Part shown: positions 1-51,928 of the stretch, one piece after another
How the letters are laid out: every line of letters starts with the position of its first letter
Numbering within the stretch: the stretch's first letter is position 1
NCBI GenBank assembly: GCA_021821365.1
Contig: JAKACN010000005.1
Span: forward strand, 1,734 to 53,661
Length of the DNA stretch: 51,928 nucleotides
Origin: Pseudomonadota bacterium
GTDB lineage: Bacteria > Pseudomonadota > Gammaproteobacteria > Burkholderiales > Burkholderiaceae_D
Reading direction: 5' to 3'
Position numbers and translations under genes: made by a program
The notes under the pieces: generated by a model
Seen by the model: only the letters and a program-made list of their open reading frames with translations
Databases searched by the model: none
What the model was told of the DNA's origin: nothing

Positions 1-2
1 AG

Positions 3-1487
3 GAAAGCATCAACCTCGCGGAATATCCGGCGTCGTTCGAACTCGCCTATCGCATGCCGCGCCGCTTTATCGCCTTGCTGGGTCCGACCAATTCTGGCAA
101 GACGCATCATGCGATGGAAGCGCTGGCGAAGGCGAAGAGCGGGGTCTACCTGGCGCCGCTGCGCCTGCTGGCGCTGGAGAATTACGAACGCCTGCTGGAG
201 GCCAGGCCGCACGGGCACGAACTGAAGGTCAGCCTGGTGACCGGCGAGGAGCGCCGCATCGTGGAGGACGCTACGCATGTTGCGAGCACGGTAGAGATGC
301 TCGACACCAGCACGCGCGTCGAGGTGGCGGTGATCGACGAGATCCAGATGCTGGGCGATAGCGACCGTGGCGCCGCATGGACCGCCGCCGTGTGCGGCGC
401 GCCGGCATCGGTGGTCTACCTGGTCGGCGCGCTGGAAGCGCGGCGCGCGGTCGAAGCGCTTGCCGAACGTCTCGAGTGTCCGCTGGAAGTGCATGTGCTC
501 AAGCGCAAGGGGCCGCTATCGATGGAAGCGGGCGCGGTGCGCAAGTTGCGCAACCTGCGGCGCGGCGATGCCGTGATTGCGTTCTCGCGGCGCGAGGTGC
601 TGATGTGGCGCGACATGATTACCGAACAGGGACATGCGGTGGCCACCGTCTACGGCAATCTCTCGCCGGAAGTACGACGGGCGCAGGCGGCGCGCTTCCG
701 CAACGGCGAGGCGGATATCGTGGTGGGCACGGATGCGATTGCCATGGGCCTGAACCTGCCGATCGAGCGCGTCGTGATGACCACGACGGTCAAGTTCAAC
801 GGCGTCGAGGAAGAAGAGGTGCCGGCTTCGCTGGCGCGCCAGATCGCCGGCCGCGCGGGCCGCTTCGGCGTGCACGAGGAAGGCTTCGTTGCCGGCTACG
901 ACGACGAGACGCACCACGTGATGCGCGCGCTGCTGAAGGAGAAAATTCCGCCGGTCGCGGCCGCCGGCTTTTCCGTCGCGCCGACGCTGGAACATCTGCA
1001 CCGGATCGCGGCGGTGACCGGCGAGCAGTCGCTGACGAAACTGTTCAAGCGCTTCGTGCACAACATCGATGTGCCGGACGGCTTCTTCTTCCCGCGCATC
1101 ACCGACGAGCAGGCCGAGCGCGCGCTGTGGCTCGACACCCTGGCGCTGTCCGTCGCCGACAAATTCACGCTGTCGCTGGTGCCGATTTCCTCACGCGTGC
1201 CGTCGCTGCACCTGGCATGGCAGGACTGGGCACGCGCGCTGGCGAAACGGAAGGTGTTCGCGCTGCATCGCGCATCCGGCCCTGCGCTGTCGCGCCATCA
1301 CCTGCAGGAAGTCGAGGATACCTGCCGCATGTACTCCGCCTATGCCTGGCTCGGCTACCGCTGTCCGGAATTTTTCCCGAGCGGCGAGCTGGCGCAGGAA
1401 CTGGCGCGCGAGGCGTCCGAGCGGGTGGACGCGATCCTGCATGCCCAGAATTCGGCGACGCGCAAACGGCGGCGGCAGTATGGGTAA
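3..1487 (+). CDS. SUV3-like DEAD/DEXH-box RNA helicase, 5'-truncated by window start
   Basis: Walker A 'LLGPTNSGKTHHA', 'DEIQMLGD' and 'RQIAGRAGRFG' motifs. The frame is open upstream of the ATG at 54 to the window edge (ESINLAEYPASFELAYR...), so the CDS probably starts outside the window. Confidence 0.85.
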   Translation, partial: ESINLAEYPASFELAYRMPRRFIALLGPTNSGKTHHAMEALAKAKSGVYLAPLRLLALENYERLLEARPHGHELKVSLVTGEERRIVEDATHVASTVEMLDTSTRVEVAVIDEIQMLGDSDRGAAWTAAVCGAPASVVYLVGALEARRAVEALAERLECPLEVHVLKRKGPLSMEAGAVRKLRNLRRGDAVIAFSRREVLMWRDMITEQGHAVATVYGNLSPEVRRAQAARFRNGEADIVVGTDAIAMGLNLPIERVVMTTTVKFNGVEEEEVPASLARQIAGRAGRFGVHEEGFVAGYDDETHHVMRALLKEKIPPVAAAGFSVAPTLEHLHRIAAVTGEQSLTKLFKRFVHNIDVPDGFFFPRITDEQAERALWLDTLALSVADKFTLSLVPISSRVPSLHLAWQDWARALAKRKVFALHRASGPALSRHHLQEVEDTCRMYSAYAWLGYRCPEFFPSGELAQELAREASERVDAILHAQNSATRKRRRQYG

Positions 1488-1627
1488 TTCTTATGGATTT
1501 TGTTTATCAATTAGTCAATATTGATATTTCTTTGCTTGAAAAAAATAAACATTCCGCCTTAAATAGACATTTGGTCTTACATGATCCATTTACCAAGTCT
1601 TACAAGAATGATCGAAAGGGGACGGAT

Positions 1628-2443
1628 GTGAAGTGTCTGGACTGGATGGTCGGCGTTGGCGCCTGCGTGCTTGTCTCCACGGCGCAAGCGGGCGGAGCGT
1701 GGGTGATGGCAGTCAGCGAAGGCACCTCCGGCGGAATCGATTCCGCGCAGGTACTGGCGAAATACGGTCCCCTGGCGCGCGTTATCGAGAAAGCGACCGG
1801 GCACAAGGTGTCGGTGGTCCTGACCAGGGAATTTTCGCGGCTGGAACAGGACATGAAGGCGGGCAAGAGCCATTTCGTCATGGCGCGGCCGAGCGATTAT
1901 CCCGCGCGCGGCGTGCGCGATTATGGCTACCAGCTGGTGAGCACCATGAATCCCGAGGGTCGCTGCTACATCCTGGTCAATAAGGACTCGCCACTCAAGA
2001 CGGTGCAGGACCTGAAGGGGAAGCGGCTGCTGTTTCCGGAAAAGGTTTCCTACATGAGCAAGTTCTGCCGTGCCGCGCTGCGCGACCAGGGAATCGATGT
2101 GGAAAAGGAAAAGGTAACCTATATGCGCGAGCAGGATGCCGTGGCCTGGTCCGTAGAGAAAGGCGTTGCCGATGCGGGCGCGGTCGCGTCGTATTCCGCG
2201 CCGGGAAAACGCTGGGAGAAGAGCGGCGGACGCATCCTGTTCCAGTCGGTTGCCCAGCCGTATTTCCCTCTCATCGCCAGCAAGGACGTTGCTCCGGCCG
2301 ATATTGCCAGGATACAGGATGCGTTCAGGAAGCTTGAACAGACGGATGACGGCGCGGAAACGCTATCGCAAATAGGCGTCAGGGAATTTCATATGGAAGA
2401 TGAAAAACGCCTGCTGGGCCTGCTGAAATGGCTGGAGCAATAG
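1628..2443 (+). CDS. PhnD/SsuA/transferrin-family periplasmic substrate-binding protein
   Basis: C-terminal part of ORF 377..2443. GTG start at 1628 with upstream GAAAGGGGA RBS and signal-peptide-like MKCLDWMVGVGACVLVSTAQA; 'LVNKDSPLKTVQDLKGKRLLFP' is typical of PhnD-like proteins. The upstream ORF extension is a shadow of the helicase gene. Confidence 0.75.
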   Translation: MKCLDWMVGVGACVLVSTAQAGGAWVMAVSEGTSGGIDSAQVLAKYGPLARVIEKATGHKVSVVLTREFSRLEQDMKAGKSHFVMARPSDYPARGVRDYGYQLVSTMNPEGRCYILVNKDSPLKTVQDLKGKRLLFPEKVSYMSKFCRAALRDQGIDVEKEKVTYMREQDAVAWSVEKGVADAGAVASYSAPGKRWEKSGGRILFQSVAQPYFPLIASKDVAPADIARIQDAFRKLEQTDDGAETLSQIGVREFHMEDEKRLLGLLKWLEQ

Positions 2444-2552
2444 CGCGTCGCGCGGATGCTTACATGCCGTTACCATTTGCCGCGACGTTGGCTGTCTTCT
2501 TCCGCGCCCTGATCGACGTTAAGGAAGGACGACCAGGAACAACATCCACGGA

Positions 2553-4094
2553 GTGGCAACCATGTCCGCTTTCTCCTTTGCGCGGAGTCCGTATGCCGCG
2601 ATGATCGCGACAGCTGGCCTGCTGACTGCATGCGCCTCGCCGGGCGTCGCACATGTTCGCCAGACCAGCGTCTTCCCTGTGGTCAATCGCATCAGCTGGG
2701 GCGCGAACAGCGAGACCTTGCGCCAAGCCAATGCGCTTGGCCTGGACCGTTACCTCGAACAGCAGCTGCACCCCGGCCCCGCGCACCTGCCCGCGCAGGT
2801 GCAGGCGCAGATCGATGCGATGACGATTTCGCAACGTCCGGTGGAGCAGCTTGAGCAGGATGCCGAACAGCGCCGCAGGGAATCGCAGGGCATGAGCGAC
2901 GAGCAAAAGCAGGCTGCGAGGCAGGCCTACCAGCAGGACCTGAACCAGCTCGCGCGCGAAGCCGCCACGCGTTCGCTGCTGCGCGATCTCTACTCGCCCA
3001 ACCAGTTGCAGGAGCAGATGACCTGGTTCTGGATGAATCACTTCAATGTGCACCAGGGCAAGCATGACCTGCGCGCCATGATCGGCGATTACGAAGAGCA
3101 CGCGATCCGCCCGCATGCGCTCGGCAAATTCCGCGATCTGCTCGCGGCCACTGCACACCATCCGGCGATGCTGCGCTATCTCGACAACGAGCACAACGCG
3201 GCCAACCACATCAACGAGAACTATGCACGCGAGCTGATGGAGCTGCATACGCTCGGCGTCGATGCCGGCTACAGCCAGCGCGACGTGCAGGAGCTGGCGC
3301 GCGTGCTCACGGGTGTCGGCATCCACCATGGCGACCAGGTGCCGCGCGTGCGGCCGCGATTGCAGGGGCAGTATGTGCGGCAGGGCTTGTTCGAATTCAA
3401 TCCGAACCGCCACGACTACGGCGACAAGCAATTGCTCGGCAGGACGATACGCGGGCGCGGCCTGGCCGAGCTGGACGAGGCGCTCGATCTCTTGAGCCGG
3501 CAGCCGGCGACTGCGCATTTCATCAGCCGCAAGCTGGCGGTGTTCTTCGTGTCGGACAATCCGCCGCCGACGCTGGTCGAGCGCATGGCGCAGGCGTTCC
3601 TGCGTTCCGATGGCGACGTCGCAACCACGCTCCGGACCATGTTCGATGCGCCGGAATTCGCGCAATCGCTCGGCCACAAGTTCAAGGACCCGGTGCATTA
3701 TGCGGTGTCGGCGGTGCGCCTGGCCTATGAAGACAAGACCATCCTCAACGCGATGCCGCTGCTCAACGCGCTCAACCGCATGGGCGAGCCGCTGTATGGG
3801 CGCCAGACGCCGGACGGCTACCCGATGACGCAGTCGGCATGGGACAGCGCGGGCCAGATGACAACGCGCTTCGACATCGCGAAAGCCATCGGCACGGGCA
3901 ACACCGGTCTGTTCAGGACGGAGGGCCGCATGCCGCAGGAACGTCCCGCATTCCCGCAACTGTCCAACGCCATGTACTACCAGACGCTGCAGCAAACGCT
4001 CGGCCCGGCGACGCGCAAGGCGCTGGACCAGGCAACCTCGCCGCAGGAGTGGAACATGCTCCTGCTGTCTTCACCGGAAATGATGAACCGATAG
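2553..4094 (+). CDS. DUF1800 domain-containing protein
   Basis: 'MTWFWMNHFNVHQGKHDLR', 'NENYARELMELHTLGVDAGYSQRDVQELARVLTG' are hallmark DUF1800 motifs; lipoprotein-like N-terminus (LLTAC). Confidence 0.9.
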   Translation: MATMSAFSFARSPYAAMIATAGLLTACASPGVAHVRQTSVFPVVNRISWGANSETLRQANALGLDRYLEQQLHPGPAHLPAQVQAQIDAMTISQRPVEQLEQDAEQRRRESQGMSDEQKQAARQAYQQDLNQLAREAATRSLLRDLYSPNQLQEQMTWFWMNHFNVHQGKHDLRAMIGDYEEHAIRPHALGKFRDLLAATAHHPAMLRYLDNEHNAANHINENYARELMELHTLGVDAGYSQRDVQELARVLTGVGIHHGDQVPRVRPRLQGQYVRQGLFEFNPNRHDYGDKQLLGRTIRGRGLAELDEALDLLSRQPATAHFISRKLAVFFVSDNPPPTLVERMAQAFLRSDGDVATTLRTMFDAPEFAQSLGHKFKDPVHYAVSAVRLAYEDKTILNAMPLLNALNRMGEPLYGRQTPDGYPMTQSAWDSAGQMTTRFDIAKAIGTGNTGLFRTEGRMPQERPAFPQLSNAMYYQTLQQTLGPATRKALDQATSPQEWNMLLLSSPEMMNR

Positions 4095-4096
4095 CC

Positions 4097-5293
4097 ATGA
4101 AACGTCGCGATCTCCTCAAGGCACTGGCCTCGCTGCCGCTGGTGTCCGCCGCAGGCAGCCTGTATGCCGCTCCCGCCGTGAACAGCAAACTGCTGCTCGT
4201 GTTCCTGCGCGGCGGCTATGACGCGGCGAACCTGCTGGTGCCGGTCTCCAGCCCGTTCTACTACGAAGCGCGCCCCAACATCGCGATCGGGCGGCCGGGA
4301 GCGGACATGAATGCGGCGCTGCCGCTCGATGCCGACTGGGGCTTGCACCCGGCGCTGCGCGATTCGGTCTTTCCTCTGTTCACCGCAGGCCAGGCTGCCT
4401 TCATTCCGTTCGCGGGGACCGACGACACCTCGCGCAGCCATTTCGAGACGCAGGATGCGATCGAACTCGGTCAGCCCGCCGGACGCGGGCGCGACTTCCA
4501 GTCGGGCTTCCTCAACCGCCTCGTGATGGAATTGAATGGCACCGATGCCATCGCCTTCACCGACCGCTTGCCGCTGGTCATGCAGGGCCGCGCGCAGGTG
4601 CCGAACACGGCATTGCGCGCGATCGGCAAGCCGGGCGTGGATGCGCGGCAAAGCAGCCTGATTGCATCGATGTACCAGGGTACGAAGCTGGCACAGCAGG
4701 TGAACGAGGGCTTCAGCCTGCGCGACGAGGTGATGCGCGAAATGAGCGGCGAAATGAGCGGCGAGATGCAGGCCGCGAATCGCAATGCCATCTCCACCAA
4801 GGGTTTCGAGGCCGAGGCGCGCCGCATCGCGAAACTGATGCGGGACAAGTACAACATCGGCTTCGTCGATGTGGGCGGCTGGGACACGCATGTGGGCGAA
4901 GGCGGCGCGACCGGTGCGCTGGCGAATCGTCTGGACGAGCTGGGGCGCGGGCTGGCCGCGTTCGCGCAGGAAATGGGCAATGCCTGGCGCGAGAGCGTGG
5001 TGGTCGTGATCAGCGAATTCGGCCGGACCTTCCGCGAGAACGGCAATCGCGGCACGGACCATGGCCATGGCTCGGTGTACTGGGTGCTGGGCGGCGGCGT
5101 GCGCGGCGGCCGCATCGCCGGCGAGCAGGTGCGCGTCGCGCAGGCGACGCTGTTCCAGGACCGGGACTATCCGGTGCTCAATGAATACCGCGCCGTGCTG
5201 GGCGGCTTGTTCGCGCGCCTGTACGGCCTGAACGCGGCGCAACTGGAGCGGGTGTTCGCAGGGGTGAGGGCGCGGGATATAGGGGTGATCTGA
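4097..5293 (+). CDS. DUF1501 domain-containing protein
   Basis: Start MKRRDLLKALASLPLVSAAGSLYA; 'VFLRGGYDAANLLVP', 'VDVGGWDTHVGEGG', 'VVVISEFGRTFRENGNRGTDHGHGSVYWVLGG'. Directly follows the DUF1800 gene, a common pairing. Confidence 0.9.
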   Translation: MKRRDLLKALASLPLVSAAGSLYAAPAVNSKLLLVFLRGGYDAANLLVPVSSPFYYEARPNIAIGRPGADMNAALPLDADWGLHPALRDSVFPLFTAGQAAFIPFAGTDDTSRSHFETQDAIELGQPAGRGRDFQSGFLNRLVMELNGTDAIAFTDRLPLVMQGRAQVPNTALRAIGKPGVDARQSSLIASMYQGTKLAQQVNEGFSLRDEVMREMSGEMSGEMQAANRNAISTKGFEAEARRIAKLMRDKYNIGFVDVGGWDTHVGEGGATGALANRLDELGRGLAAFAQEMGNAWRESVVVVISEFGRTFRENGNRGTDHGHGSVYWVLGGGVRGGRIAGEQVRVAQATLFQDRDYPVLNEYRAVLGGLFARLYGLNAAQLERVFAGVRARDIGVI

Positions 5294-5318
5294 AAACTGA
5301 TCTCTGATGCAATGATGT

Positions 5319-5380
5319 TGTCCACGAAAGACACAAAAAACACGAAAGAGATTTCGCATTTTTCGTGCTTTTCGTGGACA
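5319..5380. repeat. Imperfect inverted repeat, copy A (TGTCCACGAAAGACACAAAAA ... TTTTCGTGCTTTTCGTGGACA)
   Basis: Arms read directly from sequence; shared with copies B, C, D. Confidence 0.8.
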
Positions 5381-5524
5381 TCCATAGCGTTCCACCTGTG
5401 CAAGCTTGTAGCATGCGCCGTGCGCACGAATCGCGAGATGTGAAGTCGCTGCCGCATTTCGTGCGCGTGGCGCACGCAACCGCTTCCTTCGGGCGGAAGA
5501 GCCGATCCATGGTGCAATAACTTT

Positions 5525-5596
5525 TGTCCACGGAAAACACCAACGACACGGAAAATTTTTTATTGCTTTCCGCGTCTTCCGTGCTTTCCGTGGACA
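5525..5596. repeat. Imperfect inverted repeat, copy B (TGTCCACGGAAAACACC ... TTCCGTGCTTTCCGTGGACA)
   Basis: Same TGTCCACG/CGTGGACA termini and purine-rich arm as copy A. Confidence 0.8.
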
Positions 5597-5632
5597 TGCA
5601 CAAGCTTCCGCCTTGCAAGAGCGCGCCCTGCT

Positions 5633-6145
5633 TTACATCTTGATGTGGAAGGTCTTGCCGATCACATTCACTACATCCGGACTGTCCCACTGCTTGGCGC
5701 CATAGAATTTCGCGAGCACGCGGCCTTGCGCGTCGACCAGCACGGTCAGGGGAATCATGTCGGCGCCCAGCATGTTCTCCATGAAAAGCTCGTGGTCGAT
5801 GTAGTGGCTGAAGCCGGTCTTCGCCTGGTTCAGGAAGGCTGTTGCACGGTCGCGGTAATCGTCGGTCGAGATGCCGATCACATTGAACTTCTTGCCGCCA
5901 TAGCGTCGCGCGAGGCGGTCCAGGGAGCCCATTTCCGCGCGGCAGGGGCCGCACCAGCTGGCCCAGACGTTAATGATCAGCGGCTTGCCGCGATAACTCG
6001 ACAGCTTTGCAGACGGCCCGGAAAGCCCTTGCAGCTGCGCTTCGCGCAGCATGGAACCGACGTCGAGCTCGCCGGGAGTCTTGCCGAAGGCGGACAGGGC
6101 GATGCCTGCCAGGCAGAGCAGTATCGTGGAGAGGATGCGTTTCAT
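5633..6145 (-). CDS. TlpA/ResA-family thioredoxin-like protein
   Basis: 'PLIINVWASWCGPCRAEMGSLDRLARRYG' with WCGPC motif; N-terminal signal sequence. Confidence 0.88.
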   Translation of the reverse strand: MKRILSTILLCLAGIALSAFGKTPGELDVGSMLREAQLQGLSGPSAKLSSYRGKPLIINVWASWCGPCRAEMGSLDRLARRYGGKKFNVIGISTDDYRDRATAFLNQAKTGFSHYIDHELFMENMLGADMIPLTVLVDAQGRVLAKFYGAKQWDSPDVVNVIGKTFHIKM

Positions 6146-6311
6146 GCGCCGAGTGTATCAGTTGCCCATCAGCAAAAAAAGCATCGACATCAAACTTCGG
6201 CGCGATCGTTGCGAGATGGACATTTGTTGAGATTTCACGTCATGCCTTCAGCGCAAGCTGTCAGACTGGTGGCATGCCCGGTCGGGCAATGGTCGTTGAA
6301 CGGAATGCAAG

Positions 6312-7004
6312 ATGGATACGGATTATGTAGTCATCACCCTCCACCTGCTGGGCGCGCTGTGCGCCGGCGGCATCATCGGACTCGAACGCAGCTTCCACGG
6401 CCGCCCGGCCGGCTTCCGCACGCATGCGCTGGTCTGCGTCGCCTCGGCGCTGCTGATGCTGGTAATGCTGTACCAGTGGAAATGGCTGCCCGGCACGGCA
6501 AGCGACACCATCCGGACCGATCCGACGCGCATGGCACAAGGCATCATGACCGGCATCGGTTTCCTGGGCGCGGGCGTGATTTTCAAGGAAGGCTTGAGCG
6601 TGCGCGGCCTGACCACGGCGGCATCGATCTGGATCACCGCTGCCATCGGCATCCTGATCGGCGTCGGGTTCTACTATCCGGCGGTTCTCTCCACCGCGCT
6701 GACACTGGGCATCCTGTCGTTCTTCCGGCGCATCGAAGCCAGGATGCCGTCGCAACTGTACGCGCATCACGCCCTGCGCTTTGAACGCGACCAGGTCCTT
6801 CCGGAAGAAGAGGTAAGGAAAATCATTGCCAGCCACGGTTTCAACATTGCCAACATGACCTATCGCGTGACCGAGGACGGACGGTATTTCGAATACCGCA
6901 TGATCATCCGCACCTCCGACGTGCGCAACATGGCGTTGCTGGCGAAGTATCTCGTGTCGCAGAAGCAGGTCGCGTCATTCCAGATCTCGCCGACAGGCGA
7001 CTGA
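6312..7004 (+). CDS. MgtC/SapB family membrane protein
   Basis: 'LGALCAGGIIGLERSFHGRPAGFRTHALVCVASALLML', 'RMAQGIMTGIGFLGAGVIFKEGLSVRGLTTAASIWITAAIG'. Confidence 0.92.
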   Translation: MDTDYVVITLHLLGALCAGGIIGLERSFHGRPAGFRTHALVCVASALLMLVMLYQWKWLPGTASDTIRTDPTRMAQGIMTGIGFLGAGVIFKEGLSVRGLTTAASIWITAAIGILIGVGFYYPAVLSTALTLGILSFFRRIEARMPSQLYAHHALRFERDQVLPEEEVRKIIASHGFNIANMTYRVTEDGRYFEYRMIIRTSDVRNMALLAKYLVSQKQVASFQISPTGD

Positions 7005-7110
7005 GGTGTGCGCGATGATGCCGGGAAATCATGTCAGTTCGCCATTGCGGACCCGCTCCGTCCATGCAACATTGAATCATCCGTTCGCCCGTCCCTGGAG
7101 ATGATCGACC

Positions 7111-8136
7111 ATGAACATCGACGCACTGAACGCAGTGGCACGCGCCATCGTGGCGCAACCGAAAGGCATCCTGGCCGCCGATGAAAGCGGCCCGACGATC
7201 AAGAAACGTTTCGATGCCATCGGCCTGGCATCCACCGAAGAAAACCGGCGGCGCTATCGCGAAATCCTGTTCAGCACCGAAGGCGTCGAGCAGTATCTCG
7301 GCGGCGTAATCCTCTACGAAGAAACCCTGCGCCAGTCATCGCGGGACGGCATCCCGTTTGCCGAACTGCTTGCGCGCCGCGGCATCGTTCCCGGCATCAA
7401 GGTCGACAAGGGTGCCAAGCCGCTCGCACTGCATCCCGGCGAAAAGATCACCGAAGGGCTGGACGGACTGCGCGAGCGCCTGGCCGAGTACCAGCAGATG
7501 GGCGCGAAGTTCGCCAAGTGGCGCGCGGTCATCGAGATCGACGCGCGCGACATCCCGACGCGCTCCGGCATCCGCGCCAATGTGCATGCGCTCGCGCGTT
7601 ACGCCGCGCTGTGCCAGGAACTCGGCATCGTGCCGATCGTCGAGCCTGAAGTGCTGATGGATGGCGCGCATGACCTGGCGCGCTGCGAGGAGGTGACGGC
7701 CCGGGTGCTGCATGCGGTGTTCGACGAACTCGATGCGCAGCACGTGGCCTTCGAAGGCATGCTGCTCAAGCCCAACATGGTCATCTCCGGCATGAAGTGC
7801 CCGCAGCAGGCGAGCGTGCAGCAGGTTGCCGAAGCCACGCAGCGCTGCCTCAGGCACTACGTTCCCGCGGCGGTGCCCGGCATCGTGTTCCTGTCCGGAG
7901 GACAAAGCGCGGAAGACGCGACCGATCACCTGAATGCCATGAACCGCATGGGCCCGCAACCGTGGCAAGTCAGCTTCTCCTACGGCCGCGCGCTGCAGGC
8001 CCCGGTGCTCGCCGCATGGCAAGGCCAGGAAAGCCAGGCAAGCAAGGCGCAGCAAGCCTTCCTCCTGCGCTGCCGCCTGAACGGCCTGGCGCGCGAAGGA
8101 AAGTACGAGCGGAGCATGGAGAAGCATGCGGGGTAA
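7111..8136 (+). CDS. Class I fructose-bisphosphate aldolase
   Basis: 'GILAADESGPTIKKRFDAIGLASTEENRRRYREILF', 'GIKVDKGAKPL', 'AKWRAVIEI', 'VPIVEPEVLMDGAHD', 'LSGGQSAEDATDHLNAMN'. Confidence 0.95.
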   Translation: MNIDALNAVARAIVAQPKGILAADESGPTIKKRFDAIGLASTEENRRRYREILFSTEGVEQYLGGVILYEETLRQSSRDGIPFAELLARRGIVPGIKVDKGAKPLALHPGEKITEGLDGLRERLAEYQQMGAKFAKWRAVIEIDARDIPTRSGIRANVHALARYAALCQELGIVPIVEPEVLMDGAHDLARCEEVTARVLHAVFDELDAQHVAFEGMLLKPNMVISGMKCPQQASVQQVAEATQRCLRHYVPAAVPGIVFLSGGQSAEDATDHLNAMNRMGPQPWQVSFSYGRALQAPVLAAWQGQESQASKAQQAFLLRCRLNGLAREGKYERSMEKHAG

Positions 8137-8142
8137 ATTTTT

Positions 8143-8198
8143 TGTCCACGGAAAACATGGAAAGAAAACTTTTGTGCTTTTTGTGTCTTTCGTGGACA
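8143..8198. repeat. Imperfect inverted repeat, copy C
   Basis: TGTCCACGGAAAACATGGAAAGAAAAC ... TTTTGTGTCTTTCGTGGACA. Confidence 0.75.
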
Positions 8199-8257
8199 AA
8201 CAAAATGTACGGCGCATCGCGTTACGCCGTTCGAAATTACCGCCTCACAAAAACCCA

Positions 8258-8335
8258 TGTCCACGAAAGACACAAAAAGCACAAAAGATTTATTCCGTGT
8301 TTTCCGTGGGGCACGCCGAGTGTTTTCCGGGGACA
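8258..8335. repeat. Imperfect inverted repeat, copy D
   Basis: TGTCCACGAAAGACACAAAAAGCACAAAA ... TTCCGTGTTTTCCGTGGGG...TTTTCCGGGGACA. Confidence 0.7.
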
Positions 8336-8338
8336 CCC

Positions 8339-9559
8339 CTAACGCGCTGCGTTCTTCACTTTCGGCACTGGGTAATAGCGCAGGCGGAAGGCGTCGGGCA
8401 TGCCGGAGCCGAGCAGGGGGCGCAGGTAGAGGCGGAAGGCGTCGGTGATGTCGGTGCCGCTTTCGGCGATGAATTCGTCGTCCATCACGCGCGTCTGGCC
8501 GGCGACGACTTCGAGATCCAGCAGTTCGTAGTCGACCGAGTAGAAGCCGGTGCGGTTGATCGATACTGAGCCGTCGCGGTTGCCCCACATTGCATACTGC
8601 ACCGCCTTTTCGCCCACTTCGCGTGCTTCGCGCTGGTCGACGTCGGACACGCATCCGATGAAGGAGCGCTGCAGGTAGCCGAAGGTGTCGCCGCGCACGC
8701 GCTTGATCTTCAGCTTCGACTTGATTTCATCGCACAGCAGATCGGCCAGTGCGCCGCTGCCGGAGAGTTGCACGTTGCCGTGCGCGTCGCGTTCCACCTC
8801 CTTGGCGAGCAGGGTCGCGATCGGCGTGCCGCTGAGATCGTGAATGCCCTCGGAAACGGCGATGACGCAGCGTCCGTAGCGATCGTAGGTGCGCTTCACA
8901 TCGGCCAGGAACTTGTCGATGTTGAAGGTGCGCTCGGGCAGATAGATCAGGTGCGGTCCGTCGTCGGGGAATTTCTTTCCGAGCGCGGAGGCGGCGGTGA
9001 GGAAGCCCGCGTGGCGGCCCATCACGACGCCGACATAGACGCCGGGCAGGGCGGCGTTGTCCAGGTTGGCGCCGGCGAAGGCCTGCGCGACGAAGCGCGC
9101 GGCGGACGGGAAGCCGGGCGTATGGTCGTTGCCGACGAGGTCGTTGTCGATCGTCTTCGGGATGTGAATGCAGCGCAGCGGATAGCCGGCCTTCTGCGCT
9201 TCCTGGCTGACGATGTGCACCGTGTCCGCCGAGTCGTTGCCGCCAATGTAGAAGAACTGCTCGATCTGATGCGCACGCAGCACATTGAAGATCTCCTGGC
9301 AGTATTTGACGTCCGGTTTGTCGCGGGTGGAGCCGAGGGCGGAGGCGGGCGTGCTGGCGACCAGTTCGAGGTTGTGGCTGGTCTCCTGCGTCAGGTCGAG
9401 GAAGTCTTCGTCGACGATGCCGCGCACGCCGTGGCGTGCGCCGTACACCAGTTCGACATTGCGGAAGCGGCGCGCTTCAAGGACGACGCCGACCAGGGAC
9501 TGGTTGATCACCGCGGTTGGGCCGCCTCCCTGAGCGACCAGGATTTTTCCGGAAGGCAT
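8339..9559 (-). CDS. 6-phosphofructokinase, predicted pyrophosphate-dependent type
   Basis: 'LVAQGGGPTAVINQSL', 'FYIGGNDSADT', 'IPKTIDNDL', 'MGRHAGFL'. The Asp of GGND and the Lys of PKTIDND are the residues typical of PPi-PFKs, where ATP-PFKs usually have Gly. Confidence 0.85.
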   Translation of the reverse strand: MPSGKILVAQGGGPTAVINQSLVGVVLEARRFRNVELVYGARHGVRGIVDEDFLDLTQETSHNLELVASTPASALGSTRDKPDVKYCQEIFNVLRAHQIEQFFYIGGNDSADTVHIVSQEAQKAGYPLRCIHIPKTIDNDLVGNDHTPGFPSAARFVAQAFAGANLDNAALPGVYVGVVMGRHAGFLTAASALGKKFPDDGPHLIYLPERTFNIDKFLADVKRTYDRYGRCVIAVSEGIHDLSGTPIATLLAKEVERDAHGNVQLSGSGALADLLCDEIKSKLKIKRVRGDTFGYLQRSFIGCVSDVDQREAREVGEKAVQYAMWGNRDGSVSINRTGFYSVDYELLDLEVVAGQTRVMDDEFIAESGTDITDAFRLYLRPLLGSGMPDAFRLRYYPVPKVKNAAR

Positions 9560-9714
9560 GGCATTCCTCCTCTATCCAGCGTTGTCGAGCGAGACTTCCG
9601 CCTTATGTCCGGATTTTACCGTGGCGGCCCCATTCGGGGCACCATGCGAAGGAAAAATCTGCGACTACGCTTGAGAAGGATCAGTGAATCGATCCGTTAT
9701 CCCAGGCGACCGCT

Positions 9715-10263
9715 TCAATGCTGCGCCACCGCGCCGCGCCATGCGCCGGTTTCGCGCCCGCGGTTCTCCAGCATTTCCTTGAAGTGCTTCAGATTCGCCT
9801 TTGCCTGCATCTTCACCAGGCCGAGCGTATCGCCGACTTTCTCATCGATGCTCTCCGGTTCGTAATCCATCTGCAGCATGACGCGCGTCTTCGCCTCCGC
9901 GAGCTTGTGGAAGGTCACCACGCCCGCGTTCCATGGGCCGCTCGTGCTGCGCCATGCGATGCGCTTGTCGGGAATCTGTTCGGTGATTTCGGTATCCCAT
10001 TCGCGCTCCTTGCCGGCGACCTCGGCGCGCCAGTGCAGGTGCGTGTCATCAAGCTGCCGCACTTCCTTGACGCTGCTCATGAACTTCGGGAAATCCTCGA
10101 ATTGCGTCCATTGGTTATAGGCAGTGCTGACCGGCACATCGACGTCGATCGATTCCTTGGTTCCGGATGCGCGCTCCGTGCCGCGCTTCTTCGTGAATTG
10201 TTTCGAGAGGATAACCCCGCCCACGGCCAGCGCGGCGATGGTAACGATCCTGTTCATGTTCAT
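9715..10263 (-). CDS. SRPBCC (cyclase/dehydrase-like) family protein
   Basis: 'SIDVDVPVSTAYNQWTQFEDFPKFMSSVKEVRQLDDTHLHWRAEVAGKEREWDTEITEQIPDKRIAW'. Start placed at 10263 by AAAGGAG RBS; ORF track extends to 10374. Confidence 0.85.
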   Translation of the reverse strand: MNMNRIVTIAALAVGGVILSKQFTKKRGTERASGTKESIDVDVPVSTAYNQWTQFEDFPKFMSSVKEVRQLDDTHLHWRAEVAGKEREWDTEITEQIPDKRIAWRSTSGPWNAGVVTFHKLAEAKTRVMLQMDYEPESIDEKVGDTLGLVKMQAKANLKHFKEMLENRGRETGAWRGAVAQH

Positions 10264-10636
10264 GGTGTGCATCTCCTTTCGTACAAGGCTGTTTAGTGAG
10301 CGCATCCCGCCTGCCGCAAGCGACGCGGACAGGCCCGATGAAGACCGTGATTCACTGACAACGACCCTCGCCATTAAGTTCGTCCATTGAATTCGTCCAT
10401 CAAGTTCGTGCTTCCGCCGTCGCGCCCGCAGGAACTATTGCCGCCGATCGGCTTCATAAGAACTGATCGGATTTCATCCATCCGCTGAAAAGCGTCCTGA
10501 TTTCCTCCCGCCGGAAAGCGCGTCCAGGCGTCATCGCTATCTGTCTCACATCCACTTCCGCACAACCGACCGGCGCGCGAACGCAAGCGCTGCCGCACCG
10601 CAACGACGCTTTTCGCGAGCAACAAGGAGATGCACC

Positions 10637-11779
10637 ATGGCTTCAACTTCAGGAAATGATTCCAGGCATGACGTGACCCAGCCGGAAGACGCCGCGCCGG
10701 CTTACATGCGCGACACCGTGGTCGGCGTCTATGACGACTACGCCGACGCAGAGGGGGCATTGCAGGCACTGACTGCGGCCGGCTTCGCGCGTTCCGCCAT
10801 TCACATCGCGCCGGAAAGCGATCCGGCGCCGGCGGCAATCGTGAATACCGGCCACCAGCACGGCGCGGCGGGCATCACGAACTTCTTCCGTTCGCTGTTC
10901 GGCGTCGAACAGCAGGCGCAGCACGCGGCATATGCCGAATCGGTGCGGCGCGGCAGCTATGTGCTGACGGTCGATACGCAGAACGATGAGGAGATCGATC
11001 GTGCGACCGATGCCATGGGTCGCTTCAATCCGGTCGACATTGACGAACGTTCCAGCGCGTGGCGGCAGCAGGGATGGCCTGACGGCGAACCCGCAATCAC
11101 GGAGCCCGACGCGGGCGACGGGGGTGCCGTGCAGGCACCTTCCCCGGCGCAATCCGGCACGACGGAGATGTCCAGGATTCCCGTCATCGAGGAAGCGCTG
11201 CAGGTCGGCAAGCGCGAAGTGCAGCGAGGCGGCGTGCGCGTGTTCCGGCGCATCAGCGAAAAACCGGTGCACGAATCGGTGCAGCTGCGCGAAGAGCATG
11301 TGACGGTCGAACGGCATGCGGTCGACAAGCCTGCCAGCGAAGCGGATCTTGCAGCGTTCCGGGAAGGTTCCGTCGAAATGCGCGAGATGGCGGAAGAGCC
11401 GGTCGTGGCCAAGACGGCGCATGTGGTCGAGGAAGTGGTGGTCGGCAAGGAAGTGACGCAGAAGACCGAGGAGATCAACGACATCGTGCGCAGGGCGGAT
11501 GTCGACATCGAGCCGCTCGGCGCGTCCGAGGTCGATGCATGGCGGGTCCACTGGCAGGACACGTATGCCCGGTCGGGCGGGCGCTACGAGGATTACGATG
11601 CGGCGTATCGCTACGGCTCGAGCATGGCCGGCGCCGGCCGCTTCCGGAATGATCGCTGGGAAGACGCGGAGCCGGACATCCGCGGCGACTGGGAGCGGCA
11701 GCATCCGGAAAGCGGGTGGGACACGGTGAAGGATGCAGTACGCTACGGCGCCGAAAACGCGGCGGGCCGGCATCACTGA
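10637..11779 (+). CDS. DUF2382 / YsnF-AvaK-like stress protein with N-terminal general-stress-protein-like domain
   Basis: 'VVGVYDDYADAEGALQALTAAGF'; 'IPVIEEALQVGKREVQRGGVRVFRRISEKPVHESVQLREEHVTVERHAVDKP'; 'KTAHVVEEVVVGKEVTQKTEEINDIVRRADVDIE'. Confidence 0.88.
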   Translation: MASTSGNDSRHDVTQPEDAAPAYMRDTVVGVYDDYADAEGALQALTAAGFARSAIHIAPESDPAPAAIVNTGHQHGAAGITNFFRSLFGVEQQAQHAAYAESVRRGSYVLTVDTQNDEEIDRATDAMGRFNPVDIDERSSAWRQQGWPDGEPAITEPDAGDGGAVQAPSPAQSGTTEMSRIPVIEEALQVGKREVQRGGVRVFRRISEKPVHESVQLREEHVTVERHAVDKPASEADLAAFREGSVEMREMAEEPVVAKTAHVVEEVVVGKEVTQKTEEINDIVRRADVDIEPLGASEVDAWRVHWQDTYARSGGRYEDYDAAYRYGSSMAGAGRFRNDRWEDAEPDIRGDWERQHPESGWDTVKDAVRYGAENAAGRHH

Positions 11780-11789
11780 GCGTTGCGCC

Positions 11790-11817
11790 GGGCGGGCCTC
11801 TCAAAGCACACCCGCCC
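11790..11817. terminator. Possible stem-loop between convergent genes
   Basis: GGGCGGG (11790-11796) ... CCCGCCC (11811-11817); no strong T-tract. Confidence 0.35.
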
Positions 11818-11896
11818 TGTTCATGGAACCGGTCGCATTGCGTCGCGACGTGCAGGGGCGAAGAGCGAACGAGGCCGCGATGGCCCGGTTCTCCTT

Positions 11897-13237
11897 TCAC
11901 AGCAGGCCGCGCACCGAGGTCAGCACGAATCCGGCCGCGCAGGCGGTGGAGACGCCGATCAGCCCCGGCAGGATGAAGCTGTGGTTGATCACGTACTTGC
12001 CGATGCGGGTCGTGCCGGAGCGGTCGAACTGGATCGCCGCCAGGTCGCTCGGGTAAGTCGGCAGGATGTAGTAGCCGTAGGCGGCGGCGCCAAAGGCGAC
12101 GACATAGCCCGGCGGCACGCCGATGGCGAGCGCTACCGGCACCATCGCGCTGATGGCGGCGGCTTGCGAATTGACCAGCTTGGAGACCAGCAGCAGCGCG
12201 ATGGCATAGGTCCACGGATAGGCTTTCACCACGTCCGCGAGCGCGGCCTTCAGCTCCTTCAAGTGGCCCTCGAAGACGGTGTCGGCCATCCAGGCGATGC
12301 CGAACACCGCGACCACGGCGATCATGCCGGCGCGGAATACTTCATTCTTGCCGATCGCCATCGGGTCGGTCTTTGTGAAGATGATGATGAGCGCGCCGGC
12401 CAGCAGCATGAACATCTGGATCGTCAGCACCATGGACAGCGGCTTGCCGTTCACCAGCGGACGCAGTGACGGGAATGCGCCGAGAATCGCAACCACCACG
12501 ATGGCGGAAATGAAGATCCACATCGCGCTCCACTGGCTCTTCGACAAGGCCTTGCCGAGCAGGGTCGCGCTCTCGCCATAGACGAAGTTGCGCGTCTCCG
12601 GGTCGGCGATGCGTTGCTGGAATTCCTTGTCCTGATCGAGGTCCTTGCCGCGGAACCAGCTGAAGATGCCGATGGCGAGCACGCCGGCCAGCGTCGATGG
12701 AATGGAGATCGACAGCAGCATCACGAAATCGATGACATGGCCACCGATCGGCGCCTTGGCCAGGAACGCAACCAGCGACACGATGGCTACCGATACCGGG
12801 CTGGCCATGATGCCCATCTGGCTGGCGATGGTGGACGCGGCCATCGGGCGCTCGGGCCGGATGTTGTTCTTGATGGCGACGTCGTAAATGATCGGCAGCA
12901 TGGTGTACACCACGTGCCCGGTGCCGCACAGGATAGTGAGGAAGCAGGTGACGAAGGGCGCGAGAATGGAGATGTACTTCGGATTGCGGCGCAGGACCTT
13001 CTCCGCGCCTTGCAGCAATACCTCGAGGCCGCCGGAGGCCTGCAGCGTGGCGGAGGCCGCCACCACCGCGATGATGGTGAGCATCACGTCCACCGGCGGC
13101 TTGCCGGGCGGAAGTTTGAACACGAAGGTCATGACGACGATGCCAATGCCGCCGAGCAGGCCGAGCGCGACACCGCCCTTGCGGGCGCCGTAGAACAGGC
13201 ACGCGAGAATGATTGCAACTTGCAGCAGGATGTCCAT
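11897..13237 (-). CDS. Anaerobic C4-dicarboxylate transporter, Dcu family
   Basis: Start [32 protein letters not shown]; '[60 protein letters not shown]'. ORF track extends upstream into the methyltransferase gene; start moved to 13237. Confidence 0.9.
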
Positions 13238-13260
13238 TATTTTTCTCCCCGGTGAAGCCG

Positions 13261-14052
13261 TTATTGTTTCGTTGCGGTGATGATCTGGAAATTGCCAAAG
13301 AAGCAGGTGCTGCGTTCGCAGGTCCAGCGGCCCGTGTCTTCGAGGTAGCTGATCGGATCGTGCGTATCCCAGAGCGCGAGGCCGAGCGGCTCGAACACCT
13401 TGAAATAGGCCCAGCTCAGGGCGCGCAGCACGCGCAGGCTGGGGCGATGGAATTCGGCGAGGAAGAGCTTGCCGCCGGGCGCCAGCACGCGGCCCGCTTC
13501 GCTCAAGGCTTGCCCCTTCAGGTGGTGCGGCAGCTCGTGCAGCAGGAAGAAGATGACGTTCGCATCGACCACGCCATCGCATTGCTGCATGTGGATGGCA
13601 TTGTCCCGAATGAACTCCACCTTGTCGCCGAAGCGGGCCAGCTTGGCCCTGGCATGCTCGAGTTCATTGGGAATGATATCGGTGACGAGAACGCGATCGG
13701 CGCCGGCCTGCAACGCCGCCTTCACCACGCGCGGCATGACATTGCCGAACGCGCAGGAGGTGATCAGCAGCTTCTTGTTGCGCAGGTCCATCTGCCGGAT
13801 TTCGGCGACGATCTTCGATACCAGGCGGCGATACTGGAACAGCAGGATGGCCGAGATGACCGGCTGGAAATCGACGGCCCGAATGAGCCGCATGTTGGAG
13901 TAGACGGGATACACGTGCGAGGCTTCGTTCTGCCAGGCGGGAACCAGCCCGCGCACGACCAGCGCGCCTCGTGTGAAGACAAAGAAAAACAGGGCGGTCA
14001 GGCCCAACACTGCGAACAGGGCAAAGGCCCCATTGATCATCCATGCGTTCAT
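13261..14052 (-). CDS. Membrane-anchored class I SAM-dependent methyltransferase, RquA-like
   Basis: N-terminal TM segment; degenerate SAM motif I '[15 protein letters not shown]'; '[39 protein letters not shown]'; '[11 protein letters not shown]'. Resembles rhodoquinone-biosynthesis RquA; orthology not established. Confidence 0.7.
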
Positions 14053-14846
14053 GGCACTTCCTTTAAAAAAACAGATGCGCTTGCCTTGCTGAACCTCGCT
14101 TGCACTGCGCGCTCCGATTGATATCCAGCGAGGCCCATATGCTGCGACGCAAGAGTGATGCCATGTTTCAACTGCCGCGCAAGAACCGGCGACGCGACGC
14201 GAAAGCAGGCAGTGAGGGGAGCAACGGCGGGAAACCGGAATGCCGGATAGCCGGCATGGCTCCGGGTCGCACGCCCGTCATTCGATGCGAGCGAAGCGCT
14301 GCATCGTGTGGCGCAGGTGCGCGTGTCGCGGCTTCGTCCCGCACGACATGCTGCCGCAGTCCATCGGGCAGGTAGTGCTGCTCGCCCTGAGGTGTCCGCT
14401 GCAACAGATGCCAGGCATCGAAGAAGGACGCCACGATCATCGTCGCGTGCGCATCGACAACGCATGACGGACCAGCCTTTCTTCGAGCGGAAGTTGTGTT
14501 GCGACTCGTTGCACATGACGGCTCTTTCCTTGCACCACCACATCGCAAGCGGAACGATGATGGAATGGAACGATATTGACGCCGCACGTCATGCAGATCC
14601 AATTTCAATTGACCATATCGGCTATCCGCGATGTGAATATCACGGCGCTGCCGCCGATCGGGCAGGCTCGCCGGCACGCCGGGCAAGCCGGTCCCGGGCG
14701 TCGGAAATGCCGGTTTTTTCTCCAAAACGAAAAGCGTTTTCCCGCTAACCGGAAAATGCCGGGTGCGCAGGGAGGGGATGGATGCGCGGGCGGGAGGGGA
14801 TGGATTGCGTGATCGGCGTCAGCGCGCGCGGCAGTGGAAGTGCCGC

Positions 14847-15266
14847 TTATTCCCCGATGATCTTGACCAGCACGCGCTTCTTGCGCATGCCGTCGAACTC
14901 GCCGTAGAAGATCTGCTCCCACGGGCCGAAATCGAGCTTCCCCTTCGTGATCGCCACCACCGCTTCGCGGCCCATGACCTGGCGCTTGATGTGCGCATCG
15001 GCATTGTCCTCGCCGGTATCGTTGTGGCGGTATTGCCGGACCGGTTCGTGCGGTGCCAGCTTTTCCAGCCAGGCCTCGAAATCGCGATGCAGTCCCGTCT
15101 CGTCGTCATTGATGAAGACCGATGCCGAGATGTGCATCGCGTTCACCAGCACCAGGCCTTCCTGGATGCCGCTCTCGGCGAGCGCCGCTTCGACCTCGGA
15201 CGTGATGTTGATGAAGGCGCGCCGCGTGGGCGTATTGAACCAGAGTTCCTTGCGATGGCTTTTCAT
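14847..15266 (-). CDS. YjbQ family protein (UPF0047, secondary thiamine-phosphate synthase-like)
   Basis: '[36 protein letters not shown]', '[46 protein letters not shown]'. Confidence 0.93.
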
Positions 15267-15302
15267 GCCGGGTTCTCCTGCTTCAGTGACGCGCCGGTTC
15301 GC

Positions 15303-16337
15303 TCACGCGGCGCGAATGCGAATGATGCTGGCCTGCGTCCCGATGGCGCGCGCCCGCAGTTGCCCGCAGCCGCCATCCACATCCTGTGCCGCCGAATCGC
15401 GCAGCTTGGCGAGGATGCCGCGACGATGCAGGATGCGCACCATCTCCCGCGCGCGCTCCGTCGCCGGCCGGCGGAACGGCAGGTCGGGCACGCTGTTGTA
15501 AGGGATGAGGTTGAGCACGCCGTACCTGCCCTTGAACAGTTGCACGATGCCCTCGATCTCGTCGTCGCCGTCGTTGATGCCGTCCAGCAGCGTCCACTGG
15601 TATTGCACCGGATAGGCGGTGGCGCGGCCGTAGTCTTCGGCAAGGTCCACCAATTCCTGTGGCGTGAGGCGCGGCGCGCGCGGCAGCAGCCGTTCGCGCA
15701 GATCCGCCTTCGTGGTGTGCAGGGAGAGAGCGAGCGCGGGCTTGACCGCACCTTGCCCGAGGCGCTCGAACACGCGCAGGTCGCCGACCGTGGAGAACAC
15801 CAGGCTCTTGTGGCCGATATTGCCTTCCGTGCCCAGCAGCTCGATGGCCTCCATCACGTTGCCGAAATTGTGCGACGGCTCGCCCATGCCCATGAAGACG
15901 ACTTTCTTCACGGCGCGCTGCGTGCGCGCCAGCGCCACCTGGGCGGCAATCTCGCCGCTGGTCAGCTGGCGGATCAGCCCGCTGCGCCCCGTCATGCAGA
16001 ACTGGCAGCCCACCGCGCAGCCGACCTGGGTAGACACGCACAGCCCGCCGCGCGGCAGCAGCACGCTCTCGACCGTCTGTCCATCGTCGAGTCCGACCAG
16101 CAGGCGCGCCGAGCCTTCCTCTTCCGTGGGGTGCGAGGCCACCAGCCGCGCCATGCCGCGCAATTCGGCATCGATCCGGGGCAGCGCCTCGCGCAGCATC
16201 AACGGCAGGTAATCCTGCGCACGCCGCCGTCCCTGGTCATGCGAGCGCCCCTGCAGCCAGTCCCGCAGCACGCGTTGCTCGTGTTCGGGCTTGGCGCCGA
16301 GCGCGCGCAGGCGCTGGCGGATGAATTCGATCTGCAT
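15303..16337 (-). CDS. RlmN/Cfr-family radical SAM RNA methyltransferase
   Basis: 'LCVSTQVGCAVGCQFCMTG' (CxxxCxxC), 'VFMGMGEPSHNFGNV', 'LALSLHTTKADLRERLLP', C-terminal 'VDGGCGQLRA' with the catalytic Cys context. Confidence 0.9.
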   Translation of the reverse strand: MQIEFIRQRLRALGAKPEHEQRVLRDWLQGRSHDQGRRRAQDYLPLMLREALPRIDAELRGMARLVASHPTEEEGSARLLVGLDDGQTVESVLLPRGGLCVSTQVGCAVGCQFCMTGRSGLIRQLTSGEIAAQVALARTQRAVKKVVFMGMGEPSHNFGNVMEAIELLGTEGNIGHKSLVFSTVGDLRVFERLGQGAVKPALALSLHTTKADLRERLLPRAPRLTPQELVDLAEDYGRATAYPVQYQWTLLDGINDGDDEIEGIVQLFKGRYGVLNLIPYNSVPDLPFRRPATERAREMVRILHRRGILAKLRDSAAQDVDGGCGQLRARAIGTQASIIRIRAA

Positions 16338-16497
16338 GGCTTCCGGAGTGGTGGCGGTGGGTTGGATCGGGCCGTCATGGGAATGGCCCGTGGTCGGGAA
16401 TTGTAAGCCCGGGCGCGGCGTTTTCCAAATCGTGCCGCGCCCGCTGCCGCATCCTGTCTATATGGCAATCACCGTCGCTGCCGGAAGGAAAGCCGGA

Positions 16498-17550
16498 TCA
16501 GAAGGTATGCATGATGCCGAACGAGACGCCGGTCTGGCGCGTCTGGTTCAGGCGGGTTGTGCCGCCGCTCGCATAGGCACCTGCCAGACGGGCAACATCG
16601 ACCTCGGAATAGATGGCCGTGCGCTTCGACAGCTCGTAGGTCGCACCAACCATGTAGAGGTCCTTCTTTCCATCGCCGGCCGCGACGCTCGCGCTCGCTT
16701 TGGAGTGGAAGGAGTCGATGCGATACCACGCGCCGGTCATGCGCAGCAGCGGCGCCGCGTTCCAGCTCAATCCGGCCCAGGTCCAGCGCGACGTGTCGTC
16801 GCGCGCCGCGGTCTTCTGCGTTTCGTCGACATAGCCCGCCGAGGCGGTCGCGCCGCCGAAGCGGTAAGCACCGCCGATGGCGAAATGGTTGTCATCCCTG
16901 TAGTCCGGCGCCGCAGCACTGCCAACGTTGTGCTTCGAATGCGTGTAGGAACCGCCGAACCTGAGCGAACCGCCCGCATAGCTCGCACCGATCGCCTGCG
17001 TGGCGCCGTTCGTCGTGCTGCCGGCCACCTCGCCGAGCGCGTATTCGGCACGCAGCGTCACGTTTCCGAATTGGCCCGCGTACTGGATGTCATTGCTGTT
17101 GCGAATACCTGCCGTCGCCGACAGCGCGTAGGTGATGCCCGGATAACGGAACACGAAGGGATCGAAGGCGAGAATGGTCCGGTAGGCCACCGTGTATTGG
17201 CGGCCAAGGTTGACTTCTCCCATTGCGCCGGACAGGCCGACGCGCGCCTCGCGCTGGAACAGTGCGCCGGATGTATTGTTGAGCGCGCCGGTCGCCGTGT
17301 TGAAGCCGGACTCCAGCACGAAGTTGGCCTTCATTCCGCCACCGAGATCCTCGCTGCCCTTGAAACCGAGGCGGTTGGAGCGGAAGGTGCCATTGGAGCC
17401 CATGGTGAGCTTGCTGTCGCCAGCGGCATCCACGTTGGTCAGGTTGCGCAGGCCGGCGTCGATCGAGCCGTAGACGGCGACGGTCGACTGCGCCATGGCG
17501 GTGGCGGACAGGGCGCCGAGCAAGGCCGCGCCGAGCAGATGCTGTTTCAT
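16498..17550 (-). CDS. Gram-negative porin (betaproteobacterial type)
   Basis: 'AQSTVAVYGSIDAGLRNLTNVDAAGDSKLTMGSNGTFRSNRLGFKGSEDLGGGMKANFVLESGF'; C-terminal 'QTGVSFGIMHTF'. Confidence 0.95.
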   Translation of the reverse strand: MKQHLLGAALLGALSATAMAQSTVAVYGSIDAGLRNLTNVDAAGDSKLTMGSNGTFRSNRLGFKGSEDLGGGMKANFVLESGFNTATGALNNTSGALFQREARVGLSGAMGEVNLGRQYTVAYRTILAFDPFVFRYPGITYALSATAGIRNSNDIQYAGQFGNVTLRAEYALGEVAGSTTNGATQAIGASYAGGSLRFGGSYTHSKHNVGSAAAPDYRDDNHFAIGGAYRFGGATASAGYVDETQKTAARDDTSRWTWAGLSWNAAPLLRMTGAWYRIDSFHSKASASVAAGDGKKDLYMVGATYELSKRTAIYSEVDVARLAGAYASGGTTRLNQTRQTGVSFGIMHTF

Positions 17551-17568
17551 TTTTCTCCTCCTGGACTG

Positions 17569-18906
17569 TTATGGTTTGGCGGCTGGTGCTTCGTTGCGCG
17601 GCGCCACGCGCGTGAACAGCGGCTTCGGCTCGAAGCTCGTATCGATATGGCAGCCGCCTGGAAATCGCGTCGCCTGTTCGGCGCATCCCGATGCGATCTG
17701 TTCGGCGTCGGGTTTCTTGCCTGCGGCGATCCACTGCATCATGGCGTCGAACAGTGCGGCATACTCGGCGTCCGCCAGCTTGCTGTGTTCATGCTCGGTG
17801 GTAAACACCTGCACCAGCTTGTCCTGGCGGCCGGCAGCCGCGACTGCATCGTGATAGGCAGCTTCGTATTCGACCATCGCGGTCGGATCGTCGATGGCAT
17901 GCATGGTCAGCACCGGGACATCGATCCTGCCGGTCAGGTCGGAGTCGTCGGCGAGCTGCCGCACCGCGCCTGGATCGGCTTCGAAACGCACGACACCGCG
18001 GTTCAGTGCCTCGTCCTCGGAGGATCCGCGGTAGGCTACCTTGCCATTGGAGAACGGATTGCGCCCGCCCAGCACACGCTGGGTCAGGTCACGGAACATG
18101 AAGGTGGCCCAGCCGAGGTGCGATACCAGCGTGCGCTCGGGAATGCGGATCACGCCGAGGATGCCGGCCAGCCTGCGCTGTTGCGCTTCGCTGCGCTGCG
18201 CGGGCGGCAACTTGACGCCGGTGCATTCGTTGACGCGCGCCTCGAGTTCTTTCGCGCTCATCGTTGCGTCGGCGGGCAGGCCCATCCACAACGGATACTG
18301 CGGCTCGTCCGGCCGCGGGTGGTTATGGCAGAAGTATTGGTACACCGCGCGCAGGTCCGCCCGATGCAGGTAGTTGCGCGTGCCGCCGGCGAGCATGCCG
18401 CTGGTCAGCACCGCGCCGTCGTAGTTGCGCGAGCCGTCCGCGTTGAGCGCGTACAGTTCGATACCTTTCGCCGCGACGTTGCCGCCCCATGACTGACCGT
18501 GCAGGATCGTGTGCGCCGGCTTGCCGATAGCCTGCACAAAGATCTTGCGCAGGTTTTCGGTATCTTCGGCGGCCATGCGTACGCCGTATCCCGGACGGCG
18601 ATAGCTCGATGCTGCCCAGGCAAAGCCCTGGCGCACGGTGACCGCAAAGCGCTCCAGGTCCTGGCGGCTGCTGTCGCGGACGATGGGCGCCAGGCGCGGG
18701 CCGCCATGCGCATGCATGACCAGCGTCCGGTTCCATTTGTCGGGCAGTGCAATCCAGTATTGCGCGCCATTGGCGTCCGCACCCGTATAGCACTTCGCCA
18801 CCTGTTCCAGCGAAGCGGGGCAGGGTGTCAGGGCCTGCGCGTGCACATGCGCCAGGGGTGCGGCCAGCAGGCCGCACGCAAGCAGTGTGGAAAATCGGAT
18901 ATTCAT
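17569..18906 (-). CDS. Secreted alpha/beta hydrolase
   Basis: Signal peptide; nucleophile elbow 'LHGQSWGGNVA'; 'VPVLTMHAIDDPTAMVEYEAAY'. Confidence 0.8.
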   Translation of the reverse strand: MNIRFSTLLACGLLAAPLAHVHAQALTPCPASLEQVAKCYTGADANGAQYWIALPDKWNRTLVMHAHGGPRLAPIVRDSSRQDLERFAVTVRQGFAWAASSYRRPGYGVRMAAEDTENLRKIFVQAIGKPAHTILHGQSWGGNVAAKGIELYALNADGSRNYDGAVLTSGMLAGGTRNYLHRADLRAVYQYFCHNHPRPDEPQYPLWMGLPADATMSAKELEARVNECTGVKLPPAQRSEAQQRRLAGILGVIRIPERTLVSHLGWATFMFRDLTQRVLGGRNPFSNGKVAYRGSSEDEALNRGVVRFEADPGAVRQLADDSDLTGRIDVPVLTMHAIDDPTAMVEYEAAYHDAVAAAGRQDKLVQVFTTEHEHSKLADAEYAALFDAMMQWIAAGKKPDAEQIASGCAEQATRFPGGCHIDTSFEPKPLFTRVAPRNEAPAAKP

Positions 18907-19034
18907 CGGCTCCTCTCATTCTCTCGACATATCGGCGCAACACGCGCTCCTGAATTTCCCGACGATGGTAGGAACTTTTCACGGCAATGTAAAATATCTT
19001 GAAACGACAATCTCGATACATTGAAAGTATTGAC

Positions 19035-19991
19035 ATGGAACTGAGGCACCTGCGATATTTCATCGTCGTGGCGGAGGAAGGCCACTTCACGCGCGCGGCG
19101 GAACGGCTCGGCATGCAGCAGCCTCCGCTCAGCCAGCAGATCCGCGCGCTCGAGCAGGAATTGGGTTTCGATCTGTTCCGGCGACATCCGAAAGGCGCCG
19201 ACCTCACCGCAGCCGGGACCGTCTTCCTCAAGGAGGCAAGGTCCATTCTGGACGGCGTGCAGCGCGCCTCGCAACGCGCCGCGCGTGCGGCAAGCGGAGC
19301 GGAAGGAAGCCTCGTCATCGGACTCACCAGCTCCGCGGCGGCGCACCCGCTCATTCCGCGCATCGTACGTGCCTACCGGGAGGCGTGGCCGGCGATCAGC
19401 CTTGAATTCAAGGAAGGCAATGCGGCCGAACTGACCGAAGCCATCGCTGGGGGCAAGCTCGATATCGCCTTCCGGCGCGTGCCGGTCAGCCATCCGCCCG
19501 ACATCGCTTTTCACCGGCTGCAGGAGGAGGAGATGCTGCTGGTGCTGCCGGCCGGGCACCCATTGCTGCGACGGCAACGCGGCAACGCCATGCCGGAGAT
19601 TTCATTGAAATCGCTCAGGGACGAGGAGTTCATCCTGGTGCGCAGGCATGGCGCGCCAGGCATGTATTCCAACCTGATCGATGCCTGCGAGCGTGCCGGC
19701 TTCACGCCGAAGATCGCGATCGAGGTCGAGCGCATGCTGACCAATATCAGCCTCGTGGCGGCCGGTGCCGGCGTGTCGGCCGTGCCGGCCTCGATGAAGG
19801 GCTTTCACGCGGACAGCGCGGTATATTGCCGTATCCGCGACGGAGGACCGGGATTGGGAGCGCCATTGACGATGGCGTGCAAGGACACGAGCTCTTCACC
19901 GGCAGTCGTCCACTTCCTGGCGCAAGCGAAGAAGCTCGGCAGGTACCCGCACAAGACGGCGGCACAACGCTCCCGGCAAGCGGCCCGCTGA
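19035..19991 (+). CDS. LysR-family transcriptional regulator
   Basis: 'MELRHLRYFIVVAEEGHFTRAAERLGMQQPPLSQQIRALEQELGFDLFRR'; divergent from the hydrolase gene. ORF track starts at 18999. Confidence 0.95.
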   Translation: MELRHLRYFIVVAEEGHFTRAAERLGMQQPPLSQQIRALEQELGFDLFRRHPKGADLTAAGTVFLKEARSILDGVQRASQRAARAASGAEGSLVIGLTSSAAAHPLIPRIVRAYREAWPAISLEFKEGNAAELTEAIAGGKLDIAFRRVPVSHPPDIAFHRLQEEEMLLVLPAGHPLLRRQRGNAMPEISLKSLRDEEFILVRRHGAPGMYSNLIDACERAGFTPKIAIEVERMLTNISLVAAGAGVSAVPASMKGFHADSAVYCRIRDGGPGLGAPLTMACKDTSSSPAVVHFLAQAKKLGRYPHKTAAQRSRQAAR

Positions 19992-21188
19992 ATGAAAGCC
20001 GCTACCTGTCCGGGCCCGTTCTGGCAGATGCTGTGCGCGATCGCGCTTGGCATCGCGTTCGGCGTCGCGCAGCCGGAACTCGCCGTGCGCATGAAACCGC
20101 TTGGCGACGCGTTCGTCTCGGTCATCCGGCTGCTGGTGGTGCCCATCATCTTTTTCACGGTCGCGCCCGGGATCGCTGCGATCGGCAGCATGCGACAGAG
20201 CGGGCGCGTCGGCATCAAGGCCTTGATCTGCTTCGAACTGCTGTCCATCCTGGCACTGTGCACCGGCCTTGCCGTCGCGCTGCTGATGAAGCCGGGGGCG
20301 GGCATCCGTCTGGATCCTGCGCGCCTCGCCAGCGGACCATCGCCGGGCCCGCTGCAAACGCTCGCGGAGGCCTTCATGCACAATCCCGCGCTGCAGGTAC
20401 TCCTGCTTGCCATGCTTTGCGGCATTGCCCTCGCGTTGCCTGGACAGCGCGCGGCACCATGGCGCGCGCATTGCGAACAGACCGGCGCGCGGCTGTTCAG
20501 GCTCGTCGGCCTGATACTGAAAGCGGCACCGCTCGCCGCCTTCGGCGCCATCGCCTGCACCGTCGGCAAGCACGGGCTGGCAGCGATCCTGCCCTTGCTG
20601 AACCTGCTCGGCGCGCTGTACCTGGCCAGCGCACTCTTCGTGCTGCTCGTTCTCGGGGCGGTCGCGCGCCTGTGCCGATTCGAACTCCTGCGCTTCATCG
20701 CCTATATCAGGGACGAACTGATGATCGTCATCGGCACGGCGTCGTCCATTGCGGCCATGCCCATGCTGATGGACAAGCTCGAACGCGCCGGGTGCGCCCG
20801 GCCGGTGGTGGGCGTGGTGGTCCCCGCAGGCTATTCGTTCAACCTCAACGGGAGCAACGTCTACATCGCAACGGCCCTGGTCTTCCTCGCGCAGGCCATG
20901 CATATCGCGCTCGGGCCCTGCGACTACCTGACGGTCATCGTCGTGGCGCTGGTGACATCCAAGGGGGCGAGCGGCGTCGCGGGGTCGGCGTTCATCGCGC
21001 TGGCCGCAACGCTGGCGGCAGTGCCGGCGATACCTGCCGGCAGCCTCCTGTTCATCATCGGCATCGAACGTATGCTGAAGTGCCGGTCAATGACGAACCT
21101 CATCGGCAACGGCGTGGCTTGCCTGGCGATATCGGCCTGGGATGGCACGCTCGACCGGGACAAGCTGCGCGCGTGCGGCCTCGGCTAA
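19992..21188 (+). CDS. Dicarboxylate/amino acid:cation symporter (DAACS family)
   Basis: 'VVPIIFFTVAPGIAAIG', 'IVIGTASSIAAMPMLMDKLE', 'VVVPAGYSFNLNGSNVYIATALVFLAQAM', 'VTSKGASGVAGSAFIALAATLAAVP'. Confidence 0.92.
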   Translation: MKAATCPGPFWQMLCAIALGIAFGVAQPELAVRMKPLGDAFVSVIRLLVVPIIFFTVAPGIAAIGSMRQSGRVGIKALICFELLSILALCTGLAVALLMKPGAGIRLDPARLASGPSPGPLQTLAEAFMHNPALQVLLLAMLCGIALALPGQRAAPWRAHCEQTGARLFRLVGLILKAAPLAAFGAIACTVGKHGLAAILPLLNLLGALYLASALFVLLVLGAVARLCRFELLRFIAYIRDELMIVIGTASSIAAMPMLMDKLERAGCARPVVGVVVPAGYSFNLNGSNVYIATALVFLAQAMHIALGPCDYLTVIVVALVTSKGASGVAGSAFIALAATLAAVPAIPAGSLLFIIGIERMLKCRSMTNLIGNGVACLAISAWDGTLDRDKLRACGLG

Positions 21189-21235
21189 CCTGGTTCGCGA
21201 CCGGCATAGCATACAACCGACGATGGGTGTGCATC

Positions 21236-21442
21236 TCATGCATGCACATAACCGTCGCTGACGGAGTTGACGAGCACGCCGTCGACATAGACGGAGACGG
21301 GTTCGCCGTCGGGCGAAGTCAGCAGGCCGCCGGTGGACACGTGCTGGAACGGCAGCTTCATCCTGCCGCCGTGGACGGCAGCCATGGCGTCATGGTCCAT
21401 GTCGCGGTGTTGGGGCAGGTCGTTGATGGTCAGGGATTTCAT
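21236..21442 (-). CDS. Small peptide precursor with double-glycine leader, 68 aa
   Basis: MKSLTINDLPQHRDMDHDAMAAVHGG|RMKLPFQHVSTGGLLTSPDGEPVSVYVDGVLVNSVSDGYVHA; AAGGAG RBS at 21451-21456 (minus). ORF track start (21628) is an unlikely extension. Confidence 0.65.
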   Translation of the reverse strand: MKSLTINDLPQHRDMDHDAMAAVHGGRMKLPFQHVSTGGLLTSPDGEPVSVYVDGVLVNSVSDGYVHA

Positions 21443-21887
21443 GGCAATGCTCCTTGCGAATCGGTTAGTCGGACGAGGTGCGGCGCATTGTTGCGCTCGA
21501 CCAGTCACTTGCAGGGAACATGCCAGTGCCGGAATCCGGGCGAATGGCGCAAAACCGCGGTCTTCCGCATCGAAATCCGGCGCCGGATGCTTGGATGCGC
21601 AAGGAAGACGTTCGCCTTGGGCAGACATGACGGCAAACAGTGTTGGCTAACTGCCGACAACCGTGTGGCATTCAGCTTGGCGCATCGGCGGCCCTTCATG
21701 ACGCTTTGTCATCGCAGCCTCCCGAAGCTGTGCAGGATGGCAATACCCGATAGGTGGTTACGCGCCGCCCCCCCCTGCGCAACGCTTGCCGGATAGCCAA
21801 TCCTGCGCTTGATTCCATAGAGAAAAATTGACGCAGTGCAAGTTGCGTCTTAGCATAGCCTCCACCGCACGCATCCCACCGTCAATC

Positions 21888-23969
21888 ATGTCTTCCCCGA
21901 AATCCGCCAGATGGAACGCGTTTCGCCTGAAAACGCTCAGCGCCGCAGTTCTTTCGAGCCTGTTCTTTTCGCACGCCCATGCCGTGGGGCTGGGCGACCT
22001 CACAGTCCAGTCGGCGCTCGGCCAGCCGTTGCGCGCCGAGATCGAGCTGGTGTCGACCGCGCAGGGTGACGCAAGCCCGTTGCGCGTCAAGCTGGCATCG
22101 TACGAGGCCTATCGCCAGGCCAACATCGAATTCAATGCGGCGCTGCAGTCGCTGCGTTTTTCGGTCGAGCAACGCGGTGACAGGCAGGTGATCCGCGTCC
22201 TGTCGACGCAGCCGATGAATGAGCCTTTCATCGACATGCTGCTGGAACTCGGCAGCGGCGGCGGGCGCATGGTGCGCGAATACGTTTTCCTGCTCGATCC
22301 CGCCAGCCTGCCCATGCCGCAGGCGACGGCCGGCGCGGCGGAAAGCATCGCGTCGCCCAAGACAAGTCCGGGCCAGCCGGCACAGGCAACGTCAAGCACC
22401 CGGCCGATGCCTGCAGACAGGCAGCCGCCTGCGGGCAAACCCGCGCCGGCGCCCGCGAAGCAGGCCCCGGTCGCCGCAACCCAAACCAGGCCGATGGCGG
22501 CGCAGGAGCATGCCGGCGGCAAGTCGCGCCTGAAGCTGTCGGCCGTGAGCGCCACGGCAGGAACGAACGGCGACGCGGCCGCGAGCATCAACCGTGAAGA
22601 CTACGCCTCCATGGAGAAGGCGCTGGCCGATGCCGATGCGCGCGTCAAGGCGCTCGAAGTGAAGGTGGGCGAACTCCAGAAACTGCTGGAAGTCACGAAT
22701 GCGCTGCTGGCCGAATTGCAGAAGCAGAATGCATTGACGAAAGCGGGGGTAAAGCCCGTGGCAACGGTCGACGCGAAGGCCGACGCAACGATGCCGGCCA
22801 TGGCCGCCAGCGCGCCGCCGGCAATCGCACAAGCCAAGCCGGTAGCGGCAAAGAGCGAGACGCCCGCTGCTTCGGCGACGCCGGCACCAGCGGCCGCGAA
22901 GGCCGTGCCCAGGCCGAAACCGGTGGCGCCGCCGCCGCAGACCGGCCTGCTCGACGAACCGTTGCTGCTTCCGGGCGCCGGCCTGCTGCTGGTATTGATC
23001 GGCAGCGTCGGGCTCTATCTCCGCCGCAGGAAGGCGCGGCAGCCGTTCGATGCGGACAGGTTCGCGCATGACAGGCCGCAAGGGGGCGACGAGGACAATA
23101 CGGCAAGCATGGCATCGAGCACGCTGAATTCCGCCTACTCGCTGCTCGGCAATCCGACGCACTCCGGCGAGGTCGATGCCATGTCGGAGGCCGACGTCTA
23201 CATCGCCTATGGCCGCGATGTGCAGGCGGAGGAAGTGCTGAAGGATGCGCTGGCGAAGCAGCCGGATCGCCACGCGCTGCGCGTCAAGCTGCTGGGGATC
23301 TATGCCGGCCGCAAGGACGTGCAAGCCTGCGAGTCGCTCGCACGCGAGCTGTACAGGATGACCAAGGGCGAGGGCGACGACTGGTTGCAGGCAGCCGCCA
23401 TGGGACGCGAAATCGACCCGGGCAATCCGCTCTATGCGCAGGTCAAGGCCGCTGCACCGGCACTGCAGCCGGAAATCATCATGGCCTTGGCCGAGCCGAC
23501 GCCGCACGGCGAAGCGGTCACGGCGGCATCCGAAGCCGAAGCCGATGCGATGCCGCTGCCGGATGTCGCAGCGGAGGAGGCCCGCCCTGCCGCGGAGCCC
23601 TCGGCGAACGACCTCGATTTCGACCTGGACGCGTTGCGACTCGATGAAGCGACGCCGGCTGACTTCGCAGCCGCAGCCGAGAAGCAGCAGCCGGAACCGG
23701 GGCCGATCGATTTCGATTTCGTAGTACCGACGCTTTCCGCCGCCGTGCCTGTTGAGGGCAAGACGGAAGAGCCGCCCGCCGCGACGCCGCAGCCCGGCAC
23801 CGGGCCGATCGATTTCGACTTCGACCTGCCTGAGATTCCGGTTGTGGAAGAAGCGACGGCGTCCGAAGCGCAAGCCGCCAGCCCGATCGACATTGATTTC
23901 GCGCTGCCCGCCATCCCCACGGCAGGGGAGGCCGACGCCGAAAGCAAGCCGGCGCGCGCATCGAAATAG
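21888..23969 (+). CDS. FimV-like protein (single TM segment, TPR-like segment)
   Basis: N-terminal 'AVGLGDLTVQSALGQPLRAEIELVS', 'LRFSVEQRGDRQVIRVLSTQPMNEPFIDMLLELGS'; TM 'LLLPGAGLLLVLIGSVGLYLRRRK'; 'ADVYIAYGRDVQAEEVLKDALAKQPDRHALRVKLLGIYAGRKD'. Confidence 0.85.
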   Translation: MSSPKSARWNAFRLKTLSAAVLSSLFFSHAHAVGLGDLTVQSALGQPLRAEIELVSTAQGDASPLRVKLASYEAYRQANIEFNAALQSLRFSVEQRGDRQVIRVLSTQPMNEPFIDMLLELGSGGGRMVREYVFLLDPASLPMPQATAGAAESIASPKTSPGQPAQATSSTRPMPADRQPPAGKPAPAPAKQAPVAATQTRPMAAQEHAGGKSRLKLSAVSATAGTNGDAAASINREDYASMEKALADADARVKALEVKVGELQKLLEVTNALLAELQKQNALTKAGVKPVATVDAKADATMPAMAASAPPAIAQAKPVAAKSETPAASATPAPAAAKAVPRPKPVAPPPQTGLLDEPLLLPGAGLLLVLIGSVGLYLRRRKARQPFDADRFAHDRPQGGDEDNTASMASSTLNSAYSLLGNPTHSGEVDAMSEADVYIAYGRDVQAEEVLKDALAKQPDRHALRVKLLGIYAGRKDVQACESLARELYRMTKGEGDDWLQAAAMGREIDPGNPLYAQVKAAAPALQPEIIMALAEPTPHGEAVTAASEAEADAMPLPDVAAEEARPAAEPSANDLDFDLDALRLDEATPADFAAAAEKQQPEPGPIDFDFVVPTLSAAVPVEGKTEEPPAATPQPGTGPIDFDFDLPEIPVVEEATASEAQAASPIDIDFALPAIPTAGEADAESKPARASK

Positions 23970-24105
23970 TCGCGCAAGGGGTGCGTCGAACAGGCGGTTG
24001 GGCGAGCAACGTCCCGCTGTCGGAACGAGGCTGCGCCCGGGCTGGCTTTCCTCCGGGAACCGGCATAATCGTGTTGCGTCGCACCACCACCTCCGGAAAC
24101 GCTTC

Positions 24106-24324
24106 ATGGACCCGACCGACCTGGAACTGCTCGTCACCCGCACCATGCCCTTCGGCAAGTACAAGGGCCGCCTGATGGCCGACCTGCCGGGGCACTACCT
24201 TAACTGGTTCGCGCGCGAAGGCTTTCCGCCGGGCGAAATCGGCCGCCTGCTGAATCTCATGCACGAACTCGACCACAACGGGCTGACCTCCCTGCTGGCG
24301 CCATTGCGCCGGCGTTCGCCATAA
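24106..24324 (+). CDS. DUF3820 family protein
   Basis: MDPTDLELLVTRTMPFGKYKGRLMADLPGHYLNWFAREGFPPGEIGRLLNLMHELDHNGL. Start moved from ORF track 23752, which overlaps fimV-like gene. Confidence 0.85.
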   Translation: MDPTDLELLVTRTMPFGKYKGRLMADLPGHYLNWFAREGFPPGEIGRLLNLMHELDHNGLTSLLAPLRRRSP

Positions 24325-24356
24325 AAAAACCCCGCGAAGTCTGGGTTCGCGGGGTT
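24323..24356 (-). terminator. Rho-independent terminator for the minus-strand membrane protein gene
   Basis: Perfect 11-bp stem AACCCCGCGAA/TTCGCGGGGTT, 7-nt loop; the A-run at 24323-24329 gives a U-tract on minus-strand transcript. Confidence 0.85.
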
Positions 24357-24410
24357 AAACCTTCCTGAGACAGGGAGGAGGAGACAACAGGTAACGCCGG
24401 GGATTGCGGC

Positions 24411-24830
24411 TTAGACGGCGCTGAAATCCGGGTTCGGCTTCAATCCGCGCAACGCGGAGAGTCCGTTTCGTTCCGTCACGCGTTGCGACGCGTCCAGGAT
24501 GTCATTGAACGCGAGGCCGGGCGTGCGGCGGACCGGCATCGGCACTGCGGCGGCCGGCGCGCGGGCAGCCAGCCTGAACAGCGCCGGACCAGCCAGGTAG
24601 GTCACCGGGAACGCGATCGGCCAGGCGATCAGCCAGCTTTCCATCCAGGCGCCGAAGAATCCTTCGGCTGCCCCGGGCCCCATCGCCTGCATCACAGCGG
24701 TGATCACCAGCGTGATCAGGCCGCTCAACACCAGCGAAGGCAGCATCGACGCCAGGCTGCGCGAACGGCGCACGAAGGACGCGGCCTGGTCCAGCAGGCT
24801 GGGATGGAAGGAATGGCTGACTGCACTCAT
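24411..24830 (-). CDS. DUF2798-like small membrane protein
   Basis: 'LPSLVLSGLITLVITAVMQAMGPGAAEGFFGAWMESWLIAWPIAFPVTYLAGPALFRL'. Confidence 0.75.
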   Translation of the reverse strand: MSAVSHSFHPSLLDQAASFVRRSRSLASMLPSLVLSGLITLVITAVMQAMGPGAAEGFFGAWMESWLIAWPIAFPVTYLAGPALFRLAARAPAAAVPMPVRRTPGLAFNDILDASQRVTERNGLSALRGLKPNPDFSAV

Positions 24831-24860
24831 GATTTCACCTCGGCGGATGTGATTGAGATC

Positions 24861-25181
24861 CTAGTTGCCGCGGGATGCGATGGACCGCAACTCGGAAGCC
24901 AGGCTGGGATGCAGGCTTTCGACTTCCCACGCCATGCGGTTGATTTCCATGATGGACTTCAGGCGGCGGCGCTCTTCGCGCTGTTCCAGCGAGTAGCGCG
25001 GCTTGACGACAAGCAATGCGGCGCGCAGCAGCCCGACCAGCAGGGGCTTGAATGCGACTACGATGGCTGCCAGGACGCCGAGGCCAAGCATCGGGCGGAC
25101 GACGTTCAGCGCATTCGCGATGAGCATCTCCAGGGCGGGCAGGGTGGATTCGGCAGGAATGGCAATGGACAGGATAGACAT
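24861..25181 (-). CDS. Hypothetical small membrane protein
   Basis: Intact ORF with TM segment and charged C-terminus; same strand and adjacent to DUF2798-like gene. Confidence 0.6.
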   Translation of the reverse strand: MSILSIAIPAESTLPALEMLIANALNVVRPMLGLGVLAAIVVAFKPLLVGLLRAALLVVKPRYSLEQREERRRLKSIMEINRMAWEVESLHPSLASELRSIASRGN

Positions 25182-25347
25182 GATTTACTCCAAGACAATA
25201 TTTACGCTTCGTTTCCCTCTTATGTTGCAGTGCAGTATAAGTTGCCCACAGTTATAAAACCAATTTCCTTTCCGCATATCAGCTATAATCCTTATGAATA
25301 TCATGGTTTTTCCATTTTCTCCCGACCATCCTTTGCCTCCTTGAGCC

Positions 25348-26307
25348 ATGAGCTTCCTGACACTGGATTTGAACCTGCTGCGCGTCTTCGATGCAGTCAT
25401 GACCGAACAGAACCTCACCCGTGCCGCGAACCGGCTGGCGATGACGCAGCCCGCCGTGTCGAACGCTTTGCGCCGTCTGCGCGATGCGCTGGGAGACGAA
25501 TTGCTGATCCGCACGGCCCACGGCGTCAAGCCGACGCCCCGGGCGGAAAGCCTGTGGCCGGCCGTGCGACGCGCGCTTGCCGGGCTGGAGGAAGCGATTT
25601 CGCCGGATGAGCACTTCGATATTTCCACGGCACAGAATACGTTCCGCATGGCAATGGCCGATGCGACCGCCGCGCTATGGCTGCCCTCGCTGGTGCGCTC
25701 CATCGAGCGCGAGGCGCCGGGCCTGACGATCCGCATGGTTCCGCTCACGACGCGCGAGCCGCGTCCGATGTTGCTGCGTGGCGATATCGACCTTGCGGTC
25801 GGCTTCTTTCCGGGGGTCGTGGCGCAACTGGCCGGCGGCCAGGCTTCCGTGTCGCCGATCCGCCATGAGCAACTCTATTCCGGACGTTATGTGTGCGTGA
25901 TGCGCAAGCATCATCCGCTGGCGAAAAAGGAACTGACGATCGACGACTATTGCGCGTCCAACCATCTGCTGGTCAGTTTTTCGGGCCGCGCGCACGGCCT
26001 GGTGGACGAAGCGCTGGCAAAGATCGGGCGCGAGCGCCGCATCCTCCTGACGGTGAACCAGTTCTTCACCGCCGGACGCGTGGTGGCAACCTCCGACCTC
26101 ATCACGGTCCTGCCGCGCCACCTGATCGCATCGACCGGCATCACCGGCGCCCTGATCACCAAGGAACTGCCGTTCTCGCTGCCGAACGTGCATGTGGACA
26201 TGCTGTGGCACGAACGCGATACCCGCAATCCCGCGCACAAGTGGCTGCGCGAGCACCTGAGCGGCACCACGCGGGACACCTTCTCGAAAGTCGGGACCGC
26301 GCGCTGA
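25348..26307 (+). CDS. LysR-family transcriptional regulator
   Basis: 'LDLNLLRVFDAVMTEQNLTRAANRLAMTQPAVSNALRRLRDALGDELLIRT'. Confidence 0.95.
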   Translation: MSFLTLDLNLLRVFDAVMTEQNLTRAANRLAMTQPAVSNALRRLRDALGDELLIRTAHGVKPTPRAESLWPAVRRALAGLEEAISPDEHFDISTAQNTFRMAMADATAALWLPSLVRSIEREAPGLTIRMVPLTTREPRPMLLRGDIDLAVGFFPGVVAQLAGGQASVSPIRHEQLYSGRYVCVMRKHHPLAKKELTIDDYCASNHLLVSFSGRAHGLVDEALAKIGRERRILLTVNQFFTAGRVVATSDLITVLPRHLIASTGITGALITKELPFSLPNVHVDMLWHERDTRNPAHKWLREHLSGTTRDTFSKVGTAR

Positions 26308-26326
26308 GCGTGCGCGCCGGTGCGGA

Positions 26327-26542
26327 TCAGGCGGTGCGCAGGGGCAGGCATCGCCCGTTCGGTCCTGCAAACAATCCGTCGCGCGTTTTCATCACGACGA
26401 TCTTTCCCTCGCCTCTGACTTCGACCAGCACCTTGTCCGCGCCGCGCAGCACGTTCGCCAGGCGCAGATGCCCGTGCAGGAGACGATAGGCTTCGCCGTC
26501 GCGGACGATCACGATATGTTCGCTGCTGATGAAGTTTTCCAT
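26327..26542 (-). CDS. Hypothetical protein, 71 aa
   Basis: Intact ORF with non-shadow composition 'MENFISSEHIVIVRDGEAYRLLHGHLRLANVLRGADKVLVEVRGEGKIVVMKT'. Confidence 0.55.
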   Translation of the reverse strand: MENFISSEHIVIVRDGEAYRLLHGHLRLANVLRGADKVLVEVRGEGKIVVMKTRDGLFAGPNGRCLPLRTA

Positions 26543-26630
26543 GGCGCCGGTACACGCTGATTCCAGCGCCGGATCCTACGCGCCGTTTGTGACCCGGGAA
26601 TGACGTTTGCGCGGCAGGCAAGCCGCGCGC

Positions 26631-26825
26631 TCAACGGCGCGGCGGCTCGCCGGCGGCGGCCTCGCGCTGCGCTTCATCGTCCCCTGTCTCGGCGAGCTCG
26701 GGGGATTGCAATTGCGCGCGAAGATACTTGATCGGGGCCAGCGCGAGGACGATGATCAGCGCCCAGAACAGGATCACCGCAACCGATCCCAGCCAGTGCC
26801 AGCCTGCTCCATGATTCCACATCAT
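26631..26825 (-). CDS. Small single-TM membrane protein, 64 aa
   Basis: 'MMWNHGAGWHWLGSVAVILFWALIIVLALAPIKYLRAQL', resembling small SHOCT-like membrane proteins without the SHOCT domain; FNR-like box upstream. Confidence 0.6.
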   Translation of the reverse strand: MMWNHGAGWHWLGSVAVILFWALIIVLALAPIKYLRAQLQSPELAETGDDEAQREAAAGEPPRR

Positions 26826-26902
26826 TTCGAGACCTCCCGATACGTTCGACGCCCGTGAAGCGGCGATCGTTCTGTTTTACCTTATCCGGAAAGGGTGGCC
26901 CT

Positions 26903-26916
26903 TTGACTCAGGTCAA
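26903..26916. promoter_or_regulatory. FNR/Anr-like palindrome TTGACTCAGGTCAA
   Basis: Perfect dyad TTGAC-N4-GTCAA, close to consensus TTGAT-N4-ATCAA. Confidence 0.55.
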
Positions 26917-26953
26917 ACATGCCTGAACGGTGCGATGCCCATGACTGGCGACA

Positions 26954-27331
26954 TCATTGCGGCGGCCTGGCCATTCGCTCGCCTTCTTCGACCGCGTGCC
27001 TGAGCTGGTTGGCGAAATACGGTTTGTGCAGCACCGTGAATTCGAAATCCAGCTTGTCCGTAAGCAGGTAGCCGAAACCGGAGGAAAAAATGATCCTGAT
27101 CGACGGCGCGCTCGCCGTCATGATCTGCGCCAACTCAATGCCGGACATGCCGGGCAACTGCACGTCCGCGATCAGCGCATCGAAGCTGCGCCCGCGGGAG
27201 GCGGCGAGCGCATCTTCCGCGCACGATACGCCGTGCGGACGATGGCCGAGCTCTTCGAGCATGTCGCACAGAATCTGCAGGAAATCGCTGTTGTCTTCGA
27301 CGACAAGAATCCGCAGCGATGCGGCCGTCAT
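26954..27331 (-). CDS. Stand-alone response regulator receiver domain protein
   Basis: 'LRILVVEDNSDFLQILCDMLEELGHRPHGVSCAEDALAASRGRSFDALIADVQLPGMSGIELAQ'; no output domain. Start chosen at MTAASLRI. Confidence 0.85.
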   Translation of the reverse strand: MTAASLRILVVEDNSDFLQILCDMLEELGHRPHGVSCAEDALAASRGRSFDALIADVQLPGMSGIELAQIMTASAPSIRIIFSSGFGYLLTDKLDFEFTVLHKPYFANQLRHAVEEGERMARPPQ

Positions 27332-27569
27332 GCCGGCACACCGGAGACGGCGAGCGGCGCATGTTCGGCGCGGGTGGTGACTATCGGCGTGAATGGCGGC
27401 ATGGTATGCGTGTCTGATGATTGGAATGCGCGGCACGTATTCTCGCAAACCCGCCGCTGTCGACAAGGCGCACTGACCGGTTTCCAAACACGCTTTTGCG
27501 TTTGATCAAACTGCTTTGCGGCACGTGAAACCGGAGCCGCACGCATGCGTGCGACTTTTCTGTTTTTCG

Positions 27570-27583
27570 TTGACTCAGATCAA
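27570..27583. promoter_or_regulatory. FNR/Anr-like box TTGACTCAGATCAA
   Basis: One mismatch to TTGAT-N4-ATCAA; about 98 bp upstream of the phbB-like start. Confidence 0.6.
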
Positions 27584-27680
27584 CGAGAACCCATGCATCG
27601 CCACAGCGCATCGTCTACCCTGAATGAAGCTGGAACGTGTCGGCTGCACTATCCATCCGGCCGAAAGCAGGGGACCGATC

Positions 27681-28403
27681 ATGAAGCGGACTGCCATTGT
27701 CACCGGGGGCACACGCGGCCTCGGCAAGGCAATTTCCATTGCGCTGCAGGCGCAAGGCTACGATGTTGCCGCAGTCTATTGCAGCAATGTGGGCGCGGCA
27801 CAGGCGTTCAGCACCGCCACCGGCATCCGCTCGTACAAATGGGATGTGTCCGATTACGAGGCCTGCCGCGAAGGCATCGCCGCCATCGAGAAAGACCTCG
27901 GCCCGACCGATATCCTGATCAACAATGCCGGCATCACCAGCGACGCCATCCTGCATCGCATGACGCCGGAGCAATGGTGGCGCGTGATCAACAACGACCT
28001 CGGTTCGGTGTTCAACATGTGCCGCAACATCATTGGCGGCATGCGCGAACGCGGCTTCGGTCGCATCGTCAACATCAGTTCCGTCAACGGCCAGAAAGGG
28101 CAGGCCGGCCAGACCAATTATGCGGCAGCCAAGGCAGGCATCCTCGGCTTCACCCGTTCGCTGGCGCTGGAAGGCGCGCGCAAGAACATCACGGTGAATG
28201 CGGTGGCACCCGGCTACTGCGATACGGACATGGTGGCCGCAGTCCCGCCGGACACGCTCAAGACCATCGTTGCGGGCATCCCGGTCGGGCGGCTCGGCAC
28301 GCCGGAAGACATCGCGCGCGTGGTGGCATTCCTGGCGAGCGCGGAAGCGGGCTTCATCAATGGCGCAACATTCTCGGTGAACGGAGGGCAGTACATGATT
28401 TAG
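27681..28403 (+). CDS. phbB: Acetoacetyl-CoA reductase (SDR family)
   Basis: 'AIVTGGTRGLGKAISIAL', 'ILINNAGITSDAILHRMTPEQWWRVINNDLGSVFNMCRNIIGGMRERGFGRIVNISSVNGQKGQAGQTNYAAAKAGILGFTRSLA'. Confidence 0.88.
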   Translation: MKRTAIVTGGTRGLGKAISIALQAQGYDVAAVYCSNVGAAQAFSTATGIRSYKWDVSDYEACREGIAAIEKDLGPTDILINNAGITSDAILHRMTPEQWWRVINNDLGSVFNMCRNIIGGMRERGFGRIVNISSVNGQKGQAGQTNYAAAKAGILGFTRSLALEGARKNITVNAVAPGYCDTDMVAAVPPDTLKTIVAGIPVGRLGTPEDIARVVAFLASAEAGFINGATFSVNGGQYMI

Positions 28404-28460
28404 TCCGGGCGAGGCATGCGCGCAGCAGCCCGGCGATTTCACGCAAGGAAGGAGAACGTC

Positions 28461-28907
28461 ATGTTCAAGACCATCCTGGTGCCGACCGACGGCTCGACAC
28501 TGGCCGAACAAGCCATCCACGAAGCCGTCCTGTTTGCGAAGGAGAGCGACGGCTATGTGGTCGGCCTGTCCGTGGCCGAGCCCTATCCGTTCTCTCCCAT
28601 GGCCGAAAGCAGCATGACGCAGGAATGCGCGCATTACGAGGACCGCATGATGGAGCGCGCGCGGCGCAACGTGCAGAAGGTGGCCGAGGAGGCCAGGGCC
28701 ATGAAGGTGCCTTGCGAGACCGTGGTCGAGCAATCATTCTCGCCCTATGAGAAGATCATCGATACCGCGCGCAACATGAGCTGCGATGTGATTTTCATGG
28801 CATCGCATGGGCGCAAGGGCTTGAGCGAGTTGCTGCTCGGCAGCGAAACGCAGAAGGTGCTGGCGCACTCGACCATTCCGGTCCTGGTGATCCGCCAGCA
28901 TACGTAA
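28461..28907 (+). CDS. Universal stress protein (UspA family)
   Basis: 'MFKTILVPTDGSTLAEQAIHEAVLFAKE', 'DVIFMASHGRKGLSELLLGSETQKVLAHSTIPVLVIR'. Confidence 0.95.
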   Translation: MFKTILVPTDGSTLAEQAIHEAVLFAKESDGYVVGLSVAEPYPFSPMAESSMTQECAHYEDRMMERARRNVQKVAEEARAMKVPCETVVEQSFSPYEKIIDTARNMSCDVIFMASHGRKGLSELLLGSETQKVLAHSTIPVLVIRQHT

Positions 28908-28937
28908 ACCAGAATCAGACAGCTACGAAAGGCGATC

Positions 28938-29393
28938 ATGTTCAAGAAAATCCTGATACCGACCGACGGCTCCACGCTGGCAACGACAGCAGCGCAGGCC
29001 GGGGTCGAATTCGCAAAGCAATGCCAGGCCGAAGTGGTGGGCGCGTTCGTCGCGCCCGATTACCACTATCCGATCGGCGTGGAGATCATTCCGCCCAGCT
29101 ATCCGACCGAAGAAGAATACAAGGCATCGATCGCGCGCACCGGCGAAGCCTATCTTGACGGCGTGCGGAAGGCAGCGGCGGAAGCCGGATTGAAATACGC
29201 CAGCGTCGTCGCGTATTCCGAGCAGACGGCGCAAAAGATCGTGGAGATCGCGCAGCAGGAACAATGCGATCTGATCTTCATCGGCTCGCATGGCCGCAGC
29301 GGCCTCGGGCAATTGCTGCTCGGCAGCGTCACCAGCAAGGTGCTCGCGCTGTGCGACATCCCTGTGTTCGTCTATCGCATGAAGAAGACCTGA
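28938..29393 (+). CDS. Universal stress protein (UspA family)
   Basis: 'MFKKILIPTDGSTLATTAAQAGVEFAKQ', 'DLIFIGSHGRSGLGQLLLGSVTSKVLALCDIPVFVYR'. Confidence 0.95.
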   Translation: MFKKILIPTDGSTLATTAAQAGVEFAKQCQAEVVGAFVAPDYHYPIGVEIIPPSYPTEEEYKASIARTGEAYLDGVRKAAAEAGLKYASVVAYSEQTAQKIVEIAQQEQCDLIFIGSHGRSGLGQLLLGSVTSKVLALCDIPVFVYRMKKT

Positions 29394-29408
29394 CATAGAA
29401 AGTCTGAC

Positions 29409-30260
29409 ATGTCTTACAGAACGGTTCTCGTGCATGTCGATGCCTCGCGGCACGCACACACGCGCGTCGGTATTGCGGCCGCGATCGCGGCGCAGCAGGA
29501 GGCCCATCTCGTCGGCGCCGCGACCAGCGGCGTTTCCAGGACCATCTACCAGACAAGCCTGATCGACGAAGCCGCCCCGCACGCGGCACAGCATCTTGCG
29601 CTGCATCTCGATGCCTTGCGCGCGCGGGCGGGCAAGGCGCTGCTGGAATTCGAAAGCCAGGCGCGCGGCATGGAGGTCCGTTCATTCGAAAGCATGCTGA
29701 TCGACGACGAGGCCGGGGCCGGCATCTGCCTGCGGGCGCGTTACAGCGACCTGGTCGTCATCGGCCAATTCGACCCGGACGAACCCTCGCCGGTCGTGAT
29801 GCCCGACTTTCCCGAGTTCGTGGTCCTGAATTCGGGACGGCCGGTCCTCATCGTTCCCCATGCGGGTCGCCTCGACGTGCCGGGCCGGCGCATCGTCGTC
29901 GCATGGGATGCCGGCGTCAGTGCCACCCGCGCGCTGGTGAATGCGCTGCCGATGCTCAAGCACGCGCAGGCAGTGGACGTGGTCGTGTTCAATCCCGGTG
30001 CCGATGGCAAGGCGCACGGCGAACAGCCGGGGGCGGACATTGCGCTTTACCTCGCGCGCCATGGCGTGCGCGTCAACGTGGTCCCGCAGCGGACCGAGGC
30101 CGACATCGGCGAAGCGCTGCTGTCGCTGGCCGCCGACATCGGCGCGGACCTGCTGGTGATGGGCGGCTACGGCCATTCCCGCTTCCGCGAGTTGCTGCTG
30201 GGCGGCGTGACACGTACCGTCCTGCAATCCATGACGATCCCCGTGCTGATGTCGGGATGA
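29409..30260 (+). CDS. Universal stress protein, two-domain type
   Basis: 'MSYRTVLVHVDASRHAHTRVGIAAAIAAQQEAHLVGAA' and C-terminal 'ADLLVMGGYGHSRFRELLLGGVTRTVLQSMTIPVLMSG'. Confidence 0.92.
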   Translation: MSYRTVLVHVDASRHAHTRVGIAAAIAAQQEAHLVGAATSGVSRTIYQTSLIDEAAPHAAQHLALHLDALRARAGKALLEFESQARGMEVRSFESMLIDDEAGAGICLRARYSDLVVIGQFDPDEPSPVVMPDFPEFVVLNSGRPVLIVPHAGRLDVPGRRIVVAWDAGVSATRALVNALPMLKHAQAVDVVVFNPGADGKAHGEQPGADIALYLARHGVRVNVVPQRTEADIGEALLSLAADIGADLLVMGGYGHSRFRELLLGGVTRTVLQSMTIPVLMSG

Positions 30261-30317
30261 TGCCGGACTGATGTCAGGCGAGATGCACGCCGTTCCCTTC
30301 GACGCTTCCTGCAATCT

Positions 30318-30331
30318 TTGATGTCCGTCAA
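30318..30331. promoter_or_regulatory. FNR/Anr-like box TTGATGTCCGTCAA
   Basis: One mismatch to TTGAT-N4-ATCAA; TAGCAT at 30354-30359 is placed as a -10 would be for a class II activator site. Confidence 0.55.
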
Positions 30332-30540
30332 TCAATTTTCATCCGGCGCTCCGTAGCATCGGTGGGGAGTGCTTTCCAATCGATTCGCACCGGCCTTGGT
30401 GAGATAATGAATCGAAAGGATCAACGCGGGATTGTTCACCACAGGCTCCAGGCGGACTGTTGGAATACGTTGCGAGCGGGCCGGTACCTTGCGCGCAATC
30501 GTCTTTCAAAAGCCTGCCAGCTTTTCGAAAGGGAATTGCC

Positions 30541-32589
30541 ATGCCGTACAGTACCGAAGCCATCCGAACCATCGCCCTGCTCGGGCATACCGCCTCCGGC
30601 AAAACGAGCGTCGCTGAAGCGCTGTTGCACAAGGTGGGCATGATCCCGGGTCAGGGCAGTCTCGAACGCGGCAGCACCGTCTGCGACTACGATCCGCTCG
30701 AACGCAAATACCAGCATTCGCTTTACTCCGCTATCGTCCACCTGGACCATCTCGATACGCGCATCCACATGATCGATACGCCCGGCTTTCCGGATTTCGC
30801 CGGGCAGGCGATCGGCGCGCTGCCCGCCGTGGAAACCGCGGCGGTGGTGATCAACGCGCAATCCGGCATCGAGATGATGACCACGCGCATGATGGAGATG
30901 GCGCAGCAGCGCAACATGTGCCGCATGATCATCGTCAACAAGATCGATGCGGAAAACATTGACCTGCCCGGCCTGGTGATGCGCATCCAGGAAACCTTCG
31001 GCAAGGAATGCCTGCCGATCAACCTGCCCGCGGGCGGCGGCACGAAAGTGGTCGACTGCTTTTTCAATCCGGCCGGCGAATCCGATTTCTCCTCGGTGGC
31101 GGAAGCGCATCGCGCGCTGGTCGACCAGGTAGTGGAAGTCGACGCCGACCTGATGTCGCTCTATCTCGAGCAAGGCGAGATCGCGCCCGAGCAATTGCAT
31201 GCGCCCTTCGAGCAGGCGCTGCGCGAAGGCCACCTGGTGCCGATCTGCTTCGTTTCGGCGCGCAACGGCGCGGGCATCGGCGAACTGCTCGATGTGTTCG
31301 TGAAGCTGATGCCCAATCCCTCCGAAGGCAATCCGCCGCTGTTCTATCGCGACGATGTGAATGCGCCCGACCAGCGCGCCGAAATCCATGCCGTCACCGA
31401 TCCGGACAAGCACGTGCTCGCGCACGTGTTCAAGATCGCGGTAGATCCGTATGTCGGCAAGCTGTCGGTGTTCCGCATCCACCAGGGCACCGTGCGGCGC
31501 GACAGCCAGCTGTACATCGGCGATGCGCGCAAGCCGTTCAAGGTCGCGCACCTGTACCTCCTGCAGGGCAAGGAGCAGGTCGAAGTGCCGGAAGGCGTGC
31601 CGGGTGACATCTGCGCGGTGGCGAAGGTCGAGGACATCGCGTTCGATGCGGTGCTGCACGATGCGGCCGAAGACGACCACATCCATCTCAAGCCGCTGCC
31701 TTTCCCGCTGCCGATCTTCGGCCTGACCATCGAACCGAAGAAACGCGGCGACGAACAGCGCATGTGGGAAATCCTGAACAAGCTCACCGCCGAAGATCCC
31801 TGCCTGAAAGTCGAACACCAGGTCAGCACCAACGAAACCGTGCTGCTCGGCCTGGGCGAGTTGCACCTGCGCGCGGCGCTGGAACGCATGATGGACGTGT
31901 ACAAGATCGAAGTCTCCACCCGTCCGCCGAAGATCGCGTATCGCGAAACGATCGCCGGCCGTGCGGAAGGCCATCACCGCCACAAGAAGCAGAGCGGCGG
32001 CGCCGGACAATTCGGCGAAGTGTTCCTGCGCGTCGAGCCGCTGCCGCGCGGCGAAGGCTTCCAGTTCGTCGATGCGGTCAAGGGCGGCGTGATTCCCGGC
32101 CAGTTCATTCCCGCCGTGGAGAAGGGCATACGCCAGGTACTGGATGCAGGCCCGCTGGCCGGCTTCCCGATGCAGGATGTGCGCGTCACCGTGTACGACG
32201 GCAAGAGCCATCCGGTCGATTCCAAGGAAGTCGCTTTCGCCACGGCCGGCCGCAAGGCATTCATCGACGCGGTCCTCAAGGCACGTCCGATGGTGCTGGA
32301 GCCGATCGTCAATGTCGAGATCGTCACGCCGGAAGAAAACATGGGCGACATCACCGGCGACCTGTCCTCCAAGCGCGGGCAGGTGAGCGGCATGCAGACG
32401 GCGCAGGCCGGCACGGTGGTCGTGACGGGTCAGGTGCCGCTGTCGGAACTCAACGGCTACCAATCGCGCCTGCATTCGACCACGGGCGGGCGCGGCAGCT
32501 ATACCGTGGAGTTCAGCCATTACGACCCGGTGCCGCCGACGGTGCAGCAGCGGCTGGCGGGCCAGTACAAGGCGGCGCCGGAGGAGTGA
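30541..32589 (+). CDS. Elongation factor G-like protein (EF-G paralogue)
   Basis: 'IALLGHTASGKTSVAEALL', 'IHMIDTPGFPDF', 'IIVNKIDAEN', 'GLGELHLRAALERMMDVYKIEVSTRPPKIAYRETI', 'VTPEENMGDITGDLSSKRGQVSGM'; lacks the canonical RGITI switch I motif. Confidence 0.9.
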   Translation: MPYSTEAIRTIALLGHTASGKTSVAEALLHKVGMIPGQGSLERGSTVCDYDPLERKYQHSLYSAIVHLDHLDTRIHMIDTPGFPDFAGQAIGALPAVETAAVVINAQSGIEMMTTRMMEMAQQRNMCRMIIVNKIDAENIDLPGLVMRIQETFGKECLPINLPAGGGTKVVDCFFNPAGESDFSSVAEAHRALVDQVVEVDADLMSLYLEQGEIAPEQLHAPFEQALREGHLVPICFVSARNGAGIGELLDVFVKLMPNPSEGNPPLFYRDDVNAPDQRAEIHAVTDPDKHVLAHVFKIAVDPYVGKLSVFRIHQGTVRRDSQLYIGDARKPFKVAHLYLLQGKEQVEVPEGVPGDICAVAKVEDIAFDAVLHDAAEDDHIHLKPLPFPLPIFGLTIEPKKRGDEQRMWEILNKLTAEDPCLKVEHQVSTNETVLLGLGELHLRAALERMMDVYKIEVSTRPPKIAYRETIAGRAEGHHRHKKQSGGAGQFGEVFLRVEPLPRGEGFQFVDAVKGGVIPGQFIPAVEKGIRQVLDAGPLAGFPMQDVRVTVYDGKSHPVDSKEVAFATAGRKAFIDAVLKARPMVLEPIVNVEIVTPEENMGDITGDLSSKRGQVSGMQTAQAGTVVVTGQVPLSELNGYQSRLHSTTGGRGSYTVEFSHYDPVPPTVQQRLAGQYKAAPEE

Positions 32590-32695
32590 CGCGAGGTCTT
32601 TGAAGGCAAACCCGCGCCGGCATTGCATCGTGTCGGCGTAGGTCTTTCCGCGCAGACACGCTATTATTACCCCTTGTTTTAGAAGGGGTATTTCC

Positions 32696-33964
32696 ATGAA
32701 TCTGCGGAGTCTGCTGAAAAACGCGCTCATCCGGGTGCTGGCGGTTTCCCTCACCGTGGCGGTGGCCGCCGCCGTTCTCGGTTACCTGCATGAGCGCGAA
32801 TCGGCGGAAGACGGCTCGATCCGCATGCTGCGTATCGAAGCGCGCCGCGTCGTTCCGCCCTCTGTCCTGGAATTGCCCTCACCGGCCCGTGAACAGGCAC
32901 TCGCCAAAGCCATCGAGGGTATGGTCGGCGGCATCTTCTCGGTGGCCGAGGTGTATTCGGCGGATGGCGGGAAGATTGCCGAAGCCGTGCAGCCCGGATT
33001 CGACGATATCGAGGAAGCATTGAAAAAGCTGCCGCACGGAGCGCCGCCACCGGGCGGCGGCTACGATTCGGCCATGGTGCTGGGCCAGCAGGTATTGCGC
33101 GTCTTCACGCCGCTGGCGACGTCACGGGGCACGGTGATCGGCTACCTCGAAGGCGTGCGCGTGCTCGACGAGGTCGAGCTGGCCAACATCCGCCAATCGG
33201 CCATCGTATCGGCGCTGCAGGCGGCAGCCTCGGTGCTGGTGTGCGCACTGGTGCTCGCGCCGCTGCTGACCAATCTGGCGGTGAAGAATTTCCGTCGCGC
33301 GCAATCCCTGCTGGAAGCGCATATCAGCGTGCTCGAAGCACTCGGGCGCGCCATTGCCAAGCGCGATTCCGACACCGGCGCGCACAACTACCGCGTGGCG
33401 TGGGTCGCCGCGCGGCTGGGCGAAGAGGCGGGGCTGGAGCCGGCGCAGATGCGCAGCCTGATCGCCGGCGCCTTTCTGCACGACGTCGGCAAGATCGGCA
33501 TTCCCGACGCCATCCTGCTCAAACCCGGCAAGCTTGATGCGGAGGAATTCGCGGTCATGCAGCAACACGTGGCGCTGGGCGGCCAGATCGCGGGCGAGGC
33601 GGGCTTTCTGGTCAACGCGCGCGAAGTGATCGAAGGACATCACGAGAAATGGGACGGCTCGGGCTATCCGAAGAAGCTCGCCGGCGCAGCGATACCGCTT
33701 GCGGCGCGCATCTTCTGCATTGCCGACGTGTACGACGCGCTGCGCGCCAGGCGCCCGTACAAGGAACCGTTCAGCCGCGACAAGGCGCTGGACATCATGC
33801 GCGAGGGCAGGGGGAATCATTTCGATCCGGCGCTGCTGGACCTGTTCGAACAGCTGGTCGATGAAATCGAAACGCGCGCCATTCTGGCGACGGAAGGGGA
33901 AACGACGGCGTTGATGCGGGAGATGGCGCACCGGCATTTCTTTTCGGATGCCGATGTCGATTGA
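32696..33964 (+). CDS. Membrane-bound HD-GYP domain phosphodiesterase
   Basis: 'GAFLHDVGKIGIPDAILLKPGKL', 'VIEGHHEKWDGSGYPKKLAG', 'RIFCIADVYDALRARRPYKEP'; two predicted TM segments. Confidence 0.92.
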   Translation: MNLRSLLKNALIRVLAVSLTVAVAAAVLGYLHERESAEDGSIRMLRIEARRVVPPSVLELPSPAREQALAKAIEGMVGGIFSVAEVYSADGGKIAEAVQPGFDDIEEALKKLPHGAPPPGGGYDSAMVLGQQVLRVFTPLATSRGTVIGYLEGVRVLDEVELANIRQSAIVSALQAAASVLVCALVLAPLLTNLAVKNFRRAQSLLEAHISVLEALGRAIAKRDSDTGAHNYRVAWVAARLGEEAGLEPAQMRSLIAGAFLHDVGKIGIPDAILLKPGKLDAEEFAVMQQHVALGGQIAGEAGFLVNAREVIEGHHEKWDGSGYPKKLAGAAIPLAARIFCIADVYDALRARRPYKEPFSRDKALDIMREGRGNHFDPALLDLFEQLVDEIETRAILATEGETTALMREMAHRHFFSDADVD

Positions 33965-33970
33965 CGCTGC

Positions 33971-34429
33971 TTACCTGATCGGCAGCTTGGTGGTATTCTT
34001 CACTTCTTCCATGACGGCATACGTATGCGTCTCGCGCACGCCGCGCAGTTGCAGCAGCGACTTGCCGAGGAATTCGCGGTACGCGTTCATGTCCTTCACG
34101 CGCGCTTTCACGAGATAATCGAAGCCGCCGGCGACCATGTGGCATTCCTGCACTTCGGGGATTACCTGCACGCTGCGCTTGAAGGCTTCGAACACTTCCG
34201 GCGTGGTGCGGTCGAGCACGACTTCGATGAAAACCAGCAGCGACACGTCGAGCAACTGCGGGTTGAGCTGCGCGGTATAACCGAGGATGTAGCCGGCCTC
34301 CTGCAGCTTGCGCACGCGCTCGAGGCAGGCCGCCGGCGACAGGTTCACGCGAGACGCCAGCTCCACGTTGCTGATGCGGCCGTCGTTCTGCAGTTCGGAC
34401 AGGATTCTCTTGCTGATCTTGTCGAGCAT
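33971..34429 (-). CDS. Lrp/AsnC-family regulator, divergent from putA
   Basis: 'MLDKISKRILSELQNDGRISNVELASRVNLSPAACLERVRKLQEAGYILGYTAQLNP'; start chosen at MLDK. Confidence 0.93.
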   Translation of the reverse strand: MLDKISKRILSELQNDGRISNVELASRVNLSPAACLERVRKLQEAGYILGYTAQLNPQLLDVSLLVFIEVVLDRTTPEVFEAFKRSVQVIPEVQECHMVAGGFDYLVKARVKDMNAYREFLGKSLLQLRGVRETHTYAVMEEVKNTTKLPIR

Positions 34430-34583
34430 GGCGTCCTTCTCGTAAGAATTTTGTTCGGCGCGATTGTCCCACAAAATACAAAATTTCGATAGGGACCGAG
34501 ATTTCCAGAATTAATCCATACGAAAGCTTACTACAATCGAATCATCGTTTTTCGTGACCGATTCATTTTTCGTACGGATTCCT

Positions 34584-37500
34584 ATGTTGATTGTTTCTCG
34601 TGAAGTAAGCGCCGCGCCTGCGCCGTTTTCCGCATTGCACGCCGAAGTCGCTCCTGCCGCGAGCCCGTTGCGCGCGGCCGTCACCGCTGCTTATCGCCGC
34701 GACGAGCGCGAAGCCGTGCTCTGGCTGCTGGCGCAGGCGAAGGTCAATACGACCGCGCAGGAACGCACGCAATCGCTGGCGCGCGAGCTGGTCGATGCGG
34801 TGCGTGAGAAGCGCACCCGCTCGTCGGGCGTCGATGCGCTGATGCATGAATTCTCGCTGTCGTCGGAAGAAGGCGTGGCCCTGATGTGCCTGGCCGAAGC
34901 CTTGCTGCGCATCCCCGACCACCAGACCGCCGACCGCCTGATCGCCGACAAGATCAGCAAAGGCGACTGGCGCAAGCATCTCGGCGAATCGCCTTCGCTG
35001 TTCGTGAATGCCGCCACCTGGGGCTTGCTGATCACCGGCAAGCTGGTCGGTACCAGCAGCGAGCAGGGCCTCGGCGCCGCGCTGACCAAGCTGATCGCCA
35101 AGGGCGGCGAACCGCTGATCCGCAAGGGCGTCGACCTGGCGATGCGCATGCTGGGCAACCAGTTCGTCACCGGCCAGACCATTGCCGAAGCGCTGGCCAA
35201 CAGCCGCGACAACGAAGCGCGCGGCTATCGTTATTCCTACGACATGCTGGGCGAAGCGGCGCTGACAATGGAAGATGCCGAGCGTTACTTCCGTTCCTAT
35301 GAAAGCGCGATCCATGCGATCGGCAAGGCCTCCAACGGGCGCGGCATCAAGGAGGGCCCCGGCATCTCGGTGAAACTGTCGGCCCTGCATCCGCGCTACT
35401 CGCGCGCGCAGCGCGAGCGGACGATGAACGAACTGCTGGTCAGCCTGAAAAAACTGATCCTGATCGCGAAGCAATACAACATCGGCCTGAACATCGACGC
35501 GGAAGAGGCGGACCGCCTCGAACTGTCGCTCGACCTGATGGATGCGCTGGCGTTCGATCCGGACCTCGCCGGCTTCGACGGCATCGGCTTCGTGGTGCAG
35601 GCGTACCAGAAGCGCGGCCCGTTCGTCATCGATTATCTTGCCGACCTCGCCCGCCGCAGCAAGCGCAAGTTCATGATTCGCCTCGTCAAGGGCGCCTACT
35701 GGGATGCGGAAGTCAAGCGCGCGCAAGTGGACGGCATGTCCGGCTTTCCGGTGTACACGCGCAAGGTGTATTCGGACGTGTGCTACCTGGTATGCGCGCA
35801 GAAACTGCTCGGCGCCACGGATGTCATCTATCCGCAGTTCGCGACGCACAATGCGCAGACGCTCGCATCGATTTATATCTGGGCGCAGGAATACGGCGTG
35901 ACCGATTACGAATTCCAGTGCCTGCACGGCATGGGCGAAACGCTGTACGACCAGGTGGTCGGCGACGACAAGCTGGGCAAGGCCTGCCGCATCTACGCGC
36001 CGGTCGGCTCGCATGAAACCCTGCTCGCCTACCTGGTGCGCCGCCTGCTGGAAAACGGTTCGAATTCCTCCTTCGTGAACCAGATTGTCGATGAAAGCGT
36101 TGCTATCGACAGCCTGATCGCCGATCCGGTCGAGGTGGCGAAAAAGCTCGACGGCACGCCGCATCCGAACATTCCCTTGCCGCTCGACATGTTCGGCATG
36201 GAACGCAGGAATTCGGCTGGCATCGACCTGAGCAATGAAGATGTGTTGCGCCATGCCGATGCCGCGTTCGCGCGTTTCGGCAACAAGCAGTGGGAAGCCG
36301 CGCCCCTGCTTGCCATTGCAACGGAGAACGCCGTGCAGGCCCAGGCCGTGACCAATCCCGCGGACCATCGCGACGTCGTCGGCCAGGTAATCGAAGCCGG
36401 CGCGGAAGACGTGGAAAGCGCGCTGAGTTCCGCCGAAGCCTATGCGACCGACTGGCAAACCACGCCGCCAGCCACGCGCGCGACGGCCTTGCGGCATGCG
36501 GCGGACTTGCTGGAAGAGCACAAGCTGGAACTGATGGCGCTCGCAGTGCGCGAGGCCGGCAAGTCGTTGCCGAACGCGATCGCGGAAGTGCGCGAAGCCG
36601 TCGATTTCCTGCGCTACTACGCGCAGCAGGTGCAGGACGGCCCGAACACCTACGCACTGGGTCCGGTAGTGTGCATCAGCCCGTGGAATTTCCCGCTTGC
36701 CATTTTCATCGGCGAGGTCAGCGCGGCGCTGGCTGCAGGCAATGTCGTGCTGGCCAAGCCTGCCGAGCAGACGCCGCTGATCGCGCATCGCGCGGTGCAA
36801 CTAATGCATGAGGCCGGCGTGCCGCGCGGCGCGCTGCAACTCCTGCCGGGTCGCGGCGAAACCGTCGGCGCGGCATTGACAGCGGATGCGCGCGTGCGCG
36901 GCGTAATCTTCACCGGGTCGACGGAAGTTGCGCAATTGATCAATCGCACGCTGGCGCAGCGCGCCGTGAGAGAATCGCGCGAGATTCCACTGATCGCCGA
37001 GACCGGTGGACAGAATGCCATGATCGTCGATTCCAGCGCGCTGCCGGAACAGGTGGTGCAGGACGTGCTGACCTCGGCATTCGACAGCGCCGGCCAGCGC
37101 TGCTCCGCATTGCGCGTGCTGTGCCTGCAGGCAGACATTGCCGACAAGACGATCCGCATGCTGAAAGGTGCGATGCAGGAATTGCGCATCGGGAATCCCG
37201 ATCGCCTCGTGACCGACATCGGCCCGGTGATCGATGCGGATGCGCAGAAGGGATTGCTGCGACACATCGAGCGCATCAAGACGCATGCGCGCGATTTCCA
37301 TCAGCTTTCCTTGCCCGATGATTGCAGCAACGGCACCTTCGTGCCGCCGACGGTCATTGAAATTTCCGCATTGTCGGAACTGCAGCGCGAAGTCTTCGGC
37401 CCCGTCCTGCATGTGATCCGTTATCAGCGCGACCAGTTGCCGCAACTGATCGACGACATCAATGCGACCGGTTATGGTCTCACGCTCGGCATCCACTCGC

Positions 37501-38273
37501 GCATCGATGAAACCATCGATTTCATCACGGCGCGTGCCCATGTCGGCAACATCTACGTCAATCGCAACATCGTTGGCGCAGTGGTCGGTGCGCAGCCTTT
37601 CGGCGGCGAAGGAAAATCCGGCACCGGCCCGAAGGCGGGTGGTCCGCTCTACCTGAAGCGCCTGCAGCGCAACGCGGTGATCGCGCTTCACGGCCATACC
37701 ATTCACCAGCAGAAAGCGGCGGCGGTTGCACAGCCGGCATTCCAGCAATTGCTTGCCTGGGCGGACACCCATGGCCATGAGCGTATTGCAAGCCTGGGCG
37801 AAACCTATGCGCACGCGACCTTGCTGAATACTTCGCTCATCCTGCCGGGACCGACCGGCGAACGCAACACCTTGAGCTTCGCGCCGCGCGGCGCGGTATG
37901 GTGCGCGGCAAGCAGTGTCGGCGTACTGCTGAACCAGTTGGCCGCTGCACTGGCGACAGGCAACCGCATCGTTGTTGATGCCGCATCGTCGGCCTTGTTG
38001 CCTTCCAGTCTTCCGCAAGCTGTGCGAAGCGCTATCAAGATAATCGACGAGAATGCACTGGCAGGAGAAACGCTGCATGTCGCCTTGCTCGATGCGGAAA
38101 AACTGCCGAAGCTGTTGCCACGCCTTGCCGCGCGCGACGGCGCCCTGGTGCCTTGCGTCGAAACCTGCGACAGCGATGCCATACCGTTGTGGCGTCTCGT
38201 TGCGGAACGGGCGCTGTGCGTCAATACCACGGCTGCCGGCGGCAACGCGAGCCTGATGACGCTGGGAGCATGA
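34584..38273 (+). CDS. putA: Bifunctional proline dehydrogenase / L-glutamate gamma-semialdehyde dehydrogenase PutA
   Basis: PRODH: '[28 protein letters not shown]', '[21 protein letters not shown]'; ALDH: '[36 protein letters not shown]', '[17 protein letters not shown]'. No obvious N-terminal RHH domain. Confidence 0.95.
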   Translation: [1229 protein letters not shown]

Positions 38274-38279
38274 CGGAAC

Positions 38280-38309
38280 GAGGTGCCGTAGCGACATCGC
38301 CGGCACCTC
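38280..38309 (+). terminator. Stem-loop after putA
   Basis: GAGGTGCCG ... CGGCACCTC, 9-bp stem followed by TTTC. Confidence 0.6.
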
Positions 38310-38362
38310 TTTCGCCCATTGACCGGCGGTGAACTCTTGCAGGACGGTCAAGTCTTACGGGC

Positions 38363-40375
38363 ATGTCCCGCGGAGCAAAAATTGCGCTGTATAGCGTTGC
38401 CGGCGTAGTCGCCGCACTCGCGCTCGGCGTTGCCTTGCTCCTCAATATCGACTGGAACCGCGCCAAGCCCTGGATCGGTTCGCACGTCAGCGCGGCAACG
38501 GACCGCGCATTTGCCATCAACGGCAAGCTCGCGCTCACCTGGCACGCGCCGCAAGGCGAACAGGGGTGGCGCGCCTGGGTGCCGTGGCCGCGGCTTGCCG
38601 CACAGGATGTCGTGTTCGGCAATCCGCCATGGGCGGACGGCGCGATGGCGCGCGCCCGCGAGGTGACGTTTTCCATCAGTCCGCTGCCTCTCCTCAGCAA
38701 GAGAATCGTCATTCCCTCATTGGCGCTCGACGCGCCCGCGTTGTCGCTGCAACGTCTGCAGGACGGACGCAATAACTGGACCTTCGGCAGCAAGAGCGGC
38801 AATTCGGAATGGCAATTCGAATTGCAGCGCCTGATCCTCAACAAGGGAACGGTGAAGTTGCGGGACGCCATCAAGCATGCGACGCTGAAAGCGGATATCG
38901 ATACGCTGGATGAGGCCGGGAATGACAATTACCGGCTCGGATGGCGTGTTGCCGGCACCTACAACGGCGAGGAAGTCAGCGGGCAGGGGCGGGCCGGCGG
39001 CGTCCTGTCGCTGCAAAAGCAGAACCTGCAATATCCCGTCGACGCCAGCGTCCGCATCGGCAGGACCACCATCGATGCCAAGGGTACTCTCACCGACCCG
39101 CGCCAGCTTGCCGGGCTCGACCTGCAACTGAAAATTTCCAGCGTGAGCATGGCGCAGCTGTATCCGATCATTGGCGTGGTATTTCCGGAAACCCGGCCCT
39201 TCATGACCGAAGGCCGGCTGCATGGCAGTCCGGGTCCGCATGGCGGCAACTGGGTCTATGAAAACTTCAGCGGCAAGATGGGCGCGAGCGACCTGTCCGG
39301 CAATCTGCATTATCGGGCACGTGAAGGGCGTCCACTGCTGGAAGGCACCGTCGCCTCGAATCTCCTGAACTTCAACGACCTCTCGCCGCTGATCGGCGCC
39401 GACTCCGCTGCCAGCCGCGCAGAACGCGGATCAAAAACGGTTCAGCCGCCGAACAAGGTCTTGCCGGTCGAGAGCTTCCGTACGGAACGCTGGAACAGCA
39501 TCGATGCCGATGTCCAGTTCACCGGCGGAAGAATCGTGCGCAAGGAACAGCTTCCCATCGACGACCTCGTCACGCGCATCCACCTGCGCGACGGCGTGAT
39601 TTCGCTGGCGCCGCTGAAGTTCAGCATCGCGGGCGGCAACCTTGTTTCCAATATCACGCTCAACGGCAGGAGCAAGCCTGTCAAGGCGGAGCTGAAATTG
39701 TCGGCACGCCACATGCGACTCAAGCAACTCTTCCCGACCCTGCAATCGCAACAAGCGACACTGGGCGAAGTCAACGGCGACGCGGCATTGACCGCAAGCG
39801 GCAATTCCGTCGCCGAGTTGCTCGCGACCTCCGACGGCGAAATCAAGGCCGTGATCAACCAGGGCACGATGAGCAAACTGCTGCTCGAGAAGATGGGCCT
39901 GAACATCGGCAGCATCATCGTCACGCAACTGTTCGGCGACAAGCCGGTGCAGATCAACTGCGCCGCCACCGATTTCATCGTCGACAAGGGCATCATGCGC
40001 GCGCAGGCCTTTGTGGTCGATACCGATGACGCGACGATCCACGTCGCCGGCAACGTCAACCTGGCGAAAGAACAATTGGCAATGACGATCTATCCGGATA
40101 GCAAGGGCGTGCGCCTGATTTCCCTGCGCTCGCCGCTTCACCTGGATGGCACTTTCAAGAAACCCAAGGTCGGCATCGACAAGGGCACGGTGGCGCTCAA
40201 GGCAGGCAGTGCGATTGCGCTCGGCGCTCTTGCCCCGGTGGCTGCGGCCCTGATTCCGCTGGTGAATGTTGGACCGGGGGAGAAGAGCGAGTGCGGAGTG
40301 CTGCTGGCGCAGGCGACGGCGAAGCCGGTTGCGCCGACGGCGAGCAGGAAGAGCGAAACCACGAGCGGCAGGTGA
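38363..40375 (+). CDS. AsmA family protein
   Basis: N-terminal TM, 'WNRAKPWIGSHVSAATDRAFAINGKLALTW'; C-terminal 'GDAALTASGNSVAELLATSDGEIKAVINQGTMSKLLLEKMGLNIGSIIVTQLFGDKPVQINCAATDF'. Confidence 0.9.
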   Translation: MSRGAKIALYSVAGVVAALALGVALLLNIDWNRAKPWIGSHVSAATDRAFAINGKLALTWHAPQGEQGWRAWVPWPRLAAQDVVFGNPPWADGAMARAREVTFSISPLPLLSKRIVIPSLALDAPALSLQRLQDGRNNWTFGSKSGNSEWQFELQRLILNKGTVKLRDAIKHATLKADIDTLDEAGNDNYRLGWRVAGTYNGEEVSGQGRAGGVLSLQKQNLQYPVDASVRIGRTTIDAKGTLTDPRQLAGLDLQLKISSVSMAQLYPIIGVVFPETRPFMTEGRLHGSPGPHGGNWVYENFSGKMGASDLSGNLHYRAREGRPLLEGTVASNLLNFNDLSPLIGADSAASRAERGSKTVQPPNKVLPVESFRTERWNSIDADVQFTGGRIVRKEQLPIDDLVTRIHLRDGVISLAPLKFSIAGGNLVSNITLNGRSKPVKAELKLSARHMRLKQLFPTLQSQQATLGEVNGDAALTASGNSVAELLATSDGEIKAVINQGTMSKLLLEKMGLNIGSIIVTQLFGDKPVQINCAATDFIVDKGIMRAQAFVVDTDDATIHVAGNVNLAKEQLAMTIYPDSKGVRLISLRSPLHLDGTFKKPKVGIDKGTVALKAGSAIALGALAPVAAALIPLVNVGPGEKSECGVLLAQATAKPVAPTASRKSETTSGR

Positions 40376-40527
40376 GTGTATTGCCGGGCGCTGAAATATT
40401 TGCATTGGCGTCACGGTGATGCGACTGGCAAGTCTGGGTAATGCAACTTGAATTGATAGGCGATAAAGCCTCGACCTGACAATAGCGCGAGGATTGCTTG
40501 CAAAGATGCAAAACCAGAAAGATTGCA

Positions 40528-41148
40528 ATGGCAATCGCGCTTCCATTCTTTGCTGCGATGTTTGTGGGCTTGTTGAGTGGTATAGCTACGCCACGGATGC
40601 CGACCAACATATTTTCGCATTGCACGCCAATGAACTTGCCTGTGGAGCACATCACACCTCGCCCTACCGCATACAGTGAATTTTGCGATTCTCATCCAGG
40701 GGATTGCGACATGACCGGAGCGCCAGTCATTGAACTGACTAGCGATGCGCAAGCGGCATTGGACAAGGTCAATCGCGACGTGAATGCCGAATTCCGTCTG
40801 ACCGACGATCTTGAATGGCGGGGAAAGGAAGAGGAATGGAACTATCCTTCGCTAGGAACGGGAGATTGCGAGGATCTGGCACTTGAGAAAAGGAGAAGAC
40901 TGGTTAACCTGGGAGTACCGCGTGCGGCGATGACAATCGGCGTCGTGTTCCACAAGAAATTCAAATCTCCTCATGCCATGCTTTTCGTGGAGACCAATGA
41001 CGGTACGATCGTATTGGATAGCCCGCAGAGCGATTTGCTCTGCTGGGATAAAGCGCCATACAACTATGAGAGCCGTGAACGCCCTGACGGTCAATGGGAC
41101 CGCTTCGATCAGCGCCTGTGGGAGTGGTGGCCTTTTCGCGCCCGATAG
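40528..41148 (+). CDS. Transglutaminase-like cysteine protease (BTLCP/LapG family)
   Basis: 'EFCDSHPGDCDMTGAPVIELT', 'YPSLGTGDCEDLALEKRRRLVNLGVP', 'SPHAMLFVETNDGTIVLDS' supply Cys, His, Asp. Confidence 0.85.
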   Translation: MAIALPFFAAMFVGLLSGIATPRMPTNIFSHCTPMNLPVEHITPRPTAYSEFCDSHPGDCDMTGAPVIELTSDAQAALDKVNRDVNAEFRLTDDLEWRGKEEEWNYPSLGTGDCEDLALEKRRRLVNLGVPRAAMTIGVVFHKKFKSPHAMLFVETNDGTIVLDSPQSDLLCWDKAPYNYESRERPDGQWDRFDQRLWEWWPFRAR

Positions 41149-41765
41149 GTATTCACATCGAGGGTCCTGAAAAAATTGAACCACTTTACTCCCTTCACCA
41201 CCAGTTCATGATCCAGGTTCACTGAGAACTTCCCCATCCAGCACCTTGCGAATGAAAATCTGGCCGTTTTCCGGCCTGAGAAAGTGTCGGTAAGCTTGTG
41301 CACCGAATCCCAATGAGTCGAATAAGTATAAAGAAGCGGCATGCACTTGCCAGTCAGTATCGATAGGATAATGCCGGAGAATTTCCTTTCTCTGTGCGAG
41401 CGTCATCGTTGAAAAAAGCGTTACGCGGAACAATCGCATATCGGCACGCTGGCCGACTATCAATTTAATTCAGATTGCCTGACGCATCATTCAGTGGGTT
41501 TGAGTTTTGTCAAGCATGATCGATGACATCCGTCCAGGGATGCGGAGGGTAGATGATTTGACGCCGCGCAGCGAAACCGGAAGTCTTTGAACAGGAAGTC
41601 TGCAGTTTTCAAGACAACGGCGCAGGACGAACCTTGAACGCAAGCAAGAAAAGCAGCGACCCTGTGTTCGTCAATCGACTGGTATTGTCAGCTGGCGCTG
41701 ACCGCCTGGTCCGTTCCCATAACGATCCCGGCAGGTGGAGATCAGGTGTGTGGCTGACCACCGGT

Positions 41766-42152
41766 TTATTCTCGCGGCTTTCCCGCAATCTTGCGGCGAT
41801 ACGCATTCATGCTCTGCTCGTCGCGCAATCTGGTGTACTCCTTCCTCACCCGGTAACTCAGCCACACCATGAAGATGAAAGGGCCGACCAGGAAGGCAAG
41901 TGACGCTCCCCACACGGCACCGGCCTTGAGCGCGAGCACCCGTCCGCCCGGTGCGATGAATGCGGTCGACCCGGCCGCAAGGAACGCATCGCCCAGCGCT
42001 TTGGCAAGTGCGCTGCCGGGAGCGTAATACACCATCAAACCCAGTAAAAACCCGATGGACAGCATCGGCAGTGCGATGAACGCCGCCGCACGCATCATGC
42101 GCCGTTTCGACGGCACCAACGTGGAAAAATTTATTTGATCTTCAGGTTTCAT
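41766..42152 (-). CDS. Hypothetical two-TM membrane protein
   Basis: MKPEDQINFSTLVPSKRRMMRAAAFIALPMLSIGFLLGLMVYYAPGSALAKAL...; start moved from ORF track 42260. Confidence 0.6.
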   Translation of the reverse strand: MKPEDQINFSTLVPSKRRMMRAAAFIALPMLSIGFLLGLMVYYAPGSALAKALGDAFLAAGSTAFIAPGGRVLALKAGAVWGASLAFLVGPFIFMVWLSYRVRKEYTRLRDEQSMNAYRRKIAGKPRE

Positions 42153-42330
42153 GAGACGCTCATTGCCGATCCCGGATGGGACCATTAAACGTGCAGGAAA
42201 ATTTCCTTTGCATCCGCAAATGCTGGCACAAGGCGCGAAACATTGTCCATGAAAATCCATTCAGGAATTGACCATATTGGCGGCGGGCCTGCGCGAGCAA
42301 CTAACGCAGAGTCAATCCGCGCGGCGTTGA

Positions 42331-43098
42331 TCAACCCTGCACGCATAACCGCTTTACCACCCCGAACGCATAACGCGACGCCACGCGCTCGATGAACTGC
42401 ATGAAATCGAGCGGCGCCGATTCATTCGCGCTGTCGGAAATGGTGCGGATCACCGCGAACGGCACGCCGAATTCGAAACATACCTGCGCCACCGCCGCGC
42501 CCTCCATCTCCAGTGCAAGCAAGGGCGGGAATGCCGCTTTCAGTGCATCGCGCCGTTCCTGGCGATGGACGAATTCGTCGCCGCTGGCGATCAGGCCGCG
42601 AAAGACGCGTGGGGAGGCGAGCTGGAAGCTGGCGCGGTCCTCTTCGGAAATCATGTCGGCCGCATCGTGCGTGACGAAATCGGCGGCAGCCTGCGCCAGG
42701 CGATCGGTCAGGCTCTTGTCGGACGAGAAATGCGACAGGCCGAGCAAGGGCACTTCATATTGCGGAAACAGCGGCATGGTGTTCATGTCGTGCTGGACGA
42801 GGGCATCAGCCACCACGATGTCGCCGACACGCAATTCGTTTTCCGCCGCGCCGGCGACGCCGGTGAACAAAATGTGTGTCACGCCGAAACGTTCGATCAG
42901 GGTAGCCGCCGTGGCCGCTGCCGCGACTTTTCCCATTCTGGACAGTACGCAGACCGTATCGATGCCCCACAGCTTGCCAGAAACATAATCGCGCATGCCG
43001 CGATGGGACTTTTCCGTGTCCTGCATGATTTCGATCAGGCCGGCCTGCTCCTGATGCATGGCACTGATCAGCCCGAGGCGGGTAATGTGTGAACTCAT
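42331..43098 (-). CDS. 5'-methylthioadenosine/S-adenosylhomocysteine nucleosidase family protein
   Basis: 'LGLISAMHQEQAGLIEIM', 'HILFTGVAGAAENELRVGDIVVADALVQHDMNTMPLF', 'LALEMEGAAVAQVCFEFGVPFAVIRTISDSA'. Confidence 0.9.
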   Translation of the reverse strand: MSSHITRLGLISAMHQEQAGLIEIMQDTEKSHRGMRDYVSGKLWGIDTVCVLSRMGKVAAAATAATLIERFGVTHILFTGVAGAAENELRVGDIVVADALVQHDMNTMPLFPQYEVPLLGLSHFSSDKSLTDRLAQAAADFVTHDAADMISEEDRASFQLASPRVFRGLIASGDEFVHRQERRDALKAAFPPLLALEMEGAAVAQVCFEFGVPFAVIRTISDSANESAPLDFMQFIERVASRYAFGVVKRLCVQG

Positions 43099-43227
43099 TG
43101 TTAACTTTTCTCGTGGTGGGTTTGCAAGCCGCAGTTCTGGCGGCACGAACGTAGCGTATTGCTTCCCGCCTTGTTTGTGCAACCGGTAGCGGCCGATGTT
43201 TTTGCGGTTTTTGTTTACGTTGATGTT

Positions 43228-43277
43228 GATATATACAAATAGTAGTAGTGTTAACGCAGGGCGCTGCCTGTGGATAA
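43228..43277. repeat. AT-rich repeat copy 1 (TTGATATATACAAATAGT...GTTAAC...TGTGGATAA)
   Basis: Near-identical to copy 2 starting near 43761. Confidence 0.75.
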
Positions 43278-43576
43278 CCCGGTAAACCAATACCGGATCA
43301 ACTGTTTACGTACGGCATAAGTCCTGAATAAGCGGTGTATCGCGAAAGGACAGATTCTGCATAAAAAAAGACCTTCAACAGATTTCCTTCCTTATCCCCA
43401 TCTGCTCACTGCGCTATCCAGAGACTTATCCACATTCGTTGCTCGCTGACGAGGTCGAGGTGTGTCGCAATGCATGAAAAAGGGTAAACAAGGATTGCAT
43501 TCCCGGCATGCCATCCGGTAGATCAAACCGTGCCGGGTTACCGAATGCCGTCCAGTTAAACGTGCCGGCACAAGAA

Positions 43577-43735
43577 TGTCATCCCCGCGAAGGCGGGGAT
43601 CCATAGTCGCCCGCTCCGGAAACTCGGCACGGGTCAATGCGGGGTATCCATCCACCTTTGCCGGGATGGCGCGAGAAAAAATAACAGTTGCTGAAAGGCG
43701 TTCCAGCGGGTTCACCCGATTTCCGCGCATGACGA
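43577..43735. repeat. REP-like palindromic element (GTCATCCCCGCGAAGGCGGGGATCCATAG...)
   Basis: Hairpin ATCCCCGCGAAGGCGGGGAT; frames give the classic MDPRLRGDD-like translation of this widespread element type. Confidence 0.75.
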
Positions 43736-43760
43736 GACGCAGAGGGTTTTATCTTGAAGA

Positions 43761-43813
43761 TTGATATATACAAATAGTGATAGTTGTTAACACTGCCTCC
43801 AATCTGGGGATAA
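43761..43813. repeat. AT-rich repeat copy 2 (TTGATATATACAAATAGT...GTTAAC...TGGGGATAA)
   Basis: Aligns with copy 1 with few changes. Confidence 0.75.
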
Positions 43814-43990
43814 GTCGATAAAGCCAAGGAAAATCAACAGCTTCCGCATAGGAAAAATGGATGGACAAGCCCTGTATGAACGCAGGAAACTTCTTGGATA
43901 AAAATCCTTGTCCTCCTGCAGGCAATGCTTTTCCCCAAAGCTTCCACCAGATATGCAATGGATTACCCACAGGCAGTATGGCGTGCGGGG

Positions 43991-44866
43991 TCAGGTTTGC
44001 CAGAGGGATTGCAACAATGAAAATACGGCGGCGATCGTCGGTTCGTTCTTGCGCTTGGCGAGGGTGATGAAGGAGAGTTCGGTCGACAGGCTGACGGCAT
44101 CAGCGATCACCAGGCCGTGCGCGTGGGCTTCGCCGAGGGCGACCGATTCGCGCACGAGCGACAGGCCGACGCCGGATTTCACCAGGTCCAGCATCGACGG
44201 CTCCTGGTCGACCAGCGCGACCTTGTTCGGCGTCACCTTGTATTTCGCGAAGGTCTTGCTCAGCAGGCGATTGTGCGCGGATTCCGGCGGCGTCCAGATC
44301 CACGGCAGTTTCGCCAGCGCCGGCCAGTCGCGTCCCGTCACCCGGTTTTTCCAGCCCTGCGGTGCGACCACGTTGTAGGTGAAGGAGGTCAGCGTCTGGG
44401 CATGGAATTCCTTGCCGGGCGTACCGAGGAAATAGCCGACGTCGAGCTCGCCGTTCCTGATCTGGTGCATGACCCATCCCGACATGCCATGCTGCAGGCG
44501 GGTCGAGATCTGCGGATAGGTTTCCACCAGGCGCTTCAGGAAGGCGCCGAGGCGGATGAATTCCGGATCGAGGATGGTGCCGATGGCCAGCGTACCGGAC
44601 AGGGTGGAGTGCAGGGAGTCGGCGCCCTGGCGGAATTCCGCCACGCTTTCCATGACGCGTTCCGCGAAGGGCAGCAGTTTTGCGCCATCGTCTGTCAGCG
44701 TCATTCCGCTCGGCGTGCGGGTGAACAGCTGCAGGTCGAGGCTGGCCTGCAATGCCTTGATCTGCAGGCTCACGGCCGGCTGCGTCAGATGCAGGCGTTC
44801 GGCGGCGCGCGTCAGGTTGCCTTCCCGGGCGACAGTGACGAAGGCGCGGAGCTGGGTGAAGTCCAT
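43991..44866 (-). CDS. LysR-family transcriptional regulator, divergent from mmsA
   Basis: 'MDFTQLRAFVTVAREGNLTRAAERLHLTQPAVSLQIKALQASLDLQLFTRTPSGMTLT'; start chosen at MDFTQ. Confidence 0.95.
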   Translation of the reverse strand: MDFTQLRAFVTVAREGNLTRAAERLHLTQPAVSLQIKALQASLDLQLFTRTPSGMTLTDDGAKLLPFAERVMESVAEFRQGADSLHSTLSGTLAIGTILDPEFIRLGAFLKRLVETYPQISTRLQHGMSGWVMHQIRNGELDVGYFLGTPGKEFHAQTLTSFTYNVVAPQGWKNRVTGRDWPALAKLPWIWTPPESAHNRLLSKTFAKYKVTPNKVALVDQEPSMLDLVKSGVGLSLVRESVALGEAHAHGLVIADAVSLSTELSFITLAKRKNEPTIAAVFSLLQSLWQT

Positions 44867-44991
44867 GATCGTTCTCCGGTGGAACAATCATTATAAGCTG
44901 TCCTTATATTCGACTTGATAACAACTCATTGGATTCCGGTGGAAAGCGGCGATATCCTCGCAAAGTCTGCCTATCTCTCAAAGGAATCCTT

Positions 44992-46503
<1,512 letters not shown>

Positions 46504-46593
46504 CGCGCGGCTAAAGAAGCCGCTCAAGCCAGACCAATCGATCGCCGGCCCATACACTGGCGATCGTTTCACATGAAACACCGGGAGGCCATC

Positions 46594-48270
46594 ATGGAAT
46601 CCGCAGGAAAATACGACTACATCATCATTGGTGCCGGCAGTGCCGGCTGCGTGCTCGCCAACCGTCTTGCGCAGGACGCCGGCGTGTCCGTGCTGTTGCT
46701 GGAAGCGGGCCGCAAGGATGACTATCTCTGGATCCACATTCCTGTCGGCTATCTCTACTGCATCGACAATCCTCGCACCGACTGGCGTTTCCGCACCGAG
46801 GCCGACGCGGGCCTCAACGGCCGCAGCCTGATTTATCCGCGCGGCAAGGTGATGGGCGGCTGCTCATCCATCAACGGCATGATCTACATGCGCGGCCAGG
46901 CGCGCGACTACAACGAGTGGGCGCACCTGGCCGGCGACGACGGCTGGCGCTGGGAAAATGTGCTGCCGGTGTTCAGGAAGAGCGAGGATTACTACAAGGG
47001 TGCCGACCAGTTTCACGGTGCCGGCGGCGAATGGCGCGTCGAGAAACAGCGCCTGTCGTGGGAGATCCTCGATGCCTTCCGCGATGCGGCCGAGCAGGTC
47101 GGCATTCCGAAGGTGGAGGATTTCAACCGCGGCGACAACGAAGGTTGCGGCTATTTCGAGGTGAACCAGAAGAAAGGCTGGCGCTGGAATACCGCGCAGG
47201 CTTTTTTGAAATCGACCGAAGGACGCAAGGGCAAGCTCGAAATCATGACCGGCTGCCACGTCAAGCGCCTGCGCCTGCAATCGACGGAGCAGGGCGTGGT
47301 GTGCACCGGCGTGGAATTCACCGGCGGCGGCACCGAGTGGTTTGCCGAAGCCGCGCGCGAAACGATTTCCACGGCGGGCGCGGTGGGTTCGCCGCAGATC
47401 CTGCAACTGTCGGGCATCGGCTCCGCACACCTGCTGCAGCAATACGGCGTGCCGGTCGTGGTGGATCTGCCGGGCGTCGGCGACAACCTGCAGGACCATC
47501 TGCAGCTGCGCATGGCCTTCAAGGTCCAGGGCGTGAAGACGCTCAACATGATGGCCAACAACTGGCTCGGCAAGATGCAGATCGGCATGCAATACGCGAT
47601 CTCGCGCAGCGGCCCGATGTCGATGGCGCCCTCGCAGCTCGGCGCCTTCACGCGCTCCGATGCTTCGCAGGAGACGGCCAATCTGGAATACCATGTGCAG
47701 CCGCTTTCGCTGGAACGTTTCGGCGAGGCGCTGCATCCGTTCCCGGCATTCACCGCCAGCGTGTGCAACCTGCGGCCCACGTCGCGCGGGCATATCCGCA
47801 TTGCGTCCGGCGATCCGTTTGCCGCACCGAAGATCACGCCGAATTATTTGAGCACGGCGGAAGACCGCAAGACCGCGGCGAACGCACTCAAGCTGACGCG
47901 CAACATCGTGGCCGCGCCGGCGCTGAAAAAATACAAACCGGAAGAATTCAAGCCGGGCCTGCAGTACGGCACCGATGAGGAACTGGCGAAAGCGGCGGGC
48001 GACATTGGCACGACCATCTTCCATCCGATCGGCACCTGCAAGATGGGACGCGCCGACGATGCGATGGCAGTTGTCGACAGCCAGTTGCGCGTGCGCGGCG
48101 TGAAGGGCTTGCGCGTGGTCGATGCGTCGATCATGCCGACCATCACCTCGGGCAATACGAATTCGCCGACGATCATGATCGCGGAAAAGGCCGCCGAACT
48201 GATTCGCGCCGCGCGCAAGGAAGAGAAGGCGCACAAGGTTTCGCAGGCGCGCGTGGAGGAGCATGCATAA
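46594..48270 (+). CDS. GMC-family FAD-dependent oxidoreductase (choline/alcohol dehydrogenase-like)
   Basis: 'YDYIIIGAGSAGCVLANRL', 'YPRGKVMGGCSSINGMIYMRGQARDYNEWA', 'GVGDNLQDHLQLRMAFKV', 'FHPIGTCKMG', 'VVDASIMPTITSGNTNSPTIMIAEKAAELI'; RBS GGGAGG before 46594. Confidence 0.93.
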   Translation: MESAGKYDYIIIGAGSAGCVLANRLAQDAGVSVLLLEAGRKDDYLWIHIPVGYLYCIDNPRTDWRFRTEADAGLNGRSLIYPRGKVMGGCSSINGMIYMRGQARDYNEWAHLAGDDGWRWENVLPVFRKSEDYYKGADQFHGAGGEWRVEKQRLSWEILDAFRDAAEQVGIPKVEDFNRGDNEGCGYFEVNQKKGWRWNTAQAFLKSTEGRKGKLEIMTGCHVKRLRLQSTEQGVVCTGVEFTGGGTEWFAEAARETISTAGAVGSPQILQLSGIGSAHLLQQYGVPVVVDLPGVGDNLQDHLQLRMAFKVQGVKTLNMMANNWLGKMQIGMQYAISRSGPMSMAPSQLGAFTRSDASQETANLEYHVQPLSLERFGEALHPFPAFTASVCNLRPTSRGHIRIASGDPFAAPKITPNYLSTAEDRKTAANALKLTRNIVAAPALKKYKPEEFKPGLQYGTDEELAKAAGDIGTTIFHPIGTCKMGRADDAMAVVDSQLRVRGVKGLRVVDASIMPTITSGNTNSPTIMIAEKAAELIRAARKEEKAHKVSQARVEEHA

Positions 48271-48509
48271 CGCCAATCGGATACTGAACAACTCTCGCAT
48301 GGCATCGTGTCATGAAGGATAACGATGACGATTCATTGAATTGACCGCAAGCAATTATCAGCTCTTCATGCTAAGATCAACGCGCCTGAAACAGCGACAT
48401 GTACAAGATTGATACAGGCCAAACAAACGACAGATGAACTGTCGCTTGTATTGCCACCCCCATAGTCGTACTGTGTACTGTGCATCATCGTAATGCATGA
48501 CACGCTCGG

Positions 48510-48530
48510 GTGTCGGCGCCAGTCCGACAC
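48510..48530. promoter_or_regulatory. Dyad/hairpin GTGTCGG-N7-CCGACAC upstream of livG
   Basis: Perfect 7-bp inverted repeat 25 bp before the start codon. Confidence 0.5.
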
Positions 48531-48555
48531 TATTGTTAGTCAGTAGGGAGAGCCC

Positions 48556-49326
48556 ATGGCGGACGTGGTTTTGGAGACGAGACAGTTGACCAAGGAGTTC
48601 AAGGGATTCACCGCGGTCAACAACGTAAACCTGCAAGTGCAGCGTGGTCATATCCATGCATTGATCGGTCCCAACGGCGCCGGCAAGACGACCTGTTTCA
48701 ACCTGCTCACCAAGTTCCTGGTACCCACTTCAGGACAGATCCTTTTCAACGGCCGCGACATCACGATGGCCAGGCCGGCGCAGATCGCTCGCCAGGGCAT
48801 CATCCGTTCCTTCCAGATTTCCGCAGTGTTCCCGCATCTCACAGTGCTCGAGAACGTGCGCATCGGCCTGCAGAGGCCGCTCGGCAATTCCTTCTACTTC
48901 TGGCAGAGCGAAAAGAAGCTCGGAGCGCTCAACGACCGCGCGATGGCCTTGCTGGCGCAGGTCGACCTCGAGCAATTCGCCGACACCGTGACGGTGGATC
49001 TGCCCTACGGCCGCAAGCGCGCGCTCGAGATCGCCACCACGCTCGGCATGGAGCCGGAGCTCATGCTGCTCGACGAGCCGACGCAGGGCATGGGCCATGA
49101 GGACGTGCATCGCGTGACCGAGCTGATCAAGAAGGTGTCGCAGGGACGCACTATCCTGATGGTGGAGCACAACATGAGCGTGATCGCCGGCATCAGCGAT
49201 CGCATCTCGGTCCTGCAGCGCGGCGCAATGCTCGCCGAGGGCACCTATGCAGAAGTCTCGAAGAACCCGCAGGTGATGGAGGCATACATGGGCACTACCA
49301 CCGGCGCACTGGAAGGAGCGCATTGA
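48556..49326 (+). CDS. livG: Branched-chain amino acid ABC transporter ATP-binding protein LivG
   Basis: 'ALIGPNGAGKTTCFNLLTKF', 'GRDITMARPAQIARQGIIRSFQISAVFPHLTVLENV', 'LLDEPTQGMGHEDV'. Confidence 0.92.
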   Translation: MADVVLETRQLTKEFKGFTAVNNVNLQVQRGHIHALIGPNGAGKTTCFNLLTKFLVPTSGQILFNGRDITMARPAQIARQGIIRSFQISAVFPHLTVLENVRIGLQRPLGNSFYFWQSEKKLGALNDRAMALLAQVDLEQFADTVTVDLPYGRKRALEIATTLGMEPELMLLDEPTQGMGHEDVHRVTELIKKVSQGRTILMVEHNMSVIAGISDRISVLQRGAMLAEGTYAEVSKNPQVMEAYMGTTTGALEGAH

Positions 49327-50043
49327 ATGGCTGGATCAGCAGCGGCATTGGAGATCACCAACCTGCACGCCTGGTACGGCGAGTCGCATATCCTGCATGA
49401 CGTCCATTTTTCGGTGAACCACGGCGAGGTCGTCACCCTGCTGGGCCGTAACGGCGCCGGCCGCACCACAACATTGCGCGCCATCATGGGACTGACCGGC
49501 GCGCGCAAGGGCTCGATCAAGATCGACGGCGTGGAAGCGATCCATCTTCCCACCCACAAGATTGCGCACCTCGGCGTCGGCTATTGCCCGGAAGAGCGGG
49601 GCATTTTCTCGTCGCTCTCGACGGAAGAAAACCTGATGCTGCCGCCTTCGGTGTCGAAGACGGACAAGGGCATGTCGGTCGACGAGATCTACCAGATGTT
49701 CCCCAACCTGAAGGAACGCAAGACCAGCCAGGGCACGCGCCTGTCGGGCGGTGAGCAGCAGATGCTGGCCGTCGCGCGCATCCTGCGCACCGGCGCAAAG
49801 CTGCTGCTGCTGGACGAGATTTCCGAGGGCCTCGCGCCCGTGATCGTGCAGGCGCTCGCGCGCATGATCACCACATTGAAGGCGAAGGGCTACACCATCG
49901 TGATGGTGGAACAGAACTTCCGCTTCGCCGCGCCGCTGGCGGACCGCTTTTACGTGATGGAGCATGGCCACATCGTCGAAAGCTTCGCCGCTTCAGAACT
50001 GGATTCCAAGATGCCCGTGCTGCATTCGCTGCTCGGCGTATAA
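49327..50043 (+). CDS. livF: Branched-chain amino acid ABC transporter ATP-binding protein LivF, Walker A Lys to Arg
   Basis: 'LLGRNGAGRTTTLRAIMGL', 'LSGGEQQMLAVARIL', 'LLLLDEISEGLAP'. Confidence 0.92.
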   Translation: MAGSAAALEITNLHAWYGESHILHDVHFSVNHGEVVTLLGRNGAGRTTTLRAIMGLTGARKGSIKIDGVEAIHLPTHKIAHLGVGYCPEERGIFSSLSTEENLMLPPSVSKTDKGMSVDEIYQMFPNLKERKTSQGTRLSGGEQQMLAVARILRTGAKLLLLDEISEGLAPVIVQALARMITTLKAKGYTIVMVEQNFRFAAPLADRFYVMEHGHIVESFAASELDSKMPVLHSLLGV

Positions 50044-50078
50044 CAAGCTGTGCATTGTTCACACAAAAGGAGATGGAA

Positions 50079-51287
50079 ATGAAACTGAAAGCTATGGCAG
50101 TCGCTGTATCGGCTACGTTCGCAATGGGTCTGGCGGGATCGGCATCGGCGCAGATTTCCGGTGACACGGTCAAGATCGGCTTCATCACCGACATGTCCGG
50201 CCTGTATGCGGATATCGACGGTCCCGGCGGCGCCGAAGCGATCAAGATGGCGATCGCCGACATGGGCGGCGCGATCAACGGCAAGAAGATCGAGCTGGTC
50301 ACCGCAGACCACCAGAACAAGGCCGACATCGCGGCTTCCAAGGCGCGCGAATGGTTCGACCGCGAAGGCGTCGACGTGCTGATCGGCGGCACCAACTCCG
50401 CCACCAGCCTCTCCATGGCGAAGGTTGCCGCGGAAAAGAAAAAACCCTTCATCGCAATCGGCGCAGGCACCGCCCGCCTGACCAATGAAGAGTGCTCGCC
50501 GTACACGGTGCACTATGCGTACGACACCGTTGCGCTGGCCAAGGGCACCGGCTCCGCCGTCGTCAAGCAGGGCGGCAAGACCTGGTTCTTCCTGACCGCC
50601 GACTATGCCTTCGGCGCATCGCTCGAAAACGATACCGCCAACGTCGTGAAAGCCAATGGCGGCAAGGTCCTGGGCAGCGTGAAGCATCCGCTGTCGGCAT
50701 CCGACTTCTCCTCCTTCCTGCTGCAGGCGCAGTCGTCCAAGGCGCAGATTCTCGGTCTCGCCAATGCGGGTGGCGATACGATCAACTCGATCAAGGCGGC
50801 CAACGAGTTCGGCGTCACCAAGACCATGAAGCTGGCCGGCCTGCTGATGTTCATCAATGACGTGCACTCGCTCGGCCTCAACCTGACGCAGGGCATGTAC
50901 CTGACCGATAGCTGGTACTGGGACTTGAATAACGACTCGCGCGCCTGGTCCAAGCGCTACTTCGAGAAGATGAAGAAGGAGCCGTCCTCGCTCCAGGCCG
51001 CCGACTACTCCTCCGTGCTGCACTACCTGCAGGCCGTCAAGGCAGCGGGCAGCGACGACCCGGATAAGGCGTTCAACCAGTTCAAGAAGACCAAGGTCAA
51101 CGACATGTATGCGAAGAACGGCGTGATCCGGCCGGACGGCCGCATGGTGCACGACATGTTCCTGATGGAAGTAAAGAAGCCTTCCGAGTCAAAGTATCCG
51201 TGGGACTACTACAAGGTCGCACAGACGATTCCGGGCGACCAGGCCTTCACCACCAAGGCCGAATCGAAGTGCGCGATGTGGAAGTAA
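50079..51287 (+). CDS. Branched-chain amino acid ABC transporter substrate-binding protein
   Basis: Signal peptide MKLKAMAVAVSATFAMGLAGSASA; 'VKIGFITDMSGLYADIDGPGGAEAIKMAIADMGG', AAAGGAG RBS. Confidence 0.93.
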   Translation: MKLKAMAVAVSATFAMGLAGSASAQISGDTVKIGFITDMSGLYADIDGPGGAEAIKMAIADMGGAINGKKIELVTADHQNKADIAASKAREWFDREGVDVLIGGTNSATSLSMAKVAAEKKKPFIAIGAGTARLTNEECSPYTVHYAYDTVALAKGTGSAVVKQGGKTWFFLTADYAFGASLENDTANVVKANGGKVLGSVKHPLSASDFSSFLLQAQSSKAQILGLANAGGDTINSIKAANEFGVTKTMKLAGLLMFINDVHSLGLNLTQGMYLTDSWYWDLNNDSRAWSKRYFEKMKKEPSSLQAADYSSVLHYLQAVKAAGSDDPDKAFNQFKKTKVNDMYAKNGVIRPDGRMVHDMFLMEVKKPSESKYPWDYYKVAQTIPGDQAFTTKAESKCAMWK

Positions 51288-51323
51288 GCTGACCATCGTT
51301 TGAGCGTCAGACATTCCATGTAG

Positions 51324-51347
51324 CCCCTCTCCGCCGGTGGAGAGGGG
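51324..51347 (+). repeat. Strong stem-loop CCCCTCTCC-GCCGGT-GGAGAGGGG between binding-protein gene and livH
   Basis: Perfect 9-bp stem with 6-nt loop; no following T-tract. Confidence 0.7.
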
Positions 51348-51471
51348 CGACGGGCGTGCCGGGGATTCTGCCTGCCGCGCCTGCGTCCGCCCGCCCTGCA
51401 TGCGGGCACATCCGGCCAGGGCGTGGAATTCGCGCGCCACTCTTTCAGCTGCAACTTTTCTTGATCCGCTT

Positions 51472-51928
51472 ATGGAAATATTCGGAATCCCCCTGCAGGC
51501 AATGCTGAGCCAGCTGCTGCTGGGGCTGGTGAACGGCTCCTTCTACGCGATGCTGTCGCTCGGCCTGGCGGTGATCTTCGGCCTGCTCAACGTGATCAAT
51601 TTCGCGCACGGTGCGCTGTACATGATGGGCGCATTCCTCGCGTGGATGGGGATGAACTATTTCGAGATCAATTACTGGGTGATGCTGGTGGTCGCGCCGC
51701 TCCTGGTCGGCGTCTTCGGCATCGTCATCGAAAAAACCATGCTGCGCTGGCTGTACAAGCTCGATCATTTGTACGGCCTGCTGCTGACCTTCGGCATCAC
51801 GCTGATGGTCGAAGGCCTGTTCCGCTCCTTCTACGGCGTGTCCGGCCAGCCGTATTCGGTGCCGGAAGCGCTGGGCGGCGCGTTCAACCTCGGCTTCATG
51901 ATCCTGCCGAAATATCGCGCCTGGGTCG
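51472..51928 (+). CDS. livH: Branched-chain amino acid ABC transporter permease LivH, 3'-truncated by window end
   Basis: Not in supplied ORF track (no stop in window). Translation MEIFGIPLQAMLSQLLLGLVNGSFYAMLSLGLAVIFGLLNVINFAHGALYMMGAFLAW... is typical LivH. Confidence 0.92.
   Translation, partial: MEIFGIPLQAMLSQLLLGLVNGSFYAMLSLGLAVIFGLLNVINFAHGALYMMGAFLAWMGMNYFEINYWVMLVVAPLLVGVFGIVIEKTMLRWLYKLDHLYGLLLTFGITLMVEGLFRSFYGVSGQPYSVPEALGGAFNLGFMILPKYRAWV

Follow-up and report, generated by a model that had tools for sequence, protein, structure and literature searches.

Conserved FNR-type boxes precede a small membrane protein gene, a phaB-usp operon and an EF-G paralogue in a relative of Herbaspirillum: a probable low-oxygen gene block

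Three conserved palindromes of the FNR type precede a gene for a 64-aa membrane protein, a phaB-like/usp/usp/usp operon and a gene for an elongation factor G (EF-G) paralogue in the 51.9-kb stretch of betaproteobacterial DNA analysed here (hereafter, the window), and because these sites precede its genes, the block is very probably switched on in low oxygen. Judging from the sequence data, we put at roughly 0.8 the probability that an FNR-type dimer activates the three promoters as oxygen falls; the likeliest candidate is the Fe-S FNR whose gene lies on contig C106 of the same genome. A sequence-only reading had already proposed an FNR/Anr-controlled low-oxygen block, and this overall view is supported by the conservation of the boxes, by their spacing to -10 elements and by the presence of a four-cysteine FNR. 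The weight of the case lies in conservation, spacing and gene context, and not in the clustering of the sites.

All three palindromes were found where they had been reported. The first, TTGACTCAGGTCAA (26903-26916; TTGACCTGAGTCAA as read on the minus strand, on which the membrane protein gene lies), differs from TTGAT-N4-ATCAA by two letters, and the other two, TTGACTCAGATCAA (27570-27583, plus strand) and TTGATGTCCGTCAA (30318-30331, plus strand), differ from it by one letter each. When the pattern was loosened to TTGAY-N4-RTCAA (TTGAYNNNNRTCAA), these three were the only exact sites in the whole window; 100 shuffles predicted 0.06, and no shuffle gave three. Each box is intergenic and upstream of the gene to which it had been assigned: 77 nt from the start of the 64-aa gene on the minus strand, 97 nt from the phaB-like ATG at 27681 and 209 nt from the EF-G-like ATG at 30541. 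The source genome, a 5.27-Mb draft, contains 74 box sites, compared with 8 for a reversed-pattern control. Because the genome holds so many, three sites in 3.4 kb are unremarkable in themselves; random placement of the 74 sites produced such a triplet somewhere in 7% of placements, and we dropped clustering as a functional argument.

In the class II geometry of FNR promoters, the box is centred at -41.5 and a gap of 22 nt separates it from the -10 element. The -10-like hexamers claimed at about this spacing for two of the boxes are present: TAAAAC (26874-26879, minus strand) lies 23 nt downstream of the 26903 box, and TAGCAT (30354-30359, plus strand) lies 22 nt downstream of the 30318 box. 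The 27570 box deviates from class II, in that its -10-like hexamer, TACCCT (27616-27621, plus strand), is 32 nt away, one helical turn or about ten bases beyond the optimum. Both distances recur across the genome. When 50 distinct sites of the 74 were scored in both orientations (100 box-orientations) for TAnnnT downstream, a peak of 18 appeared at gaps of 21-23, against roughly one per other position, together with a smaller secondary bump of 7 at gaps of 31-33. A promoter scan of the block detected no full sigma-70 promoter, which is expected where an activator stands in for the -35 element. We propose that an FNR dimer would bind TTGAY-N4-RTCAA near -41.5 at the membrane-protein and EF-G promoters and near -51.5 at the phaB-usp-usp-usp promoter, and that the bound dimer would recruit RNA polymerase where a good -35 is missing.

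Are these arrangements kept in related genomes, a check that the sequence-only reading had named? In Herbaspirillum sp. ST 5-3 (L066; Oxalobacteraceae, and of the same genus according to the genome set), the gene order matches that of the window, except for an insert of about 3 kb between a response regulator gene and phaB, which carries a gene of PAS-GGDEF-EAL type (an assignment made from the sequence and not by domain search). The boxes occupy the same slots, with 42 of 42 letters identical, and their distances to the -10 elements (23, 32 and 22 nt) equal those of the window. Four-fold degenerate sites of the neighbouring genes are 65-74% identical between the two, and by this sequence yardstick the boxes are conserved beyond neutral expectation. 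In L066/L251, as in the window, the 26903 box is exact, and its -10 hexamer falls in the invariant run TTCTGTTTTACCTTAT common to L066; most orthologues have the same hexamer. The 27570 box is invariant inside a 21-nt run, TTTCGTTGACTCAGATCAACG, a comparison that rests on a short alignment of the upstream sequence, and TACTCT stands at the equivalent distance in L066. The 30318 box is invariant in L066/L147 as part of a 22-nt run, and TAGCAT lies within the run GGCGCTCCGTAGCATC, invariant with L066. For the 27570 and 30318 boxes, the depth of this conservation is two species.

The 64-aa protein (26631-26825, minus strand) has a single membrane span and is related to longer proteins with a SHOCT-like tail; it had no match in Pfam or NCBIfam. 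Its relatives at E<=1e-5 are confined to the genus (8 of 295 family genomes), with related genes in seven genomes besides that of the window. Most of these orthologues have a palindrome about 90-130 nt upstream, imperfect in several of the genus members checked, followed by TAAAAC or TACAAC at a gap of 21-23, and of the three boxes, that of this gene is the most ancient. A gene that was missing from the earlier gene list separates the 26903 and 27570 boxes and encodes a single-domain response regulator (26954-27331, minus strand; PF00072, E 4e-14). No box lies at class II distance from it, and divergent action of the 27570 box on it was rejected, because the minus strand carries no -10 at a gap of 21-23 in either the window or L066.

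The earlier gene calls (a phbB-like gene, three Usp genes and an EF-G paralogue) were confirmed by Pfam and NCBIfam profiles. The operon behind the 27570 box, all on the plus strand, encodes a PhaB-type acetoacetyl-CoA reductase of the SDR family (27681-28403; TIGR01829, 328 bits, cut-off 302), two universal stress proteins (28461-28907, PF00582, E 1e-30; and 28938-29393, PF00582, E 8e-30) and a tandem-domain universal stress protein of 283 aa (29409-30260, two PF00582 stretches). Since the four genes are co-directional and separated by 57, 30 and 15 nt, a single operon is the natural reading. About 18 genes of the genome together encode 22 Usp domains, and exact boxes also stand roughly 80-140 nt ahead of Usp genes on contigs C224, C136, C41, C8 and C211, which brings the box-preceded Usp loci, the window operon included, to six. 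Of 79 relatives of the first Usp in other genomes, 34 have an exact box no more than 150 nt ahead of the start codon (0.67 expected), many of the 34 being closely related and not independent Janthinobacterium strains. In these 34, the box mostly starts 66-70 nt upstream, and TAnnnT follows at a gap of 22 in 27 and at a gap of 21 in 5. Comparison of the sequences thus provides strong evidence for a rule of Usp promoters in the Oxalobacteraceae, namely a box, 22 nt and a -10 element.

Which protein would bind these boxes? The second check named earlier, the existence of an FNR homologue, led to the four-cysteine Fe-S FNR on contig C106. This protein has a CX2CX5C motif at its N terminus (CSACSMHQLC), a fourth cysteine in EVCEIPF and the recognition helix GLTIESISR, and its top PDB match is FNR (2e-60). 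Several other FNR-family proteins of the genome also carry an E-x-x-S-R type recognition helix, and because they share this helix type, we infer the identity of the regulator, and hence the signal. An alternative that we regard as unlikely, yet worth serious attention, is that the boxes are bound by another FNR-family regulator, either a Dnr-like nitric-oxide sensor or a cysteine-less FNR-like protein, so that the signal is not, or not solely, oxygen. The genome encodes 13 CRP/FNR-type HTH proteins above the Pfam cut-off; in two of them (L016 and L017), the recognition helix is of the GLTLETVSR type and the N-terminal cysteine motif is missing, two more (L019 and L021) have the Dnr-like helices TPEHFSR and TPETLSR, and the L016 gene itself has a box upstream. 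Against this alternative, however, two Usp promoters of Herbaspirillum seropedicae are direct, oxygen-responsive targets of Fnr1/Fnr3 (PMC5934665), and the box forms found here are near the FNR consensus.

The EF-G paralogue (30541-32589, plus strand) matches NF009891 at 1050 bits and falls below the cut-off of the canonical profile TIGR00484 (485 versus 659); a further EF-G copy is encoded on contig C396, and the window protein is not the canonical factor. The catalytic histidine of its PGH motif is replaced (DTPGF). Across 15 EF-G loci, the histidine position of DTPGH is occupied by Phe, Tyr, Leu or Thr, mostly Phe or Tyr across the genus, and switch I, aligned to EF-G structures, is YQHSL-like and not RGITI-like. 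It is possible, from these residues, that GTP hydrolysis by the paralogue is weaker or altered. Nearly every genome sampled from the genus has the gene. An exact box occurs at 2 of the 15 loci and at none of the other 13, and we rejected the idea that this gene is an ancestral FNR target. It also has a second, box-independent -10-like element, GATAAT (30403-30408, plus strand), and a similar element of the (G/C/A)ATAATG type lies upstream in most of the 15 loci. Because the exact box is found in two species only and the other -10 element in most, the box seems recent, the FNR promoter having apparently been gained once the gene came beside the Usp block.

The same observations could mean that the FNR targets are the membrane-protein and phaB-usp promoters only, and that the EF-G gene uses its own promoter, the box ahead of it being incidental. 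The scarcity of the exact box and the widespread alternative -10 element favour this. The two species that have the box are close, which leaves little time for its conservation to be tested. However, the box, the 22-nt spacing and TAGCAT are invariant across both species within an otherwise poorly conserved spacer, and FnrL of Rhodobacter directly activates an EF-G gene (PMC4634722); on balance, we doubt that the box is incidental. As for the palindromes having arisen by chance or serving an unrelated regulator, the 7% frequency of triplets among 74 genomic sites leaves room for it, but the enrichment, the -10 spacing, the conservation and the association with Usp genes stand against it, the spacing peak already contradicts it, and we hold it to be very improbable.

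Activation of the three promoters by an FNR-type dimer agrees with several known systems, and the block adds a new case to an arrangement already known, in that Usp, PHB and even EF-G genes under FNR have published precedents. In H. seropedicae, which belongs to the same bacterial family, Fnr1 and Fnr3 directly activate uspA_1 and uspA_2 in an oxygen-responsive manner, as shown by ChIP-seq and RNA-seq (PMC5934665), and full PHB production requires Fnr (PMC5862806); both Usp genes as direct FNR targets and PHB metabolism under Fnr would be common to the two. H. seropedicae has three Fnr orthologs, whereas the genome of the window has one clear four-cysteine FNR, and in the accounts of the H. 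seropedicae regulon we found no mention of a phaB-usp-usp-usp operon or of the EF-G paralogue (PMC5934665, PMC5862806). In Rhodobacter, FnrL directly activates uspA together with the EF-G gene fusA (RSP2247/RCC01495) by way of a box of this kind (PMC4634722), and the EF-G part of the block therefore has a precedent; Rhodobacter, unlike the window, belongs to the Alphaproteobacteria, and the likeness in EF-G is at the level of the gene family. In Pseudomonas aeruginosa, the FNR homologue Anr activates Usp genes in low oxygen, and the account concerned links them to neither phaB nor EF-G (PMC6127331).

The lxa locus of Burkholderia cenocepacia had been suggested as a counterpart. It comprises 50 genes, BCAM0276 to BCAM0319 among them, that are induced in low oxygen, and it contains phbB (BCAM0296) and Usp genes of single and tandem size (BCAM0290, 0291, 0292 and 0294; PMC6127331, PMC9733578). 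The window block has the same families, phbB and single and tandem Usp, but has 6 box-linked genes as against about 50 and is without an adjoining small heat shock protein, phosphotransacetylase or metallo-beta-lactamase. Synteny with lxa did not hold: the order in the window is phaB, usp, usp, tandem usp, EF-G, and that in lxa is usp, tandem usp, usp, tandem usp, phbB, pta, adh, MBL. A different Burkholderiales genome, L262, does show an arrangement close to that of lxa and unlike that of the window (usp, tandem usp, usp, tandem usp, box, phaB-like, beta-CASP metallo-beta-lactamase), and in L221/L262 a 14-mer identical to the 27570 box stands ahead of the tandem Usp gene that adjoins the phaB-like gene. 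The window PhaB as an orthologue of the lxa-like PhaB was dropped, the identity being 48% and that of other PhaB-type proteins about 50-54%. A second PhaB of the genome, on contig C23, is 72% identical to the window PhaB; its gene and a pyruvate:ferredoxin oxidoreductase operon point away from each other, two boxes lying between them, and a beta-CASP nuclease operon on the same contig sits behind a third box. Because C23 thus holds further boxed counterparts of lxa, of phbB and of the metallo-beta-lactamase, the lxa-type gene set is split over at least two places in the genome. The regulon had been called homologous or analogous; analogous, with gene families partly shared, is the term that stands, and a homologous locus does not, since the resemblance is one of families and box type and not of synteny.

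In the survival state that the block may serve, PhaB would spend reducing power on a PHB precursor, the three Usp proteins would act in dormancy and stress, and the small membrane protein and the extra EF-G would be raised simultaneously. We consider it a long shot that the paralogue is a slow or energy-sparing translocase which, in this lineage, FNR controls with the Usp and PHB genes as part of a low-oxygen mode of translation. If our main reading is true, nothing established would be overturned; the link between FNR, Usp and PHB, shown experimentally in one Herbaspirillum species, would be extended to a relative. The clear-cut rule that the sequences give for Usp promoters of the Oxalobacteraceae would, if true, help in annotation and in the choice of promoters to test. 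Finally, a paralogous EF-G is singled out as probably belonging to the low-oxygen genes, and the oxygen response would thereby be connected with translation.

In front of the phaB-like/usp/usp/usp operon of the window, the FNR-type palindrome (TTGAY-N4-RTCAA; 27570-27583) is separated from its -10-like hexamer by 32 nt, and because boxes on contig C224 and at locus L015 (contig C45) of the same genome likewise have a -10 at a distance of 32-33 nt, we suggest that FNR also accepts this spacing as a second one, farther out by roughly a helical turn. On contig C136 (6842-8051; locus L175), a perfect box, with TACATT at a gap of 22 nt, precedes a Usp gene and, next after it, the gene of a CRP/FNR-type regulator; in Burkholderia cenocepacia H111, a uspA gene is located upstream of anr2 (PMC9104464).

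In the related Herbaspirillum sp. ST 5-3 (L066), a PAS-GGDEF-EAL-like gene (L066:2242-4896), which is absent from the window, sits between the response regulator and phaB and has its own FNR-type box at L066:4871. Genus-wide, the PGH motif of the EF-G paralogue (window 30541-32589) has another residue in place of its catalytic His. The 14-mer TTGATATATACAAA is present twice in the window (43226-43239 and 43761-43774, ~535 bases apart), both copies lying near genes of weaker codon bias (~40500-42300).

Three further boxes were observed on contig C23 (loci L162, L194 and L195), at C23:4096, C23:4167 and C23:29789. Two are located between a second PhaB and a divergent pyruvate:ferredoxin oxidoreductase operon, and the third precedes an operon encoding a beta-CASP nuclease, thymidine-phosphorylase-like and PRPP-synthetase-like proteins and an AAA protein. 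This gene set looks like a larger low-oxygen locus.
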